A DNA stretch of 64,000 nt from Methylobacter sp. BlB1 (GTDB taxonomy: Bacteria > Pseudomonadota > Gammaproteobacteria > Methylococcales > Methylomonadaceae). The notes beneath the pieces are model-generated. The model ran no database searches. It was not told the origin of the DNA and saw only the letters and a list, made by a program, of their open reading frames with translations. Location of the stretch: contig NZ_JADMKV010000003.1 in assembly GCF_015476545.1 (NCBI RefSeq), forward strand, positions 23,528 to 87,527, in the 5' to 3' direction. A program made the translations under genes and the position numbers. Within the stretch, counting starts at the first letter, position 1. The number at the start of each line of letters is the position of its first letter. Of the stretch, positions 1 through 64,000 are shown in pieces.

Positions 1-1928
1 ATACTGTTCAGACCTACACCAGCAACTGGTCGGACAGCAACGGAGGCAGCGGCTCCAGTACGTCGACTTACACCTATGACGCCAGCGGCCAGTTTATTGG
101 CAGCACATACTCTGACGGTATCACTACCACGGTATACGACAGCAACTGGAACATCGTGAGCCAAAGCGTCGATGTTTCACAGCTCACGCCGGACGGCCAA
201 GGCGGCTATTTCCATGATGACGGATACGGCAATATCACCACTTATGACGCGAACGGCGTGGTAACCGGTCATAGCAGCACCTATAGCTACGATGACGGTT
301 TGGGCAACAGCTACAGCAGCACCAGCTATTACGATGCGAACGGAAACTCCTGGGGCAGCAGCACCTCTACCGATAGTCAAGGCTATAGGTACACCTCCAA
401 TTGGAGCAACAGTACCAGTACCGACAGCGCCGGCAATACCGTCCAGACTTACATCAGTAGCTGGTCGGATAGCAACGGAGGCGGCGGCTACAGCGAGTCG
501 ACTTCCACCTACGACGCGAGCGGAAACTCCTGGGGCAGCAGCACCACTACCGACAATCAGGGCTACAGTTACACCTCAGAATGGAGCAACATCACCAGCA
601 CTGACAGCGCCGGCAATACCGTACAAACCTACAGCAGCAGCTGGTCGGACAGCAACGGAGGCAGCGGCTCCAGCGAGTCGACTTACACCTATGATGCCGG
701 CGGCCAGTTTATTGGCAACACGTACTCTGACGGCATCACTACTACCTGGTACGATAGTAATGGGCAAATTATTGACCAAGTGTCTTCAGACGAGACTGCG
801 CCGACACTGCAGTTCACCACACCGCAGGACGATGCACTTGATGTGGCTGTCAACAGCGATATTATCCTGACCTTTGATGAGAGCATTCAACCCGGCAGCG
901 GCAATATTGTCATCAGTGACGGTCTGGGCGATGTGCGCACTATCGACGTCAATGACAGCAGTCAGGTGAGTTTTGGCTTCAGTAAGAACGGCACGACCAA
1001 TACCGTCACCATCAATCCGGCGGAAGATCTGCTGGCGGACAGCAATTATTTCGTCCAGCTGGACGCGGGCGTAGTTACGGATCTGGTAGGCAATGCCTTT
1101 GCGGGTGTGAACGACGAAACTACGCTGAACTTTGTGACAGCGCCGCTCGATACGGTTGCGCCGACACTGCAGTCCATCACGCCGCAGGACGATGCGTTTG
1201 ATGTGGCGGTCAACAGCGATATTATCTTGACCTTTGATGAGAGCATTCAACCCGGCAGCGGCAATATTGTCATCAGCAATGGTCTGGACGATGTGCGTAC
1301 TATCGACATCAACGACGGCAGCCAGGTGAGTTTTGGCTTCAGTAAGAACGGCACGACCAATACCTTGACCATTAATCCGGCGGAAGATCTGCTGACAGAC
1401 AGCAATTATTTCGTCCAGCTGGACGCGGGCGTGGTTACGGATCTGACCGGCAATGCCTTTGCAGGCGTGAGTGATGAAACCACGCTGAACTTTGCGACAG
1501 CACTTGGTACGACAGAGCCAGTATCGCAGACCAGCGTTCCGTTAGACAGTGCGCCTGTAGCTCCGGATAACAGCGGTATCACTGTAACTACCCCTGTCGG
1601 TCGAGATATTACCGTAACTACTCCAGCCGACAATGATATTGCCGTAACTACCCCGACCAGCAGCCATATTAGCGTTCCAACTCCAGCCAGCAGGGATATT
1701 AGGGTGACAGCCCCAGCCAGCAGTGATGTAGCCGCTCCAGCAGCCGATCCGGCGGCAAGAGTTAATCACGGAAGCGCGCCGGATAATGGCGATGCATTGG
1801 ATGTGCATAGAGATACTGGTGATGTGACTTTCTCCATTGAGAATGATGCAGTTCCTGAAAACCCTATCTCGCTTGTAGGAGTAACCGATATAGCTGGTAA
1901 TCAAGCCGGTGTTTTATACTCAGTGTAG
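1..1928 (+). CDS. Repeat-rich protein with Ig-like domains, 5' truncated by window
   Basis: The reading frame is open from base 3, so the true start lies upstream of the window. What is visible is about 640 residues. The first 260 are Ser/Thr/Tyr/Gly/Asn-rich imperfect repeats (motifs such as NTVQTY, SSWSDSNGG, NSWGSST). Two consecutive 120-residue domains follow, each starting near APTLQ and containing VNSDIILTFDESIQPGSGNI, which resembles the SbsA-type bacterial Ig-like fold. A short Pro/Thr tract with 10-residue units (D-I-x-V-T-T-P) leads to an ordinary C-terminus ending in YSV. Such architecture is typical of secreted or surface adhesin/RTX-like proteins, but no RTX nonapeptide or sortase signal is visible here. 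Export route and function are unknown. A hairpin terminator follows at 2016-2052. Confidence 0.8.
   Translation, partial: TVQTYTSNWSDSNGGSGSSTSTYTYDASGQFIGSTYSDGITTTVYDSNWNIVSQSVDVSQLTPDGQGGYFHDDGYGNITTYDANGVVTGHSSTYSYDDGLGNSYSSTSYYDANGNSWGSSTSTDSQGYRYTSNWSNSTSTDSAGNTVQTYISSWSDSNGGGGYSESTSTYDASGNSWGSSTTTDNQGYSYTSEWSNITSTDSAGNTVQTYSSSWSDSNGGSGSSESTYTYDAGGQFIGNTYSDGITTTWYDSNGQIIDQVSSDETAPTLQFTTPQDDALDVAVNSDIILTFDESIQPGSGNIVISDGLGDVRTIDVNDSSQVSFGFSKNGTTNTVTINPAEDLLADSNYFVQLDAGVVTDLVGNAFAGVNDETTLNFVTAPLDTVAPTLQSITPQDDAFDVAVNSDIILTFDESIQPGSGNIVISNGLDDVRTIDINDGSQVSFGFSKNGTTNTLTINPAEDLLTDSNYFVQLDAGVVTDLTGNAFAGVSDETTLNFATALGTTEPVSQTSVPLDSAPVAPDNSGITVTTPVGRDITVTTPADNDIAVTTPTSSHISVPTPASRDIRVTAPASSDVAAPAADPAARVNHGSAPDNGDALDVHRDTGDVTFSIENDAVPENPISLVGVTDIAGNQAGVLYSV
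3..780 (+). repeat. In-frame tandem repeats, about 180 bp units
   Basis: Segments beginning near 437 and 617 (NTVQTY...SWSDSNGG) are near-identical at 180 bp spacing, as are those near 340 and 520 (NSWGSST). The block at 3-150 closely matches 617-770, giving a higher-order duplication of about 614 bp. All spacings used are multiples of three or preserve the frame, so the array is a coding repeat that can expand or contract. Confidence 0.8.
798..1500 (+). repeat. Duplicated 360 bp Ig-like domain module
   Basis: The modules starting near 798 and 1158 both begin with gcgccgacactgcag and stay near-identical for about 340 bp. They encode two 120-residue Ig-like domains. The high nucleotide identity points to recent duplication or gene conversion. 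Confidence 0.85.
1575..1739 (+). repeat. 30 bp degenerate coding repeats (D-I-x-V-T-T-P)
   Basis: Five to six 10-residue units of the form (D/G/H)-I-x-V-(T/P)-(T/A)-P-x-x-(R/N/S) are encoded back to back. They probably form an extended Pro/Thr linker between the Ig-like domains and the C-terminus. Confidence 0.7.
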
Positions 1929-2015
1929 TAAGGTTTAAATTTATCATGATTGAATTGAGCCTCAGTTTAAGATCAGGCTCAACGAGAATGATATTTTTTA
2001 AACTTGCATGATAAG

Positions 2016-2052
2016 AAATACCCATCAGGAGGTTAAATCCTGGTGGGTATTT
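2016..2052 (+). terminator. Hairpin terminator after the repeat protein
   Basis: A 15 bp stem (2016-2030 with 2038-2052, one wobble pair) closes a 7-base loop and ends in a short T run. It lies between the repeat protein and the next gene. Confidence 0.7.
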
Positions 2053-2081
2053 TCCAGTCGCCTCGATGAAAAGGAGTGATA

Positions 2082-3284
2082 GTGGTGGCAGCGATTGTTT
2101 CAACGGTTTCGTTGTCGGATGCCTTGAGAAAGATTGTCGGTTATCTGCAAGCAGGACAATTTGAAAAAGCGGAAACATTATGTCAGCGAGTAAATGCAAG
2201 GCATCCGAATCAGCCGGATGCCTTGCATTTACTCGCTATTATTTATGCGCGAACACGGCGTTACGAAATAGCTAATGAGTATTTCATTAAAGCGATAACC
2301 AGTGCTCCTAAGCGCGCTGAATTTTATGGGAATTATGGTAATGCATTATTGGAGCAGGAACGTATCGATGATGCTATAAAGTATTGCAAATATGCTTTAT
2401 CGTTGGACAGTACCCGCTTGGAAGTGTACAACACGCTAGGCAATGCTATGTACAGAATGGGTAAGATAAGCGATGCCATTGACTGTTATCGTAAAGTGAT
2501 CGATTTGCAGCCAGATAGTCCAGACGCTTATAACAACTTAGGGCAGGCTCTGAAAGAACAATATAACGCCATTGAGGCACAAGAATGCTTTCGTAAGGCA
2601 TTAGAGCTACGGCCTGATTTTGATAAAGCGGCTTCTAATCTCGCTGAAGTTGACCCGATATGGCTTGAATCGCTCTATGGGAAAAGGATTTGCCTAAAGC
2701 GTTTTTGTGAAGATGATGCTGCGTATCTGTGGCGCTGTTCTCAAAATCGTGAGTTTATGGCGCTATATAACTGTTTTATTCCTCGCAATAAGGACCCGGA
2801 AAGTCTGGCTTTAAAACTTCGAGAAGAGGAGTTGATTCATCCTTGTCGAAAAAAGTCGATGAGCTGGGTTATTACCAGGATATCTGATTCGCACACCAAG
2901 TGTTCTATAGGCATTGCCAATCTTGTTGATATTCAGATGGATCATAGAAAAGCCGAGTTTCTGATTGGTATTCCAGATCCTGTAGATCGTAATGGCTCTA
3001 TTGGCGCAGAGGCTACTCTTTTAGTAATGGATTTTGCGTTTAATAAAATTCGTCTTAATAAATTAGTGACCTTCGTATACAGCTACAATTTGGCATCTCA
3101 GAAAAACACTTTAAAAATAGGTTTTAACCAGGAAAGTTTTTTTCGGCAACACCTCTGGTTGCCTGAAACCAGAGAGTTTATCGATGTGTACGGTAACGGT
3201 ATGACGCAGAATGATTTTCGCATGAACAAGCGAGCGGCTAAGCTCTCACAGCGATTGCTGGGAAGAGATATTACTCGGACGTAA
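2082..3284 (+). CDS. TPR protein fused to a GNAT-type acetyltransferase domain
   Basis: About 400 residues. The N-terminal half holds four to five tetratricopeptide repeats (units such as AYNNLGQALKEQYNAIEAQ and VYNTLGNAMYRMGKISDAI), which normally mediate protein-protein contacts. The C-terminal half, from about residue 190, begins LYGKRICLKRFCEDDAAYLW and resembles the RimJ/RimL (Acetyltransf_3) family, with conserved-looking GIANLVDI and KLVTFVYSYNLASQ segments. Its substrate cannot be told from sequence; TPR-acyltransferase fusions often modify surface glycans or proteins, which would fit the upstream surface protein. An AAGGAG Shine-Dalgarno at 2071-2076 overlaps the first in-frame GTG, so GTG 2082 or 2085 is the likelier start. 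Confidence 0.75.
   Translation: MVAAIVSTVSLSDALRKIVGYLQAGQFEKAETLCQRVNARHPNQPDALHLLAIIYARTRRYEIANEYFIKAITSAPKRAEFYGNYGNALLEQERIDDAIKYCKYALSLDSTRLEVYNTLGNAMYRMGKISDAIDCYRKVIDLQPDSPDAYNNLGQALKEQYNAIEAQECFRKALELRPDFDKAASNLAEVDPIWLESLYGKRICLKRFCEDDAAYLWRCSQNREFMALYNCFIPRNKDPESLALKLREEELIHPCRKKSMSWVITRISDSHTKCSIGIANLVDIQMDHRKAEFLIGIPDPVDRNGSIGAEATLLVMDFAFNKIRLNKLVTFVYSYNLASQKNTLKIGFNQESFFRQHLWLPETREFIDVYGNGMTQNDFRMNKRAAKLSQRLLGRDITRT
2185..2237. repeat. Perfect 23 bp inverted repeat inside the TPR coding region
   Basis: Bases 2185-2207 are the exact reverse complement of 2215-2237, with a 7-base spacer. The repeat lies wholly inside the first TPR of the fusion protein. The right arm encodes the conserved PDALHLLA of a TPR helix; the left arm encodes RVNARHP. 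Confidence 0.95.
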
Positions 3285-3681
3285 AGTCCGGGATTCACTT
3301 CATAAAGCTACTCACAAAGGAAATGAGCCGGAGCGTATATGCAGGGCTTAATTATATGGAATTTTAGAAATCCACATTTTTCTTTCAATATGGAAAGGGT
3401 AGTATCTTAATTTATTATCCAATTATGATATGACGATTAAGCGCAATACTCTGCCAAGTGATCAAGAAAGTGGATAATCTGAGATATGCTTAAACATAAC
3501 TTTTTATATGCAATCTAAATTTAAAAATACTGTTTGTAAAATGTTAATGTTTTTCTTTCGCTATACACTTTTTTAGAAATTGAAATTATGCATTATTAAT
3601 AAGGCGACTATTAAAAAGCAGCGTTTTAATTGCAACAAAGAAGTTATTTATTTGAGAAGCTATATAATTTAAGGACATATT
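3285..3681. other. AT-rich intergenic region, no gene
   Basis: About 400 bp of AT-rich sequence with stops in every frame and no convincing ORF. Its 3' end must hold the promoter of the small coiled-coil gene; I see no strong -35/-10 pair at a sensible distance. Confidence 0.6.
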
Positions 3682-3942
3682 ATGAACAATGAATTGAGTA
3701 CAAAAGCGCTTAATGACTTACTTGAGGTTCAAAAAAAACAAATTGCAGAACTGGTTATTCAACAGCGAAATCAGATGTCTTCTATACTGAAGCAACAGCA
3801 GATCCAAATAGAAAACGTAAAAAGGCAACATGAAATACAAATGGAAAGCCTTAACAGGCATCATCAGATTCAAATAGAGAATTTAAATAAAAACGCCAAT
3901 TCTTCTCTAATGCAGGAAGTCAGTTCGGCAAGCACTCATTGA
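3682..3942 (+). CDS. Small Gln-rich coiled-coil protein
   Basis: 86 residues, preceded by an AAGGA ribosome site 7 bases before the ATG. I do not recognise the family. The centre is built of 11-residue units (QQQIQIENVKR, QHEIQMESLNR, HHQIQIENLNK), a hendecad pattern expected to form a long right-handed or parallel coiled coil. Gln and Asn are very frequent and there is no signal peptide or membrane segment, so it is probably cytoplasmic and oligomeric. It stands alone between two gene-free stretches. The regular repeat and the good ribosome site argue that it is real. Confidence 0.6.
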   Translation: MNNELSTKALNDLLEVQKKQIAELVIQQRNQMSSILKQQQIQIENVKRQHEIQMESLNRHHQIQIENLNKNANSSLMQEVSSASTH

Positions 3943-4669
3943 TTAAAGCCGCAGGAGTGAGGATGTCGTAGAATTCTGCGCCACAAATTGCTGTCATATG
4001 CAGGTTCGGGCCTGATCTGGCCGTTTCTGGCTTTCTGGAAACGTCTGTCAAATTAAATTTGGCGTAAAAATTATCGCTCCATATGGATTTGCCAACGTGC
4101 AAGTTAGCTGTTGATATCAATCGCAATACCTTGCGCTGATAGGCCCATTGATTTTTAGTGATTGTTTGAAGGCAAGCATTAGATGTAATCACTCAATAAA
4201 GCTCTCCAGCGTCAAACCTAACAAGTTATCTGCCCGCTCGAATCACTGCCTAATCTAACGGCCAGAATAAGATCCAGCGGGCTGCCCGGTATCTCTGTCT
4301 CTATGCTGGCATGAATTTTAGTAGTAAAATTGTTTTTTAAGCGCCATAAGGCTTCGCTCAGTTAGCTGTTCTGCCAGTCGCTCCGACAGCACAGGTATAT
4401 CGCAGGTGTTTGCACTATCGATCGAGACTTTCCGCACCTGGGCATTGACTGCAGTCCGTATGCAAAAAACTTCCCTACTTCATATTCCCAACAGTGTAAA
4501 AACGTTTGAAATTCAAATACGTTCAACGACTATTGGTTAGAAATTTCATTGTTTTTATCGGCTAGTTTCGTTCCGCTATTCATCTGTGCTCAGGATGGGC
4601 AGAGATTTTGTTGGATTTTTATGAAATGTCGATAGAACCTAAACCATTTTCTCTTACTAGAGGTATCTA
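3943..4669. other. Gene-poor stretch, possible decayed coding sequence
   Basis: About 730 bp with no supported gene. A minus-strand 90-residue frame (3920-4192) has no ribosome site and overlaps the previous gene. On the minus strand near 4340-4460 a short open stretch reads like protein (VNAQVRKVSIDSANTC, VLSERLAEQL) and then stops, which could be a gene remnant. The rhlE promoter should lie at the right end. Confidence 0.5.
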
Positions 4670-5974
4670 ATGTCATTTGAACAACTCGGATTAACCGAGG
4701 AACTCCTTAAAGCCGTCGCCGATCAAGGCTATGCCACACCTACACCTGTTCAGCAGCAGGCTATTCCTTTGATTCTGGAAGGTCGCGATGTGCTGGCTGG
4801 CGCTCAGACAGGCACCGGCAAAACGGCGGGTTTCACGCTGCCTTTGCTGCAGCGTTTAATGGTGCATTCAATGCGCCCGCAAAAACCGCGTCCTGTGCGT
4901 GCGCTGATCCTGACGCCGACCCGCGAACTGGCCGTTCAGGTCTATGAGAGCGTCAAAACTTACGGAAAATACTTGCCGCTTCACGCACAAGCGATTTACG
5001 GCGGCGTCAACATCAACTGGCAGATGCGCAATTTGCGTAGGGGGTGCGATATCATCATCGCCACGCCTGGCCGCTTGATCGATCATGTACAGCAGAAAAA
5101 CGTCGACTTGTCGAAGGTGGAAATGCTGGTGCTCGACGAGGCCGATCGCATGCTCGACATGGGATTCATGCCCGATATCCGCAAGATTATCTCGTGGGTG
5201 CCTGCTGACCGCCAGAATCTCCTGTTTTCAGCCACGTATTCGAGCGAGATAAAAGGGTTGGCTGCATCGGTGCTGAATGATCCGGTCGAAGTTGAAGTCG
5301 CAAGGCAAAATGCCACGGCGGACTCTATTACAGAGAAGGTTTATGGCATCAATCGCGAGTACAAACGGGAGTTGCTGTCCTATCTGATCGGCAGCGGCAA
5401 CTGGAAGCAGGTTCTGGTTTTTGTGCGAACCAAACATGGCGCAGACAGGCTGGAAAAACAACTGCAAAAGGACGGCATTCGCGCCGGAGCACTGCACGGC
5501 GATAAGACGCAAGGCGCGCGCAACAAGGTGCTGGAGTATTTTAAAGCCGGCAAGATCGCCGTACTGGTTGCAACCGACATCGCCGCGCGCGGTCTCGATA
5601 TCGACCAGTTGCCGCATGTGGTTAATTTCGATTTGCCGCAGGTGGCCGAAGATTATGTGCACCGTATCGGACGTACCGGACGCGCCGGCTCAAGCGGCGA
5701 AGCGCTGTCGCTGGTATGCCCTGAAGAAGCCTATCTGCTGGCGGAAATAGAAAAACTGCTGAAACGCCAGATCCCGCGCGTTGCCGACACCGGCTATGAA
5801 CCGGTGTCGTTAAAGGTTGTCGATATGCCCAAAAAGAATGCGCCGAATAAAACGACCGGTAAAAAGGATTATCGGCACAAGAAAAGCATCGACAGGCGCC
5901 GGGCCAGCCCCGGCAACAGTGCCGACAAGGAAGTTAGAAGAGGCTCAAGAGGCAAGGCCAGGGCGGCGCGATAA
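4670..5974 (+). CDS. rhlE: DEAD-box ATP-dependent RNA helicase RhlE
   Basis: 434 residues that match RhlE throughout. RhlE unwinds RNA in the cytoplasm and acts in ribosome assembly and RNA turnover. In order are the Q motif ([11 protein letters not shown]), Walker A (AQTGTGKT), PTRELA, TPGRL, the Walker B box DEAD, the SAT motif, and the C-terminal RecA-like domain with TDIAARGLD and [11 protein letters not shown] Lys/Arg-rich tail from about residue 375 is the usual RNA-binding extension. An AGAGGT ribosome site precedes the ATG. It is followed convergently by a small minus-strand gene. Confidence 0.95.
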
Positions 5975-5977
5975 GCA

Positions 5978-6274
5978 CTAGCCCTGGACCAATATCCAGG
6001 GCTTGACCACTACGCACCAAACCTGAGCGTCCGCTTCAAACCAGCTGAGGGCCTGCTGATCCGATACCAGGCCCAATTGGTTGTTTTGAAGCCATTGCTC
6101 GACCTGAGCCTTGTTATCCATTGAAAACTGATAGGCCACTTCAACCAGATCCAGTTCCGGCGCTACATAGACGGCCGTGCCGTTGGCGAAGAAGCGTTGC
6201 AGTTCTTTCCAGGCTATTTGCGAAGTTTCCAGATTGACTTTTTCCCTAGCCAGATCGGTTTCAGTGTGACTCAT
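5978..6274 (-). CDS. DUF2288 family protein
   Basis: 98 residues matching from memory the small DUF2288 family of gammaproteobacteria and cyanobacteria, with the hallmark segments IAWKELQRFFANG, ELDLVEVA, DNKAQVEQWL and a Trp-rich end (WCVVVKPWILVQ). It has no signal peptide or membrane segment and the family has no known function. It is a single gene, tail to tail with rhlE and only 3 bases from its stop codon. Confidence 0.8.
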   Translation of the reverse strand: MSHTETDLAREKVNLETSQIAWKELQRFFANGTAVYVAPELDLVEVAYQFSMDNKAQVEQWLQNNQLGLVSDQQALSWFEADAQVWCVVVKPWILVQG

Positions 6275-6397
6275 TAAAGCGCTCTCTTGGTTGTGTTTCA
6301 GTCATGTGTTTATTGACACATTGAATCCGGACATTAGAATGCAAGGTTGCTGTATCAATAACCATAATTATAACCCACTAGATGAGGAGATAGGCGC

Positions 6398-7177
6398 ATG
6401 TCGTTATTCGGAGCATTTGCAAAAAGAGCCAAGCTGAATTCAGCCATTAAACAGACAGCAGAGGCGCGCAAAAGTGAAGCCGGCAAGGCTGACCAATTGT
6501 TTAAAAGGGTCTATCAGGGCTATGCCGAAGTCGTAAGCGACCATCCTATGCTGGCCGAAGCCTTGTACAACTGGGGATTTGCCTTATTGCATCATGCCAA
6601 ACTGAAATCTGGCGAAGAAGCCGCCGCTCTTTACCAGGAAGCCATATCGAAATTCGCTTTTTGCCTGACGCTTGAGCCTTATTACCTGGGCGCGGCCATA
6701 GATGGTGGCGTGGCGTATATGGATCTGGCCCGCGTTAAAGGCGTCAAGCCCGAGGATCACTTGTATGACATGGCTGAAGAACAGTTTGAAAAAGCCAATG
6801 CGATTCAGGCTGGATCAGCTTCCTATAACCTGGCCTGTATTTATGCCTTGCGCGGCGATGAAACTGCTTGTCTGAATGCCTTGGAGGATTCCAGAGATAG
6901 AGGCAGCTTGCCTAGTGTTGATGACGTAATGAATGACCCGGATATCGCAGCTGTCAGAGAACAGGGCTGGTTTGTTGAGTTCATGGAAGCGGTGAGGGCA
7001 AAAAAAGAAGCGGTACCTGAAGAACCTGCGGCCCCTGAAACTAAGGCCGGCGAAGAACTTCCGGTTGAAGAAGAGGTTAGAATGGAGGGGCATGAGCCTC
7101 CTGCCAAGGAAGAGACGCCTGCAGAAGAGGAAGCAAGCAAGGAAGAATCGCCTTCTACTGGCGAAGAAGCCAAATAA
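6398..7177 (+). CDS. TPR-like protein with acidic C-terminal tail
   Basis: 259 residues. The first 200 look alpha-helical and TPR-like (YNWGFALLHHAKL, ALYQEAISKFAFCLTLEP, YNLACIYALRGDETACLNAL). The last 60 are almost entirely Glu, Pro, Ala and Lys and are probably disordered. I cannot name a family or function; the composition suggests a cytoplasmic scaffold. It has its own ribosome site (GAGGAGATAG) and a strong terminator, so it is probably a single-gene unit. Confidence 0.75.
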   Translation: MSLFGAFAKRAKLNSAIKQTAEARKSEAGKADQLFKRVYQGYAEVVSDHPMLAEALYNWGFALLHHAKLKSGEEAAALYQEAISKFAFCLTLEPYYLGAAIDGGVAYMDLARVKGVKPEDHLYDMAEEQFEKANAIQAGSASYNLACIYALRGDETACLNALEDSRDRGSLPSVDDVMNDPDIAAVREQGWFVEFMEAVRAKKEAVPEEPAAPETKAGEELPVEEEVRMEGHEPPAKEETPAEEEASKEESPSTGEEAK

Positions 7178-7193
7178 TCTTTCCAGAACCCCG

Positions 7194-7237
7194 GCAGAAG
7201 GCGTAAGACATCGCTTACGCCTTCTGCGCTGTTTTTT
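7194..7237 (+). terminator. Rho-independent terminator
   Basis: A perfect 14 bp stem (7194-7207 with 7214-7227) closes a 6-base loop, and a run of six T follows at 7232-7237. It ends the TPR-like gene. Confidence 0.9.
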
Positions 7238-7256
7238 ATCGGCCTGCTTCGGTGCT

Positions 7257-7820
7257 TTATTGCCCCGCTTGATAGCAGGCCGCTAACAAAGCCTGCATTT
7301 TGGCCAGGCCTAAACGCCGCGTCAGTTCGATATTGCGCTCGGGGATGTTTTCAGGATGCGGGTAGGCGGCCACGGCCCGCTCGATGCTTTCTTCCCGTAT
7401 CAGATGAAGCATCGGATAGGGAGAGCGGTTTGTATAATTAGCTGGGTCATCCTGTGCCGCGCCTTCAAAACAGTAGCCGGGATGAAAGCTCGCCAGCTGA
7501 TAAATGCCTTCATAGCCCTGCTCGATCAGCAAACGTTCGGCGATGTCCAGATAGTCCAGATAATCGTCGAAGCTCGATAAAGCCTCCGGGTAAATCAGCA
7601 GCGTGGTTTCAATGCCGTCATCGCTGTCCAGCCGCTCGCATTCCTGTATCAGCTGCTCCAAAAAATATTCAATGTCCGCAGTGCGTTTGACCGTGTAATA
7701 AATGCTGCCGCGGTCCCATTCGCGTTTCGCGAAAGGGCAAATGCTGTAGCCGATGATGAATGATTTCACCCAGGCTTGGGTGGTGCTGATGGCTTGCTGA
7801 TCGGTAAGTAATTTAGGCAT
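7257..7820 (-). CDS. DUF1415 family protein
   Basis: 187 residues resembling the DUF1415 family of proteobacteria, with GYSICPFAKREW near residue 24, the block FHPGYCFEGAAQDDPANYTNRSPYPMLHLI (shown as a landmark of the family), and a C-terminal Arg/Leu-rich helix. The function is unknown. The Cys/His-rich conserved block might bind a metal, but that is a guess. Its start overlaps the stop of the upstream CBS gene by one base, so the two are translated from one mRNA. Confidence 0.8.
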   Translation of the reverse strand: MPKLLTDQQAISTTQAWVKSFIIGYSICPFAKREWDRGSIYYTVKRTADIEYFLEQLIQECERLDSDDGIETTLLIYPEALSSFDDYLDYLDIAERLLIEQGYEGIYQLASFHPGYCFEGAAQDDPANYTNRSPYPMLHLIREESIERAVAAYPHPENIPERNIELTRRLGLAKMQALLAACYQAGQ

Positions 7821-8275
7821 TATTCATTGCCGCTCATGGTTTGCGCGTGGTTTTCATTGGTTTTTTCGATTGTTGAGAACACCCGGAGAATATCGGTTGC
7901 CGACAAAATGCCTACCAGTTTGTCGTCCTTATTGACGACGGGCAGTGCGCCGACTTTGTTATCAGCCATTAAGGCGGCAGCTTCCGAAGCATAGGTGTCA
8001 GGAGTGACGGTCAACACGCCGCGGCGCATGATGTTCTGCACTTTTTTCGGAATCACATGCATTTCGGTAACGCCCGTTTCAATGACGTTGGGGTTGTTTT
8101 TGGGGCCGAGCGCCTTGTACAGGTCGCGGTCGGATACCATGCCGACCACTTTGCCTTTTTTAACGACCGGCAAATGGCGGATTTTCTCGTAGTGAATCAG
8201 GAAAAAAGCCCGATCTATTAGGTCCTGTTGTTCGACGGTAAATACTTTTGAGGTCATCAATTCTTTAACGCGCAT
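7820..8275 (-). CDS. CBS-domain protein
   Basis: 151 residues consisting of two CBS domains, each with the usual pattern (RHLPVVKKGKVVGMVSDRDL near residue 35; GALPVVNKDDKLVGILSATD near residue 108). CBS pairs bind adenosine nucleotides and act as energy sensors; here they stand alone with no attached enzyme. An AGGAGGAAATTC ribosome site lies before the ATG. It is the first gene of a two-gene operon with the DUF1415 gene and is divergent from adk, whose product also handles adenine nucleotides; a functional link is speculation. Confidence 0.85.
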   Translation of the reverse strand: MRVKELMTSKVFTVEQQDLIDRAFFLIHYEKIRHLPVVKKGKVVGMVSDRDLYKALGPKNNPNVIETGVTEMHVIPKKVQNIMRRGVLTVTPDTYASEAAALMADNKVGALPVVNKDDKLVGILSATDILRVFSTIEKTNENHAQTMSGNE

Positions 8276-8367
8276 CGAATTTCCTCCTAAAAGATAAGGA
8301 TTACAGATAAGAATAGGGATTCATGCGCATTTTTACAAGAGATTTAATGGGTTGTGTTATAAAATAG

Positions 8368-9072
<705 letters not shown>

Positions 9073-9098
9073 ACAGTCAGGACACTTCATATTAATGC

Positions 9099-9118
9099 AG
9101 CCGTCCGGGCGGACGGCT
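9099..9118 (+). terminator. GC-rich hairpin between adk and leuC
   Basis: An 8 bp perfect stem (AGCCGTCC / GGACGGCT) closes a GGGC loop. There is no T run, so it is a weak terminator or an mRNA-stabilising hairpin rather than a clear intrinsic terminator. Confidence 0.5.
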
Positions 9119-9136
9119 TAACCCTACCAGAGAGTT

Positions 9137-10549
9137 ATGTCAGGTAAAACTTTATACGACAAATTATGGGAAGACCACGTCGTTTGTACTCAGGACGACG
9201 GTTCTTCGCTGATCTACATCGACCGCCAACTATTGCACGAGGTCACTTCGCCGCAGGCTTTTGAAGGTCTGCGGATGGAAGGCAGAAAGCCGTGGCGGCA
9301 ATCCCGCAATCTAGCCGTGGCCGATCACAACGTGCCGACGACCGACCGCCATAAAGGCATCGCCGATCCGGTCTCGCATCTGCAAGTTGAAACGCTGGAC
9401 CAAAACTGCGCCGAATTCGGCATTACCGAATTTGATATGGCCGACGAGCGCCAGGGCATTGTTCATGTAGTCGGCCCCGAACAGGGCGCGACTTTGCCCG
9501 GCATGACGGTCGTCTGCGGCGACTCGCACACCTCCACGCACGGCGCTTCCGGCGCGCTGGCTTTCGGCATCGGCACGTCCGAAGTCGAGCATGTGCTGGC
9601 CACGCAATGCCTGGTCCAGAAGAAAGCTAAAAACATGCTGATCAACGTGAACGGCCAAACCGGCCCTGGCGTGACGGCTAAAGACATCGTGCTGGCGATT
9701 ATCGGCAGGATCGGCACGGCCGGCGGTACCGGTTACACGATCGAATTCGCGGGCAACGCCATTCGTGGCCTGTCAATGGAAGGTCGCATGACGGTCTGCA
9801 ACATGGCCATAGAAGCCGGTGCGCGCGCCGGTCTGATTGCTGTCGATGATGTCACGATCGACTATTATCGCAACCGGCCTTATTCACCTAAAGGTTCGGA
9901 TTGGTTTATGGCCGAACGCATGTGGCAGCGCCTGCATTCCGATCCCGATGCCGTGTTCGACAAAGTGGTCGAGATCGATGCGGCTACTATCAAGCCGCAA
10001 GTGACTTGGGGTACTTCGCCGGAACTGGTCGTGGCTGTTGACGAAAGTATTCCCGATCCGGCGCTGGAAACCAATCCGGTCAAACAGCAGAGCATGATTC
10101 GTTCGCTCGAATATATGGATCTGAAGGCCGGCCAGGCCATTACCGATATCAGGCTCGACAAGGTCTTTATCGGCTCCTGCACCAATTCGCGCATTGAAGA
10201 CCTGCGTGCCGCGGCTGCTGTCGCCAAAGGCAAGAAAGTGGCCAGCAACATCAGGCAGGCATTGGTAGTGCCGGGCTCCGGTCTGGTAAAAAGTCAGGCG
10301 GAATCGGAAGGCCTGGACAAGATTTTTATCGAAGCGGGCTTTGAATGGCGCGATCCGGGCTGCTCCATGTGTCTGGCCATGAATGCCGATCGACTGGAAC
10401 CGGGCGAGCGTTGTGCATCAACGTCGAACCGTAATTTTGAAGGCAGACAGGGTTACGGCGGCCGCACGCATCTGGTCAGCCCTGCGATGGCTGCCGCTGC
10501 GGCAATTGCCGGCCATTTTGTCGATGTCAGCACCTGGGAGGGTCAGTAA
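9137..10549 (+). CDS. leuC: 3-isopropylmalate dehydratase large subunit
   Basis: 470 residues, matching the LeuC family. With LeuD it isomerises 2-isopropylmalate to 3-isopropylmalate in leucine synthesis, using a [4Fe-4S] cluster. The three cluster cysteines are visible in FIGSCTNSR and [11 protein letters not shown]. Other landmarks are [11 protein letters not shown] near the N-terminus, [10 protein letters not shown] and the C-terminal [11 protein letters not shown]. It opens the leuC-leuD-leuB-asd cluster, with leuD starting 1 base after its stop. Confidence 0.97.
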
Positions 10550-10550
10550 T

Positions 10551-11186
10551 ATGAAAGCCTTTACTAAAATCACGGCGCTGGTCGCACCGCTGGATCGAGC
10601 CAATGTCGATACCGATGCGATCATTCCGAAGCAATTTCTGAAATCGATACAGCGTGCCGGTTTCGGCCCCTATTTGTTCGATGAATGGCGCTATCTGGAT
10701 CACGGCGAGCCGGGAATGGATTGTACAAATCGCCCGCTCAACCAGGATTTCATTCTGAACAAGCCGGAATATCAAGGTGCCGAGATTTTGCTGACGCGCG
10801 AGAATTTCGGCTGCGGCTCCTCTCGCGAGCATGCGCCCTGGGCGCTGGAGGATTACGGCTTCAGAGCCATTATCGCGCCCAGTTTCGCTGATATTTTTTA
10901 TAACAACTGCTTCAAGAATGGTTTGTTGCCGATTCATCTGCCCGCCGACGTGGTCGACAGTCTGTTCAATGAATTGACGGAAGGCTACCGGCTGACTATT
11001 GATCTGGCTGCACAGAAGATTACAACGCAATCCGGTCGGGAAATCGCTTTTGATGTCGATGAAAACCGCAAATACCGTTTGCTGAATGGCCTTGATGATA
11101 TCGGTTTGACCTTACAGCAGGCTGATGAGATTAAAGCTTACGAAGCGGCGCGCGCGAAAAGAGCCCCTTGGCTGTTTGCTGACTAA
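10551..11186 (+). CDS. leuD: 3-isopropylmalate dehydratase small subunit
   Basis: 211 residues. It forms the swivelling small subunit of isopropylmalate isomerase. The conserved [14 protein letters not shown] block and [21 protein letters not shown] are present. The ATG at 10551 has a GGGAGG ribosome site and directly follows the leuC stop; the frame stays open upstream into leuC, but that extension lies inside leuC and matches nothing. Confidence 0.96.
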
Positions 11187-11236
11187 TGGTAACGGTTTAA
11201 ACGTATTCATAATATAAAAAGAAGGTTTTAAAGTTA

Positions 11237-12322
11237 ATGACAAAGAAAATTGCAGTGTTGCCCGGTGACGGCATAGGCCCTGAAATTGTCGCGGAAGCGG
11301 TTAAGGTGCTGGAATGCCTGAATGCCGAGATGAATCTAGGGCTGGTTTTTGAAAATGGTTTGATCGGCGGTGCAGCCTATGATGTGCACGGCACGCCTTT
11401 CCCGCAACAGACGCTCGATCTGGCCAAAGAAGCCGATGCCGTGCTGTTGGGCGCGGTCGGCGGCCCGAAATGGGAGTCGCTGGATATTTCGGTACGTCCT
11501 GAGAAAGGCCTGCTCGGAATACGTTCGGAACTGCAGCTGTTCTCGAATCTGCGTCCGGCCATTTTGTATCCGCAACTGGCTGATGCTTCCACCTTGAAGC
11601 CGGAAGTCGTGGCAGGCCTCGATATCATGATCGTGCGCGAACTGACCGGCGGCATTTACTTCGGTCAACCGCGCGGCATCAGAATGCTTGAAAACGGCGA
11701 ACGTCAAGGATTCAACACGCTGGTCTACAGCGAATCGGAAATCCGCCGCATTGCCCATTCCGCGTTCCGCATCGCACAAAAAAGAAATCGCCGCCTGTGC
11801 TCAGTCGACAAGGCCAACGTGCTCGAGTGCACCGAGCTGTGGCGTGAAGTCGTGACCGAGGTCGGCAAGGACTACCCCGATGTCGCGCTCAGCCATATGT
11901 ATGTCGATAACGCGGCCATGCAGCTGGTGCGCGCGCCTAAGCAGTTCGACGTGCTTGTGACCACCAACATGTTCGGCGATATCCTGTCCGATGCGGCTTC
12001 CATGCTGACCGGTTCCATCGGCATGCTGCCGTCTGCCTCGCTTGATGCGAACGGTAAAGGCATGTACGAGCCGATTCACGGCTCAGCCCCTGACATCGCC
12101 GGCAAAGGCATCGCCAATCCGCTGGCGACCATTTTGTCGGCCGGCATGATGTTGCGTTACACCTTTAATCAGGCCGAGGCGGCCGACCGTATCGAGAAAG
12201 CGGTCAATGCGGCGCTGGATGCCAAGGTTCGTACCGCCGATATTTATTCCGAGGGCATGACTAAAGTCAGCACGGCACAAATGGGTGATGCCGTGGTTTC
12301 AGCTTTAAGAGCGGGAGCATAG
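11237..12322 (+). CDS. leuB: 3-isopropylmalate dehydrogenase
   Basis: 361 residues, the usual length. It oxidises and decarboxylates 3-isopropylmalate with NAD+. Visible are PGDGIGPEI at the N-terminus, [10 protein letters not shown], the ELTGGIYFG loop, the Mg/substrate aspartates in [10 protein letters not shown] and [10 protein letters not shown], and the NAD-binding [14 protein letters not shown]. It sits 50 bases after leuD and 3 bases before asd. Confidence 0.97.
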
Positions 12323-12325
12323 TCA

Positions 12326-13348
12326 ATGAGCAAGCTTTATAACGTTGCAGTCGTGGGCGCGACCGGTGCGGTCGGCGAAGCGATGCTGTCCATTCTGGAA
12401 GAGCGCAATTTTCCGGTCGGCGAGGTGTACGCTCTGGCGAGCAGCAATTCGGTCGGCAAGCGCATTCCGTTCAAAGGCGGCAATTTAGTGGTGCAGGATC
12501 TGGCCGAATTTGATTTTTCCAAGGCGCAGATCGGCCTGTTTTCGCCCGGCGCTTCGGTATCGGCCATCTATGCGCCGAAAGCGGCCGCTGCGGGCTGTAT
12601 CGTAATCGATAACACGTCAGAGTTCCGTTACGACGACGATATTCCGCTGGTCGTGCCCGAAGTGAATCCTGAAAAAATCGCCGAATACAAGAACCGCGGC
12701 ATTATTGCGAACCCAAACTGCTCGACGATTCAAATGCTGGTGGCGCTGAAGCCGATTTACGATGCGGTCGGCATCGACAGGATCAACGTCTGCACTTATC
12801 AGGCTGTTTCCGGTACCGGCAAGGACGCTATCGAGGAGCTGGCCAAGCAGACAGCGCAATTGTTGAACGGCAAACCTGCTGAGTCCAATGTTTATCCGAA
12901 ACAGATCGCCTTCAACGTGTTGCCGCAAATCGATGTCTTCCAGGACAACGGCTATACCAAGGAAGAGATGAAGATGGTGTGGGAAACGCGCAAAATCCTC
13001 GGCGATGACAGCGTCAGGGTCAATGCCACAGCGGTACGGGTGCCGGTTTTTTACGGCCACTCCGAAGCCGTGCATGTTGAAACGCACAAGAAAATTGATG
13101 TCGCGGCAGTCAGGGCGTTGCTTGAAAAAGCACCCGGCGTCAAAGTGCTCGATGAGCGCAAGGACGGCAGCTATCCGACTGCGGTGACCGATTCGTCAGG
13201 CCACGATGATGTGTTCGTCGGCCGCATCAGAGAAGACATCTCGCATCCTCAGGGAATCGATTTATGGGTTGTTGGCGACAATGTCCGCAAAGGAGCAGCA
13301 TTAAATAGCGTGCAAATTGCAGAAGTGCTGGTAAAAAATTACATCTAG
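12326..13348 (+). CDS. asd: Aspartate-semialdehyde dehydrogenase
   Basis: 340 residues of the USG-1/Asd type. It reduces aspartyl phosphate to the semialdehyde, feeding lysine, threonine and methionine synthesis. The Rossmann start VVGATGAVGEAML, the active-site cysteine in NPNCSTIQML, and the QAVSGTGKDA segment are visible. The gene lies 3 bases after leuB and upstream of fimV, the same order as in many gammaproteobacteria. Confidence 0.97.
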   Translation: MSKLYNVAVVGATGAVGEAMLSILEERNFPVGEVYALASSNSVGKRIPFKGGNLVVQDLAEFDFSKAQIGLFSPGASVSAIYAPKAAAAGCIVIDNTSEFRYDDDIPLVVPEVNPEKIAEYKNRGIIANPNCSTIQMLVALKPIYDAVGIDRINVCTYQAVSGTGKDAIEELAKQTAQLLNGKPAESNVYPKQIAFNVLPQIDVFQDNGYTKEEMKMVWETRKILGDDSVRVNATAVRVPVFYGHSEAVHVETHKKIDVAAVRALLEKAPGVKVLDERKDGSYPTAVTDSSGHDDVFVGRIREDISHPQGIDLWVVGDNVRKGAALNSVQIAEVLVKNYI

Positions 13349-13416
13349 TCTAAGCTTATCTGTAATTTGATTGTTCACGGTAAGAGACTGTGGTAAATAT
13401 TTGTGGAGGAGGCAAT

Positions 13417-16011
13417 GTGCGCAATTTAACTAAAACTTTAGCGGTTGTTTCATTACTGGCGCCAATTGGTGCTCATCCGTTAGGGATTGGCGATATTAAA
13501 TTGCACTCAGCCCTTAATCAGAATCTGAATGCTGAGATCCCTTTGGTTGTTTCGGCAGGTGAAAACGCTGCTGATATCAAAGTAAATTTGGCCCCACCTG
13601 ATAAATTTGATGAGGCAGGAGTACCGTGGTCGTATTTCCTGTCAAAAATCAAATTTGAACCGGTTGTTGGCTCTAATGGTTCGGTTGTTATCAAGCTCAG
13701 TTCAAGAGAAGCATTAAAAGAGCCCGTTCTGGATCTGCTGCTCGAAGTAAGCTGGCCTAAAGGCAATCTATATCGGGAATTTACCGTACTGGTGGATCCT
13801 CCTGCCGCTTATAGCCAAGCCACGATCCCTGTCTCGACGCGCGTTGAAAGCTACGAGCCTTACGAGCCGGAGCAAGATATTACCCCTCAACGTCAACAGG
13901 CGCCAAGACCACAGGCAGGACCGCAACGTACTGCAGGCATTGAGAAAGGGTATGTCATCGTCAATAGGAATGACTCGCTCTGGAAGGTAGCCAAGCGCGT
14001 GAACAATCATCGTGATGTGTCCATGGAACAGATGATGGTGGCGTTGTATCAGCAAAATCCTGCTGCATTCTATAAACAGAATGTAAACGCCTTGATCGCC
14101 GGGAAAAAACTGAAAATTCCGGAAAAAGAGGCCATTCTGAAGTTGTCCAGGAAGGATGCCTTGGCTGAATTCAACCGGCAAAAAGAGGCTTGGAAAAATC
14201 GCGCCGATGCGCCAGCTCCTGTCGAGAAAGCTGTTCCTGCTGAAAAACCGGCACCGGTGGAGAAGGCTGCTTCTGTTGAGAAGCCAGCTTCTGTTTCGGC
14301 AGATGCGGCTAAGGAAACGGCCGGCGATAATCATTTAAAACTGATTGCGCCGACCGAGGCAACAGTGACAGAAAATGTGGCAATCGCTGCAAAAAGCGAT
14401 CAGCCTACAGCCGATAAATCAGCAACTGACGCACAACAGACGAAGGTTGAGGCGGCGGCTGCCCCTACAGGCGCGAGCGGGGCAGCGGCAACCGATGCGG
14501 CGGCCCAACAAAAATTGGCTGAGCTTGAAAATCAGCTGGCTGAGACGCAAAGATTGCTGGCGTTAAAAGATGAACAGCTTGCCTCATTGCAGAATCAACC
14601 TGCAAGCCCGGCTGCTGTTGAGTCAGCCAAGCCGGCGGCTCAGCCAGCACCTGAGCCTAAGCCTAAGCCGGTTGTTCATCCGGAGCCTGAGTCCGATAAT
14701 TATTATCTGGCCGTTGGTGGCATGGGGGTTGGCGTTTTATCCTTGCTGGGTTGGCTATGGTGGCGTAAACGCAAGATTGATGAGGAAATGAGCGCGGAGA
14801 GCATGTTCGCATCGTCCAGCTGGAGGAACAGAACGGAGACTTCTGAAAATCTCTCTGTGCCGATTGTTGATGACAGCATGGCCTATAATGTCGGCACAGT
14901 TGGCGAAAGTTCTTTCTTAAGCGAGTTCACGCCCAGTGATTTTGGCGCATTCGACACGGATCAGAATGAAATTGACCCGATTTCCGAAGCCGATGTTTAT
15001 CTGGCCTATGGCAGATATCAACAAGCGGAAGAACTCATGCGGCATGCCATTAAAGAGCAGCCGGACCGTGATGAATGCATGTTGAAATTGCTGGAAATTT
15101 TCTATTCTAATGAAAATAAACAGGCTTTTGAGACTTATGCCAGCGAATTGGCAGCGGCAGGAAAAAAAGATGAGCCTGATTTCTGGGCAAAAGTTGTTGA
15201 GATGGGTAGTGAAATCTGCCCTGATTCCGCGCTGTTTTCTTCTGAGCCTGTCTTGAATGAAAGTGCAGTCGTTGAGGAAAACAGGCATGCCGATTTCACA
15301 GAGGCGCATAACGATGATACCGCGGAATCGGACGATGTCGGTGAAATGGATTTTGAGATGTTTGAGTTTGATTCATCACCAGCTCAAGATGTAATCGAAA
15401 CAGAGGATAAACTGTCAAATTCCGATGCGATAGCTTTTGACGTTTCTTCTGATCAGGAAGCCGCCGAATACAAGGATGCTGCACTGGATTTTGACATGAC
15501 GGCTTTTGAAGTTGAAGACGATCATGGAAATAATGATAGTCTTGATTTAAATCTATTAGTACAAGACTCGGCCAGCGCAGAATCAGTTGGCGAAAGCATA
15601 GACGATGCGCGTGAGCAAGAAATTGAATCGTTTGATTTCAAGTCAAATGAAACCGAAGCAAAAGAAAACGGTGAATTCGATTTAATTACTCTGGACGATA
15701 ATGATGCAACTTTAAATTTCCAGGATTTCGATTTTACTGTCGATAATTCAGCAGACGCGGATAAGGATGTCCACGATGATTTTGAGTTCAATTTTGATCT
15801 GGATATGCCGATTTCAGAAGGGGAGGACGGCGAGTCTTATGTTTCCGAGTTGTCCGATATGGACGAATGGGCGACCAAGCTGGATCTGGCAAAAGCTTAT
15901 TTTGATATGGGCGATGCCGAGGCGGCCAGAGATATTGCTGATGAGGTATATGAAAAAGGCTCGTCGGAGCAGAGAAAGGTGGCGCTGGAATTGCTTGATG
16001 AGTTGAAATAA
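13417..16011 (+). CDS. fimV: FimV family pilus/polarity protein
   Basis: About 864 residues. FimV is an inner-membrane, peptidoglycan-binding hub that organises polar type IV pili and related machinery. In order: a signal peptide; the conserved N-terminal HPLGIGDIKLHSALNQ block; a LysM domain near residues 175-235; a Lys/Pro/Ala-rich linker; a short coiled coil (LENQLAETQRLLALKDEQL); a transmembrane helix (GMGVGVLSLLGWLWW); then a long acidic cytoplasmic part with TPR-like repeats (VYLAYGRYQQAEELM) and the FimV C-terminal domain (LDLAKAYFDMGDAEAARDIA). The GTG at 13417 has a GGAGGAGG ribosome site and gives a good signal peptide; an in-frame GTG at 13390 is less likely. A related TPR segment recurs in the gene at 33122. 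Confidence 0.92.
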   Translation: MRNLTKTLAVVSLLAPIGAHPLGIGDIKLHSALNQNLNAEIPLVVSAGENAADIKVNLAPPDKFDEAGVPWSYFLSKIKFEPVVGSNGSVVIKLSSREALKEPVLDLLLEVSWPKGNLYREFTVLVDPPAAYSQATIPVSTRVESYEPYEPEQDITPQRQQAPRPQAGPQRTAGIEKGYVIVNRNDSLWKVAKRVNNHRDVSMEQMMVALYQQNPAAFYKQNVNALIAGKKLKIPEKEAILKLSRKDALAEFNRQKEAWKNRADAPAPVEKAVPAEKPAPVEKAASVEKPASVSADAAKETAGDNHLKLIAPTEATVTENVAIAAKSDQPTADKSATDAQQTKVEAAAAPTGASGAAATDAAAQQKLAELENQLAETQRLLALKDEQLASLQNQPASPAAVESAKPAAQPAPEPKPKPVVHPEPESDNYYLAVGGMGVGVLSLLGWLWWRKRKIDEEMSAESMFASSSWRNRTETSENLSVPIVDDSMAYNVGTVGESSFLSEFTPSDFGAFDTDQNEIDPISEADVYLAYGRYQQAEELMRHAIKEQPDRDECMLKLLEIFYSNENKQAFETYASELAAAGKKDEPDFWAKVVEMGSEICPDSALFSSEPVLNESAVVEENRHADFTEAHNDDTAESDDVGEMDFEMFEFDSSPAQDVIETEDKLSNSDAIAFDVSSDQEAAEYKDAALDFDMTAFEVEDDHGNNDSLDLNLLVQDSASAESVGESIDDAREQEIESFDFKSNETEAKENGEFDLITLDDNDATLNFQDFDFTVDNSADADKDVHDDFEFNFDLDMPISEGEDGESYVSELSDMDEWATKLDLAKAYFDMGDAEAARDIADEVYEKGSSEQRKVALELLDELK

Positions 16012-16033
16012 TCCTAGCCTGCCAGTCTTGCCA

Positions 16034-16066
16034 CAATAAAAAAGCCCGCTAAGGGCTTTTTTATTG
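16034..16066. terminator. Bidirectional terminator between fimV and the HPt gene
   Basis: A perfect 14 bp stem (16034-16047 with 16053-16066) has six A on one side and six T on the other, so it can act on both strands. The stop codon of the convergent HPt gene lies inside the hairpin. Confidence 0.9.
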
Positions 16067-16438
16067 TCTTGAATTATCGACAAGCTCGGCGATTATGGCA
16101 GTCTGATGACTGGTAAAATTCAGGATGCATCGCCGCAATACTTGGAAATGCCGATTAGCTGACTCGTAATCATGATTCAATAAATTGCTTTCCAGAGCGC
16201 ATGCCGGTTCTTGTATGTCGTTTAAGCCGCAAAAACTTGCCGAGCCGTGCAATTTATGGGTGATTTGCTGGGCAACTGAGTACTGTTGGCTATCCAGTGC
16301 ATCCTTGATGGCATCGATTTGCTCAGGAAGCTCTTCAAATAGTTTCTTAAAAATGGTTAAAGCAAGAGAATGATTGCCGCGTGTTTTGTCCAGCAGGATC
16401 TTGATATAACTGGCGGCCTGCTTTGTGGATAGCATCAT
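16061..16438 (-). CDS. Histidine phosphotransfer (HPt) domain protein
   Basis: 125 residues forming a single HPt domain. The phosphorylatable histidine lies in THKLHGSASFCG near residue 62, the standard HxxKG-like environment of a four-helix bundle phosphorelay protein. It would shuttle phosphate between a hybrid kinase and a response regulator; no kinase or receiver is next to it, so the partners are elsewhere. It is convergent with fimV. Confidence 0.85.
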   Translation of the reverse strand: MMLSTKQAASYIKILLDKTRGNHSLALTIFKKLFEELPEQIDAIKDALDSQQYSVAQQITHKLHGSASFCGLNDIQEPACALESNLLNHDYESANRHFQVLRRCILNFTSHQTAIIAELVDNSRQ

Positions 16439-16752
16439 AATGGATTTGGGTAGATTGCATTAAAAATAGTGATGGTTTTCTGATGAGTATTTCTTAAGCC
16501 TCAGATTCTTCGTAGTTGTCATATCTCGTGTGCTGGCCTGTGAGATATAACCAACAGTCTAACGGCGTACTGAAACAAATTCAATGGCACTGGCTGGCTA
16601 TTGCGCAGATTCGTTATCTGGGTGAATCGATATGTTTAACTTCATCTGTGAGGTGCGAGGCTGCGCTAGTATCAGAATTATTAAGCGTACGGCTCATGAC
16701 GCGGCGGCTTAATTGGTCCGCCTGCGGGCTGTGAATGCAATAGGTATTGTGG
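16439..16752. other. Intergenic region, no gene seen
   Basis: About 310 bp between the HPt gene and the lipoprotein gene. A 72-codon plus-strand frame here has no ribosome site or recognisable content. It presumably holds the HPt promoter. Confidence 0.5.
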
Positions 16753-17430
16753 CTAAATTGCTCCGGGATGAGGCGATTGCTTGTCTGGCGGCCTTGGTTT
16801 TTCCAATTGACGCCCGAATTCATCCAGTTGCTTTTCCAGTTCCTGGCCTAAAGACTCAATTTGTTTTTTAATCAGTGGGAGTTGTCTTTCCAGCTCCAGA
16901 CCGAAAGACTCGACTTGCTTTTCAATAAACGGGAGTTGCCGTTCCAGCTGTTTGTGCAAGACGTCACCAATCTCCTGCAAGCTCCTGAGAATAACATTGA
17001 ATGGCAGGCTAGAAATATTAATCAGAGTTTGCCGGTAGTCAATCAGCCATTTATCGTGTTCCTTTGCCAGAACGGTGTTAAAAGTTAAGGACTTGCCGGT
17101 TTCTCCATTGCTTGCCAAGGTAACGATGGTCTCTACCGACGAGGTAGGGCCATCGATGGATATTTGGCCAGTTTCCACTGACGCATCTTCGAGATACGGC
17201 TCTTTTTCGATCAGATCGCGGCTTGCCGGCGTGGCATAGGTTTTGGCGGTCTTAAGGTTGCCGTCTATCAAGGCTTCCCAGAATGCCGCCGTTACCTCAT
17301 CGGGCGTTTTCGCAGTCTGACAGCCTGCAAGTAACAACAAAATAAAAAGTCCGGCCAGATAAGCCGGACTTTGCTTCGCACCCTGGATAAGGGCGGCAAG
17401 GGACGCTTTAGTCGTCGCCACCGAAAACAC
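16753..17430 (-). CDS. Lipoprotein with DUF4878-like domain and helical repeats
   Basis: 225 residues from a GTG start that overlaps the end of yccA by 23 bases. A hydrophobic stretch ending LLLLAGC is a lipobox, with the lipidated cysteine near residue 37, so the protein is probably anchored in an envelope membrane. Residues 45-130 (PDEVTAAFWEALIDGNLKTA ... WLIDYRQTL) resemble DUF4878/NTF2-like lipoproteins. The C-terminus carries about three 18-residue amphipathic repeats (ELERQLPFIEKQVESFG and variants). Function unknown. The long N-region before the signal core suggests that a start inside the frame may be used. Confidence 0.7.
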   Translation of the reverse strand: MFSVATTKASLAALIQGAKQSPAYLAGLFILLLLAGCQTAKTPDEVTAAFWEALIDGNLKTAKTYATPASRDLIEKEPYLEDASVETGQISIDGPTSSVETIVTLASNGETGKSLTFNTVLAKEHDKWLIDYRQTLINISSLPFNVILRSLQEIGDVLHKQLERQLPFIEKQVESFGLELERQLPLIKKQIESLGQELEKQLDEFGRQLEKPRPPDKQSPHPGAI

Positions 17431-18076
17431 CCAGTAGTTGCAACAAGCTCAGGAACAGGTTGTAGATGGAGACGTACAGCGATACGGTGGCGGAAATATA
17501 GTTGGTTTCACCGCCGTGTATGATGGCGCTGGTCTGGAACAGGATCATGCCGGACATCAGCAGAATAAACATGGACGATACAGCCAGGGATAGACCAGGC
17601 ATGGAGAAGACCATTGCGCCGATACCGGCCAGAAACGCTACCAATATGCCGACCATCAGGAAGCCGCCCAGAAAGCTGAAATCCCTGCGCGTGGTTAAGG
17701 CGTAGCCTGACAGGCCTAAAAAGATGACGCCGGTTCCGCCTAATGCAGTCATGATCAGCTCATGACCGTTGCTGAAGGCATGCAGGTACATGTTCAAGAT
17801 AGGGCCCAGCGTTAAGCCCATGAAACCGGTCAATGCAAAGACAAAAACCAGACCCAAGCCGCTGTTCTTGAATTTTTCAGTCAGGAACAACAAGCCGAAA
17901 TAGCCCACTAAGGTGATGATCATGCCAGGGTGGGGCAGATTCATATACATCGAAACACCGGCAATCAACGCGCTGAAAAGCAATGTCATTGACAATAACA
18001 GATAGGTGTTTTTCAGCATTTTATTGGTCGCCAGAATACTGGCTTCCGGACGGGAAACAGCGGTATTTAATCTCAT
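17408..18076 (-). CDS. yccA: Bax1-I/YccA family inner-membrane protein
   Basis: About 222 residues and seven hydrophobic segments. It matches E. coli YccA, a modulator of the FtsH protease, including NTYLLLSMTLLFSA near the N-terminus, LGPILNMYL, LTTRRDFSFLGG and the C-terminal IHGGETNYISATVSLYVS. ATG 18076 has a GAGGAA ribosome site and gives the family-length protein; the frame continues to a TTG at 18109, which is less likely. The downstream lipoprotein gene overlaps its end. Confidence 0.93.
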   Translation of the reverse strand: MRLNTAVSRPEASILATNKMLKNTYLLLSMTLLFSALIAGVSMYMNLPHPGMIITLVGYFGLLFLTEKFKNSGLGLVFVFALTGFMGLTLGPILNMYLHAFSNGHELIMTALGGTGVIFLGLSGYALTTRRDFSFLGGFLMVGILVAFLAGIGAMVFSMPGLSLAVSSMFILLMSGMILFQTSAIIHGGETNYISATVSLYVSIYNLFLSLLQLLGVFGGDD

Positions 18077-18203
18077 TTTATTCAGATTCCTCAAACAAAA
18101 GGTTAACAAAACAGAAAGACCTTTAAATCTTACAAGAGTTTCGAGATGTTGGTAACAAAAATTGAGTAAAATATGGGCTTAAGCGCAGTAATTTTAGAGT
18201 TAA

Positions 18204-18602
18204 ATGATGACAGAAATTATACAGAAGACGCCTTATGAGCTTATCGGCGGTGAAAAAGCGTTATTAAGTCTAGTCGATCGTTTTTATTTTTTTATGGATA
18301 CGATGCCGGAGGCGGCCGGCATTAGGGCCATGCATGCAAAAAGCCTATCAGGAGCCCGCGATAAGTTGTTCAAGTTCCTATCGGGCTGGCTGGGCGGTCC
18401 TGATCTGTTTATCCAGCAGTATGGACATCCACGTTTGCGGCAACGGCATTTTCCTTTTGCCATAGGGCAATCTGAAAGAGATCAATGGATGTTATGCATG
18501 AATAAGGCGTTAAACGAAATGCCCATGGATGCCGTTTTCAGGGAAAATCTAAGCCAGGCTCTACAACAATTGGCTACTCATATGATTAATCAGCATGAAT
18601 AA
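18204..18602 (+). CDS. Group II truncated haemoglobin
   Basis: 132 residues with the group II truncated globin pattern: YELIGGE at the start, VDRFYFFMDTMPEA, the segment HAKSLSGARDKLFKFLSGWL, the proximal haem histidine in YGHPRLRQRHFPF, and ERDQWMLCMNKAL. Such globins bind O2 or NO and are usually linked to peroxide or nitrosative stress. It is one of three different haem or di-iron O2-binding proteins in the window (with the hemerythrin and the protoglobin). Confidence 0.93.
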   Translation: MMTEIIQKTPYELIGGEKALLSLVDRFYFFMDTMPEAAGIRAMHAKSLSGARDKLFKFLSGWLGGPDLFIQQYGHPRLRQRHFPFAIGQSERDQWMLCMNKALNEMPMDAVFRENLSQALQQLATHMINQHE

Positions 18603-18951
18603 AATCAGCTGATCCATGCAGAACGCACAAGGCTAGCCGCTACTTTATCCCAATAACTTCATCCAGATAAAGAGCTCAAACTGGTTAATATGGATACTAT
18701 ATTTGTCAATGGTATGCTACATTGAGTGCTGAAAATTATTGGATGACGCCGCTTGAATTTCTGGCTGTCGGCATAGATGATAGGGCGGGATTACTCCATC
18801 ATGTTGCTTGTTTACAAGTCTGACAGCGCCAATTTATGGCAGGCTAAAGCCGAAGGCGCTGGGCAATCGTTTTGACGGTTCAGCTTGGCCAATTTGGGGG
18901 CTGGGCTTAAATTAAGGAAAATAGAATAATTTGTTGTATTAGAGAGCTGTT
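18603..18951. other. Intergenic region, no gene seen
   Basis: About 350 bp without a supported ORF or clear promoter. Its right end lacks any ATG, GTG or TTG in the frame of the following gene. Confidence 0.5.
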
Positions 18952-19671
18952 ATTTTTAATCTACCTTTTTCTTATCACATTCGCCACAGTCAGCGTGCTA
19001 CCCGAGTACGCATTGTTGTAACGCCCGGCAAGGTTGAAGTTGTAGCGCCCGTGAAAGCTTCGCCGCTGCGCATTGAGCAATTTGTTCTGGAAAAGCAGCA
19101 GTGGATCATGCAGACCTTGGCGAACATGGAAGCTAAAAGTCATCTGTTTGGCCGTCGTGCGCCGTCCGATTATAAACAGGGCGTCGACATCCCTTTTCAA
19201 GGAAAACAGTATCAATTGGCGGTCAAACCTTCAGCATTAAAAAGGGTCAAAATAGAGTTTTCGGATACATTCGTTGCTCATGTCCCTGAGGCCCTGGTTG
19301 CCAGGGAGCATGGCGAGGATATCAGAAAAGCCTTGATACGCTGGATGAAGACGACATCAAAGCTGCATGTGGAGCAGCTGGTAAACACCCATGCCGACAA
19401 AAGGCAGCTGTTTCCGCGCTCCATCAAGATCAAGACCCAAAAGAGCCGTTGGGGCAGTTGCGGCATTCACAACGATATCAATATCAATTGGCTGTTGATC
19501 ATGGCTCCGCCTGAAGTGCTGGAATATGTGGTTGTTCATGAACTTTGCCATATTCAGGTTAAAAATCATTCCCGGCATTTCTGGACGCTGGTGGCCGAGC
19601 ATTTGCCCGATTATCAGCAGCGAAGGCATTGGCTGAAAAAACATGGCAGCCATCTGATGATGGGACTGTAG
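18952..19671 (+). CDS. YgjP/DUF45-family zinc metallopeptidase-like protein, probable ATT start
   Basis: The catalytic part is clear: WGSCG and the zinc site VVHELCHIQVKNHSRHFW, as in the YgjP/WLM-like DUF45 family. The first canonical in-frame start is GTG 19051, but the family N-terminus (YHIRHSQRATRVRIVVTPG, then KVEVVAP) is encoded upstream in the same frame from 18973. The frame opens after a TAG at 18940 and holds no ATG, GTG or TTG before that block. An ATT at 18952 lies 5 bases after AGAGAG, so an AUU start is proposed. A sequencing error or a natural frame defect is the alternative. Confidence 0.65.
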   Translation: MFNLPFSYHIRHSQRATRVRIVVTPGKVEVVAPVKASPLRIEQFVLEKQQWIMQTLANMEAKSHLFGRRAPSDYKQGVDIPFQGKQYQLAVKPSALKRVKIEFSDTFVAHVPEALVAREHGEDIRKALIRWMKTTSKLHVEQLVNTHADKRQLFPRSIKIKTQKSRWGSCGIHNDININWLLIMAPPEVLEYVVVHELCHIQVKNHSRHFWTLVAEHLPDYQQRRHWLKKHGSHLMMGL

Positions 19672-19790
19672 TTTCTAACGCAAGCATCCTCAGGCAGAGA
19701 AGATAATAGGGCAACTGGGTTGCAGTCACTAAATAATTTGATAAGCGAGGATGACGGTATTTTCTAGGTTTTGATATCGTCTTAATCAAC

Positions 19791-21167
19791 ATGAGCAAAA
19801 AAAACAAAACAGCGTTTGTTTGCGATCAGTGCGGAGCGGATTTTCCGCGTTGGGCGGGGCAATGCACGAGTTGCGGCGCATGGAATACGGTCAAGGAAGT
19901 CAGGCTCGGGGCGGCGGCTTCCGGTCGTCCCGGCCGCATGGCAGGCTACGCCGGAAGCCGGTCGGAAGTTAAATTGTTGTCTGACATCAATCTTTCGCAG
20001 GCCGAACGCATTTCCACCCGGATTTCGGAGTTTGACCGCGTTTTGGGCGGCGGGATTGTCAGGGGCAGCGTGGTTTTGATCGGTGGCGCGCCAGGGGCCG
20101 GCAAGAGCACTATCTTGCTGCAGGCTATTGCCAATATTGCCAACGATGGCGTGAAAGTGCTGTATGTCTCCGGTGAGGAGTCGCTGCAACAGATTGCCGA
20201 AAGAGCGCACAGGCTCAAGCTGCCGGTTGATAACATCATGATGCTGGCCGAAACTTCGGTGCAGAGCATATGCGATGTGCTGGACGAAGTGCAGCCGCAG
20301 ATTCTGGTGATCGATTCGATCCAGGTTATGCATACGCTGGATACGGACTCAGCACCCGGATCAGTTTCTCAGGTTCGAGAGTCGGCCAGCTACCTGACTC
20401 AGTACGCCAAAAAACACAATGTGTCCATCTTTATGGTCGGTCATGTCACCAAGGATCAGTCGCTGGCTGGCCCCATGACATTGAGCCACATTGTCGATAC
20501 GCAGGTGATTCTGGCTTCGACAGATGATGCCCGGTTCAGGGTTTTAAGGGCCGATAAAAACCGCTTTGGCAGTGTCGGTGAGCTGGGGTTTTTCGCCATG
20601 GACAGTTCGGGGCTTAAGGAAGTCAAGAATCCGTCGGCCATGTTTTTGAACCGGGCCGAAAAACCATCGTCGGGCAGCGTTGTGACCGTACTCTGGGAGG
20701 GTACGCGGCCTTTGCTGGTGGAAATCCAGGCGCTGGTTATTGAGTGCCAGTATGGCAATCCGCGGCGCCTGGCCGTCGGTTTCGACCAGAACCGTCTTGC
20801 CATGCTGCTGGCTGTACTGGCGCGGCACGGCGGCATTTTAACCGGCAATGACGAAATTTACGCCAATGTGGTCGGCGGCATCAAAGTCACGGAAACAAGC
20901 TCTGATTTGGCTATTGTCGTCGGGATTGTGTCCAGCCTGAGGGATAAAGTGATTCCGCATGATGCATTCTTTTTTGGCGAGATTGGTCTTAATGGCGAGA
21001 TCAGGCCTGTTGCTAACGGTCATGCGCGCCTTAATGACGCGGCAAAGCACGGTTTCAAAAAAGCGGTTATTCCGAAAGCCAATGCGCCGAGAAAACCGAT
21101 TGAAGGACTGGAGATCCACGCGGTTTCCCATGTTTCCGAAGCACTGGAAATTTTTTCGGATCTTTAA
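19791..21167 (+). CDS. radA: DNA repair protein RadA
   Basis: 458 residues, the normal length. RadA is a RecA-related ATPase that processes recombination intermediates. Visible are the N-terminal zinc finger CDQCGADFPRWAGQCTSC, Walker A GAPGAGKST near residue 105, Walker B (ILVIDSIQ), the RadA-specific KNRFG motif, and the C-terminal Lon-like domain (DLAIVVGIVSSL, GEIGLNGEIRPV). The ATG at 19791 has only a weak ribosome site. Confidence 0.96.
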   Translation: MSKKNKTAFVCDQCGADFPRWAGQCTSCGAWNTVKEVRLGAAASGRPGRMAGYAGSRSEVKLLSDINLSQAERISTRISEFDRVLGGGIVRGSVVLIGGAPGAGKSTILLQAIANIANDGVKVLYVSGEESLQQIAERAHRLKLPVDNIMMLAETSVQSICDVLDEVQPQILVIDSIQVMHTLDTDSAPGSVSQVRESASYLTQYAKKHNVSIFMVGHVTKDQSLAGPMTLSHIVDTQVILASTDDARFRVLRADKNRFGSVGELGFFAMDSSGLKEVKNPSAMFLNRAEKPSSGSVVTVLWEGTRPLLVEIQALVIECQYGNPRRLAVGFDQNRLAMLLAVLARHGGILTGNDEIYANVVGGIKVTETSSDLAIVVGIVSSLRDKVIPHDAFFFGEIGLNGEIRPVANGHARLNDAAKHGFKKAVIPKANAPRKPIEGLEIHAVSHVSEALEIFSDL

Positions 21168-21227
21168 TGGTGAAGATAGGCGGATAGCTGTGTTTATGGT
21201 TATTGTGTAATTTAGTCTGCCGGCTCT

Positions 21228-21863
21228 TTAGCACAAAAAGAACTGCAGGCTTGTACCGTCAATAACGATTACATCATTGTTGCTCAGTTTGAGGGAGTTA
21301 TCATCCAAAGGTTGGTTATTGACTGTGATCTGACTCTTATTTTCCAGTGCGGCGATGAAGTAGCCTTCCTTTCTTCTCGATATGACGACCAGACCGCTAC
21401 CGCTATGGCCAAGCCGCGTCATTGCATTTTTCAAAAGCAGGATTTTGCCTATATTCGGGCCATCCATAACCTGCAGATTAGCGGCAGTTATGGGTGGATG
21501 GGCGCCGGTTTTATGATCAGTTGGCTTGTTGTCCTTGTTGCTTGCGGCGTTCTGTCGAACCTGCTCTGATGCCGATTCAGTTGTATTGTAGATGATGTCA
21601 TGCTTGCCGACAGAAATCGTGTCATTGTTATTGAGATGGCATTCTTTAACTTTTACACGATTGACGATTAATGGAAAATCATCATTCAACTGCTTGATGA
21701 TGCAACTGCCGTCGCGAATGACAAGAGCCGCATGAGCCGGAGCCACTGCGAGGCTATCGATAGTTAAATCATTAGTCTCATCGCGACCAATATGTATAAC
21801 GCCGTTTTCAAACAGGTCTGAGTGGATCGCTTTATCTTTAAAGAAAACAGTGAGTCTTGCCAT
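21228..21863 (-). CDS. Double FHA-domain protein
   Basis: 211 residues with two forkhead-associated domains joined by a polar linker. The first (IHIGRDETNDLTIDS ... APAHAAL) has the Gly-Arg and Ser/His-type positions of the phosphothreonine pocket. The second (TRLGHSGSGLVVISRRKEGYF) is more divergent. FHA domains read phosphothreonine signals, so a partner Ser/Thr kinase or secretion-type system would be expected, but none is adjacent. Soluble; no signal peptide. Confidence 0.85.
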   Translation of the reverse strand: MARLTVFFKDKAIHSDLFENGVIHIGRDETNDLTIDSLAVAPAHAALVIRDGSCIIKQLNDDFPLIVNRVKVKECHLNNNDTISVGKHDIIYNTTESASEQVRQNAASNKDNKPTDHKTGAHPPITAANLQVMDGPNIGKILLLKNAMTRLGHSGSGLVVISRRKEGYFIAALENKSQITVNNQPLDDNSLKLSNNDVIVIDGTSLQFFLC

Positions 21864-21971
21864 TGCTGCCGTAAATTAACTCCTAAACGGTTTTAATTAT
21901 AGACGGATTCTTTTAGTTAGCCAAAAAAACACAAGTTTTTTGATGAGACTTATCGGTATGAATGCAACTGT

Positions 21972-23222
21972 CTATTTTTGCGGCAGAAACTTAACCAATT
22001 TAACGGTATTTTCATCGCGCTTTAGAATTTCCAATGGATAGCCGTGCAATTTTATACTGGTGCCCGGCTCCGGGATGGTTTCCATGAACTCAAGGATCAG
22101 TCCGTTCAGAGTCTTTGGGCCTTCAGTCGGTAGCGACCATTGCGTGACACGGTTTAGTTCTCTTACAGTAATGTTGGCATCCACTAGAAAACTGCCGTCA
22201 CTTTGTTCTCTGACGGTGACGTCGTCGGTAATCAGTTCGCCTACTATTTCTTGCAGCAAATCGTCCAGAGTAACGAGTCCTTCCACATCTCCGTACTCGT
22301 CAACAACCAGCCCGATGCGTATTTTCTCGATTTTAAACCGGTGGATCTGCTTATGCACAGGGGTGCTTTCCGGGATGAAAGAAGGCTTGATCAGCTGATT
22401 GATAATAGTTTGTTTGTCAAAATCCTCATTATTCACTACCATGAGGATTTTCCTTAAATGCAGGAAACCGATTACTCTATCGATGCTTTTTTTATAAACA
22501 GGCAGACGGGTGTGCGGGCTGGCTTTGATCTGCCGGATGATCTCTTCGATCGGCAATTCGAGGTCAATGCCGACAATTTCATTGCGCGGCGTCATGATGT
22601 CTTCAACCGTCGCCGATTCAAGATCAAGTATGCCCATCAGCATTTTCTGGTAGCGTGAGGGCATTAGGCTTTCTGCTTCAGCCACGATGCTTTTCAATTC
22701 TTCTTTATTGAGCAGGTCATGGTTGTGCTTTTTAACATTGATGCCGACCAAATTTAGTAGCTGGCCGGTAATCAGGTTGACGGTCCATACAATCGGATAG
22801 AAGAGCTTCAGTAAAGGGGTGAAGATCCATGCCGCCGGAAAGGCGAGAAGTTCAGGCTTGACCGCAGCCAGTGTCTTCGGCGCAACTTCTGAGAAAATGA
22901 GAAGCACGATAGTTAAAATCCCGGCGGCGATGGCAATGCTGGATTCGCTTTCGCCATATAAACGGATGGCAATGACTGTTGTTATTGATGAGGCGACAAC
23001 GTTGACAAAGTTGTTGCCCAATAAAATCAGACTGATTAGGTGATCGGGTCTTTGCAGCAAATGATGAGCTTTTATGGCGCCGGAATGCTTGAGCTTCACT
23101 AAATGCTTCAAACGGTAACGGTTCAGGGTCATTAGAGACGTTTCGGAACCGGAGAAAAAAGCCGAAATAATAAGCATTAAAGCCAGTATGCCAAAGAGCA
23201 TACTAAGGGGTATGTCGTTCAA
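21972..23222 (-). CDS. CorB/CNNM-type transporter (DUF21-CBS-CorC)
   Basis: 416 residues. A DUF21 membrane domain with three to four helices (residues 1-180; conserved FSGSETSLMTLNRYR) is followed by a CBS pair (EDIMTPRNEIVGIDL and RIGLVVDEYGDVEGLVTLDDL) and a C-terminal CorC/HlyC domain. This is the layout of E. coli YfjD/CorB and of magnesium-exporting CNNM proteins, so Mg2+ or Co2+ transport is likely. The start is a TTG giving an N-terminus like that of CorB; no strong ribosome site is visible. Confidence 0.88.
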   Translation of the reverse strand: MNDIPLSMLFGILALMLIISAFFSGSETSLMTLNRYRLKHLVKLKHSGAIKAHHLLQRPDHLISLILLGNNFVNVVASSITTVIAIRLYGESESSIAIAAGILTIVLLIFSEVAPKTLAAVKPELLAFPAAWIFTPLLKLFYPIVWTVNLITGQLLNLVGINVKKHNHDLLNKEELKSIVAEAESLMPSRYQKMLMGILDLESATVEDIMTPRNEIVGIDLELPIEEIIRQIKASPHTRLPVYKKSIDRVIGFLHLRKILMVVNNEDFDKQTIINQLIKPSFIPESTPVHKQIHRFKIEKIRIGLVVDEYGDVEGLVTLDDLLQEIVGELITDDVTVREQSDGSFLVDANITVRELNRVTQWSLPTEGPKTLNGLILEFMETIPEPGTSIKLHGYPLEILKRDENTVKLVKFLPQK

Positions 23223-23618
23223 AGAAGGATTGCTCTGAGTAGTGAAAACTCCTCTAGTGTCTACAGTGGGAAATTTTTGTCAAGCCTGAATGTAAGCTGA
23301 ATGCGATCTTTATGCTTGCATTTATTTTTAAATTATTTAGAAAAGTTATAAAACACTTTGAAAATTAAGGTTATTTTAACATTGGCCAGGTTTCTGTCCG
23401 TTTTTCGAGTTGTTCATGGCATCCTGATTTTCGCGCCATTGATGGCTGCGAAGATCATCAATACTATAAATATCGTTCAGTTTTGCCGTTTGAGTCTCTT
23501 GCCTGTGAATCTTCAAGCAATGAGAAAGTTTTCTGCAAACTAAAGCCGATAAAAAATTAATATTGCTGATTTTTTAATCAGTTTAGATTCACTTTTGCCT
23601 TGATGTTTGTGTTTGGCC
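23223..23618. other. Intergenic region between the CorB gene and the rpsF promoter
   Basis: About 400 bp, AT-rich. A 61-codon frame at 23358-23543 lacks a ribosome site and similarity. I see nothing else in it. Confidence 0.5.
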
Positions 23619-23647
23619 TTTCCAATGTTTTAAAAAGCCCCTATAAT
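23619..23647 (+). promoter_or_regulatory. Candidate sigma-70 promoter of the rpsF operon
   Basis: TTTCCA (23619-23624) and a perfect TATAAT (23642-23647) are separated by 17 bases. Transcription would start near 23654, giving an 80-base leader before rpsF. Confidence 0.65.
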
Positions 23648-23675
23648 AGTTGGTTCTTTGAGGCATTCGGCCTCT

Positions 23676-23726
23676 CCTTGCTTTACCATCTTTATTAAGA
23701 GAGATGGAAGGCTTTAAACCGTAAGG
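23676..23726 (+). promoter_or_regulatory. Candidate S6:S18-binding leader of rpsF
   Basis: CCTT (23676-23679) and TTTA (23682-23685) can pair with TAAA (23715-23718) and AAGG (23723-23726), leaving GC opposite a bulged CCGT. An inner hairpin pairs CCATCT with AGATGG. A bulged CCG next to the start is the hallmark of the known rpsF leader bound by the S6:S18 complex. The AAGG strand is also the rpsF ribosome site, so binding would hide it. Confidence 0.6.
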
Positions 23727-23733
23727 AAAAATT

Positions 23734-24183
23734 ATGCGACATTATGAAATTGTCTTTTTAGTCCATCCCGACCAAAGTTCTCAGGTTCCGGCGATGATTG
23801 ATCGTTATAGATCAACTATCGAAGGCGCAGCCGGCAAAATCCACCGTTTGGAAGACTGGGGTCGTAGGCATCTGGCTTATCCCATCAATAAAATTCATAA
23901 AGCTCATTATGTGTTAATGAATGTTGAATGCGATCAAGCTACATTGGAAGAGCTGGAAAGCGGCTTTCGTTTTAACGATGCCATTTTGCGTAGCATGACT
24001 TTGCTGCAAAAAGAAGCTATCACTACGCCATCCCCCATTGCCACAGCAACTGCTGAAGAAGGCAGAGCGGCTGAATCCAGAGCTAGAGATGCTGCAGCCA
24101 AAGAAGCGGCAGCAGAAGACAGCGACGAAGATGTCAGTCTGGACGATGAAGGTTTCGACATTGACGAAATCGCTTCTGAATAA
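23734..24183 (+). CDS. rpsF: 30S ribosomal protein S6
   Basis: 149 residues. The first 100 are canonical S6 ([25 protein letters not shown]-type block, [17 protein letters not shown]). The C-terminus is an Ala/Glu/Asp-rich acidic tail somewhat longer than in E. coli, where glutamates are added by RimK. First gene of the rpsF-rpsR-DUF2232-rplI operon, with an AAGG ribosome site inside the candidate regulatory hairpin. Confidence 0.97.
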
Positions 24184-24212
24184 AACTTTTAACACTTGGA
24201 CAAGAGATTATT

Positions 24213-24440
24213 ATGGCACGCAATGTAAGACGTAAAAAATTCTGCCGATTCAGCGCAGACGACGGCACACAGATTGATTATAAAGATCTGGATCTATTAA
24301 GCGATTATATTACTGAAACCGGCAAGATTGTTCCTAGCCGTATTACAGGAACCAGCGCTAAATATCAAAGACAGTTAGGTGTGGCAATTAAACGCGCGCG
24401 TTTTATTGCATTATTGCCTTTCTGCGACGCTCACAAATAA
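24213..24440 (+). CDS. rpsR: 30S ribosomal protein S18
   Basis: 75 residues, the full family length. The S18 core is visible: [37 protein letters not shown] and [21 protein letters not shown]. It binds the 30S platform together with S6 encoded just upstream, and follows rpsF by 29 bases. Confidence 0.97.
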
Positions 24441-24458
24441 TCAGTACCGGGGCCGTCA

Positions 24459-25352
24459 GTGAGCTTTTTAGCCGCTTACATCATGCGGGGACGGCTGCAA
24501 GCCATGATAGTGGCTTCCAGCCTCGCATTGCTATCGCTGATTATGCCTCCGGTAAGTATAGTAAGTTCAGCCTCCGTTGCTCTCGTCACATTGAGGCGGG
24601 GCGCTTTTGAAGGCTTGTATGTTTTAGTCTGTTCAAGTGCGGCGGCCTCATTACTGGGGCTCTTCCTGTTAGGCAGTTACCAGTTTGCCTTGCTTTACAG
24701 CATGGTGTTGTGGCTGCCTGTCTGGTTGATTTCAATCGTCTTGAGAGAAGGGCGTCATTTATCTCTGGCGGTTGAATTTGCGGTGTTGATAGGTGTGCTC
24801 GGGGTTGTTGGTTTCTACCTCTATGAGGCGGAGCCTGCGGCCATGTGGAAAGAGGCTCTTTCCCGTATGGTGCCACCCAATATGCCTGTTGATGAGATTC
24901 AACGCACTTTGGATGTTCTGTCTCATTATATGACCGGAGTGGCGGCAGCAGGAACCGTATTCGGTTTGTTGTTTGGCCTGTTTCTAGGGCGCTGGTGGCA
25001 ATCGGTGCTTTATAACCCCGGCGGCTTCAAGCAAGAGTTTCTGTCGCTGCACACGAAACCCCGGCTGGCAATGGGCAGTATAGTCGTTGTGGCGGTTGCC
25101 TGGGCAAGTTCCGGAGCGCTCTCCGAGGTTGCCTGGAATATGACTATTTTGCTGTTTGTGTTATACACCTGTATCGGAACGGCCGTACTGCATGCGGTTT
25201 TTGCTTCGATGAAACTCGGCCGCTATCTGGTGCCGATGTTTTATCTGACATTGTTTTTGATACCCCATGCCATGTTGCCCGTGGCTTTAGTGGGCTTAAG
25301 CGACGCATGGATGAACTTACGAAACAAAATTTCAAATCAAACTAGCGCCTGA
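24459..25352 (+). CDS. DUF2232 (YybS-like) membrane protein
   Basis: 297 residues with about eight hydrophobic segments, matching the DUF2232/YybS-like integral membrane family. It starts at GTG 24459, 18 bases after rpsR. Its position between rpsR and rplI is conserved in Pseudomonas and relatives. The function is unknown. Confidence 0.85.
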   Translation: MSFLAAYIMRGRLQAMIVASSLALLSLIMPPVSIVSSASVALVTLRRGAFEGLYVLVCSSAAASLLGLFLLGSYQFALLYSMVLWLPVWLISIVLREGRHLSLAVEFAVLIGVLGVVGFYLYEAEPAAMWKEALSRMVPPNMPVDEIQRTLDVLSHYMTGVAAAGTVFGLLFGLFLGRWWQSVLYNPGGFKQEFLSLHTKPRLAMGSIVVVAVAWASSGALSEVAWNMTILLFVLYTCIGTAVLHAVFASMKLGRYLVPMFYLTLFLIPHAMLPVALVGLSDAWMNLRNKISNQTSA

Positions 25353-25397
25353 CGGCGAAAAATAATTAGCTAAAACCGAAAGGTGAGGTATTAAAAG

Positions 25398-25847
25398 ATG
25401 GAAGTTATTCTTCTTGAAAAGATAGCAAACTTGGGTAACCTGGGCGATAAAGTCACAGTTAGACCCGGCTATGGCAGAAACTATCTGGTTCCACAAGGCA
25501 AGGCTGTTGCTGCAACGGCTAAGAAAATTGCTGAATTCGAAGCGCGCCGCGCAGAGCTTGAAAAAATCGCCGCTGAAAAATTGGCCGCCGCTCAAGCACG
25601 TGCGAATGCGCTGAGCAAGCTTGAAGTCGTCATTACGCACAAAGCGGGGGACGAAGGCAAACTGTTCGGCTCTATCGGTACACACAATATCGCTGATGCG
25701 ATCACTGCAGCAGGTGTTGCGGTTGAAAAGCAGGAAGTGCGCATGCCGAAAGGCGTTATTCGTCAAGTTGGCGAATACGACATCGACATCAACCTGCATA
25801 CCGATGTCGTCGTAACGATGCCTATCAAAATTGCTGCTGAAGCGTAA
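25398..25847 (+). CDS. rplI: 50S ribosomal protein L9
   Basis: 149 residues, standard length. The N-terminal domain ([35 protein letters not shown]) binds 23S rRNA, followed by the long connecting helix and the C-terminal domain ([26 protein letters not shown]). An AGGTGAGG ribosome site precedes it. Last gene of the S6 operon. Confidence 0.97.
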
Positions 25848-25852
25848 TAGTT

Positions 25853-25923
25853 AAAGGCAAAAGGTGCAAGGCAAAAGGTGAAGCGACGGCTTTTCAACCT
25901 TGCGCCTTGAGCCTTGCGCCTTT
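25853..25923. repeat. Intergenic AAGGC-type repeat forming a long imperfect hairpin
   Basis: Left arm 25853-25882 holds repeated AAGGC/AAAAGGTG units; right arm 25893-25923 is its imperfect complement (CCTTGCGCCTTGAGCCTTGCG). Together they fold into a stem of about 28 bp with several mismatches. It sits directly after rplI and reaches to the waaA start, so it may act as terminator or attenuator. Confidence 0.65.
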
Positions 25924-25928
25924 CTAGT

Positions 25929-27203
25929 ATGCGTTTTTTCTATTCACTCCTTTTTTACCTGCTCGTCCCTTTTATACTGTGCCGCCTGCTTTGGCGGAGT
26001 GTCAAAGCGCCTGCCTATCGCCATCGATGGCTCGAACGGTTTGCCTATTATCCTAAACATTATGCGCCAGGCGTCATCTGGTTCCATGCCGTTTCAGTCG
26101 GCGAGGCTGAAGCCTTATTTCCGTTAATCCGGCAAATACAAACTCTGCATCCTGATGCGCGACTTTTAATAACGACCACGACGCCGACCGGATCCGCACG
26201 TGTCAAGGGGGTGCTGCAGGAAACGGTTGAGCATGTTTATCTGCCGTATGATACGCCCGACGCTGTCAATCGTTTTATGCATTGCTTTAAACCGGGCATC
26301 GCCGTGATTGTGGAGACGGAAATCTGGCCCAATCTGTTTGCCTGCTGCGGCAGAAACGGTATTCCGCTCTATATGATCAATGCCCGGTTATCTGAAAAAT
26401 CGGCGCGCGGTTATCAAAAAATTCCCTCGCTGGTTCATCCAGCCTTGGCGCAAGTTAAATCAATTGCCGCGCAAACCCAGGATGATGCGGACCGATTCAT
26501 TGCTATCGGCGCCGAAAAACGGCAGGTGACTGTCGCCGGCAATATCAAGTTTGACATTGACATCGCCAATGAAACGATAGAGCAGGGCCGGCAGCTAAAG
26601 GAGGATTTGTTCAAGAGTCGATTCGTCTGGATTATTGCTAGCACGCATAAAGATGAAGAAGCGATATTTCTTGAGATTTATAAACAGATAAAGCTGCAAA
26701 TCCCCGAGTTGTTGCTGGTACTGGTGCCGAGACATCCCGAGCGCTTCGGCGAAGTCGAGAAATTGTGTAAGCTGCGGCAGTTGTCAGTAATAAGGCGCAC
26801 ATCCGATGAGAGCTGTCATCAGGACGTTGATGTATATCTGGCCGATACCATGGGGGAACTGAAGATGCTGTATGCGAGCGCCGATGTCGCGTTTGTCGGC
26901 GGCAGCATGGTGGCGGTAGGCGGACATAATGTGCTTGAGCCTGCTGCAGTGGGCGTGCCGGTAATGTTCGGACCTTTTATGGCCAATTTTAAAGAGATTG
27001 CCGGAGGGATTCTGCAGCGAGGCGCGGCCATACAATGCCAGAATAAGGACGATGTCGCCAGAGTCGTCTATGCACTATATGAAGATGCCGGCTATAGGGC
27101 GTCGTTAATTGAAAAAGCCAAAGTATTTGTCTGCCAGAACCGGGGCGCGAAAGCCAAACTCTCTGACATGCTTGATCAGGCCATTACTCAAGTGGCGCTG
27201 TGA
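25929..27203 (+). CDS. waaA: 3-deoxy-D-manno-octulosonic acid (Kdo) transferase
   Basis: 425 residues. WaaA adds Kdo to lipid A precursor on the inner face of the membrane. A single N-terminal membrane anchor (FYSLLFYLLVPFILCRLLW) precedes the glycosyltransferase region with WFHAVSVGEAEA, VETEIWPNL, NARLSEKSARGY and the C-terminal VGGSMVAVGGHNVLEPAAVG motif. ATG 25929 is preferred over an upstream in-frame TTG that lies in the repeat. Confidence 0.95.
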   Translation: MRFFYSLLFYLLVPFILCRLLWRSVKAPAYRHRWLERFAYYPKHYAPGVIWFHAVSVGEAEALFPLIRQIQTLHPDARLLITTTTPTGSARVKGVLQETVEHVYLPYDTPDAVNRFMHCFKPGIAVIVETEIWPNLFACCGRNGIPLYMINARLSEKSARGYQKIPSLVHPALAQVKSIAAQTQDDADRFIAIGAEKRQVTVAGNIKFDIDIANETIEQGRQLKEDLFKSRFVWIIASTHKDEEAIFLEIYKQIKLQIPELLLVLVPRHPERFGEVEKLCKLRQLSVIRRTSDESCHQDVDVYLADTMGELKMLYASADVAFVGGSMVAVGGHNVLEPAAVGVPVMFGPFMANFKEIAGGILQRGAAIQCQNKDDVARVVYALYEDAGYRASLIEKAKVFVCQNRGAKAKLSDMLDQAITQVAL

Positions 27204-27219
27204 ATCCATTCAACGCAAT

Positions 27220-27927
27220 TCAGGCTCTGGCGCATGCCCAGACATCAACCCGACTGGCTCCGGCCTTTTTCAATAGCGCGGCAAGTTCATCGACGGTAGA
27301 GCCGGTCGTCATGACATCATCGATAATAGCTATGTGTTTGACCTGAATCGGCTTCATCAGCGAGAAGGCATTTTTCAGGTTTTTACGCCGCTGCTTGGCC
27401 AGCAAACTGGTTTGATGCGGCGTATTGCGATGTCTCTGGCAGGACGAAAGATCGACGGGCAGCTGTAATTCACGGGCGACGGTTCTGGCGATTTCAATAG
27501 ACTGGTTAAATCCGCGCTGGCGGTAGCGGGCTTTATGCAACGGTACGGGCATGATGCAGTCCGGCCTTTCCGCTGACTCTTTGATATGTTCCGCCAGTAA
27601 TTGGCCCAACAGGCGTGCATTCTTGTAATGGGCATGAAATTTTAGCGAGGTAATCAGGTGTCGCATGGCGCCCTGATGCACGAATGGCGCGTAAGTTCGA
27701 TCATAGGCTGGCGTTCGGCTTTGGCAGCGGCCGCATAGAACCGTTATTGACGTCGGCGTTTCAAAAGGCTGGGCACAGCGATAACAGCACGGGTCGTTTC
27801 TGTGTAAATGCCGGTAACAGGAATGGCAGAGGTCGCGAGAGGAAAAGCCAGCGTTTCCGCATAAGATGCAGATAGGCGGAAGCAGGTAATCCTGTATAAT
27901 ATCGATCCAGTTGTAATCTATTTTCAT
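27220..27927 (-). CDS. comF: ComF-family phosphoribosyltransferase-like protein
   Basis: About 235 residues. Four cysteine pairs in the N-terminal zinc ribbon (CILCGN, CHSC, CCYRC, CGRC) precede a type I phosphoribosyltransferase fold with the PRPP loop IIDDVMTTGSTV near the C-terminus. ComF is associated with DNA uptake in naturally competent bacteria; its biochemical role remains unclear. ATG 27927 (MKIDYNWIDI) gives the family-length protein; the longer frame would run into bioB on the other strand. Divergent from bioB. Confidence 0.88.
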   Translation of the reverse strand: MKIDYNWIDIIQDYLLPPICILCGNAGFSSRDLCHSCYRHLHRNDPCCYRCAQPFETPTSITVLCGRCQSRTPAYDRTYAPFVHQGAMRHLITSLKFHAHYKNARLLGQLLAEHIKESAERPDCIMPVPLHKARYRQRGFNQSIEIARTVARELQLPVDLSSCQRHRNTPHQTSLLAKQRRKNLKNAFSLMKPIQVKHIAIIDDVMTTGSTVDELAALLKKAGASRVDVWACARA

Positions 27928-27993
27928 TTGAATAGGTTGACAAGTACCGTGACTGTCTTCCTTAAAATAATAATGTAGCCGGAGATTAACAGA

Positions 27994-28995
27994 ATGTCTG
28001 CAAGCCCTGCAATAAGCCCGACCCAACAGTCGACGACCACTCGTCATGACTGGCAATTGGATGAAGTTCAAGCGCTTTATGCGTTGCCGTTTAATGATCT
28101 GATTTTTAAAGCACAGACGATTCATAGAGAGAACTTCGATCCGAATGAGATTCAGGTGAGCAGTCTGCTGAGCATTAAAACCGGTTCATGCTCGGAAGAT
28201 TGCGGTTATTGCCCGCAAAGCGCGCGCTATGATTCGGATTTGACGCCCGAAGCGCTAATGCCGGTTGATGTTGTTTTGAAAGCCGCCCAAAAAGCCAAGG
28301 AGCAGGGTGCATCCCGGTTCTGCATGGGCGCGGCTTGGCGCCAACCGAAAGACAGAGACATCGAGCGCGTGGTCGAAATGGTGCAGGGCGTCAAGGCGCT
28401 GGGCATGGAAACCTGCGTTACGTTGGGCATGCTGACCGATACGCAGACAGCGAGGCTGAAGGAAGGCGGACTCGATTACTACAATCATAATCTGGATACG
28501 TCGGAAGATTATTATTCCGAGATTATCACGACACGCACTTATCAGGATCGGCTCGATACGTTGGCGCGCGTCAGAGAGGCCGGCATTAATGTCTGTTGCG
28601 GCGGTATCGTCGGTATGGGCGAAAGCGACGTCGACCGCTCAAAGCTGCTGATAGAACTGGCCAATCTGCCCAAACATCCTGAAAGCGTACCGGTTAATAT
28701 GCTGGTGCAGGTCGAAGGAACGCCGCTGATGGGTACCGAAGCGCTGGATCCGCTTATTTTCATCAGAACCATCGCCGTGGCACGCATCATGATGCCTAAG
28801 TCGCGCGTGCGCCTGTCGGCAGGCCGCAATAATATGAGTGATGAAATGCAGGCTTTGTGTTTTCTGGCCGGCGCCAACTCGATCTTTTACGGCGACAAAT
28901 TATTGACGACCGACAACCCGATGACCAGCCATGATAGCCGGTTATTCGAGCGTTTGGGCCTGCATTCAGGCGGTTCCAGCTACGCAAATGACTGA
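27994..28995 (+). CDS. bioB: Biotin synthase
   Basis: 333 residues. A radical-SAM enzyme that inserts sulphur into dethiobiotin. The SAM-cluster cysteines lie in [20 protein letters not shown], followed by [23 protein letters not shown] and the substrate-site [13 protein letters not shown] precedes the ATG. First gene of bioB-bioF-bioH-bioC-bioD; no BirA-type operator was recognised upstream. Confidence 0.97.
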
Positions 28996-30148
28996 TGCAT
29001 TCTCGGCTTTGCCCGGCAATCTCGAAGCCATTGCCGGGCAGGGACTATACCGTTCGCGACGTATTACAGAATCGCCTCAAGGCATCCATCTGCAGATCGA
29101 CGGCAGGAAAGTGCTGAATTTTTGCAGTAACGATTATCTGGGGCTGGCCAATCATCCTGCCGTGGTGCAGGCGTTTAAGGCAGGGGCTGATCGTTACGGG
29201 GTTGGCAGCGGATCGGCGCATCTGATTTGCGGGCACAGCGCCGCGCATCATGCTCTGGAGGAGGAGTTGGCAGCCTTTACCGGTCGAGATAGGGCTTTGT
29301 TGTTTTCGGCCGGTTACATGGCGAACATGGGCGTTATTTCAGCCTTGATCGGGCGAAGCGATACGGTGTTCGAAGACCGATTGAACCATGCTTCCTTGCT
29401 GGATGGCGGTCTGCTGTCCGGAGCTAGGTTCAATCGTTATGCCCATGGCGACGTCAGCCATTTGAATGCCAAACTCGAAACAGCGCAAGGGCGCAAGTTG
29501 ATCGTGACAGACGGCATCTTCAGCATGGACGGCGATTTTGCGCCGTTGCAGTCATTGTCGGAAACGGCAAAAAGCCATGATGCCTGGCTGATGGTCGACG
29601 ATGCGCATGGCTTGGGCGTGATTGGCGAGCAGGGTCGTGGCATTGTTGATTATTACGGTCTCGGCCAGGACGATGTGCCGATACTGATCGGTACGTTGGG
29701 CAAGGCCTTCGGCACGTTTGGCGCCTTCGTGGCAGGCTCTGATGTATTGATCGAAACGCTGATTCAGAAAGCCCGAACTTATATTTATACGACGGCATTG
29801 CCGGCGGCCGTAGCCGAAGCGACACGGGCCAGCTTAAAAATAGTCATGACCGAAAACTGGCGCCGGGACAAGCTCAAAATGTTGTTCGAGCGTTTCAGGC
29901 AAGGCGCACAGCAGCTCGGCCTGCAGTTGATGCCGTCTTCCTCGGCCATTCAGCCTGTCTTAATAGGCGACAGCCAGCGCGCTGTTGACATTAGCAATGC
30001 CTTGCTGAACGAAGGTTTGCTGGTCAGTGCGATACGTCCGCCTACCGTGCCGCAGGGCAGTGCCAGGTTGCGTGTGACTTTCTCGGCGCAACATGAAGAG
30101 CGACACGTCGATCGGCTGCTTGCCGCACTGGATAACTTGCATCCATGA
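28988..30148 (+). CDS. bioF: 8-amino-7-oxononanoate synthase
   Basis: 386 residues from ATG 28988, which overlaps the end of bioB by 8 bases. A PLP enzyme condensing pimeloyl-ACP with alanine. Visible: [42 protein letters not shown], and the PLP lysine in [14 protein letters not shown]. The frame runs upstream into bioB, but only from this ATG does it match the family. Confidence 0.96.
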
Positions 30149-30915
30149 CAAAACTCCATAGTGAAACATTCGGCCGGGGCGCGCCGGTTGTGCTTGTGCA
30201 CGGCTGGGCCATGCATTCCGGCGTGTGGCGTGATTTTGCCAGGGCGCTGGCACGGCATTGCCGAGTCACTTGCATCGATTTGCCGGGGCATGGACGCAGC
30301 GAAAAAATCAGTCCGTTTACACTGGAGCAGATTAGCGTTGCATTGGTCAATTCGCTGCCCGAACAGCCATGCAGTTGGCTGGGCTGGTCCTTGGGCGCGA
30401 CAGTCGTGCTCGACATCGCCGAGCGCTTTCCCGAACGCGTTAGTTCGCTGGTGGTGCTGGCCGGTAATCCGCTGTTTATGCAAGCAGAAGCCTGGCCTGG
30501 CATGGAAGCGGGTTTGCTGGATGCGTTTGCCGATGGCTTGAATGATAATTGTCAGGCGACCTTATCACGTTTTCTGGCTCTGCAGGTGAATGGCCTGGCG
30601 GATTACAAGATTATATTGAAAGAGCTGAGAGAATCCGTGTATGAATGCGCTATGCCGGACTCGCAGGTATTGCAGAGCGGTCTGGCTATCTTGAAACAGT
30701 CGGACCTCAGGCCGGTCCTGTCCCGGCTGAAATGCCCTGTATCGGCCATATTGGGCGGCAAAGATATGCTGATTCCTGTCGCAGTCGGTCGGCAGTTATC
30801 ACGGCTGAATGCCGGTTGCGAAGTCAATATTATTGAACAGGCCGGGCACGTGCCGTTTTTATCGCACCAGCAAGAGGTTCTGGCTATTGTTTCCCGTTTT
30901 CTTGGTCAAGCATGA
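30145..30915 (+). CDS. bioH: Pimeloyl-ACP methyl ester carboxylesterase
   Basis: 256 residues, ATGA overlap with bioF. An alpha/beta hydrolase that removes the methyl group from pimeloyl-ACP methyl ester, completing the BioC-BioH route. The nucleophile serine is in [11 protein letters not shown] near residue 80, the oxyanion motif [11 protein letters not shown] is near the N-terminus, and the catalytic histidine is in [11 protein letters not shown] near the end. Confidence 0.94.
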
Positions 30916-30925
30916 GTGCTGTTCC

Positions 30926-31705
30926 ATGTTAGATAAAAGCAAAGTCAAGCGCTCTTTTTCTGCAGCCTGTGCATCTTACGATGCTGTCGCCGAATTGCAG
31001 CGCACGGTAGGCAGAGATCTGCTGACCCGTATCGAAACAGACAGTTTGACCGGTACGATACTGGATATCGGTTGCGGTACCGGGTTTTTAACCGCGGAAT
31101 TATTGGTTTGGCCGGGCAGCAAGTACATGCTGGCGCTGGATATTGCATTGCCTATGCTGCAAATCACGCGCAGAAAACTGGCTGGGGCAAACAATGTCAT
31201 GTATTTATGCGCCGATGCGGAATCATTGCCGGTTGCCTGTCATATTGCCGATCACGTGTTCTCGAATCTGGCTTTGCAATGGTGCGAAAATCTGGAGGAG
31301 GTTTTCACCGATATCAAGCGCACGCTAAAGCCTGGCCGCCAGTTGATTTGTTCGACATTCGGCCCCCATACCCTGCAGGAATTGAAAAGCGCATGGGCAG
31401 AGGTTGACGACTATAGTCACGTTAACGAGTTTTATAATCAGGAGCAGATCGGTTGTTTTCTTAGAAGAGCCGGCTTTCGTCAGATAAAGATGGAAAGCAA
31501 GATGCACAGGCCGGCTTATGACTCCGTTTTGGCGTTGATGAAGGAGTTGAAGCATATCGGGGCGCACAACATGACGGTTGGACGCAACAGGAGCATCACC
31601 ACCAAAGCACAAATGCAGGGCATGATTGCGGCTTATGAAGTCTATAGATCCCAAGGCCTAATCCCGGCGACTTTCGAAGTTATCATGATTACAGCGCAGG
31701 CGTGA
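30926..31705 (+). CDS. bioC: Malonyl-ACP O-methyltransferase
   Basis: 259 residues from ATG 30926, 10 bases after bioH. It methylates malonyl-ACP to prime pimelate synthesis. SAM motif I (LDIGCGTGFLTAEL), VFSNLALQWCENL and FSTFGPHTLQEL-type C-terminal blocks (QLICSTFGPHTLQELKSAW) are typical of BioC. A longer in-frame ORF from 30809 lies inside bioH and is not believed. Confidence 0.94.
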   Translation: MLDKSKVKRSFSAACASYDAVAELQRTVGRDLLTRIETDSLTGTILDIGCGTGFLTAELLVWPGSKYMLALDIALPMLQITRRKLAGANNVMYLCADAESLPVACHIADHVFSNLALQWCENLEEVFTDIKRTLKPGRQLICSTFGPHTLQELKSAWAEVDDYSHVNEFYNQEQIGCFLRRAGFRQIKMESKMHRPAYDSVLALMKELKHIGAHNMTVGRNRSITTKAQMQGMIAAYEVYRSQGLIPATFEVIMITAQA

Positions 31706-31709
31706 CAGC

Positions 31710-32384
31710 ATGAAGCAGGGTTATTTCATTACCGGTACTGATACCAACGTTGGAAAAACCTGGGCTACGATTGCGCTGATGCGTTATTTCAAGAGGCTGG
31801 GCAAATCCGTCGTCGGCATGAAGCCGGTAGCGTCCGGATGCCTAATGCAAAACGGCGTCTTACGAAATGAAGATGCATTGCTGATTCAGGAAAATGCCTC
31901 ATTATCTGTTGAATATGAACTGATTAACCCTTATGCCTATGAAGCGCCCGTCTCGCCTCATATTGCCGGTGCCGATAATCCGGTGCTGCTGCATAAAATT
32001 GTTGCCGACTTTAATACTTTGAAAAAAAAGGCTGACATTCTGTTGGTTGAAGGGGCTGGCGGCTGGATGTCGCCGATCAACGCTACTGAAGATATTGCCG
32101 ACCTTGCAAAAGCGCTGGCCCTGCCGGTCATTATCGTCGTGGCGATCAGGCTGGGCTGCATCAATCATGCAAAATTGACTTACCAGGCCATTCGCTCTTC
32201 GGGTATGCCTTGCGCAGGCTGGATTGCAATGTGCACTGAACCTGGCTTGTTGAGCCAGGATGAAAATATTCAGACTATAGCTACCTCCTTGGATTCGCCT
32301 TTACTAGGCGTATTGCCGTACTGTGCTCAAGCTGACTTTGATGCATTCTCATTAAATCTCTCGGTTGATCTAAGTAAAAATTGA
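31710..32384 (+). CDS. bioD: Dethiobiotin synthetase
   Basis: 224 residues, starting 4 bases after bioC. It closes the ureido ring of dethiobiotin with ATP and CO2. Visible: the P-loop GTDTNVGKTWATI, MKPVASG, VEGAGGWMSPI, and the Mg-binding region of the DinB/MinD-like fold. Its stop codon overlaps the FNR-like box of the next gene, and no terminator hairpin separates them. Confidence 0.96.
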   Translation: MKQGYFITGTDTNVGKTWATIALMRYFKRLGKSVVGMKPVASGCLMQNGVLRNEDALLIQENASLSVEYELINPYAYEAPVSPHIAGADNPVLLHKIVADFNTLKKKADILLVEGAGGWMSPINATEDIADLAKALALPVIIVVAIRLGCINHAKLTYQAIRSSGMPCAGWIAMCTEPGLLSQDENIQTIATSLDSPLLGVLPYCAQADFDAFSLNLSVDLSKN

Positions 32385-32394
32385 TTTAGGTCAA
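32381..32394 (+). promoter_or_regulatory. FNR/ANR-type box upstream of the hemerythrin gene
   Basis: TTGAT-TTAG-GTCAA matches the FNR consensus TTGAT-N4-ATCAA at nine of ten positions. Its centre lies about 40.5 bases before the start point predicted from the TATAAT at 32416, the class II activator position. Confidence 0.7.
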
Positions 32395-32415
32395 CATTTG
32401 AGAGAGAGTAAAAAC

Positions 32416-32421
32416 TATAAT
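32416..32421 (+). promoter_or_regulatory. -10 element of the hemerythrin promoter
   Basis: A perfect TATAAT lies 21 bases after the FNR-like box, with no good -35, as expected at an activator-dependent class II promoter. The leader would be about 40 bases. Confidence 0.65.
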
Positions 32422-32467
32422 TTTTGTGCGGTTATTAATTACTATAACAATTTTGAGGAGTACATTT

Positions 32468-32866
32468 ATGGCTTTAATTACTTGGACAGCTGCACAATTC
32501 GGCACTAATGTAGGCTTCGCTGATGAAGAGCATCAAATTCTGTTTGATAAATTGAATAAATTATATGATCTGGCAACCGGTGGCGCAGACCGTTCCGCTG
32601 TGGGTGCCCAACTGGATGATTTGATCTCTTATGTCGTAGGGCATTTTGCTCATGAAGAAAGAGAAATGCTGGCAAAAGACTTCAGTAATTACACTGCCCA
32701 CAAGGCCGAGCATGAGGCTTTAATCGGTATATGCGCCGGGCTGCAAACAAAATTTCATGCCGGCGAGGCCGAAGTTACTGAAGAAGTCGGTCAAATGGTG
32801 AAAGGTTGGTTGGATAACCACATCCCTGTATTTGATAAGGCTTATGCCGATGCATTGAATAGCTGA
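32468..32866 (+). CDS. Bacteriohemerythrin
   Basis: 132 residues from ATG 32468 (ribosome site GAGGAG). All seven di-iron ligands of the hemerythrin fold are present: His22, His59 and Glu63 (HFAHE), His78 and His82 (HKAEH), His118 and Asp123 (HIPVFD). Single-domain bacteriohemerythrins bind O2 reversibly and are thought to deliver it to membrane methane monooxygenase in methanotrophs. The gene is monocistronic, with an FNR-like promoter and a strong terminator. Confidence 0.95.
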   Translation: MALITWTAAQFGTNVGFADEEHQILFDKLNKLYDLATGGADRSAVGAQLDDLISYVVGHFAHEEREMLAKDFSNYTAHKAEHEALIGICAGLQTKFHAGEAEVTEEVGQMVKGWLDNHIPVFDKAYADALNS

Positions 32867-32889
32867 GGAATAGTCATTCCATAAGTCTA

Positions 32890-32926
32890 AAAAGGCTTGT
32901 GAAGCGATGTTTCACAAGCCTTTTTT
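32890..32926 (+). terminator. Rho-independent terminator of the hemerythrin gene
   Basis: A perfect 14 bp stem (32890-32903 with 32911-32924) ends in a run of six T. Confidence 0.92.
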
Positions 32927-32948
32927 ATATCATAAAGCAAAAACTCAA

Positions 32949-32964
32949 TTGGCACACTTTGTGC
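32949..32964 (+). promoter_or_regulatory. Candidate sigma-54 promoter of the GTPase/roadblock operon
   Basis: TTGGCAC at -24 and TGTGC at -12, with GG and GC separated by exactly 10 bases, fit the sigma-54 pattern (consensus TGGCAC-N5-TTGC). It closely resembles the rnfA promoter in this window. The element also contains the palindrome GGCACA-CTT-TGTGCC, so a repressor operator is the alternative. The predicted leader to 33122 is about 145 bases. Confidence 0.6.
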
Positions 32965-33075
32965 CCAGAGCATATCATTATGCATATGTTCTTCAAATTA
33001 TATAAAGTTCAGGCAAATTTAATTATATTTTTAGTTTTTAACCCCTTGTATCTGTTTTTTTGGGTAAAAACAGCT

Positions 33076-33109
33076 AAAATTCATGTAGAAAATCTTTCGC
33101 ATGAATTTT
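33076..33109. repeat. Inverted repeat in the leader of the GTPase operon
   Basis: AAAATTCATG (33076-33085) and CATGAATTTT (33100-33109) are exact complements around a 14-base loop, 12 bases before the start codon of the next gene. It may affect translation of the first gene. Confidence 0.5.
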
Positions 33110-33121
33110 GAGAGTTAATGC

Positions 33122-33859
33122 ATGATTATTTGCCAGAAATTGATTACTTGCGGTGAGGGACAAAATGACACTCATGGATTCCACGAGTGGAATAATATTT
33201 TTCCGCCATCAGATTCGGATGCTTTTAGTTTTGTCGATAACGGATTACCTGATCAGGTCTTAAGAAATCTTGTTTTTCGCATTTCCAGAAAGCCCAGGCA
33301 ATTAATTACTCATATTCAGCGTATCTATTATTGTTACCATGCAAATTTATCGGAACAGCTTTTTGCCGCGCTTGTTGATTTTCTGGTTATTTTAGAACGG
33401 CGCGGCGCGGACATCAGTCGGCGCATGATAATCGGGACAAGCTCCAAATTATCTCGGGAGCATTATAAGTCGCTAAAGGCATTTATGACGAACGAAATGG
33501 ATGTTGCACTGTTAGAAGGAAATCAATATTCCATTTTCACAAAAGGGCTGCTCGGTACTCAAAACCTAGTGCAGCAGGTCATCTCTTCAGATGAACAAGC
33601 CTATGATCCGTTGGATTTGGCGCGTGATTATATTGAATATAGTCAGCTATCCGAGGCAAAAGATGTGCTGGAAAACGCTATCATAAACGAACCGCACAGG
33701 CTGGAGTTACATCAGAGCTTGTTAGAACTTTATAAATCAACACAGGATATTTCAGGATTGAAAAAAATGGTTGAATTTTTCGCCAGCTTGAATATACCTA
33801 AACCTGATGGTTGGGATGAATTAATGACGCTTTTCATGAGCGCTAGCAATGAACGATAA
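33122..33859 (+). CDS. FimV-like TPR protein, first gene of a GTPase/roadblock operon
   Basis: 245 residues, no signal peptide or membrane segment. The N-terminal 130 residues are not recognised. The C-terminal part (DPLDLARDYIEYSQLSEAKD, LENAIINEPHRLELHQSLLE, and a WDELMTLF end) parallels the cytoplasmic TPR of FimV encoded at 13417 (VYLAYGRYQQAEELMRHAI, EQPDRDECMLKLLEIFY). This suggests a soluble adaptor using the same protein-interaction fold as the FimV polarity hub. A GAGAG ribosome site precedes ATG 33122. It overlaps the next gene by 11 bases. The role is inferred. Confidence 0.75.
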   Translation: MIICQKLITCGEGQNDTHGFHEWNNIFPPSDSDAFSFVDNGLPDQVLRNLVFRISRKPRQLITHIQRIYYCYHANLSEQLFAALVDFLVILERRGADISRRMIIGTSSKLSREHYKSLKAFMTNEMDVALLEGNQYSIFTKGLLGTQNLVQQVISSDEQAYDPLDLARDYIEYSQLSEAKDVLENAIINEPHRLELHQSLLELYKSTQDISGLKKMVEFFASLNIPKPDGWDELMTLFMSASNER

Positions 33860-34997
33860 ACGCAAAAGCTCTTTAAAAGTTGCGCTCCACTGCATGGATG
33901 GGCGCACTTATAAAACAATGGTGATGTATCTTCAAGGTCCTTGCAAAGGAGCCGCGGCTGTCGTTGAAGATTTGGACGCTGAAGTCGATATAATTGATGC
34001 CGATTCCATCAATGCCAAAGCATTGCTTGAACAGAAATTGGCTGAGAATTCTAGCAGGCCCATTATTGTATTATCTTTGCAGGAACTGAAACTGGATAAT
34101 GCATTGTATGTAAGAAAACCGATCAAGACGGTCGAGATGTTAGAGGCCTTGAGCAAAGCCGAAGCTTTGTTGGCTGTGAAGCAGAAATCGAATGAAAATG
34201 TTCAGACTAGCAAGAAGCTGTTTATAAATACGGATGAGCGCAAAAAGACATCCAAACATCAAACGGCGATGCATCTTGATGAAGGGAATTTCAATGCGTT
34301 TATAGGTTCCATTCCTGGTCTGGATGTAAATGATCCGAAGCAATTTCCCAATGCTTCTTATAATCCCAAAGAATATTTTCAGGGCTATTTTCAGTCCGCT
34401 TGCCTTATAGCGCAGACAAAAAAGCAGGTATTACATCTTAACTCTGGCTGGAAGTCGCTGATTATCTTCCCTCATAATCATGAAATCTGGTTCGATGCGG
34501 ATGACAAACAGCTGAGGTCGTTTGCCGGCTTACCAATAAAAAGCCTGTCAGGCGCAGGCATGTCGCTTACTCCGGCCAGCGCACATGCCTTATCTGCCAA
34601 CAGAGAGTTGGATAAATTCCACAATGTGGACGCCTTTTTATGGAAACTGGCCGTATGGTCATCCAGAGGCCGCTATCCGGTTGCCCTGGATATTGATAGG
34701 CCGGTTTTTTTAAAACACTGGCCGAACTTTACGCGTCTCATTGTTACGCCCCATGCATTAAGGATTTCGGCATTGCTTATAGCGGGGCCGAGAACCTTAC
34801 CTGATATTGCTGAAACTTTAAAAATTAAACCTCAATATGTATTTGTTTTTATCAGCGCAGCGCATGCACTTGGCTTGGTTAAACAAGCTAAACGGCAATC
34901 CGATGAAATTATCCAGCCGCCAGCTATCAAGAAAAATACTGAGCGGCAGGGATTATTAACTCGAATTCTTAGCAAATTACGCGGAAACAAATCATAA
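33849..34997 (+). CDS. PatA-like protein with C-terminal winged helix
   Basis: 382 residues, soluble. Residues 1-130 look like a degenerate receiver-type alpha/beta domain (VALHCMDGRTYKTMVMYLQG, PIIVLSLQELKLDNALYVRKP with a KP pair as in receivers) without a clear phospho-acceptor aspartate. The C-terminal third (ISALLIAGPRTLPDIAETLK, PQYVFVFISAAHALGLV) resembles the winged-helix segment of PATAN/DUF4388-type proteins found with Ras-like GTPases. A basic tail ends the protein. Translationally coupled to the gene before it, 13 bases from the GTPase gene. No named family is certain. Confidence 0.7.
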   Translation: MNDKRKSSLKVALHCMDGRTYKTMVMYLQGPCKGAAAVVEDLDAEVDIIDADSINAKALLEQKLAENSSRPIIVLSLQELKLDNALYVRKPIKTVEMLEALSKAEALLAVKQKSNENVQTSKKLFINTDERKKTSKHQTAMHLDEGNFNAFIGSIPGLDVNDPKQFPNASYNPKEYFQGYFQSACLIAQTKKQVLHLNSGWKSLIIFPHNHEIWFDADDKQLRSFAGLPIKSLSGAGMSLTPASAHALSANRELDKFHNVDAFLWKLAVWSSRGRYPVALDIDRPVFLKHWPNFTRLIVTPHALRISALLIAGPRTLPDIAETLKIKPQYVFVFISAAHALGLVKQAKRQSDEIIQPPAIKKNTERQGLLTRILSKLRGNKS

Positions 34998-35010
34998 AGT
35001 TAGGAACAAT

Positions 35011-35547
35011 ATGAGCCAATACAAAATCATCTTTACCGGTCCTGTTGGCGCTGGTAAAACAACAGCTATTGAATCAATAAGCGATGTGCCGCCGGTTAAA
35101 ACGGACGCGGCTGCCAGCGATATGACAAAGAACAAAAAAGCATCAACCACTGTCGCCATGGATTACGGAATCATGAATCTCGCCGGCGGTGAGAAGATTC
35201 ACCTTTATGGTACCCCTGGGCAGGAACGCTTTGACTTTATGTGGGATATTCTTACTACAGGCGGCATAGGACTGATTTTGTTGCTTGATAATACCCGAGC
35301 GGATCCTTTCCAGGATATGAAGTTTTTTTTGGATTCGTTTCAGTCGTTTATAGCAAAAACGAATGTAGCCATCGGTGTAACGCAGATGGATCTGAGCGAT
35401 AAGCCTGCCATCAATGATTATCATGTCCAACTGCAAGGAATGGGGCTCAATCCGCCGGTGTTCTCTGTGGATGCTCGCGTTAAAAATGATGTATCTATTT
35501 TAGTGCAGTCTTTATTGTACTCCTTGGACCCTGAACTCGAGGAGTAA
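35011..35547 (+). CDS. Ras-like small GTPase (COG2229/MglA-related)
   Basis: 178 residues. P-loop GPVGAGKTT at residues 10-18; switch I TTVAMDYG; switch II with LYGTPGQERF, where the usual DxxG aspartate is replaced by the GTPGQ form typical of the roadblock-associated prokaryotic GTPases; a G4-like TQMD in place of NKxD. These are features of the COG2229 group, related in role to MglA, which sets cell polarity. The partner roadblock genes follow at once. It probably acts as a GTP switch at the membrane or cell pole; the effector is unknown. Confidence 0.88.
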   Translation: MSQYKIIFTGPVGAGKTTAIESISDVPPVKTDAAASDMTKNKKASTTVAMDYGIMNLAGGEKIHLYGTPGQERFDFMWDILTTGGIGLILLLDNTRADPFQDMKFFLDSFQSFIAKTNVAIGVTQMDLSDKPAINDYHVQLQGMGLNPPVFSVDARVKNDVSILVQSLLYSLDPELEE

Positions 35548-35550
35548 CGT

Positions 35551-36189
35551 ATGAGCAACTATGTCTTGACGGAAGGATTGCATTTGTATCCGACTCCAGC
35601 TGGCGCTTATTATGCAGCCTGTTCTGTCAATAAGGATAAAACCCGGCAGTTCTTGAGAGCCTTGTTATTACAGGAGAAAACCCCAGCGCTTAACTTAGCC
35701 AATTTGCGGAAATTAATGGACCAGCATGAAGAAGCAAAATGCCTGGAACTGTTGCATCATTGCCAAAAATTAGGTTGGGTTCAAGGAATTGATACTGCAC
35801 TGCATTATCCGCAGGATGCACTTGAAGCTATTCTGCCTGATCTATTAAGTAAAATTTCGGAAAATGGCAAGGTGCTCCTGGCGGACAGTCAAGGTTTCTA
35901 TCTGTCCAGCCATGGGTTTCCGCATGAAGTTGCTGAAGAGCTATCGGCATTAAGCGCGGAAATTGCTACCATTCACGAGCGGCGGTCAGGTTTGTTGATG
36001 AACAATATGGGGCTGGCCAGCAACGCATGGGCGGTTATTGATGCGTACGGTAATAGCCAGCTTGGATTTTGGCCTTTATTTATTGGTAATAATCGTTTTG
36101 TTATTGCTATTTCAGGCATTCCCCATTTTAACCATCCGGAATTCGTTTCTCTGGTTTGGGCATTGAGCATGCGTTATGCCACTAAATAA
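35551..36189 (+). CDS. Winged-helix plus roadblock-like protein
   Basis: 212 residues, 3 bases after the GTPase gene. The N-terminal 95 residues are helical (FLRALLLQEKTPALNLANLR, CLELLHHCQKLGWVQGI) and may form a winged helix. The C-terminal half (GKVLLADSQGFYLSSHGF, EELSALSAEIATIHERR, and the final SLVWALSMRYA) has the alpha/beta order of a divergent roadblock/LC7 domain. This is a pattern-based reading, not a firm family match. It would be a candidate GTPase regulator. Confidence 0.65.
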   Translation: MSNYVLTEGLHLYPTPAGAYYAACSVNKDKTRQFLRALLLQEKTPALNLANLRKLMDQHEEAKCLELLHHCQKLGWVQGIDTALHYPQDALEAILPDLLSKISENGKVLLADSQGFYLSSHGFPHEVAEELSALSAEIATIHERRSGLLMNNMGLASNAWAVIDAYGNSQLGFWPLFIGNNRFVIAISGIPHFNHPEFVSLVWALSMRYATK

Positions 36190-36235
36190 CGCTTAATAAT
36201 TTATCAATTAATTATCAAAGATAAGAGACAAAAAT

Positions 36236-36598
36236 ATGCGCGCAGATATGCTAGCTTCAATACTCACAGAACTTAATGGCACTTCAGCAGATATTGAAGC
36301 ATCGGGAGTAATATCGACTGACGGTTTAATGATGGCTTCTGTATTGCCTGCTGGACTGGATGAAGATCGGGTAGGTGCTATGAGCGCCGCAATGCTGTCA
36401 TTGGGTGATCGTACTGCTCAGGAATTGGCAAGGGGATCACTAGAACAGGTTTTAATAAAAGGCGCCAAAGGTTATGTCCTGATGGTTTATGCCGGAAATG
36501 AATCGGTGTTAACCGTTTTGGCAAAACCTAATGCTAAGTTAGGCTTGATTTTCCTGGACGTAAAACGGGCTGCGAGCAGTATTTCTGAATTGCTGTAG
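36236..36598 (+). CDS. Roadblock/LC7 domain protein (MglB-like)
   Basis: 120 residues forming a single roadblock domain: helix 1, then the SGVISTDGLMMASVLP strand pair, helix 2 (VGAMSAAMLSLGDRTAQEL), and the VLIKGAKGYVLMVYAG and SVLTVLAKPNAKLGLIFLDV strands. Roadblock proteins such as MglB bind and activate Ras-like GTPases. It is the last gene of the five-gene block, 46 bases after the preceding one. Confidence 0.9.
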   Translation: MRADMLASILTELNGTSADIEASGVISTDGLMMASVLPAGLDEDRVGAMSAAMLSLGDRTAQELARGSLEQVLIKGAKGYVLMVYAGNESVLTVLAKPNAKLGLIFLDVKRAASSISELL

Positions 36599-36757
36599 GG
36601 ACTTTATTTAGCACAGAATTAACTGGTTTTAAATATCCTACAGTTATTTGTCTAAATAACTATAGGGTTTATATGATAAAAACGAATAATTATTGAAATA
36701 TTGCCAATAATATTATTGAGGTAATAAGTTCAATATATTCAATGCCAGGAAAAATAA

Positions 36758-37315
36758 ATGTCATTAAATTTCAACGAATTAATTGAATATGCCAAGGCAT
36801 TTTCCGGTTTGACGCCTGAGCTTGAGGCATGCCTGAAAGATATCGGTCCGGAAATCACACCACAACTGCAAGCTGTCACCGATTCCTTTTATGACCAGCT
36901 AGCTACCATACCTGAGACCGCTAAATATTTGGAAGGTCGCGTGGCAACTTTAAAAATAGCCCATTTAAGATGGATGACAGGGTTGTTTTCCAGCAATATC
37001 GATGCTGAGTTTGCACGAAGCATGTATCAGGTAGGTGATATTCATGTCAAAGTCAATTTGCCTGTTGAATTTATGGCGGGTGCTATGACCTTGATCAATA
37101 ATGAACTCACCCGCATAGTTATCGAGACATTCGGACATAATAGTGAAAAATGCACGAAAGCGCTGCAAGCGATCGCTTCGGTTACAGGGCTTGCGCTAAT
37201 GATAATGCAACAGTCCTATCAAGAATCCACACTTGCCGAAGAACTGGAGAAATTTCTCACTATTTCTGGCATGAGCAGAACGCTATTTGCCAATCTTGCC
37301 AAGGCGTATAAATAA
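36758..37315 (+). CDS. Stand-alone protoglobin (globin-coupled-sensor type domain)
   Basis: 185 residues with a protoglobin-type globin and no output domain. The segment LKIAHLRWMTGLFSSNID and the following VGDIHVKVNLPVEFMAGAM match the F-helix region of globin-coupled sensors, with the histidine of GDIH as the likely proximal haem ligand. Such domains sense or bind O2, NO or CO. With no kinase, cyclase or methyl-accepting part, it would signal through a partner, perhaps the adjacent GTPase or PAS proteins. Followed by an unusually long terminator stem. Confidence 0.82.
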   Translation: MSLNFNELIEYAKAFSGLTPELEACLKDIGPEITPQLQAVTDSFYDQLATIPETAKYLEGRVATLKIAHLRWMTGLFSSNIDAEFARSMYQVGDIHVKVNLPVEFMAGAMTLINNELTRIVIETFGHNSEKCTKALQAIASVTGLALMIMQQSYQESTLAEELEKFLTISGMSRTLFANLAKAYK

Positions 37316-37332
37316 TCAAAAATTAACTCCCC

Positions 37333-37376
37333 GTATCAATACTCAACCATTTCTGAAAATGGTTGAGTATTGATAC
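37333..37376 (+). terminator. 20 bp perfect-stem hairpin after the protoglobin gene
   Basis: Bases 37333-37352 pair perfectly with 37357-37376 around a CTGA loop. There is no T run, but the stem is long enough to protect the mRNA end or stop transcription. A second small hairpin (CTGCTG/CAGCAG, 37385-37401) follows. Confidence 0.7.
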
Positions 37377-37406
37377 CCTTGATTCTGCTGCGAAACAGCA
37401 GCGTTC

Positions 37407-37420
37407 TTGACCTAGATCAC
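37407..37420 (+). promoter_or_regulatory. FNR/ANR-type box upstream of the PAS gene
   Basis: TTGAC-CTAG-ATCAC matches the FNR consensus at eight of ten positions. A TATTCT -10 element at 37442-37447 lies 21 bases after it, exactly the spacing seen at the hemerythrin promoter. Confidence 0.6.
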
Positions 37421-37524
37421 AAGAAATAGTAACGACTCAATTATTCTATGCGTCTACATTGAATTATTTGCCCTATAAAGTTAAGGCTCAGTTTATCGGG
37501 ACGCTACCAGAATGGAGATATACA

Positions 37525-38001
37525 ATGCTTTATGATATGAAACCTGAGGATATAATCGGTGATTATCAGGAGGTTACTCTGAATTTATATGGCGGTATAA
37601 AGCGTAAGGTTTTATATACCCAAATTGAGACACCCTATCCTGACGGTAAACTGATCGTTTCAACGACAGATCCGGACGGCATTATTACTCATGTAAATCA
37701 AGCTTTTATTGAAATGTCCGGATACACCGAAGATGAGCTGATCGGTGCGCCTCATTCGATTCTCAGACATCCTGATATGCCCTCGGTAGCGTTCAAGGAT
37801 TTGTGGGATACTGTGCAGCAAGGCAATAAATGGCAGGGATTTGTTAAGAACTTGCGTAAGGACGGCGGTTATTACTGGGTTAAGGCTACCGTTATTCCCA
37901 ATGTAAGAAAAGGCAAGGTCGTTGGCTATACCTCTGTGCGCCGTAAGCCTTCACGAACTAAAGTGGAAGAATGCGCCAAGCTTTATCCGACCTTGTTTTA
38001 A
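37525..38001 (+). CDS. Stand-alone Aer-type PAS protein
   Basis: 158 residues from ATG 37525 (ribosome site GGAGATATAC). A single PAS domain of the Aer kind: GIITHVNQAFIEMSGYTEDELIG, then RHPDMPSVAFKDLWDTVQQG, KWQGFVKNLRKDGGYYWVKA and VVGYTSVRRKPS. Aer PAS domains bind FAD and report redox or energy state, but here no chemoreceptor or kinase part follows. An in-frame TTG at 37459 is less likely. Probably co-transcribed with the PhnD-like gene 18 bases downstream. Confidence 0.88.
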   Translation: MLYDMKPEDIIGDYQEVTLNLYGGIKRKVLYTQIETPYPDGKLIVSTTDPDGIITHVNQAFIEMSGYTEDELIGAPHSILRHPDMPSVAFKDLWDTVQQGNKWQGFVKNLRKDGGYYWVKATVIPNVRKGKVVGYTSVRRKPSRTKVEECAKLYPTLF

Positions 38002-38019
38002 CCTATACGGAGCCTAGTT

Positions 38020-38766
38020 ATGCCGAACATGTTCACAGTCAGTCCAGATTTTCCTCCTGACCATATTTCCGGCTGGTATATCTTTAATACCTGGCTTCAA
38101 AAACAGAGCGGAGAGGCCATTCATTTGGAAATGTATGACAACTTTCCCAAGCAGAGAGAAGCTATCACCCAGGATAAAATTGATTTGATTTATGCTAATC
38201 CATTTGATGCCGCCATGCTGGTACGCGAAAAAGGTTTTTTACCTTTGGTAAGGCCGGCCGGTAAATCTGATGAGGCCATTATCGCCATTAATGCCCAAAA
38301 TACTGTGGATGATGTCGCTCATTTGTCGCCGGGTATTCGAGTTGCCGTTACTGAAGATCCTGATGTTCATTTGATGGGCATGATAATGCTGGAAGCTGGG
38401 GATTTGGATGAAAGCAATATAGAGACAATGGTTTGCGATTCGTATGTTCTGATTGCAAAACAGTTACTGCGCGGGAACGCCGATGTCGGTATTTTCTTGG
38501 CTGAAGCTTATGATAACTTATCAAATATCATTAAAAGTCAGCTAAAAGTGCTGGTCCGTAGCCAGATTAGTGTTGTCCATCATTCACTGATGATCGGGCC
38601 GAAATTGGCCGAAAAAAGAGCTGTCTTACAAAAATTGCTGGTCGACATGAATAATGATGAGAAAGGGCGGGGTGTTCTGGAAAGTCTGGGTTTTGACGCC
38701 TGGATGCCTGTCGATGATGAGGAAATGGAATTCATGATTGATCTGATGGATACTTTAAATACATAA
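38020..38766 (+). CDS. Cytoplasmic PhnD-like substrate-binding protein
   Basis: 248 residues resembling periplasmic phosphate/phosphonate-binding proteins (IDLIYANPFDAAMLVREKGF, LSPGIRVAVTEDPDVHLMGM, FLAEAYDNLSNIIKSQLKVL). It lacks any signal peptide or membrane segment and no ABC permease or ATPase is nearby, so it is probably a cytoplasmic ligand sensor rather than a transport component. An ACGGAG ribosome site precedes the ATG. It sits directly behind the PAS gene, presumably in one operon. The ligand is unknown. Confidence 0.75.
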   Translation: MPNMFTVSPDFPPDHISGWYIFNTWLQKQSGEAIHLEMYDNFPKQREAITQDKIDLIYANPFDAAMLVREKGFLPLVRPAGKSDEAIIAINAQNTVDDVAHLSPGIRVAVTEDPDVHLMGMIMLEAGDLDESNIETMVCDSYVLIAKQLLRGNADVGIFLAEAYDNLSNIIKSQLKVLVRSQISVVHHSLMIGPKLAEKRAVLQKLLVDMNNDEKGRGVLESLGFDAWMPVDDEEMEFMIDLMDTLNT

Positions 38767-38929
38767 AGTATCCATCTTCTAGTAAAACGCTTGTAAAAGT
38801 CTGCTTCAGCCAGTAAAGTTCGAGGCTGTCAGTTTAAATCACTGTCATCATTTCGCTTTTGCGCGTTCGTCACAAGGGAGGGGCTTGGCGTCGAAATGAG
38901 TTAATTCTGCTTATTCTTAAGGTTATTTC

Positions 38930-39694
38930 ATGTGTATTTCTTCTGCTGTGCTTGAAAGAGTGGTCCGTGAAGCCGGATCTGTCGCTTTGAATTATTTTAG
39001 AAATCTGAAGCATCTGGAAGTTAGCAAGAAAAGCCCGCGCGATTTTGTGACCGAGGCAGATATCGCTGTGGAAGCTTTTTTAAAAGAAGCGCTATCTAGA
39101 GAGTATCCGCAATTCGGTTTCTGGGGAGAGGAAAGCGGAGAGACTGAAAATCAATCCTCCCGCTGGATTGTCGACCCGATCGATGGTACACATTCTTTTT
39201 CCCGAGGCCAGTATTTTTGGGCACTGAGTGTGGCGCTGGAAATTGACCAGGAATTGGTGGCGGGTGTGGTCTATGCGCCTGCGCTTGATGATTATTATTA
39301 CGCTGAGAAAGGTAAAGGCGCATGGAAAAATGGCCAGCCTATCACCGTCTCATCTCAGGCTGAACTTGCTACGGCGATGGTGTCAACGGGGTTTGCTTGT
39401 GTGCGCAATTATCTGGAACACAATAATCTGGAGCGTTTTTGCCGTATTGCCCAGGCTACGACAGGGCAGCGACGTTTTGGCTCCGCCGCTCTGGATGTGT
39501 GCCTGGTTGCCGACGGCCAGGTCGACGCGTTCTGGGAGCAGGAGTTGATGCTGTATGATATTGCCGCTGGCGTTGTGATTGCTAGAGAGGCGGGGGCAAC
39601 GGTAACGGATTTTCAGGGGAATGAGGGAATTTTTCCAAAGCAGATTTTAGTCACAAACGGGAAGATCCTTGAGCAGATCCTCCCGCTTATGTAG
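38930..39694 (+). CDS. Inositol monophosphatase family phosphatase
   Basis: 254 residues. Metal-site motifs of the IMPase family are present: FVTEADIAVE, WGEESGE and DPIDGTHSFSRG, and near the end LYDIAAGVVIAREAG. In the last motif the usual Trp of WDxAAG is Tyr. The family includes SuhB-type inositol phosphatases, CysQ and HisN histidinol phosphatases; sequence alone does not decide which one this is. Convergent with rpe. Confidence 0.85.
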   Translation: MCISSAVLERVVREAGSVALNYFRNLKHLEVSKKSPRDFVTEADIAVEAFLKEALSREYPQFGFWGEESGETENQSSRWIVDPIDGTHSFSRGQYFWALSVALEIDQELVAGVVYAPALDDYYYAEKGKGAWKNGQPITVSSQAELATAMVSTGFACVRNYLEHNNLERFCRIAQATTGQRRFGSAALDVCLVADGQVDAFWEQELMLYDIAAGVVIAREAGATVTDFQGNEGIFPKQILVTNGKILEQILPLM

Positions 39695-39706
39695 AGTTTT
39701 AAACGC

Positions 39707-40378
39707 TTATTCCGCTTTGGCTATTTCAGCGCGCATGGCGTCGATCACTGCTTTATAGTCAGGCTGGCTGAAGATGGCCGAGCCCGCTACGAAGGTATCG
39801 GCGCCGGCTGCTTTGATTTCGCGGATATTGTCGACTTTGACGCCGCCGTCAATTTCCAGACGAATATTCAGGCCGCTGTCGTCAATGCGTTTTCTGACTT
39901 CGCGCAGTTTGGGCAATGCGGACGGGATAAAAGACTGGCCGCCGAAGCCCGGATTGACCGACATCAACAAAATCATGTCGATTTTATCCATCACATAATC
40001 CAGATAGCTTAACGGCGTAGACGGATTGAATACCAGGCCTGCCTTACAGCCGCAGTCATGGATCAGTTGCAGCGTTCGGTCGACATGAATCGACGCTTCC
40101 GGATGGAAAGTGATATAGCTGGCGCCCGCCTTAGCGAAATCAGGAATTATGCGGTCCACCGGCTCAATCATTAAATGTACGTCGATAGGTGCAGTAACAC
40201 CGTGTTTTCTCAGCGCTTCACAGACCAGCGGGCCAATGGTCAGGTTAGGTACAAAATGATTGTCCATGACGTCAAAATGCACCACGTCGGCGCCGGCTTT
40301 TAAAACATTGTCGACTTCTTCACCCAGCTTGGCGAAATTCGCGGACAGGATGGAAGGAGCAATCCAGTTTTCATTCAT
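39707..40378 (-). CDS. rpe: Ribulose-phosphate 3-epimerase
   Basis: 223 residues. A TIM-barrel enzyme interconverting ribulose 5-phosphate and xylulose 5-phosphate, needed to regenerate the formaldehyde acceptor. Visible: [13 protein letters not shown], the metal-site [34 protein letters not shown], and [17 protein letters not shown] ribosome site precedes the ATG. Downstream of rpiA on the same strand but separated by a hairpin. Confidence 0.97.
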
Positions 40379-40428
40379 TGTTTTATATCCTCTTAATGTA
40401 AGTGAAATGATTGAATGTCTGAAATAGA

Positions 40429-40451
40429 AGCCGCCTAAGCTTTAGACGGCT
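40429..40451 (-). terminator. Hairpin between rpiA and rpe
   Basis: A 10 bp stem with one mismatch (40429-40438 with 40442-40451) lies after rpiA on the minus strand. No clear T run; a weak terminator candidate. Confidence 0.5.
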
Positions 40452-40505
40452 ACCTATTGTGATCTATGGCGGGAACGGGCTCTGATGAGCCTTCCGGTAT
40501 GAACC

Positions 40506-41159
40506 TTATAAAGTAACGACTTCGTTGCCTTTGCCAACCAGCACGATATCGGCGCCTCTCAGTGCAAACAGACCGACGGTCACAACGCCCGGAATATTGT
40601 TAATGATTTTTTCCAGTTCGACGGGATTAGTGATATTCAGGTTGCGGATATCGATAATCTCATTACCGTTATCGGTAATGAAATTTTCTCTCCAAACCGG
40701 CTGGCCGCCCAGCTTGACCATTTCGCGTGCAACGAAGCTGCGGGCCATCGGAATGACTTCGATAGGCAGTGGGAATGCGCCTAATACGTCTACGCATTTG
40801 GTTTCATCAGCAATGCAGACAAATTTTTCACTGGCTTCGGCGATGATTTTTTCGCGTGTCAAAGCACCGCCGCCGCCTTTGATCAATTTCTTGTCGGGAT
40901 TGACTTCATCCGCACCGTCTATGTAGATTTTAAGATCGTTGACAGCATTCAGATCCAGAACCGGAATGCCGACTTTTTTCAAACGTTCGGTAGTGCCAAT
41001 GGAACTGGAGACGGCGCCTTCGATATCGGCTTTATAGTCGGCCAGCATTTCGATAAAGAAATTAACCGTTGAGCCAGTGCCGACACCAATAATAGGAATA
41101 TCTTTAACATATTGCAGGGCGGCTTCAGCAACTTTTTTTTTCAGTTCGTTTTGAGTCAT
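40506..41159 (-). CDS. rpiA: Ribose-5-phosphate isomerase A
   Basis: 217 residues. It interconverts ribose 5-phosphate and ribulose 5-phosphate, the acceptor used by hexulose phosphate synthase. Motifs: [36 protein letters not shown] with catalytic residues, and the final GADIVLVG. Full family length. Confidence 0.97.
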
Positions 41160-41423
41160 AGGTCGTTTTTAATATGAAGGGTTAATGGTGCCGCATATAG
41201 GCGGTTCGTATTTTTCGTATTTAAAGCAATAACCGATAATCGGCTCATTTAACAGCAATGGTGGGAAATTATATAAAAAATAACACCGTTTGAGTAATGA
41301 TAAGTAAGGATAATAAGCATTTATCACTGATTATAAGTCTTAACGCTGATCGCCCGATTGTCGGGCATCATCTTATAATCATTAGGTCTATTCAAAATCT
41401 TCACAACCATTTAGGAGGAAAGC

Positions 41424-41987
41424 ATGGCGGCAACCACTTCAAACATGATGCCTTTAGGCACTATTGCACCGGATTTCGATTTGTTCAATCCTGTTACAGG
41501 TTCTCACAATAGTCTTCAGGAACTGAAAGGGGAAAAAGGCACAGTGGTGATGTTCATCTGTAATCATTGTCCGTATGTGCAGCATATCAAGGATCAATTG
41601 ATTGATATTGCCCGACATTATGTCCCGCTTGGGATCAGCACCATCGCGATCAGTTCCAATGATATCGAAAACTATCCAGAGGATGCACCCGATAAAATGA
41701 AGGACATGATGGAAGCCTGGGGGCACCCTTTCGCTGCCTACCTATATGATGAAAGCCAGGGTACAGCCAGGGATTATCAGGCAGCCTGCACGCCGGACAT
41801 TTACTTGTTTGATCAGGAATTGGCCTGCGTCTACCGCGGCCGTCTGGATGCCTCAACGCCTAAGAACGATGTGCCGTTGACCGGCGAGGATTTGCGCAAT
41901 GCGCTGGATGATCTGTTGGCAAACAGGCCCATCAATGAAAAACAGCTTCCCAGCATTGGCTGCAACATTAAATGGCAGGAAGCCTAG
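41424..41987 (+). CDS. Thioredoxin-fold (AhpC/TSA-like) family protein
   Basis: 187 residues. Resembles the ResA/AhpC-like thioredoxin family proteins: PLGTIAPDFDLFNP, then the active-site region MFICNHCPYVQHIKDQL with CxxC in NHCPY context, STIAISSNDIENYPEDAP, and a VYRGRLD motif near the end. It lacks a signal peptide. Likely a cytoplasmic thiol reductase or peroxiredoxin-like protein, substrate unknown. A strong GGAGG ribosome site precedes the ATG. Confidence 0.85.
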   Translation: MAATTSNMMPLGTIAPDFDLFNPVTGSHNSLQELKGEKGTVVMFICNHCPYVQHIKDQLIDIARHYVPLGISTIAISSNDIENYPEDAPDKMKDMMEAWGHPFAAYLYDESQGTARDYQAACTPDIYLFDQELACVYRGRLDASTPKNDVPLTGEDLRNALDDLLANRPINEKQLPSIGCNIKWQEA

Positions 41988-41995
41988 AAAAGGTT

Positions 41996-42025
41996 CGCTA
42001 CAGGATACATTTGTATCCTGTAGCG
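41996..42025. terminator. Bidirectional terminator between the thioredoxin-like gene and eda
   Basis: A perfect 14 bp stem (41996-42009 with 42012-42025) lies between two convergent genes. There is no long T run on either side. Confidence 0.75.
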
Positions 42026-42037
42026 GTTGGGGAAAAC

Positions 42038-42667
42038 TTATTTTCTCAGCGCAGCCGCTTCAGTGGCGCGGCGTTTGATTTCGTCCCAATCTTCCTTGTC
42101 CACGAGATCGGCAGGCGCCATCCATGAGCCGCCGATACAGGCGACATTGCTCAACGCCAGGTAATCGGCCGCGTTTTTCAGGCTGATACCGCCGGTCGGG
42201 CAGAAGGTCACCTGCGGCAGCGGGCCTCCGATCGATTTCAGCATCGGGATGCCGCCGGCGGCTTCGGCCGGGAAGAACTTCATTTCGGTGATGCCTTTTT
42301 CCATCAGGCGCATGACTTCGCTCGGGCTGATGACGCCTGGCAAAATAGGTACACTGGATTTAATTGCCGCATCGATCAGGCTTTCGGTTACGCCTGGGCT
42401 GACAATAAATTCAGAGCCGGCATCGATGGCTTTCTGCAGGGTGTCCACATTGATGACCGTACCGGCACCGACAATAGCGCCTGGCACTTCGGCTTTGATT
42501 CGTTTGATCGCATCCAGGGCAATCGGCGTGCGCAGGGTGATTTCCAGCACTTTCAAGCCGCCTTCAACCAACGCATGCGCCAGCGGTACGGCGTGTTCCA
42601 GTTTGTTGATGACCATCACCGGCACGACCGGGGATGTGTACATAATATCTTTAATAGATACAGTCAT
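42038..42667 (-). CDS. eda: KDPG/KHG aldolase
   Basis: 209 residues. It splits 2-keto-3-deoxy-6-phosphogluconate to pyruvate and glyceraldehyde 3-phosphate. Visible: VMVINKLEHAVPLA, the active-site glutamate in VLEITLRTP, GAGTVINVD, SPGVTESLID and the Schiff-base lysine in EMKFFPAEA. Last gene of the zwf-pgl-edd-eda group on the minus strand. Confidence 0.96.
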   Translation of the reverse strand: MTVSIKDIMYTSPVVPVMVINKLEHAVPLAHALVEGGLKVLEITLRTPIALDAIKRIKAEVPGAIVGAGTVINVDTLQKAIDAGSEFIVSPGVTESLIDAAIKSSVPILPGVISPSEVMRLMEKGITEMKFFPAEAAGGIPMLKSIGGPLPQVTFCPTGGISLKNAADYLALSNVACIGGSWMAPADLVDKEDWDEIKRRATEAAALRK

Positions 42668-42753
42668 TATAAATTCCAGTTTATAAAATAAAAGATAGCC
42701 GCTCAGGCTCTGTAAAGAGGCGGCCCGGAATAGAACCCGAGCCGCAATATTGC

Positions 42754-44574
42754 TTAGTCTTCAGCCCACAGGTTTGAGGCGCCTGTTTCTGACGATGATG
42801 CGCCGCGGCGGAAAGCGCCGAACAGTTCGCGTCCCATGCCGTAGTGATGGTTAGTGGCTGTATTGACGGCCGGCGTACGCGCATTGAATTCGGCTTCATC
42901 AACCAGCACATTGATTTCTCCGGTCTGCGTATTCAAATAAATCATATCGCCGTCGCGGACTTTAGCCAGCGGGCCGCCGTCGGCACACTCAGGGCACATG
43001 TGGATCGCTGAAGGCACCTTGCCGGAAGCGCCGGACATACGGCCGTCGGTGACAAGCGCGACTTTGAAGCCTTTGTCCTGGAGCACGCCCAGCGGCGGTG
43101 TCAGTTTGTGCAGTTCGGGCATGCCATTCGATTTAGGGCCTTGGAAACGGATGACTGCAATAAAGTCTTTTTCCAGTTCGCCGCGCTTAAACGCCGCCAT
43201 CATGTCGTCCTGATCATCGAATACGACCGCTGGCGCTTTAACGATTTGATGCTCCTCCGCGACGGCAGATATTTTGGAGACGCCGCGGCCCAGGTTGCCG
43301 TGCATCACGTGCAGGCCGCCGCCGGTTGCGAATGGCTTGGCGACGGTGCTGAGCACTTCGGTATCCAGCGGCGCTTCAGGGCAGGGTTCCCAGGTCAGTT
43401 TGCCGTCTATCAGACGAGGTTCCTGCATGTAATTCTTCATGCCGCGCTCGTCAGCGACGGTCAGGAGGTCTTCATGCAGCAGGCCGTTTCGCAGCAATTC
43501 GGCGATCAGGACGCCCATGCCGCCTGCGGCCTGGAAGTGGTTGACGTCGGCCTGGCCGTTCGGATAGATGCGCGTCAGCAGCGGGATGATGCGGGACAGT
43601 TTGTCAAAGTCATCCCAGTTGATGATGATGCCGGCGGCGCGCGCAATAGCAATCAGATGGATCGTGTGGTTAGTCGAACCGCCTGTAGCCAATAAGCCAA
43701 TGATAGCGTTCACGATCGCTTTTTCGTTGATCATGTGCGCGATTGGACGGAAATCGTCGCCTTGAGTCGTGAATTTCAGAACCTGTCTGGCGGCGGCTTT
43801 AGTCAGTTCGTCGCGCAGTGGCGTGTAGGGGTTGATGAATGAGCTGCCGGGCAGGTGCAAGCCCATGATTTCAACCATCATCTGGTTGCTGTTGGCCGTG
43901 CCGTAGAAGGTGCAGGTGCCGGCGCTGTGATAAGACTGCGATTCCGATTCCAGCAATTCCTTGCGGCCGACTTTGCCTTCTGCATACAGTTGGCGAATGC
44001 GGACTTTTTCCTTGTTAGGCAGGCCGCTGGGCATGGGGCCTGCCGGTACGAACACAGCCGGCAGATGGCCGAAGCTCAGCGCGCCGATCAACAGTCCCGG
44101 CACGATTTTGTCGCATACGCCCAAGTACAAGGCGCCGTCGAACATGTTATGGCTCAAGCTGACTGCTGTCGCCATGGCGATTACGTCACGGCTGAACAGG
44201 GACAGCTCCATGCCGGGCTGGCCTTGCGTGATGCCGTCGCACATGGCCGGCACGCCGCCGGCAAACTGGGCAACGCCGCCCGCTTCCTTGATGGCTTGTT
44301 TAATCAGCACCGGCGCGTCTTTAAACGGCTCATGAGCGGATAGCATGTCATTATAAGAAGAGACAATCGCAATATTGGGTTTCTCGCTGCCGGCCAGATC
44401 GGCTTTTTCGCCGGCCGCACAGGCGGCGAAGCCATGCGCGAGGTTGCCGCACGCCAGTTTCGCGCGATGCGGGCCTTTTTCAATGGCCGCGTCGACGCGT
44501 GCCAGATAAGCGCTGCGCATATCGCGGCTGCGCTCAATGATTTCTTCAGTAACTTTTTCTAATACGGGATGCAT
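42754..44574 (-). CDS. edd: 6-phosphogluconate dehydratase
   Basis: 606 residues, family length. An IlvD/Edd-type iron-sulphur dehydratase producing KDPG. Visible: [90 protein letters not shown]. With eda it forms the Entner-Doudoroff branch, one of the two known cleavage routes of the RuMP cycle. Confidence 0.97.
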
Positions 44575-44627
44575 AATATTCTCTTCTTACGACAGCTTAT
44601 AATGACGGCTTAACATTTAATAATACC

Positions 44628-45338
44628 TCAAGGCGCCCAATACAGTTCAACCGGCACTTTGTTCTGGCGCAGCACGGCGCGCACAGGCATGTCTTCCACA
44701 GATCCTTCGGCCATGGCCTTGCGGAATACGGCGAGTTTTTCTTCGCCGGTCAATAAAATGATCAAGCGTTCGGATTGCAACAGGCCGCTCAGCGTCAGTG
44801 TCAAGCGTTCAGTGTTAGGTCCTGTAACATCGCTTTGCTTGGCCATGATGGGCGCGGTAAGCTGCTGATTATCTTCAGATAGCGCTTCCGCCAGGCCATT
44901 CGCATGCGGAAATAGGGACGCTGTATGGCCGTCATTGCCCATGCCCAATATGGAGATGGCAAATGGTCTCGGCAATGCCTGATACATGGCTTCTGTTTCA
45001 GCGCAGCCTTCAGCAGCGCTTTTAGCTGCCGTTTTCATACCGGTGAAAGGCGCTTTAGCTGCATTATTGATCAGAAGTGAACGATAGATAAGTGCTTCGT
45101 TGCTGGCGCTATGCTCTTTGTCCACCCAGCGCTCATCGACCAGCGCGACATTGATGTTATCCCAATCCAGATCGGACAGGGATAAGGCCTCAAATAATGG
45201 GGCTGGAGTGCTGCCGCCTGAGACCATGAAGGTTGTGGCGCCTCGGTCAGCCAGGGCTTTCGCCAGATGCGCCCGACAGTCGCTTGCCAGTGCGGCAAAT
45301 AAGCCGGCGCGGTCTTCATATAAAAATTCTTTAACCAT
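44628..45338 (-). CDS. pgl: 6-phosphogluconolactonase
   Basis: 236 residues of the SOL/DevB type. It hydrolyses 6-phosphogluconolactone made by Zwf. Motifs: [42 protein letters not shown]. It lies between zwf and edd on the same strand. Confidence 0.95.
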
Positions 45339-45399
45339 GAAGTATGCTCTTTAATTTTCTATTTACAGCCCTCTTTATATAGACAGCGAGGGCAGCCTT

Positions 45400-46878
45400 T
45401 TATTTATAGCAAGGTTCTATCCAGGCTCTGCCGTCCCGGGCAAGCAGTTCGTCAGCTTCGGCAGGTCCCCAAGTGCCTGCCGGGTAAGGTTTAGGGGTTG
45501 CATCAATATGCTTCCAGGCGTCCTGGATGGAATCAATCCATGTCCAGGCCTGCTCAATTTCTTCACGGCTGATAAAGAGCGTAGGATTGCCTCGCATGGC
45601 TTCTAGCACCAGCTTTTCATAACCGCCGAAAAGGCTGCTTTTTCTGAAGGTTTCGTCAAAGCTCAAGTCCAGTTTGGTTTTGTGTAATCTGATTTGCTCA
45701 TCAATACCCGGCACTTTGTTCAGCATGACAAAATCGATGCCTTCATTCGGTTGGAGGTGGATGATGAGCTTATTGGATGGCAGAACGTCGAAGCTGTCTT
45801 TAAAAATATTGTGCGGCAGCTGCTTAAAGTAAACGACAATCTCGGTGCGCTTGCCGGCCAAACGTTTGCCCGTACGCAAATAGAAAGGCACATCCGCCCA
45901 GCGCCAGTTATCGATGTCGACGCGTAGTGCGACAAAGCTTTCCGTTGTGCTGTCCTTGTTGGCGCCTTCTTCGTCCAGATAGCCTGGCACCGCGCTGCCT
46001 TTGATAACGCCGGTGGAGTATTGCCCGCGCACGGTTTTTTCTTCAACATTTTCGAGGGTGATGGGGCGCAGGGCTTCAAGTACTTTGATCTTTTCTCTAT
46101 GGATGTTCTGTGCTTCCAAGTTGACTGGCGGATCCATGGCGACAAAAGTCAGAATCTGCAGCAGGTGGTTCTGCAACATGTCGCGCAATTGCCCGGTTTT
46201 ATCGAAATACTCCCAGCGGCCTTCAATGCCGACTTCCTCTGCAACCGTAATCTGAACATGATCAATAGTATTGTGATCCCAGTTGGAGGTGAAAATGGAA
46301 TTGGCAAAGCGCAGCGCCAATAAGTTCAGCACGGTTTCTTTGCCTAAATAATGATCGATGCGGAAAACCTGATCTTCACTGAAAACTTCAGCGACGACAT
46401 CATTGATTTCTTTAGACGACTGAAGGTCATGGCCGATAGGTTTTTCCATGACCATGCGTGATTCTTTGTTTAAAACCCCTGATTGATCAAGCCCATGACA
46501 GATGCTTTTGAATAAAAACGGAGCCACGGCAAAATAATTGACCATAACCCTTGAATCTGGATCAAGGACGTCATGCAATTTCTTGTATTGATCCAGTTGA
46601 GTCAAATCGATTTGCAGATATGAAAGTCTCGCTGACAGCAGTTTCCATACGCTGGTGTCGATTTCTTCATTCAAAAACGCTTGCAGGCTTTTATAAGCAA
46701 TATCGACATAGGCTGCGCTGTCTTGATCAACTCTATCTACGCCTATGATTTTCGTATCAGGCTCAATTAAATTGGCTTTTTCGAGCCGATACAAAGAAAT
46801 GAGCAGCTTGCGGCGGGATAAATCTCCCATGGCCCCATAAATGACTAAATCGCAGGGTTTAAATGTTATTGTTTGCAT
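45400..46878 (-). CDS. zwf: Glucose-6-phosphate 1-dehydrogenase
   Basis: 492 residues. First enzyme of the oxidative pentose phosphate route. Visible: the Rossmann start VIYGAMGDLSRRKLLISLY, VMEKPIGHDL, the active-site FRIDHYLGKETVLNLLALRF, and RTGKRLAGKRTEIVVYFK. In RuMP bacteria it opens the dissimilatory cycle that oxidises formaldehyde to CO2 with NADPH gain. First gene of the zwf-pgl-edd-eda group. Confidence 0.97.
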   Translation of the reverse strand: MQTITFKPCDLVIYGAMGDLSRRKLLISLYRLEKANLIEPDTKIIGVDRVDQDSAAYVDIAYKSLQAFLNEEIDTSVWKLLSARLSYLQIDLTQLDQYKKLHDVLDPDSRVMVNYFAVAPFLFKSICHGLDQSGVLNKESRMVMEKPIGHDLQSSKEINDVVAEVFSEDQVFRIDHYLGKETVLNLLALRFANSIFTSNWDHNTIDHVQITVAEEVGIEGRWEYFDKTGQLRDMLQNHLLQILTFVAMDPPVNLEAQNIHREKIKVLEALRPITLENVEEKTVRGQYSTGVIKGSAVPGYLDEEGANKDSTTESFVALRVDIDNWRWADVPFYLRTGKRLAGKRTEIVVYFKQLPHNIFKDSFDVLPSNKLIIHLQPNEGIDFVMLNKVPGIDEQIRLHKTKLDLSFDETFRKSSLFGGYEKLVLEAMRGNPTLFISREEIEQAWTWIDSIQDAWKHIDATPKPYPAGTWGPAEADELLARDGRAWIEPCYK

Positions 46879-47278
46879 TTTTATTATGTTGAGAAATAAG
46901 ATGAAATTTAATGAATATCGTTGTTGCTATTGGGAATCAGGCTGACGCGCGCTATTTGCATTTGCTGATGAAAAAAACAAATATAGTGAAAACTCGGGAA
47001 TAATTCCGGCACTGGCTGGAAAAAACTGAAAAGTATTATCGGCCCAGAATTTATTACCTAGAAGATAACTATTGCCTGTGCGTCGGGTAATGATGGAAGA
47101 TGGTTGCTTCATGGGCTTTTTGACAAGCAAATAGTTAATTATGTTTCCAAGGAATAGTTGACGTGTCAATACTTTTCTGCTCTTTGGTATTTCATGCCGT
47201 CCCGACACATATAATAGCGGACAGGCTCTTATCTACCGATTAAATATCCATAATCCAGGCAAGTGGATCATCCAGTTA
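46879..47278. other. Upstream region of zwf, no gene seen
   Basis: About 400 bp. A 93-codon minus-strand frame (46927-47208) has no recognisable content or ribosome site. A near-palindrome TTGACGTGTCAA at 47158-47169 could be an operator for the zwf group but its distance from zwf (280 bp) makes this weak. Confidence 0.45.
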
Positions 47279-48193
47279 TTATACATGAAGGTCTTTATGC
47301 TGCTCGAGCCAGGTGTAATGTTCTTCTCTTGAAGGAATGCCCAGGCGAGCGCCTATCTTCGTGCAGCAAAGTGCCCCGGCAGCGCTGGCGTAGCGCAGTA
47401 GTTCAAGCCATTCCATATCTAAAGCGACACCGGCGGCAAATGCGCCATGAAAAGCATCGCCCGCGCCGGTTGTATCGATTGCAGCAACTGGAAATGCAGG
47501 CATGGCGCCGCCGTGCTTTTTGCCTCGCCGCCAAAGCAGTCCTTTTTCGCCCAGCGTGACGACGACGGCAGGAGCGGTTTCCGACAGGCGTGTTAAGGCT
47601 GCCTCTACATCGCCGGCAAATTGCCGGGCAAATTTTTCCGAACAGACCAAATAATCGACCTTGTTTATTAAGGCTAGTGTGCCTTCATGTAGGGAGCCGG
47701 CATCCAATACGCTGGGAATGTGATCGCGGCGGGCATGCTCGGCCAAAGGCACGGATAAATGCGGCTCATGGCCATCGAACAGAATGACTTTGGGTTTGAC
47801 TGAAGAGAAGTCCACCGCATTTGACGGCAAGGCTTGGGTATCGCCTTTGTAATTAATCAAGGCTCTTTTGCCATCCGGCTTGACCAGTATTGTCGACAGC
47901 GGCGTAGGCGATGGGCCTCGGGCGATGAGTTGGGTATTCACATCGTACTCGGCGAACTCCTGGGCGTGCTTGTCTCCATAAAGGTCCTGGCCCAGATAAC
48001 CGGCGAAGGCTGATTTGAGCCCCAATCGCGAAACCATCACCGCTGCATTAGCCGCCGGCCCTCCGCCGCAGCTGATAAGGCTGTCCGCGAAAATCTTTTC
48101 ATCTTCGGTCGGGTGATGCGGAACTGAGAAAATCAGATCGTAAGAAGCGTGGCCTACGCACAGTACGTCCACTTGCATTGGGTAAGTCGTCAT
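47279..48193 (-). CDS. PfkB-family carbohydrate kinase
   Basis: About 304 residues. A ribokinase-fold sugar kinase: CGGGPAANAAVMVSRLG near the N-terminus, and the PfkB signature AAIDTTGAGDAFHGAFAAGV with the catalytic aspartate near the C-terminus. The substrate is not evident; ribokinase, fructokinase or tagatose-type are possible. The frame extends to a TTG at 48223; ATG 48193 or 48178 are alternatives and none has a strong ribosome site. Confidence 0.85.
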   Translation of the reverse strand: MTTYPMQVDVLCVGHASYDLIFSVPHHPTEDEKIFADSLISCGGGPAANAAVMVSRLGLKSAFAGYLGQDLYGDKHAQEFAEYDVNTQLIARGPSPTPLSTILVKPDGKRALINYKGDTQALPSNAVDFSSVKPKVILFDGHEPHLSVPLAEHARRDHIPSVLDAGSLHEGTLALINKVDYLVCSEKFARQFAGDVEAALTRLSETAPAVVVTLGEKGLLWRRGKKHGGAMPAFPVAAIDTTGAGDAFHGAFAAGVALDMEWLELLRYASAAGALCCTKIGARLGIPSREEHYTWLEQHKDLHV

Positions 48194-48434
48194 TAAGTCA
48201 AAGTGATTCGGTATCAAAAACAACCTGTATTAAGAGGGTGATTTTGCAGATTATCATTTCGCCGCATTTACTGGCAAGCCATTACATTAAGAGAAGAATA
48301 GTCAGGATTTTTGCCTATTTGATCAAATTGTTCTGATTTAATTATATTGAGTACGGATCTGACATCTCAACTGGACAGGATGATAAATTGCACGCTATTC
48401 TCCTGGTTCTCAATGTTCTGAATGGGAAACAGCT

Positions 48435-49082
48435 ATGCAACTCACTCCTCAATTATTGCCTGACCTGATTCAGGTCATAGCCGATGCGATCGAAAATAAC
48501 GCTGAAGAAGTAACTGCTCTGGATCAGGCTATTGGCGACGGCGATCATGTGTTTAACTTGCAGCGCGGCATCCAGGCCCTTAAGGCACAAAGCGCCGAAT
48601 TAGGCCAAATGGATTGGGCTGCTGCCTGGCAGAAAATTGGCATGACATTGATGACAACTATAGGCGGTGCGTCGGGCTCACTATATGGCACCTTGTTTAT
48701 GGCCATGAGCAAAGCCGCTCGCGATCGATCTTTGGATTTGCGCGCTTTTGCAGAGGTTTATGCTCAGGGTGTGGAGGCTGTCAAGCAGAGAGGAAAAGCT
48801 GATGTTGGCGAAAAAACCATGCTTGACGTTCTGGTTCCTGTGGCGGACAGCCTGCTTCAGTCATCGGCGGAGGCTGTTGAGTTGCCTGTGGCATTGGGCA
48901 AGCTGACGGATGTTGCACTCGCGGGCATGGAGTCTACCCGCGATATGGTGGCTACCAAGGGCCGTGCCTCTTTTCTGGAAGAGCGGAGCAGGGGGCATAT
49001 TGATGCCGGCGCCAAAACCGCTCAGTTAATGATCTGCGCGATAGTCGCTTTGCTGGTCGAGCGTCTAGCAGCCCCAACGTAA
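48435..49082 (+). CDS. dhaL: Dihydroxyacetone kinase subunit DhaL
   Basis: 215 residues. DhaL is the nucleotide-binding subunit of dihydroxyacetone kinase: the Mg-binding aspartates lie in DQAIGDGDHVFNLQRG, with TTIGGASGSLYGTLFM and DVGEKTMLDVLVP. Start ATG 48435. Its last 18 bases overlap the last 18 bases of dhaK on the opposite strand. No DhaM (phosphotransferase) gene is nearby, so the phosphate donor is unclear. Confidence 0.92.
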   Translation: MQLTPQLLPDLIQVIADAIENNAEEVTALDQAIGDGDHVFNLQRGIQALKAQSAELGQMDWAAAWQKIGMTLMTTIGGASGSLYGTLFMAMSKAARDRSLDLRAFAEVYAQGVEAVKQRGKADVGEKTMLDVLVPVADSLLQSSAEAVELPVALGKLTDVALAGMESTRDMVATKGRASFLEERSRGHIDAGAKTAQLMICAIVALLVERLAAPT

Positions 49083-50054
49083 AGCCGCGGTATGGACCGG
49101 CGCATCCCAGAGGCGAATCAATTCATCATCAAGCAGCGTCAGCGTGACTGAACAGCCGGCCATATCGAGTGACGTGGTATAGTTGCCAACCAGAGAGCGG
49201 CAGATAGTAATGCCGCGTTTTTCAAAGAAGCTGGCAGCCAAGTCGTAAACCAGATGCAATTCCATCAGCGGTGTAGCGCCGAATCCATTGATATGCAACA
49301 ACACCGGCTGGCCTTTTTGCGGCTTCAGTTCTTCATCGATGGCATGTGCCAGATGCTCGACAATTTCGGTAGCGCTGGTTAATGCCATCGTTTCACGCCC
49401 TCGCTCGCCATGTATGCCGACACCCATTTCCATTTCATCGTCGCCAATGGTAAATGTAGGATGGCCGAGAGCCGGTACGGTGCAACTGCTCAGCGCCACG
49501 CCCATGGATGCCGTAGCCAGATTGACGCGCTCGCCGAGGGCTTTGCAGGCAGCCAAATCCGCACCGTTTTCTGCTGCCGCGCCGACGATTTTTTCTACAA
49601 TCAATGTGCCTGCTACGCCACGTCGTCCGGTGCTGTGGTTTTTAGGCAACGATACATCATCGTTTACCAGGACGGTTTCATGCGGGCAGTCCAGCATTTC
49701 CGAGGCAATCTCGAAATTCATGACGTCTCCGGCATAATTTTTGACTATGAACAAGACGCCGCCGCCATTCTCGACGGCCTGCGCAGCGGCCAGCATTTGA
49801 TCGGGCGTAGGCGAGGTGAATATCTGGCCGGGGCAGGCGGCATCCAGCATGCCGCTGCCGACAAAGCCTGTATGCAAAGGCTCATGGCCTGAGCCGCCGC
49901 CGGAGATTAGCGCTACCTTGCCCGCAGGGGTAGCGCTTATGCGCCTGACAAAGTGAGGCTGAGTGTTGAACTGGATAATATCAGCATGGGCTCTGGCGAA
50001 ACCACGCAGGCTTTCGTCGAGCAACGTGGCGGTACTGTTAATGAATTTTTTCAT
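49065..50054 (-). CDS. dhaK: Dihydroxyacetone kinase subunit DhaK
   Basis: 329 residues. DhaK binds dihydroxyacetone through a hemiaminal to a histidine, here in the GVGIHGERG motif near residue 216. Other landmarks: ISGGGSGHEPLHTGFVG, VKNYAGDVMNFE, NDDVSLPK, and GRRGVAGTLIVEKIVGA. Dihydroxyacetone can arise from formaldehyde by transketolase-type side reactions, so the pair may salvage it. Convergent and overlapping with dhaL, which is unusual for two subunits of one enzyme. Confidence 0.92.
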   Translation of the reverse strand: MKKFINSTATLLDESLRGFARAHADIIQFNTQPHFVRRISATPAGKVALISGGGSGHEPLHTGFVGSGMLDAACPGQIFTSPTPDQMLAAAQAVENGGGVLFIVKNYAGDVMNFEIASEMLDCPHETVLVNDDVSLPKNHSTGRRGVAGTLIVEKIVGAAAENGADLAACKALGERVNLATASMGVALSSCTVPALGHPTFTIGDDEMEMGVGIHGERGRETMALTSATEIVEHLAHAIDEELKPQKGQPVLLHINGFGATPLMELHLVYDLAASFFEKRGITICRSLVGNYTTSLDMAGCSVTLTLLDDELIRLWDAPVHTAALRWGC

Positions 50055-50148
50055 GGCGGCGATTCCGGTTTTTTAGAGTTTTGCTTATGGTAGCGTGCAC
50101 TGATGACGCGATCAATCGGCTTCTGAGGCACTGGTGTTTGATTTATAG

Positions 50149-51000
50149 CTACAAGAAATATTCCGGTTGGCCTTGTAATGCTTGGGTTATGGCGCGGATA
50201 TCGGGCATGACCCAGGTCGGCTGGTAATCCGATTTTTGCAAGTCTTTTTCAGTAGATATGCCCGATAGAACCATAAGGCTGCGTATGCCGGCACGGACGG
50301 CGCCTAAAATATCCGTTTCCAGCCGATCGCCGATGGCCACCGTTTGCGATGGATCAGTTCCTAGTAAAGAAAGCGCTTGCTGGTACATGATCGGTTCCGG
50401 TTTGCCTATGATGGTTGGTGTTACGCCAGTGGCGACCTGAAGGGCGGCCAGAATGGCGCCGTTGCCAAGTATGGTGCCGTGCTCTGTTGGCAATGTGGTA
50501 TCGGCATTCGTGCCTATGAATGTTGCTCCTGCCCGGATATTTAATGTTGCTGTCGCGAGTTTGTCCCAAGTCAGCGTATGGTCCTTGCCGCAGACGACAA
50601 TATGAGCGCCCAGGTTGGGTGTTTCTTTGCTGCTGTCGTTGACTTCATAGAGTCCTGTAAGCGTAAAGCCTTGATCCAGAAGCGGGCGCCTGAGACCTTC
50701 TTCGCCGACAATAAATACCCGGGTTGCCTCGGGGCGGTTATGTTCGGCCAGATATAGGGCTGTAGCCGTGGCAGAAGTCAGGATGTTATCCCGAGTTACC
50801 GTCGTTACGCCCATGCGTGTGAGTTTCGCAACATACTGTTCCGGCGTCAGGCTGGCGTTATTGGTTGCCAAAATAAACCGGATCTGATGATCATGCAGGG
50901 CTTGAAAAAAGCCCTGTAATCCTGGTTGCGGTTGCTCGCCGTGCCATAAAACGCCATCCATATCGATGATAAAGGCGCGGATATTATTAAAAGAGGCCAT
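50149..51000 (-). CDS. HAD-IIA family phosphatase (NagD-like)
   Basis: 283 residues. HAD motif I is IDMDGVLWHG, motif II is ATNNASLTPEQY, and motif III/IV are GKPEPIMY and AIGDRLETDILGAVRAGI. The size and cap resemble NagD and phosphoglycolate/p-nitrophenyl phosphatases. The natural substrate is unknown; sugar phosphates are plausible given the neighbours. Confidence 0.88.
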   Translation of the reverse strand: MASFNNIRAFIIDMDGVLWHGEQPQPGLQGFFQALHDHQIRFILATNNASLTPEQYVAKLTRMGVTTVTRDNILTSATATALYLAEHNRPEATRVFIVGEEGLRRPLLDQGFTLTGLYEVNDSSKETPNLGAHIVVCGKDHTLTWDKLATATLNIRAGATFIGTNADTTLPTEHGTILGNGAILAALQVATGVTPTIIGKPEPIMYQQALSLLGTDPSQTVAIGDRLETDILGAVRAGIRSLMVLSGISTEKDLQKSDYQPTWVMPDIRAITQALQGQPEYFL

Positions 51001-51547
51001 TAGTAAAATTTCTCAAATAATTAATTGTATTGGATTGAAAGTGTAATAAAGAATTAGGTGTAGTCTACCGCTTAAATGTGAGATATGCTGATTCAACGCA
51101 TTGAATGCAAGGCCAAAGCTGTCTCTGATTTTCCTGTATTGGCCTAATTCACCAGCTATCGGTTAAGTCGTTTGCGCAGAGAGTAATAGGGTTGGTTTTA
51201 CGTCAAACTGCGTTTTCAAGGTATTTTACTTCATTGCTTAAAGCTCTGAGCATTATGCTCATCTAGCTTGCTGGTATGGAAATGCATTAAATTTTTAGAG
51301 AGGCTGTTTTAGATCGAAGGATTAATGGTTTTCTTCGCAATGGCGGTTGTAACTGCTCAATTCCATATATAAAAATGCATAATTGCAGGTTTGAAAATGC
51401 CAGTTCCAATACATTCGATCAGTTCTCATCCTTGTATTGCCGTCGGGATTGGGCATTGACAGGCGTCCCCTTTCTAATTTACAGTTAGCATCGCATTAAA
51501 TTTATGTAACCAAACTATAAATAAATAAAACATATCGGAGCACGATC
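51001..51547. other. Long upstream region of hps
   Basis: About 550 bp without an ORF between the divergent HAD gene and hps. It holds a candidate promoter at 51456-51485 and a perfect palindrome GAGCATTATGCTC at 51248-51260. Its length suits a heavily transcribed, regulated gene. Confidence 0.55.
51456..51485 (+). promoter_or_regulatory. Candidate sigma-70 promoter of hps-phi
   Basis: A perfect TTGACA (51456-51461) and TACAGT (51480-51485) are separated by 18 bases, giving a start near 51492 and a leader of about 56 bases. Confidence 0.5.
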
Positions 51548-52195
51548 ATGGCAAAACCATTAATTCAAATGGCATTAGATTCATTAGATTTCAACGCAAC
51601 AATTGCACTTGCAGAGCAAGTAGCGCCTCATGTTGACATTTTTGAAATCGGAACACCATGCATTAAGCATAACGGCATCAATCTGGTTAAAGACTTGAGA
51701 AACAGATTCCCAGATAAATTGCTGTTAGTTGACTTGAAAACAATGGACGCTGGCGAGTACGAAGCAACTCCTTTCTATGCTGCAGGTGCTGATATTTGTA
51801 CAGTTCTGGGTGTATCAGGCCTTGCAACTTGCGCTGGCGTTATCAAAGCAGCGAATGCGCATGGTGCAGAAGCGCAAATCGACTTGATCAATGTTGAAGA
51901 TAAAGCAGGCTGCGCACGCGCTACTGCTGAATTGGGCGCTCATATCATGGGTGTTCACACTGGTCTTGACGCACAAGCAGCTGGTCATACTCCATTCGGC
52001 GACTTGAACGATATCGCTAGATTAGGCTTAAACGTCAGAATTTCAGTTGCTGGCGGTATTAAGCAATCTACTGTTCAAGACGTTGTAAAAGCTGGCGCAA
52101 GCATTATCGTTGTTGGTGCAGCAATCTACGGTGCTCCATCCCCAGCAGAAGCAGCTAAAGAAATCCGTCAATTGGTTAATGCAGTTAGGGTATAA
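51548..52195 (+). CDS. hps: 3-hexulose-6-phosphate synthase
   Basis: 215 residues. It condenses formaldehyde with ribulose 5-phosphate, the key carbon-fixing step of type I methanotrophs and other RuMP methylotrophs. Motifs of the orotidine-decarboxylase-like barrel: QMALDSLDFNATIALA, EIGTPCIKHNG, the metal-binding VDLKTMDAG, and the phosphate loop SVAGGIKQSTV. TCGGAG ribosome site. Codon choice looks strongly biased, consistent with high expression. phi follows after 2 bases. Confidence 0.97.
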   Translation: MAKPLIQMALDSLDFNATIALAEQVAPHVDIFEIGTPCIKHNGINLVKDLRNRFPDKLLLVDLKTMDAGEYEATPFYAAGADICTVLGVSGLATCAGVIKAANAHGAEAQIDLINVEDKAGCARATAELGAHIMGVHTGLDAQAAGHTPFGDLNDIARLGLNVRISVAGGIKQSTVQDVVKAGASIIVVGAAIYGAPSPAEAAKEIRQLVNAVRV

Positions 52196-52197
52196 GT

Positions 52198-52731
52198 ATG
52201 CATCAGCGACTTATCATTGATAAAATTTCCGGTATTCTGGCAGCTACAAACGACTCATACGACGTACAGCTGACTGAGATGCTTGATAAAGCGTCTCGCA
52301 TTTTTGTTTCAGGCGCAGGCCGGTCAGGTTTGATCGGAAGATTCTTCGCCATGAGACTGATGCACAGCGGTTATGATGTGAGTGTCGTTGGTGAGATTGT
52401 TACGCCGAGCATTAAAAAAGGTGACCTGTTGATCATTATCTCAGGCTCCGGAGAAACTGAACAATTGGTGGCCTTCACCAAACGTGCTAAAGACATAGGC
52501 GCTCAAATTGTTTTAATCACGGCGAAAAGCGAATCAACCATTGGCGATATGGCAGATGCGGTATTCCAAATCGGCACTTCTGAACAATATGGTAAAGTTG
52601 TCGGTATGCCAATGGGAACGGTATTTGAATTGTCCACATTGCTCTTTTTGGAAGCCTTAATTTCTCATGTAATCCATGAAAAAGGAATTCCTGAAGAAGA
52701 GATGAGGTCAAGACACGCTAACTTAGAGTAG
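52198..52731 (+). CDS. hxlB: 6-phospho-3-hexuloisomerase
   Basis: 177 residues forming one SIS domain: RIFVSGAGRSGLIGRFFAMRL, the LLIIISGSGETEQLV sugar-binding loop and GKVVGMPMGTVFELSTLLF. It converts hexulose 6-phosphate to fructose 6-phosphate. It is placed 2 bases after hps and followed by a strong terminator, so the two form one operon. Confidence 0.96.
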   Translation: MHQRLIIDKISGILAATNDSYDVQLTEMLDKASRIFVSGAGRSGLIGRFFAMRLMHSGYDVSVVGEIVTPSIKKGDLLIIISGSGETEQLVAFTKRAKDIGAQIVLITAKSESTIGDMADAVFQIGTSEQYGKVVGMPMGTVFELSTLLFLEALISHVIHEKGIPEEEMRSRHANLE

Positions 52732-52736
52732 CGTTG

Positions 52737-52766
52737 AAAAGCGAGTGGCGATCGCCACTCGCTTTT
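52737..52766. terminator. Terminator of the hps-phi operon (30 bp perfect palindrome)
   Basis: Bases 52737-52766 form a perfect palindrome with A-rich and T-rich ends (AAAAGCGAG ... CTCGCTTTT). It can terminate transcription on either strand. Confidence 0.88.
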
Positions 52767-52969
52767 AACCGTATCAGATGTCAGATATCGAAATTATGTC
52801 GTGACAAAGTTGATAAGGCTGATTAATTCATCATTTATACTCAACGCAGATCAAAATTCGGATAATTTTATTCTCTTTTCTATAACCGAAAATAAACGGT
52901 AAGAAGAGATATAATGACCCGGGTTTTGGTCTGTAAACATTTTAGAAACTTATCTCTAAGGAGAAGAAT

Positions 52970-54964
52970 ATGACTTCGCGCCGAGAATTAGCGAACGCCA
53001 TACGCGCTTTGAGCATGGATGCCGTACAGAAAGCAAATTCTGGTCACCCAGGTGCCCCTATGGGCATGGCGGACATTGCTGAAGTTTTGTGGAATGACTT
53101 CATGCGCCATAACCCGACCAATCCAAAATGGTCAAACCGCGACCGCTTCGTTCTATCCAACGGTCATGGTTCAATGCTGATTTATTCACTGCTGCATCTG
53201 ACCGGCTATGATCTGTCTATCGAAGATCTGAAAAACTTCCGTCAATTGCATTCTAAAACAGCAGGCCATCCTGAATATGGCTATGCTCCCGGCGTTGAAA
53301 CCACTACGGGTCCATTAGGTCAGGGTATTACCAATGCTGTCGGTATGGCTATCGCTGAAAAAGCACTGGCTGCTGAATTTAACAGACCCGACCATAAAAT
53401 TGTTGACCACCACACCTATGTGTTCATGGGCGACGGTTGCTTAATGGAAGGTATCTCGCATGAAGCTTGTTCTTTGGCGGGCACCTTGGGATTGGGCAAT
53501 CTGATTGCGTTCTGGGACGACAATGGCATTTCCATTGACGGCCATGTTGAAGGCTGGTTCACTGATAACACGCCAATGCGCTTTGAATCGTATGGCTGGC
53601 ATGTAATCCCTGATGTTGACGGCCATGATTCGCAAGCTATTCATAAAGCGATCGAGATGGCTAAAGCCATGACCGACAAGCCAACATTGATCTGCTGCAA
53701 GACAACAATCGGCTTTGGCTCTCCTAACAAAAAAGGTTCTCACGCTTGTCACGGCGCCCCTCTGGGTCAAGACGAAATCAACCTGACCAAAGCTGCTTTA
53801 GGTTGGGACCATGATGCGTTTGAAGTTCCAGCTAATATCTACGCCGGTTGGGATGCAAAAGCCAAAGGCGCTAAAGCTGAGCAGGAATGGAATGAAAAAT
53901 TCGCTGCTTATAAAGCAGCTTATCCTGAATTGGCAGCCGAATATGAGCGTCGTATGTCTGGCGAACTGCCAAGCAACTGGACAGCCGAAGCAGACAATTT
54001 TGTTAGCGCTGTTAATGCTGAAGCTAAAACTACGGCTACACGTCTTTCTTCACTGGCTTCAATTGAAGGTTATGCAAAAGTATTGCCTGAAATCTTTGGC
54101 GGGTCAGCTGATTTAGGTTGCTCTAACATGACTGAATGGTCCGGTTACAGACCAATGCGCGCAGATAAACCGCATGCCAATTACATCAATTACGGTGTAC
54201 GTGAGTTCGGTATGTCAGCCATCATGAACGGTTTGGCGTTGCATGGCGGCGTTATCCCATTCGGTGCAACTTTCCTGATGTTCTCAGAATATGCACGTAA
54301 TGCGATCCGTATGGCGTCATTAATGAAGATCCGTTCGATCTTTGTTTATACTCATGACTCTATCGGTCTGGGTGAAGACGGTCCGACTCATCAACCGATC
54401 GAACAGACCGCTACTTTGCGCATGATTCCAAACATGCACGTATGGCGTCCATGTGATGCGGTAGAAACAGCCGTATCGTGGAGATCAGCTATCGAACGTA
54501 AGGATGGCCCTTCAGTTCTGGTATTTTCACGTCAGAACCTGCCACACATGGCTCGCACTCAAGAACAAATTAGCGCCATTTCCCGTGGCGGCTATGTTTT
54601 GAAAGACAGCGATGGCCAACCTGAAGCTATCATCATCGCTACCGGTTCTGAAGTTGAGCTGGCAGTGAAAGCAGCGGAAGAGTTGACAGCTAAAGGGCGG
54701 AAAATCCGTGTGGTCTCTATGCCTTCTACTAACATTTTCGACGCTCAAGATGCAGCCTATCGCGAGTCAGTATTGCCATCTGCCGTGACCAAACGTGTAG
54801 CTGTGGAAGCGGGTGTGACCATTGGCTGGTGGAAATATGTGGGCACCAACGGCAAGATCGTAGGCCTTGATCGCTTCGGTGAGTCAGCGCCAGCGGGAGT
54901 ACTCTTCAAAGAGTTCGGCTTCACCGTTGAAAACGTAGTCAAAAACGTAGAAGCAGTACTTTAA
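52970..54964 (+). CDS. tkt: Transketolase
   Basis: 664 residues, the standard length. A thiamine-diphosphate enzyme that rearranges sugar phosphates to regenerate ribulose 5-phosphate. Visible: [20 protein letters not shown], the ThDP motif [13 protein letters not shown] ... [27 protein letters not shown], and the C-terminal [13 protein letters not shown]. Ribosome site AAGGAG. A TATAAT at 52910-52915 may be its -10 element. Confidence 0.97.
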
Positions 54965-55086
54965 TTTAAAAGTAATATATACACTATAAATTTGGCGAGG
55001 GTCCCTTTTTATATCTGGATGAATCCAATTGCCCGTCCAGCCTTAAGGGGGCCCGATCCGTTTATTACGACTCATAGGTGAACAAC

Positions 55087-55791
55087 GTGAAAAAGAATAA
55101 TTTGACGACAGGCGTGCTTGCAGCGCTGCTGCTGGCAAGTCCTATAGCGGGAGCAGAAACAGAATATCCAGCATCCGATTTCAAACCGAAAGTTCTGTAC
55201 AAGGACGCTGAATATAAGCATCAGGCTGCTACCCCATCTGCATCGGCTGCGAAATCTAAACCAGTTGCTGCAGAAACTGCTAAACCAGATCCAAACTATC
55301 CTGCGGCAACCTTCAAACCGCAAGTTGTCTATAAAGATGCCGAGTATAAGCACTCTTCATCGGCTCCTTCTGCTCCAGCATCAAAACCAGCTGCTTCTGA
55401 ATCAGTTTCTGGTGGCGAGTCAGAATCTACTGGCGCGGTAGCTACTACAGAAAAGAAAGAAGAACAGTCAATGACTAACTATTTAGTCGGTTTAGGCGCA
55501 TTTGCACTGGCTGGGCTGTTTTTCTTTGGCAGAAAACCTAAAGCTCAAGCTGAAAGACCTGCTCCTGTATATACCAGAGACACTACTGGCGGACTTACCG
55601 GTGTTGCCAAATACCTGAAAGAACAGGAAGCCGCTTCAGCAACTGGAGTTACCAAATACCTGAATAGACAGGTTGCGTCTGAAGAAGTGGCAACTGCTGC
55701 GGCTCCAGTGACTGGTGTTGCCAAGTATCTGGATAAAAAAGCAGAAGCAGATGCAACGGGCGTAGAAAAATATCTGCGCAAACAGGGTTAA
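55087..55791 (+). CDS. Membrane protein with TGVxKYL repeats, between tkt and tal
   Basis: About 234 residues. A signal peptide (LTTGVLAALLLASPIAGAE) is followed by two copies of YPAxxFKPxVxYKDAEYKH, a Ser/Ala-rich linker, one transmembrane helix (YLVGLGAFALAGLFFFG), and a tail with four copies of TGVxKYLxxQ/K (TGVAKYLKEQ, TGVTKYLNRQ, TGVAKYLDKK, TGVEKYLRKQ). I do not recognise the family. With a cleaved signal the repeated tail would face the cytoplasm. Its place among RuMP genes suggests co-expression with, or membrane tethering of, sugar-phosphate enzymes; this is speculation. GTG 55087 has an AGGTG ribosome site; GTG 55078 is the alternative. Confidence 0.75.
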   Translation: MKKNNLTTGVLAALLLASPIAGAETEYPASDFKPKVLYKDAEYKHQAATPSASAAKSKPVAAETAKPDPNYPAATFKPQVVYKDAEYKHSSSAPSAPASKPAASESVSGGESESTGAVATTEKKEEQSMTNYLVGLGAFALAGLFFFGRKPKAQAERPAPVYTRDTTGGLTGVAKYLKEQEAASATGVTKYLNRQVASEEVATAAAPVTGVAKYLDKKAEADATGVEKYLRKQG

Positions 55792-56249
55792 TACATACCT
55801 GAAATCCGGGGCATATCCGCTGCCCCGAATCCAAGAGAACTAGGTTCCTACTCAAAGCAAGAGTGCTTAAGTGGGCTCGATTGGTGTGTGACTGCCCCCG
55901 ACTATTCGAGGGCAGTGGCCTTTTCTTGACGAGAAGCGGAAAATCCGCGCTTAAATGGCATTTAGTTATCATTGACCAAATAACTGATTCACGCCAGCAT
56001 CCTGATCACGGATGAAAAAATCGTTGCTGGATCGCTTGAAGCCGGAATGATTCCATTCCGGAGCAAAACGTCACAAAGAAATTACAATCCCCATATTTCT
56101 TAACTTAGGATTGAGGTAAGATATGCTCACGGATTTACTTCAATGGTGAGTTGTCCGCTCACAGTCTAACTAGTGCATTCTTTATTATATTTTGATTATA
56201 ATGAGCGGCTCTGCGGATTTTTTTAATTTGAAAACGAAAGGTACCATTT
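55792..56249. other. Intergenic region between the repeat membrane protein and tal
   Basis: About 460 bp with no ORF. It holds a GC hairpin (CGGGGCA/TGCCCCG) just after the stop, a terminator-like hairpin at 55891-55916, and a possible TATAAT -10 of tal at 56197-56202. Confidence 0.55.
55891..55924 (+). terminator. Terminator-like hairpin before tal
   Basis: ACTGCCC/GGGCAGT arms (55891-55916, with an added CGA/TCG step and one mismatch) are followed by TTTT at 55921-55924. Confidence 0.6.
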
Positions 56250-57236
56250 ATGGCAAAGAACTTACTTGAACAACTGAGGGAAATGACCGTGGTTGTAGCC
56301 GATACAGGCGATATCCAGGCCATTGAAACTTTCAAACCACGCGATGCTACAACCAATCCTTCATTGATTACTGCCGCTGCTCAAATGCCTCAATATCAAA
56401 GTATCGTTGATGATACACTGAAAGGTGCCAGAGCAACATTGGGCGGCAGCGCATCGGCAGCAGAGGTTGCTAATCTTGCTTTCGAACGTCTGGCTGTTGC
56501 TTTCGGGATTAAGATACTCGAAGTTATTCCAGGCCGCGTTTCTACTGAAGTAGACGCACGTCTGTCTTATGACATCGAAGCCACTATCGCTGTTGGCCGT
56601 CAGTTAATTAAGATGTACGAAGAACAAGGTATCTCACGCGAGCGAGTACTTATCAAAGTTGCAGCAACTTGGGAAGGTATTCAGGCTGCGGCGGTACTGG
56701 AAAAAGAAGGCATTCACTGTAACCTGACGCTGTTGTTCGGCTTGCACCAAGCGATTGCTTGCGCCGAGAATGGCATTACCCTGATTTCTCCGTTTGTCGG
56801 ACGTATCCTCGACTGGTACAAAAAAGATACCGGCCGTGATTCTTATGCACCTGCCGAAGATCCAGGCGTAATTTCAGTTACTGATGTATATAACTATTAC
56901 AAAAAATTTGGTTATAAAACTGAAGTCATGGGCGCCAGCTTCCGTAACATCGGCGAAATTACAGAATTGGCCGGTTGCGACCTGTTGACTATTGCTCCAT
57001 CTTTATTGGGTGAATTGCAAGCTACCGAAGGCGAATTGGTACGCAAACTGGATCCGCAAAAGGCGGCCGCTGCATCAATTGAAAAAATCACTATGGATAA
57101 AGCCACTTTCGATCGCATGCATGCCGAAAACCGTATGGCTAACGAAAAACTGGCAGAAGGCATCGACGGCTTCAAAAAAGCCTTGGAAACGCTTGAGAAA
57201 CTGCTTGCGGACAGATTGGCTGTACTTGAAGGCTGA
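56250..57236 (+). CDS. tal: Transaldolase
   Basis: 328 residues of the TalB type. It transfers dihydroxyacetone units between sugar phosphates, completing the rearrangement branch of the RuMP cycle. Visible: [18 protein letters not shown], the Schiff-base lysine in [34 protein letters not shown], and [11 protein letters not shown]. An AAAGGT ribosome site precedes the ATG. Confidence 0.96.
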
Positions 57237-57294
57237 TCCTTGGAGTTTATCCGGCTGTAAGCAACTTATTGCACTAACAGTCGAATAAAATTTG

Positions 57295-57329
57295 TTCATC
57301 ACTCCCGTGCTAAGCATGGGAGTGATGAA
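57295..57329. terminator. Long hairpin between tal and rnfH
   Basis: A 16 bp stem with one wobble pair (57295-57310 with 57314-57329) closes a TAA loop between the two convergent genes. No strong T run on either side. Confidence 0.6.
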
Positions 57330-57528
57330 TCATACTAAATCTGCATTCTCACCGTTGGCTAGCTCTAAGCATAGCATTAACTTCTTTATTGCATTTCCCG
57401 CAATCTCCACCTGCACCGAAACACCGGTTAGGCCGCATGTGACTGCAAATACCTATTCTCATAGTAACCTGAATATATGGGCCGGTTGCGGCTTGGCAAA
57501 TGCCAATAGGCTTTGTTGATTCGTGCTT

Positions 57529-57807
57529 CTAAGGTTGAGCGGATTCATTGATTCTACGCCGTTTAACCTGCGCAGGATCTGCGGTGATCTGACGATAGAT
57601 TTCCACGCGATCACCATCCTGAACAGTGGCGTCCAATTTGGCGATTTTGCCGAAAATGCCAACTTTCTGCTTGCTCAAATCGATCTCAGGGCAATGGACT
57701 AATAGCCCCGACAGATGGATGGTCTTTTCCACAGTACAGTTATCGGGCACTTCCAGTCGCAGCCATAATTGCCTATCAGCCTGTGCGTAACATACGCCCA
57801 CATTCAT
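57529..57807 (-). CDS. rnfH: RnfH family protein
   Basis: 92 residues with the ubiquitin-like beta-grasp pattern of RnfH: VCYAQADRQLWLRLEVPDN and VGIFGKIAKLDATVQDGDRVEIY. It ends the rnf operon as in Azotobacter rnf1. Its exact role in assembly or function of the complex is not known. ATGA overlap with rnfE. Confidence 0.9.
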   Translation of the reverse strand: MNVGVCYAQADRQLWLRLEVPDNCTVEKTIHLSGLLVHCPEIDLSKQKVGIFGKIAKLDATVQDGDRVEIYRQITADPAQVKRRRINESAQP

Positions 57808-58502
57808 CGTATTTCCTCCGGTATCGCTTCGGATAATAATGTCGCCTGCGCCTTGTTCGCGACTCGTTTCCGGTCCAGTAACCGTTTGCCGGCAATGATA
57901 AACGCCAGCATAATGAAACCACCCGGAGGCAGCGCCATCAACAAAAAGCCTTTGTAATTAGGAATTAAAGTTAATTCTATAAACTTGAACCCATCGCCGA
58001 GCAGCAACGATGCATTGGCGAATAATGTTCCGGCCGAAGCGATTTCCCTGGCTGCGCCCAAGACGACCAGGGCCATGGTGAAACCTAATCCCATCATGAG
58101 GCCGTCCCATAAGGAGAGCGCAACAGGCTGCCTGGAAGCGAACGATTCGGCGCGCCCCAATATCGCACAATTGGTTACGATAAGCGGAATGAAAAGGCCC
58201 AGTACTTTATGCAGCTCATGCAGCCAGGCATCCATGAGCATATCCACGACGGTAACCACTGCAGCAATCAACAGTACGAAAATGGGAATGCGGACTTCCG
58301 AAGGAATAAGATAACGCGTAACCGAAACGATGGCGTTAGTGCTGATGAGCACCGCCAGGGTTGCCAGTCCCATGCCTAATCCATTAGTGGCTGTAACCGT
58401 AACAGCCAGTAAAGGGCACAATGCCAGGTACTGACTGAATACGATATTATTGTCCCAGATACCGTCCCGCATTATTTTTCGATAGCTTTCGGAAATGAAC
58501 AT
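57804..58502 (-). CDS. rnfE: Rnf complex membrane subunit RnfE
   Basis: 232 residues with about six membrane helices, paralogous to RnfA. Visible: the DNNIVFSQYLALCPLLAVT start, NCAILGRAESFAS with the conserved membrane cysteine, and PPGGFIMLAF. It forms part of the sodium- or proton-linked ferredoxin:NAD+ oxidoreductase core. Confidence 0.95.
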   Translation of the reverse strand: MFISESYRKIMRDGIWDNNIVFSQYLALCPLLAVTVTATNGLGMGLATLAVLISTNAIVSVTRYLIPSEVRIPIFVLLIAAVVTVVDMLMDAWLHELHKVLGLFIPLIVTNCAILGRAESFASRQPVALSLWDGLMMGLGFTMALVVLGAAREIASAGTLFANASLLLGDGFKFIELTLIPNYKGFLLMALPPGGFIMLAFIIAGKRLLDRKRVANKAQATLLSEAIPEEIR

Positions 58503-58517
58503 ATAACCACCTTCTGT

Positions 58518-59228
58518 TTAAGAGCCGATTAACTCGTTACGGTGCCGGTTAAAAAACTGTAAGCCTCGATGAACGGTTTTTACAACCGCTCGGGGCGTAA
58601 TAGTTGCGCCGGCAAACTGGTCAAAAACGCCCCCGTCTTTTTTGACCGCCCATTGTGCATCGGTGAGGCCAAGCAGGGACCGGCCATTGAAATCCAGTAT
58701 CCAGCTTGATTTCGCGATCTCGATTTTATCGCCCAAGCCTGGTGTTTCGGCATGATTGATGACGCGTACGCCCAGAATTTCACCATCGCGATTTATGCCT
58801 ATGACCATGTTGATTATTCCCGAATAACCGTCAGGTGCAGCAAGTTTGAAACAAACCGCGCTGACTTGTCCGGCTTTTCTGGCGATATAAACGGTCGTTT
58901 CATTGGCGCCCAGGTTATCCTCAGCAGACGGGACAGTTACCGTATCCTGCAGCAAATCATTGTCATGCAATGTCGACGGTACAACTTCTGCCAGTGATTT
59001 CTGTAGATCTTCATCCAGCCGCTGCTGGATGGCATCGTGTGTACTGCAGTGGGTGACGCCGAGCAGAAAGCTGGCGATCAGGGCGAATCCAGCCAGAACA
59101 CCGGTCTGAAATGCCAATCTGGGCCTCAGCCGTTCAAGGTTCGATGGCTCCAGCCAGTGTTTCAGGAACTCCTTATAGGTGATCGCTTCTTCGATCAGCC
59201 ACTTGATGTGGTCCGAATCAGATTTCAT
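58518..59228 (-). CDS. rnfG: Rnf complex FMN-binding subunit RnfG
   Basis: 236 residues. One N-terminal membrane helix (FALIASFLLGVTHC) anchors a periplasmic FMN domain. The covalent FMN site is the second threonine of FAGATITPRAV near the C-terminus. The HAETPGLGDKIEIAKSSW motif is typical. ATGA overlap with rnfD. Confidence 0.95.
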   Translation of the reverse strand: MKSDSDHIKWLIEEAITYKEFLKHWLEPSNLERLRPRLAFQTGVLAGFALIASFLLGVTHCSTHDAIQQRLDEDLQKSLAEVVPSTLHDNDLLQDTVTVPSAEDNLGANETTVYIARKAGQVSAVCFKLAAPDGYSGIINMVIGINRDGEILGVRVINHAETPGLGDKIEIAKSSWILDFNGRSLLGLTDAQWAVKKDGGVFDQFAGATITPRAVVKTVHRGLQFFNRHRNELIGS

Positions 59229-60325
59229 TGCTTATGCTCCTGTACAGCGACTTTTTGCGCCAAAGGCTTTCCGTTGCGATAGCGGCCGTATATCCTGGGC
59301 CGCATGTAATGGTCTATCAGCGGTGTAGCCGCATTCATGAGCAGCACGGCAAAACCGGCGCCTTCGGGATAATTCCCCCAAGTGCGGATAACAAAGATCA
59401 ACAGCCCGCAGCCTGCGCCGAAAACGAGCTGTCCTGCCGGTGTATTCGGCGATGTGACATAATCCGTGGCGATAAAAAACGCGGCGCACATCAAAGCGCC
59501 CGAACTCAAGTGTACTAACGGTGAAACATAATGCTGTCCATCCATCAAATGGAAAATGCCTGACAGTACCGTGACAGTCAGTAACAGAGAAATCGGGATA
59601 TGCCACTTGATCACGCCCTGCCGGATCAGCCAGATTCCGCCTGCAGCCAGCAGCAGCGAGGAGGTCTCGCCCAGGCTGCCGCGCGTCCAGCCCAGAAAAT
59701 CCAGGAAAATGGAATGATCCGCCAGGATGTCCGGCAGCCAGTGCTGTTGAGAAAATTCGGTCTTGATATAGCCCAGCGTCGTCGCGCCGGTCATTGCATC
59801 GGCAGAGGCCATGCCACCCAGGCCGGAGAAGGTGATTGACCAGCTCTCGATAAGGCCGGGCGCGTGTGCCGAGAAAACAGGCGCGACATTGGGCCACGTC
59901 GTCATTTCGATAGGAAAAGAGATCAGCAGGGCGATCCGGGCCAGCATGGCCGGATTGAACAGATTCTGCCCCAGGCCGCCGTAAACCTGCTTGCCCAGTA
60001 TAATTGCAATTCCGGCACCGGCAACGCCTATCCACCAGGGCGCCCACGGAGGCAGCGTCATGGCGACCAGCCAGCCGCTCAAGAGCGCCGAGCCATCCAT
60101 GATCACCGGCCTGGCAACCTTGCCTGCCAGACGCAGACAGAAGGCTTCAAACAGAACGGCAGACAGCAGGGTAATAATGAACAGATTCAGGGCGGGCCAG
60201 CCGAAACAGAAAAGCCCGAACGCCGTCGCCGGCGATATCGCCAGCATCACCTGCCGCATAATGTGCTGGACTGTCGTGTTCGCTCCTATATGAGCGCCGC
60301 TGCTGAGCTTGCTGTGTACAATCAT
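59225..60325 (-). CDS. rnfD: Rnf complex membrane subunit RnfD
   Basis: 366 residues with eight or nine helices. The covalent FMN threonine is in DAMTGATTLGY. Also visible are GKQVYGGLGQNLFNPAMLAR and FGAGCGLLIFVIRTWGNYPEG, standard in RnfD/NqrB. It overlaps rnfC by 4 bases (ATGA). Confidence 0.95.
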   Translation of the reverse strand: MIVHSKLSSGAHIGANTTVQHIMRQVMLAISPATAFGLFCFGWPALNLFIITLLSAVLFEAFCLRLAGKVARPVIMDGSALLSGWLVAMTLPPWAPWWIGVAGAGIAIILGKQVYGGLGQNLFNPAMLARIALLISFPIEMTTWPNVAPVFSAHAPGLIESWSITFSGLGGMASADAMTGATTLGYIKTEFSQQHWLPDILADHSIFLDFLGWTRGSLGETSSLLLAAGGIWLIRQGVIKWHIPISLLLTVTVLSGIFHLMDGQHYVSPLVHLSSGALMCAAFFIATDYVTSPNTPAGQLVFGAGCGLLIFVIRTWGNYPEGAGFAVLLMNAATPLIDHYMRPRIYGRYRNGKPLAQKVAVQEHKQ

Positions 60326-61818
60326 GCCAATGTTCCTTGTTCGTTTTGTAAACGTTCTCTTTCGGCTTTGGCCGCCAAACGCGCCTGTTCTTCTTCTTGC
60401 TGCTGTTTTTTGATGCGGTCCATGCGCGCATTGCGTTCGTCCATCAGACGCTTAGTGTGCTCCGATTTGTGCTGTGCCTGCTGCCTGGCTGCGAGTTCGC
60501 CGCTGGCGTATTTGAAATACTGCACCAACGGAATGTTGGAAGGGCAGACATAAGAACAGGAGCCGCAACTGATGCAGTCCTTGAGGCCGATGTCGACGGC
60601 CGCGTCGAGCTGGTTGTTGCGGATCCGGTTGGCCATCTCCAGCGGCAGCAGGCCGGCCGGGCAGGCGCTGACGCATTGCGCGCAACGGATGCAGGGCTGC
60701 TGGGCTTTGTTTCGGATCTCCTCCTGAGTCAAGGCCAGGATGCCGCTGGAAGCCTTGACGATAGGCAGGCGGCTATGCGGCAGTGCATCGCCCATCATCG
60801 GCCCGCCCATGATGATGCGTTTGGCAGCTGTTTGATCAACGCCGCAGAAGGCGAACAGTTCACTGATCAGCGTGCCGATGGGCACTTCGATATTCATCGG
60901 CGAGGCTATGGCACCGCCCGAGACTGTCACGATGCGGCTGACCAGCGGCTGATTGAAGCGGACGGCCCGGTGCACCGCATAGGCTGTGCCGACGTTATGC
61001 ATGATCACACCCACGTCGGCGGAGCGCCCGCCGGCCGGCACTTCCTGGCCAATGAGGTAGCGGATCAACTGTCTGTCCCAGCCCATCGGATAACGGGTCG
61101 GCACCTGTTCAACCTTGATGAACGGGTAGGGCAGGCCGGCCTTCCGCATGGCTGCATAGGCTTCGGGCTTGTTATCCTCGATGCCGACAATCGCCTGTCC
61201 GGTTTCCATGCCATGCAGCATCAGTCGTATGCCGTCAATGATGCCCGCGGCGCGCTCCTGCATCAAGCGGTCGTCACAGGTCAGATACGGCTCGCATTCG
61301 CCGCCGTTGATCAGCAGCGTGTGAATTCTGTTTTCACGGCCCAGATTCAATTTGACGGCCGACGGGAAGGCGGCTCCGCCAAGGCCTACGATGCCGGCCG
61401 CGCCGACGCGCAGGCTGACCTCTTCGGGTGCCAGTTGAAACGGGTCATCGACAGGCGGAGCGCTGATCCACTTGTCCTCGCCATCGGTTTCCAGCACGAC
61501 CGTTCGTATCGGCAGCGCCGAGGGGTGCGGTGCCGGATAATCGTCGATATCGATGATCACTCCCGAACTCGATGCATGCACCGGTGCGGAAATCATCCCC
61601 TGGCTGTGAGCCAGCAATTGCCCTTTCAGTACATGATCGCCGACCCTGACCACCGGTTCCGCGGCTTTGCCGACATGCTGCTGCAACGGGATATAGAGTT
61701 TTTTTGGCAGCGGTAAATCAATCACGATAGGCTGGCTGGAGGTCGAGGCCTTATGCGCCTCGGCATGAACCCCGCCGCGAATGCGCGGCTCTTTAAACAG
61801 GGTGGACAGGCTCAGCAT
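60322..61818 (-). CDS. rnfC: Rnf complex iron-sulphur subunit RnfC
   Basis: 498 residues. A Rossmann-like NADH/FMN region (GIVGLGGAAFPSAVKLNL, LLINGGECEPYLTCDD) precedes two 4Fe-4S cluster motifs (CIRCAQCVSACPAG and CISCGSCSYVCPS). A short charged coiled tail ends the protein. It is thought to be the NADH-side entry or exit module of the complex. Overlaps rnfB by 7 bases. Confidence 0.96.
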   Translation of the reverse strand: MLSLSTLFKEPRIRGGVHAEAHKASTSSQPIVIDLPLPKKLYIPLQQHVGKAAEPVVRVGDHVLKGQLLAHSQGMISAPVHASSSGVIIDIDDYPAPHPSALPIRTVVLETDGEDKWISAPPVDDPFQLAPEEVSLRVGAAGIVGLGGAAFPSAVKLNLGRENRIHTLLINGGECEPYLTCDDRLMQERAAGIIDGIRLMLHGMETGQAIVGIEDNKPEAYAAMRKAGLPYPFIKVEQVPTRYPMGWDRQLIRYLIGQEVPAGGRSADVGVIMHNVGTAYAVHRAVRFNQPLVSRIVTVSGGAIASPMNIEVPIGTLISELFAFCGVDQTAAKRIIMGGPMMGDALPHSRLPIVKASSGILALTQEEIRNKAQQPCIRCAQCVSACPAGLLPLEMANRIRNNQLDAAVDIGLKDCISCGSCSYVCPSNIPLVQYFKYASGELAARQQAQHKSEHTKRLMDERNARMDRIKKQQQEEEQARLAAKAERERLQNEQGTLA

Positions 61819-62363
61819 GTGGCAACTCCTTCGGCAACAGCCGGTTTGGGCCAGCGCCAGTTCCGCAAGGTGGCCTCAACCGGATGCATTTGCAGACACT
61901 CAGTCGGGCAGACGGCTATGCATTTCTTGCAGCCGATGCAGGCGTCACTGATCACGGCATGAATCTGCTTGGGCGCGCCGACGATCGCATCGGTGGGGCA
62001 GACCTTGAAGCAGCGCGTGCAGCCAATGCAGGTATCTTCACTTACTCTGGCGACCAGCAGTTCTGGGTCTTGTACATCGTTCAGATCGATTTCCACGCCC
62101 AGCAATTTTGCCAGCTGCTCGGCCAGCGAACTGCCGCCGGGCGGGCACAGCGTGGGCGGCGCCTCGCCTGCGGCTAGCGCTTCGGCTGCCGGCCTGCAGC
62201 CCGGATAACCGCATTGGCCGCATTGAGAGCCGGGCATTAATGCTTCCAGTTCATCGACGATCGGGTTGCTTTCAACTTTCAGATACCTGGCGGCGATACC
62301 AAGCAGGAACCCTAAAATTAGCCCTAATGTCGTCAAACTTACAATGGCAGTTAAAATGTACAT
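61812..62363 (-). CDS. rnfB: Rnf complex ferredoxin-type subunit RnfB
   Basis: 183 residues. An N-terminal membrane helix precedes a CGQCGYPGC cluster and two ferredoxin-like 4Fe-4S motifs (CIGCTRCFKVCP, CIGCKKCIAVCP). RnfB passes electrons between ferredoxin or flavodoxin and the membrane part. Located between rnfA and rnfC as in other rnf operons. Confidence 0.96.
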   Translation of the reverse strand: MYILTAIVSLTTLGLILGFLLGIAARYLKVESNPIVDELEALMPGSQCGQCGYPGCRPAAEALAAGEAPPTLCPPGGSSLAEQLAKLLGVEIDLNDVQDPELLVARVSEDTCIGCTRCFKVCPTDAIVGAPKQIHAVISDACIGCKKCIAVCPTECLQMHPVEATLRNWRWPKPAVAEGVATC

Positions 62364-62381
62364 GATGTCCCCTCAGGCAGG

Positions 62382-62960
62382 CTATTTGTACAGTCCGGCG
62401 AAACCCATGAAAGCCAGCGATAAGATTCCGGCCGTGATAAAGGCGATCGGCGTGCCGGCAAACAGGCTCGGCACGCTCATCAAGGCCAGGCGCTCGCGCA
62501 GGCCCGCGAACAGCACCATGACCAGCGTAAAGCCGATGGCCGACCCAAAACCGAAAACCATGCTTTGCATGAACCCGTATTGCGCCTGCACGTTCAGCAG
62601 GGCCACGCCCAGGACCGCACAATTGGTGGTGATCAGCGGCAGGAAAATCCCCAGTATCTGATACAGCACCGGGCTGATTTTATGGACCACCATCTCGGTG
62701 AACTGAACCACAGCCGCAATCACCAGAATAAAGGCCAGTATGCGCAGAAACTCAATATGGAACGGCGCCAGAATGAAATGCTCGATCACCCAACTGGCGA
62801 TGGCCGCCAGCGTCAGCACGAAGGTGGTTGCCATGCCCATGCCTAGTGCCGTATCCAGCTTGTTGGACACGCCCATGAACGGGCAAAGCCCCAGGAATTT
62901 GACCAACACCACGTTATTGACAAGGGCAGTGCCTAATAAAAGTAACAAATATTCACTCAC
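62382..62960 (-). CDS. rnfA: Rnf complex membrane subunit RnfA
   Basis: About 192 residues and six helices: [33 protein letters not shown], and [13 protein letters not shown] with the conserved cysteine. GTG 62960 is chosen because it gives the family length and has GGA at -9 on the minus strand; the predicted sigma-54 start point near 62983 lies downstream of the alternative TTG at 62987, which rules that one out. First gene of rnfABCDGEH. Confidence 0.94.
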
Positions 62961-62993
62961 TGTTTTTTCCAAGCTGTTTTTGCTCAAAATACA

Positions 62994-63007
62994 GCATCAA
63001 GTGTGCC
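62994..63007 (-). promoter_or_regulatory. Sigma-54 promoter of the rnf operon
   Basis: On the minus strand TGGCAC at -24 and ATGCT at -12 have GG and GC exactly 10 bases apart. The predicted transcription start is near 62983, about 23 bases before GTG 62960. Confidence 0.82.
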
Positions 63008-63060
63008 AGATTGACAAAAACAGCCATTCATAAGCTAAATGCCTAAAACGAGTGCGGATA

Positions 63061-63077
63061 TGCACCTGAATGGTGCG
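63061..63077. promoter_or_regulatory. NtrC-type binding site
   Basis: TGCACC-TGAAT-GGTGCG matches the NtrC half-sites GCACY-N5-GGTGC perfectly. Its centre is about 87 bases from the predicted rnf start and 177 bases from the predicted nifL start, so its target is not certain. Confidence 0.7.
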
Positions 63078-63084
63078 TAAATCC

Positions 63085-63100
63085 TGTCGGAATTAGGACA
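63085..63100. promoter_or_regulatory. NifA upstream activator sequence 1
   Basis: TGT-N10-ACA, the NifA consensus, ends 78 bases from the -24 element of the rnf promoter (centre at about -110). Confidence 0.75.
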
Positions 63101-63124
63101 TAACCCCACAGCGCATAATTTTTA

Positions 63125-63140
63125 TGTCGCAAACCTTACA
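63125..63140. promoter_or_regulatory. NifA upstream activator sequence 2
   Basis: A second TGT-N10-ACA, 40 bases from the first, ends 78-79 bases before the -24 element of the nifL promoter (centre at about -114). Confidence 0.75.
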
Positions 63141-63218
63141 TTAAGTCAGGTGCAACCAATAAGGCGGTAGAGGTGATGCTGCATACGTGCCTTTCATTTT
63201 TTAATTCCCTTATAAAAT

Positions 63219-63235
63219 TTGGCTTCATTTTTGCT
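63219..63235 (+). promoter_or_regulatory. Sigma-54 promoter of nifL
   Basis: TTGGC at -24 and TTGCT at -12, with GG (63221-63222) and GC (63233-63234) exactly 10 bases apart. The predicted start is near 63246, 28 bases before the nifL ATG. Confidence 0.75.
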
Positions 63236-63273
63236 TGAGTGGTTAAGCTATTGTTCAATTCCTGACATGACGT

Positions 63274-64000
63274 ATGAAAAAAACATCGTTGCAATTTTTG
63301 TGGACTCACAGCAGTAAAGGCAAATGCATTAATAAAGAGCTTGAAGCCATTATGCTCGGAGAGGACATCGACAACCGGGGGCCATGTGGGCTGTTTATCG
63401 AAACGGTCGAGCAGGCGCCTATCGCTATTTCCATTACCGACAAGAAAGCCAGCATTCTTTATGTGAATGAGGAATTCACCTTGGTCACCGGTTATAACCC
63501 GGCCGATATCCTGGGTCAAAACGAATCCCTGCTATCGGACAAGTCCACGCCGCGGCATGTCTATCACGATTTGTGGCGCACCATCAGCAGCAAAAAAGTT
63601 TGGCATGGCCGGCTGGTTAACCGGCATAAGTCAGGTCATCGTTATCTGGCTGACCTGACCATCACGCCCATGCTGAACAGCGAGAAGCAAATTACGCACT
63701 ATATCGGCATGCATCGCGATGTGACTGCTGCCTATGAATCCGAGAAAAAAGTGCACAATCAGAAACTGCTGATTGAATCCGTACTCAATTCATCGCCGAT
63801 TGCTATGGTGGTGCTCGATGACCAGGATCGGGTCATTCTGGATAACCAGTTGTATAAAGCGTTGGTTACCGATCTTAACAAAGGCGAGCCGGCGCTGTTT
63901 TTTCTGAAGCTGCTGCGCGATGAGATGGGCGATTTATGGCAGCAGCTGCAACTCGCCGAACAGGGCTTCAATAACCGGGAGTTCAGGGTGGAAACCCGCG
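63274..64000 (+). CDS. nifL: Nitrogen fixation regulatory protein NifL, 3' truncated by window
   Basis: The frame is open from ATG 63274 to the window end (242 codons). It matches NifL, the redox- and nitrogen-sensing antiactivator of NifA. PAS1 runs from about residue 42: VEQAPIAISITDKKASILYV, TLVTGYNPADILGQNESLL, KVWHGRLVNRHKSGHRYLADLT, and IGMHRDVTAAYESEKKVHNQ, followed by PAS2 (LNSSPIAMVVLDDQDRV). PAS1 of NifL carries FAD. The kinase-like C-terminus and nifA should lie beyond the window. ATG 63352 is an alternative start. Confidence 0.93.
   Translation, partial: MKKTSLQFLWTHSSKGKCINKELEAIMLGEDIDNRGPCGLFIETVEQAPIAISITDKKASILYVNEEFTLVTGYNPADILGQNESLLSDKSTPRHVYHDLWRTISSKKVWHGRLVNRHKSGHRYLADLTITPMLNSEKQITHYIGMHRDVTAAYESEKKVHNQKLLIESVLNSSPIAMVVLDDQDRVILDNQLYKALVTDLNKGEPALFFLKLLRDEMGDLWQQLQLAEQGFNNREFRVETR

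Follow-up and report, generated by a model that had tools for sequence, protein, structure and literature searches.

Stand-alone cytosolic sensors as candidate inputs to a putative Group 3 MglA-type GTPase/Roadblock operon in Methylobacter sp. BlB1

What do three single-domain sensor proteins act on when they are encoded in a row with no output of their own? This question is raised by a locus of Methylobacter sp. BlB1 in which a protoglobin, an Aer-type PAS protein and a PhnD-like protein follow a GTPase/Roadblock operon. A preliminary description of the window (the whole 64,000-nucleotide stretch of DNA that was analyzed) had proposed that the three, which lie next to GTPase/Roadblock genes and a hemerythrin, feed one signalling device through protein contacts. 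The three sensors in a row and the upstream GTPase, Roadblock and hemerythrin genes were indeed all present. Eight genes, for p2, p3, the small GTPase, p5, Roadblock, protoglobin, PAS and the PhnD-fold protein, lie in line on the plus strand at 33122-38766, and the open reading frame at 35551-36189 (p5) encodes a second Roadblock-fold protein that had been missed. The features are listed below with the evidence in brackets.

32889-32925, plus strand: intrinsic terminator at the hemerythrin/p2 boundary of the unit (-22.8 kcal/mol, z -7.3, T run)
33122-33859, plus strand: p2, TPR-type protein, first gene of the core operon (C-terminal TPR-like stretch; first position conserved among relatives)
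33849-34997, plus strand: p3, receiver-like N terminus and winged-helix-like C terminus (AF2 model, Foldseek, invariant residues)
35011-35547, plus strand: MglA-type small GTPase (Pfam; motifs GTPGQ, TQ[M/T]D and D[A/P]R)
35551-36189, plus strand: p5, winged-helix-like N terminus and Roadblock-fold domain (AF2, Foldseek)
36236-36598, plus strand: Roadblock protein, MglB-like, 120 aa (PF03259, 56 bits)
36758-37315, plus strand: single-domain protoglobin, 185 aa, with a conserved C-terminal tail (PF11563, conserved residues)
37333-37376, no strand: 20-bp perfect inverted repeat between the protoglobin and PAS genes (one place only in the genome)
37525-38001, plus strand: Aer-type PAS protein, 158 aa (PAS_3, match to 8dik; start from the family alignment)
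38020-38766, plus strand: cytoplasmic PhnD-fold protein, 248 aa (PF12974; no signal peptide or ABC partner)

The core of this operon matches the Group 3 MglA systems defined by Wuichet and Sogaard-Andersen (2014; PMC4316618) in its GTPase motifs, its receiver-like p3 and its one or two MglB-type proteins. In the available text of that paper, the Group 3 GTPase is characterized by GTPGQ, no Arg in G2, no Lys in G4 and DAR in G5, and its companions in beta- and gamma-Proteobacteria are a protein with a receiver-like N terminus and a winged-helix C terminus and one or two MglB-type proteins. In our alignment, GTPGQ and T46-T47 were kept in 21 of 21 GTPase rows, G4 read TQMD in 20 rows and TQTD in one, and G5 read D-A-R in 20 and D-P-R in one. 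Compared with the other 14 of 15 aligned rows, the Roadblock protein showed 70-97% identity. Sequence profile comparison of p5 with Robl gave no match, and its Roadblock identity rests on the fold: with the AF2 model (mean pLDDT 89), Roadblock/LC7 3kye and MglB were the top Foldseek matches. The best Foldseek matches of the p3 model were response-regulator receivers, with a probability of about 1 for single-domain ones and weak E values (0.005 to 0.05, none below 0.001). Residues D50, D52, S76, K90 and P91 of p3 were invariant in 24 of 24 rows, residues 301-346 form three helices and a strand in the AF2 model, and the C terminus matched Pfam HTH_20 at E 0.072, below the cut-off. The C-terminal stretch of p2 holds TPR-like repeats. 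As far as its available text goes (PMC4316618), the Group 3 account differs from the operon described here in that it mentions neither an input nor a partner of the PAS, PhnD, protoglobin or TPR kind.

Two variants of the core proteins were seen among relatives. One locus (L041:9002-10993) encodes a 663-aa p3 with its N-terminal part duplicated, and two others (L046 and L050) carry a second GTPase gene, 43% identical, divergent from the operon on the opposite strand and about 5 kb upstream of PhnD.

Of the three sensors, PAS and PhnD proved to be conserved members of the operon, in keeping with the link of the sensors to the GTPase operon in the preliminary description, whereas the protoglobin is optional. 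The core order is TPR protein, receiver/winged-helix protein, MglA-type GTPase, Roadblock-fold protein, Roadblock, PAS and PhnD. With all stop-to-stop frames taken, both here and in the named loci below, PAS lay immediately upstream of PhnD in each of the 32 family loci that were located by their PhnD ortholog. The seven core genes were complete in 26, including one (L053) whose p3 and GTPase genes are broken. A broader set of named loci (80 loci of 319 relatives in 84,980 species, some genomes being shared with the family set) came from Methylococcales, Chromatiales, Thiotrichaceae, Amphritea, Neptunomonas, Methylophaga, Halothiobacillaceae and others. Where a named locus extended 600 bp or more upstream (79 loci), PAS always lay directly 5' of PhnD; all seven core genes were there in 51 of the 64 loci that reached 5.5 kb or more.

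PhnD and the core, with p5 as its marker, were not independently distributed across 301 genomes of the order: 126 genomes had both PhnD and p5, one had PhnD only, 10 had p5 only and 164 had neither, low-scoring PhnD ortholog fragments (e.g., in G019) being counted as absent. PhnD orthologs at E 1e-70 or better were also found in 14 genomes outside the order (369 genomes of the class). In two genomes (G027 and G052) PAS-PhnD stands apart from the core, which is retained elsewhere in the genome, and at six loci (L348-L350 and L353-L355) the core stands with none of these sensors. This nested distribution, in which the core occurs without PAS-PhnD and the reverse is almost never seen, is what would be expected of an optional, core-dependent input.

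The PAS protein consists of a PAS domain alone in 158 aa (PAS_3, 61.5 bits), with no HAMP or chemoreceptor domain, in agreement with the initial reading of an Aer-like PAS without receptor. According to 29 aligned rows, it starts at ATG 37525 rather than at TTG 37459 of the listed open reading frame. Among solved structures it is closest to the Aer receptor's PAS domain (8dik, E 9.5e-41, 126 residues). The RHPDMP motif is well kept, with R, H, M and P in 29 of 29 rows and P and D in 28 of 29. The protein thus resembles Aer in its PAS domain, down to RHPDMP and the W-x-G / VKN region, but lacks the HAMP and the chemoreceptor signalling domain. It is probably a redox/oxygen input with FAD as cofactor.

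PF12974 spans the PhnD-fold protein from end to end (131 bits), and a conserved acidic tail ends it. The absence of a signal peptide, claimed beforehand, was borne out by frame length and by the hydropathy of orthologs. The open frame has 254 codons for a 248-aa protein and so leaves no room for a signal peptide, and hydropathy averaged over 11 residues peaked at 1.03 within the first 35 residues across 25 orthologs. In 96 of 134 loci, some of them from the same genome, the PhnD match was preceded by no more than 15 open codons; in the remaining 38, with a longer frame, no clear signal-peptide-like stretch was found by eye and hydropathy. A missed signal peptide was thus ruled out, and so were nearby ABC permease genes: the window holds none, and the first ABC permease domain (PF00528) to be met on the contig is about 48 kb off, outside the window. 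The S-T-S motif of PtxB and PhnD contacts phosph(on)ate. In 25 of 25 rows of the PhnD-fold protein, S-T-S-[GS] is replaced by P-[DN]-[VI], and because of this loss the protein may bind no such ligand. PhnD-type ABC binding proteins therefore share the PF12974 fold with it but differ in having a signal peptide, ABC partners and the S-T-S motif. A plasmid search with the protein gave one match only, at 28%.

Several variants of the PhnD gene were also noted. One Halothiobacillus-like genome encodes an additional, diverged PhnD-type protein between p5 and Roadblock (L118:7684-8418), and a Methylophaga locus (L201) holds a match similar to it. At L139, a PhnD-type match lies in a 397-aa frame upstream of p2. 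One genome (G003) has its PhnD gene cut to about 90 residues (L065:5680-5970) and retains PAS and the protoglobin.

The protoglobin likewise has no output domain, as had been stated: PF11563 (99.6 bits) covers residues 6-157 of 185, and a conserved C-terminal tail follows the globin fold. Residues Y45, H69, W72 and H96 were invariant in 11 of 11 rows. His96 aligned with a histidine in 2w31, a globin sensor from Geobacter; a proximal HisF8 of the Geobacter sensor is named in the title of a reference (PMC4476040). Globin-coupled sensors carry a protoglobin domain with the same proximal His and distal Tyr, and they and RsbR-type stressosome proteins (7o0i_B being a weak match) have a heme-globin input in common with the protein described here. 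In both, however, the output is on the same chain.

The idea of a fixed sensor trio had to be rejected, since the protoglobin is mostly absent from the operon and elsewhere occurs in operons without PAS-PhnD. It was found in the operon in only 7 of the 64 named loci, in certain lineages only; in Methylotuvimicrobium buryatense (L200), for instance, PAS-PhnD and the core are there, but the locus showed no protoglobin. The units are instead PAS-PhnD, always together, and a separable protoglobin-Roadblock. Single-domain protoglobins, defined as matches at E 1e-40 or better, occurred at 25 places in 121 family genomes. A Roadblock gene lay beside 17 of them, 7 in this operon and 10 in two-gene pairs with the Roadblock gene about 20 bp downstream; the other 8 had no Roadblock neighbour. 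One such pair is in the genome of the window (C195:1060-1992), which has exactly two Roadblock-profile matches, each beside a protoglobin. In other families, 6 of 8 strong protoglobins stood in the order p5-protoglobin-Roadblock or Roadblock-protoglobin, and five of these six (L340-L344) lay in operons lacking PAS-PhnD. Moreover, the core was present in 19 of 19 family genomes with a single-domain protoglobin versus 68 of 121 overall, with a hypergeometric P of 5e-6 that is deflated by shared ancestry, which makes all such co-occurrence values too small and overstates independence. Genomes with weak protoglobin matches only, mostly longer frames, had no such bias (core in 9 of 15). In a tree of 36 protoglobins, the operon copies corresponded to four changes on the best tree, of which well-supported branches force one. 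Repeated recruitment of the protoglobin into the operon is thus suggested by the sequences, not shown. Among open-licence papers, none paired roadblock with protoglobin and one paired it with "globin-coupled".

In the window, the protoglobin gene is set off from its neighbors by 159 and 209 bp and by a strong, 20-bp perfect hairpin, and it may therefore be transcribed apart. The inverted repeat (37333-37376) has no clear T run, and an imperfect form of it is found in M. luteus (L035). A promoter scan gave fewer sites than in shuffled sequences.

The hemerythrin, in turn, was rejected as a part of the system. The bacteriohemerythrin gene (32471-32866) lies upstream of the operon with its own strong terminator, which cuts it off from p2 as a separate unit, and it is present in only 2 of 32 family loci.

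Building on the observed gene order, conservation, co-occurrence, domain identities and cofactor residues, we favor, with moderate confidence, the hypothesis that the locus is a Group 3 MglA-type GTPase/Roadblock switch with exchangeable stand-alone cytosolic sensors as inputs. Its core would be the GTPase, Roadblock, the second Roadblock-fold protein p5, the receiver/winged-helix protein p3 and the TPR protein p2. One input would be the PAS protein, probably loaded with FAD and responding to redox state or oxygen, acting as a single pair with the PhnD-fold protein; the other, optional, would be the protoglobin, which may bind heme and, as ligands, O2, NO or CO, and would act on the Roadblock protein. 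The sensors would most likely contact the Roadblock/p5 dimers directly and thereby alter the rate of GTP hydrolysis by the GTPase. p3 and p2 may then read the GTPase state, with an output via transcription and/or via type IV pilus or polarity control. Pili are a candidate output in view of Snodgrassella, where a Group 3 system is known and where, in the available text of PMC11112851, mutations of an orphan mglB altered colony spreading, which was attributed to type IV pili.

The link of the sensors to the GTPase is less sure than that to Roadblock, since the GTPase is missing from some operons. Roadblock accompanied PAS-PhnD in 61 of the 64 named loci versus 51 for the GTPase, which was absent from the operon in 13, including the Amphritea-Neptunomonas group, where four genomes that were searched had only longer GTPase-like frames elsewhere. 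In Halothiobacillus (L205), PAS, PhnD, Roadblock and p5 are kept and the genome gave no GTPase match. These loci would fit PAS-PhnD being a sensory pair of its own, with Roadblock merely a docking scaffold and the GTPase not its target. We consider this unlikely, because the GTPase is in the same operon and in the same order in most loci. More improbable still is that the three are independent genes, neighbors by chance or common transcription, with the protoglobin serving in oxygen/NO protection or heme storage. The lineage-specific occurrence of the protoglobin, its flanking gaps and hairpin and its lone copies speak for this, but the co-occurrence of PhnD with the core in 126 of 127 genomes argues against it, as do the frequent Roadblock neighbors of the protoglobin and the pairing of the second copy in the window's own genome.

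Finally, the end-to-end PF12974 match would also suit a protein that carries or scavenges a ligand in the cytosol, a relic of transport. We give this very little credence: the substituted S-T-S motif and the lack of a signal peptide and of a permease gene in the window speak against it. So does the signalling context of a related domain, since the PhnD-type domain is also fused behind one to three STAS domains, adjoining SpoIIE-type phosphatases.

The favored reading of a GTPase/Roadblock switch with free sensors has parallels in known systems. Actinobacterial conservons (CvnABCD) likewise join Roadblock and an MglA-type GTPase in one sensory operon, but their input is a histidine-kinase-like sensor, in contrast to the free-standing cytosolic sensor domains found here. 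HGbRL of the methanotroph Methylacidiphilum, as described in the available text of PMC4476040, is a globin fused to a Roadblock domain. As here, a globin is coupled to Roadblock in a methanotroph, although HGbRL is a fusion with another globin class and in another phylum, and separate genes and a protoglobin are found here. This fusion independently supports the idea that a globin acts on Roadblock. The inputs of Group 3 MglA systems are unnamed in the available text of the defining paper (PMC4316618), and the operon supplies a short list of candidates. Since these have known cofactor chemistry (heme and probably flavin), the setting of a bacterial Ras-like switch becomes testable with purified proteins.

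Other sensors were seen next to the core in single cases: Roadblock is followed by a CZB domain protein in L351 and has a Bac_globin protein as its neighbor in L360, while L342 and L343 continue with GAF histidine kinases. The STAS-PhnD/SpoIIE pair was found inside the operon in L047 and, in L290 and L291, adjoining Roadblock. We tentatively raise the possibility that the Roadblock pair is a general gammaproteobacterial docking hub, through which free cytosolic sensors (PAS-PhnD, protoglobin, Bac_globin, CZB and SpoIIE/STAS-PhnD) might set one MglA-type GTPase. It could then be a bacterial counterpart of Ragulator-Rag sensing, and the PhnD fold a new class of cytosolic signalling adaptor. In any case, a solute-binding fold appears to be used inside the cell as a signalling part, free here and also fused to STAS domains. 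Among open-licence papers, none joined PhnD, cytoplasmic, signal peptide and roadblock, and none joined STAS domain with phosphonate, substrate-binding protein and SpoIIE.

The STAS-PhnD/SpoIIE genes themselves (L047:6929-10773; L066-L073; L290; L291) make up a partner-switch pair with a solute-binding fold and occur in several family genomes. In addition, a 5'-nucleotidase-like gene (PF06189, checked in L036:12506-13399) lies 3' of PhnD in 7 of 32 family loci.

Follow-up and report, generated by a model that had tools for sequence, protein, structure and literature searches.

Divergent rnf and nifLA operons with NifA sites are already known in Azotobacter, Pseudomonas stutzeri, and Azoarcus. 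In Klebsiella, nifF lies divergent from nifLA. The Klebsiella nifLA operon is activated by NtrC (Minchin et al. 1989, as cited in PMC8443478), and in enterics no rnf adjoins nifLA (PMC6490700). A 2019 review, which does not decide why the two operons lie together, describes a divergent rnf-nifLA arrangement for most groups that have NifL and lists A. vinelandii, P. stutzeri, and A. olearius as species in which NifA controls rnf1 (PMC6490700). For P. stutzeri A1501, two papers assign NifA/sigma-54 (RpoN) elements to both rnf and nifLA (PMC2820453) and describe nifLA and rnfA as dependent on NtrC and as carrying putative NtrC sites (PMC8443478). Tandem NifA sites have been predicted upstream of both rnfA1 and nifL in Azoarcus BH72 (PMC3916325). 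The nif genes of A. vinelandii are expressed without a requirement for NtrC, as stated in PMC8443478, and its nifLA is described as little changed by conditions (PMC9866876).

Here, we analyzed a 64,000-nucleotide stretch of the genome of Methylobacter sp. BlB1 (i.e., the window), a Methylobacter-type methanotroph closest, among named species, to M. luteus and M. marinus, in which rnfABCDGEH is divergent from nifLA. The locus resembles the rnf1-nifLA region of P. stutzeri A1501 in gene order, divergence, predicted NifA/sigma-54 dependence, and putative NtrC sites (PMC2820453, PMC8443478); we found no analysis of helical register or tandem spacing in the available text of these papers. It shares with the rnf1-nifLA region of Azoarcus (A. 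olearius) BH72 the tandem NifA-type sites, which were predicted there upstream of rnfA1 and nifL (PMC3916325). Azoarcus and A. vinelandii both have a NifA-regulated rnf1, as proposed here, but A. vinelandii nifLA is described as NtrC independent, unlike in our model (PMC6490700, PMC8443478). In Klebsiella, an electron-carrier gene is likewise divergent from an NtrC-activated nifLA, although the flavodoxin gene nifF replaces rnf. In the open-licence literature, we found no description of a constrained tandem pair, of a fixed-offset dyad-UAS1-UAS2 order, or of an rnf side that is locked while the nifL side floats, and our literature search yielded nothing specific on the rnf-nifL control regions of methanotrophs.

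Genes of the rnf-nifLA locus

The gene identities given in the initial annotation hold, since each of rnfA, rnfB, rnfC, rnfD, rnfG, rnfE, rnfH, nifL, and nifA scores above its NCBIfam cut-off (Table 1); nifA lies directly 3' of nifL on the extended contig L134 and scores 659.7 bits. An RnfA search of the genome returned one rnf cluster and two further RnfA-like matches in nqrDE order. The rnf operon therefore appears to be single copy, judging from the D-then-E gene order, typical of nqrDE, at the other matches. The genome thus apparently also contains two Na+-NQR clusters (G000 C163:10062-11289 and C142:22531-23765). A single nifH and an ntrC exceed their family cut-offs, and TGT-N10-ACA sites together with -24/-12 elements are also present at nifH and nifB.

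The initial annotation placed the rnfA start at GTG 62960 on the grounds that TTG 62987 lies upstream of the predicted mRNA start. The codon itself is right, with the start kept in 50 relatives (GTG in 44 and ATG in 6); a GGA or similar purine stretch stands just 5' of it in the relatives displayed. The argument from the mRNA start is insufficient alone because a second in-frame TTG, at 62972, is downstream of the predicted start at 62982 and hence also inside the predicted mRNA.

Table 1. Features of the rnfA-nifL region (positions within the window)
Feature	Position	Strand	Remarks
rnfA, first gene of rnfABCDGEH (operon 57529-62960)	62382..62960	-	GTG start at 62960; NCBIfam rnfA/RsxA above cut-off
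rnf operon sigma-54 (-24/-12) element, TGGCACACTTGATGCT	63008..62993	-	Predicted start 62982
NtrC-type dyad, TGCACC-TGAAT-GGTGC	63061..63076	.	Center at ~-87 from rnf start and -177 from nifL start
UAS1, NifA-type upstream activator site, TGTCGGAATTAGGACA	63085..63100	.	TGT-N10-ACA; 14/16 columns invariant in the genus
UAS2, NifA-type upstream activator site, TGTCGCAAACCTTACA	63125..63140	.	40 bp from UAS1; 13/16 columns invariant in the genus
nifLA sigma-54 (-24/-12) element, TGGCTTCATTTTTGCT	63220..63235	+	Predicted start 63246
nifL (5' part; the gene continues past the window edge, with nifA and then nifB after it)	63274..63999	+	NCBIfam nifL, 600.5 bits

Promoters and NifA-type sites

The two sigma-54 promoters and two TGT-N10-ACA sites that had been annotated between rnfA and nifL were confirmed. 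The nifL promoter element is a poorer match to the consensus than the rnf element, and neither sigma-70-like promoters nor terminators were found in the rnfA-nifL region. Taken singly, TGT-N10-ACA is no commoner than chance (6 occurrences in the window versus 11.5 expected). Pattern searches of the 4.87-Mb genome, from which all genome-wide statistics derive, located the combination of a sigma-54 element, 60 to 90 bp, and TGT-N10-ACA at 8 places, versus none for the reversed control pattern; 3 of these 8 combinations (rnf, nifL, and nifB) fall within 5 kb at the window locus. A third TGT-N10-ACA, at 63252-63267, that the initial annotation does not mention is probably a chance occurrence; three sister species (L015, L016, and L017) lack it.

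For comparison, we used 55 distinct rnfA-nifL intergenic regions from the family to which the window belongs. Both promoters and the NifA-type pair recur in all 55 regions, with UAS1 imperfect in one (L039), and these four elements are therefore not due to chance; the alignment with relatives suggested in the initial annotation thus found its sites kept. Both promoters have GG-N10-GC in every region. Among four Methylobacter species, the elements are better conserved than the DNA around them: 15 of the 16 columns of the nifL -24/-12 element are invariant, as are most columns of UAS1 and UAS2 (Table 1), versus 35 of the 79 columns of the spacer from UAS2 to nifL. Divergent rnfA-nifL loci from other gammaproteobacterial families also have the tandem pair in 10 of 12 cases (8 at 39 to 42 bp and 2 at 33 bp), which indicates that the island is an old feature rather than an invention of methanotrophs.

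The linker between the NifA sites (63101-63124) contains a CGACA...GATAAAAAT-like stretch that is kept in many family members and includes no enriched IHF match. A search of the family regions gave no 9/9 match to an IHF site. Near-matches on the rnf side occur in 18 loci versus 7.7 in shuffles, a modest enrichment only, and the only near-match in the window, at 63202, is on the nifL side.

Spacing relative to the two promoters

In the window, the site centers lie at -110.5 from the predicted rnf start (UAS1) and at -113.5 from the predicted nifL start (UAS2), so the distances in the initial annotation are correct. The mirror symmetry that it read from them is not general: only 6 of the 55 loci are symmetric within 4 bp, four of these belong to the genus of the window, and we rejected symmetry as a design feature on this count. 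UAS1 and UAS2 are spaced 39 to 42 bp apart in 55/55 loci (including L039, with its imperfect UAS1). The center of UAS1 is located at -97.5 to -101.5 from the predicted rnf start in 24 loci and at -109.5 to -112.5 in another 24, with no locus between these classes. Hence, two positions separated by one helical turn, about -100 and about -111, account for 48 of the 55 loci, and the other seven are at -88.5, -89.5, -120.5, -134.5, -136.5, and -177.5 (twice). The distance state switches at least eight times on a NifL tree that was built quickly and has weak support at many of its forks. Such a two-class pattern would be expected from tolerance of one-turn but not of half-turn changes. The rnf phasing looks strong by eye, but a conservative test, in which the distances were collapsed to seven clusters, gave a P value of 0.058, which makes it suggestive rather than proved; this cluster-level value was used in place of simple Rayleigh P values, which were set aside because related loci inflate them.

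On the nifL side, the distance from UAS2 to the start ranges from -70 to -370 across the 55 loci with no phasing (Monte Carlo P value of 0.99), and none was found either in the subset with spacers under 165 bp. The range of UAS2 from rnf is constrained, while its distance from nifL drifts by up to 300 bp. With the rnf distance constrained, the nifL distance unphased, and the symmetry rare, the UAS pair belongs with rnf by its geometry and the symmetry can be put down to local coincidence, so that the assignment of one site to each promoter is unsupported. NifA control of rnf, which the initial annotation had also predicted, is well supported: throughout the family, both sites keep to a constrained distance from this promoter, and rnf1 is reported to be controlled in the same way in A. 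vinelandii, P. stutzeri, and Azoarcus.

In several Methylobacter-like metagenome-assembled genomes (MAGs; L050, L055, L024, L052, and L069), UAS2 and the nifL promoter are separated by an expanded spacer of ~290 to 350 bp. In one relative (L068, intergenic positions 300 to 1588), a reading frame for a PAS and PP2C-like (RsbU-type) phosphatase is flanked by identical copies of the nifL -24/-12 element (TGGCGTTATAATTGCT), one on each side, which looks as though a gene had been inserted into the nifL promoter and the promoter duplicated.

NtrC-type dyad

Upstream of the nifL -24/-12 element, we identified a dyad of the GCACY-N5-RGTGC type that was absent from the initial annotation. By its match to the NtrC consensus GCACY-N5-RGTGC, we take the dyad at 63061-63076 to be a near-perfect NtrC site. 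TGCACY-N5-RGTGC has 6 matches in the 4.87-Mb genome, and its reversed control has none. Several of the other five are inside long reading frames, including a clpB-like one, and we could not link any of the five to a nitrogen gene. As a positive control, the same type of dyad is present upstream of glnK in this genome, with one copy ~88 bp before the sigma-54 start, a distance nearly equal to that from the dyad to the rnf start here. The glnK promoter region (L147, 4106-4759) has a sigma-54 element at 4135 on the minus strand and NtrC-type dyads at 4204 and 4472; a second sigma-54-like element there faces a further gene at 4759.

Among the four Methylobacter species, all 10 columns of the dyad arms are invariant versus 1 of the 6 core columns, which is the signature expected of a bound palindrome. 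The offset between the dyad and UAS1 is fixed at 24 bp in most family loci and is 44 to 46 bp, two turns further, in some deeper lineages; in the class-wide set, a perfect NtrC dyad precedes UAS1 by 26 bp in L155. Outside the genus, few loci have the full palindrome; a half-site is all that many relatives keep, and Methylovulum-like lineages are without the dyad; the mean dyad score across the family is 7.9, versus 6.2 for shuffles. From its offset to UAS1 and the unphased distance from the UAS pair to nifL, the dyad would be out of helical register with the nifL promoter. It may nonetheless offer a second candidate activator, NtrC, for either promoter.

Activators and promoters served

The region is probably a composite sigma-54 enhancer island common to the divergent rnfABCDGEH and nifLA operons, with NifA on UAS1 and UAS2 and phosphorylated NtrC (NtrC-P) probably on the dyad. 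The geometry of the window and of three sister species would also suit the arrangement put forward in the initial annotation, i.e., two independent half-regions in which UAS1 serves rnf and UAS2 serves nifL, each from about -110, with NifA as the sole activator. The scarcity of symmetric loci makes this highly improbable, as do the tethering of UAS2 to UAS1 and its constraint relative to rnf but not to nifL, and the presence of a conserved NtrC-type dyad. If the NifA pair instead acted on rnf alone and NtrC switched on nifLA through the dyad, with no NifA feedback, it would be understandable that only the rnf distance is constrained, and nifLA is indeed NtrC activated in Klebsiella and P. stutzeri (PMC8443478). 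We nevertheless consider an rnf-only role somewhat unlikely, given two Methylococcales loci outside the family (L124 and L125) in which a tandem pair, with a spacing of 40 and 42 bp, respectively, is retained 58 to 59 bp before the nifL promoter. The gene upstream of nifL in both is codirectional and is not rnfA, so this pair could hardly serve anything except nifL. The tandem NifA sites assigned to nifL in Azoarcus BH72 (PMC3916325) argue in the same direction. NifA feedback on nifL, another prediction of the initial annotation, is made plausible by L124 and L125 but gains no support from the geometry; with these loci and the Azoarcus BH72 predictions, we retain it as likely but secondary. 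NtrC is plausibly an equally good candidate for the activator of nifL.

The dyad itself might be bound by another factor or be a chance palindrome, leaving NtrC without a direct role; the exact matches inside unrelated-looking reading frames and the loss of the full dyad in several lineages are compatible with this. Its invariant arms around a variable core, its fixed offset from UAS1, and the occurrence of the same motif at the glnK sigma-54 promoter render such an explanation rather unlikely.

For the shared island that we favor, we infer which proteins bind, in what order they act, and which promoter NtrC serves from the elements, their conservation, and their distances. NifA would bind UAS1 and UAS2 in tandem, about four helical turns apart, and activate the rnf promoter from positions near -110 and -150. 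The dyad is probably bound by NtrC-P, which would thereby supply the nitrogen-starvation input. As in Klebsiella and P. stutzeri, the first operon that NtrC switches on is most likely nifLA, and it perhaps activates rnf too. NifA made from nifLA would then drive rnf, and probably nifLA itself, out of the same island.

The linkage of rnf to nif extends throughout Methylobacter-type methanotrophs, for which a direct NtrC input is now predicted. More tentatively, it is possible that, in nitrogen fixers across the Gammaproteobacteria, a single island, registered to rnf and floating with respect to nifL, passes both operons from the control of NtrC to that of NifA. If so, electron supply would be geometrically favored, and the feedback on nifLA would be tuned by spacer length. 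A shared enhancer coupling the electron supply of nitrogenase to its regulators would offer a testable answer to the question of why rnf and nifLA are colocated (PMC6490700).
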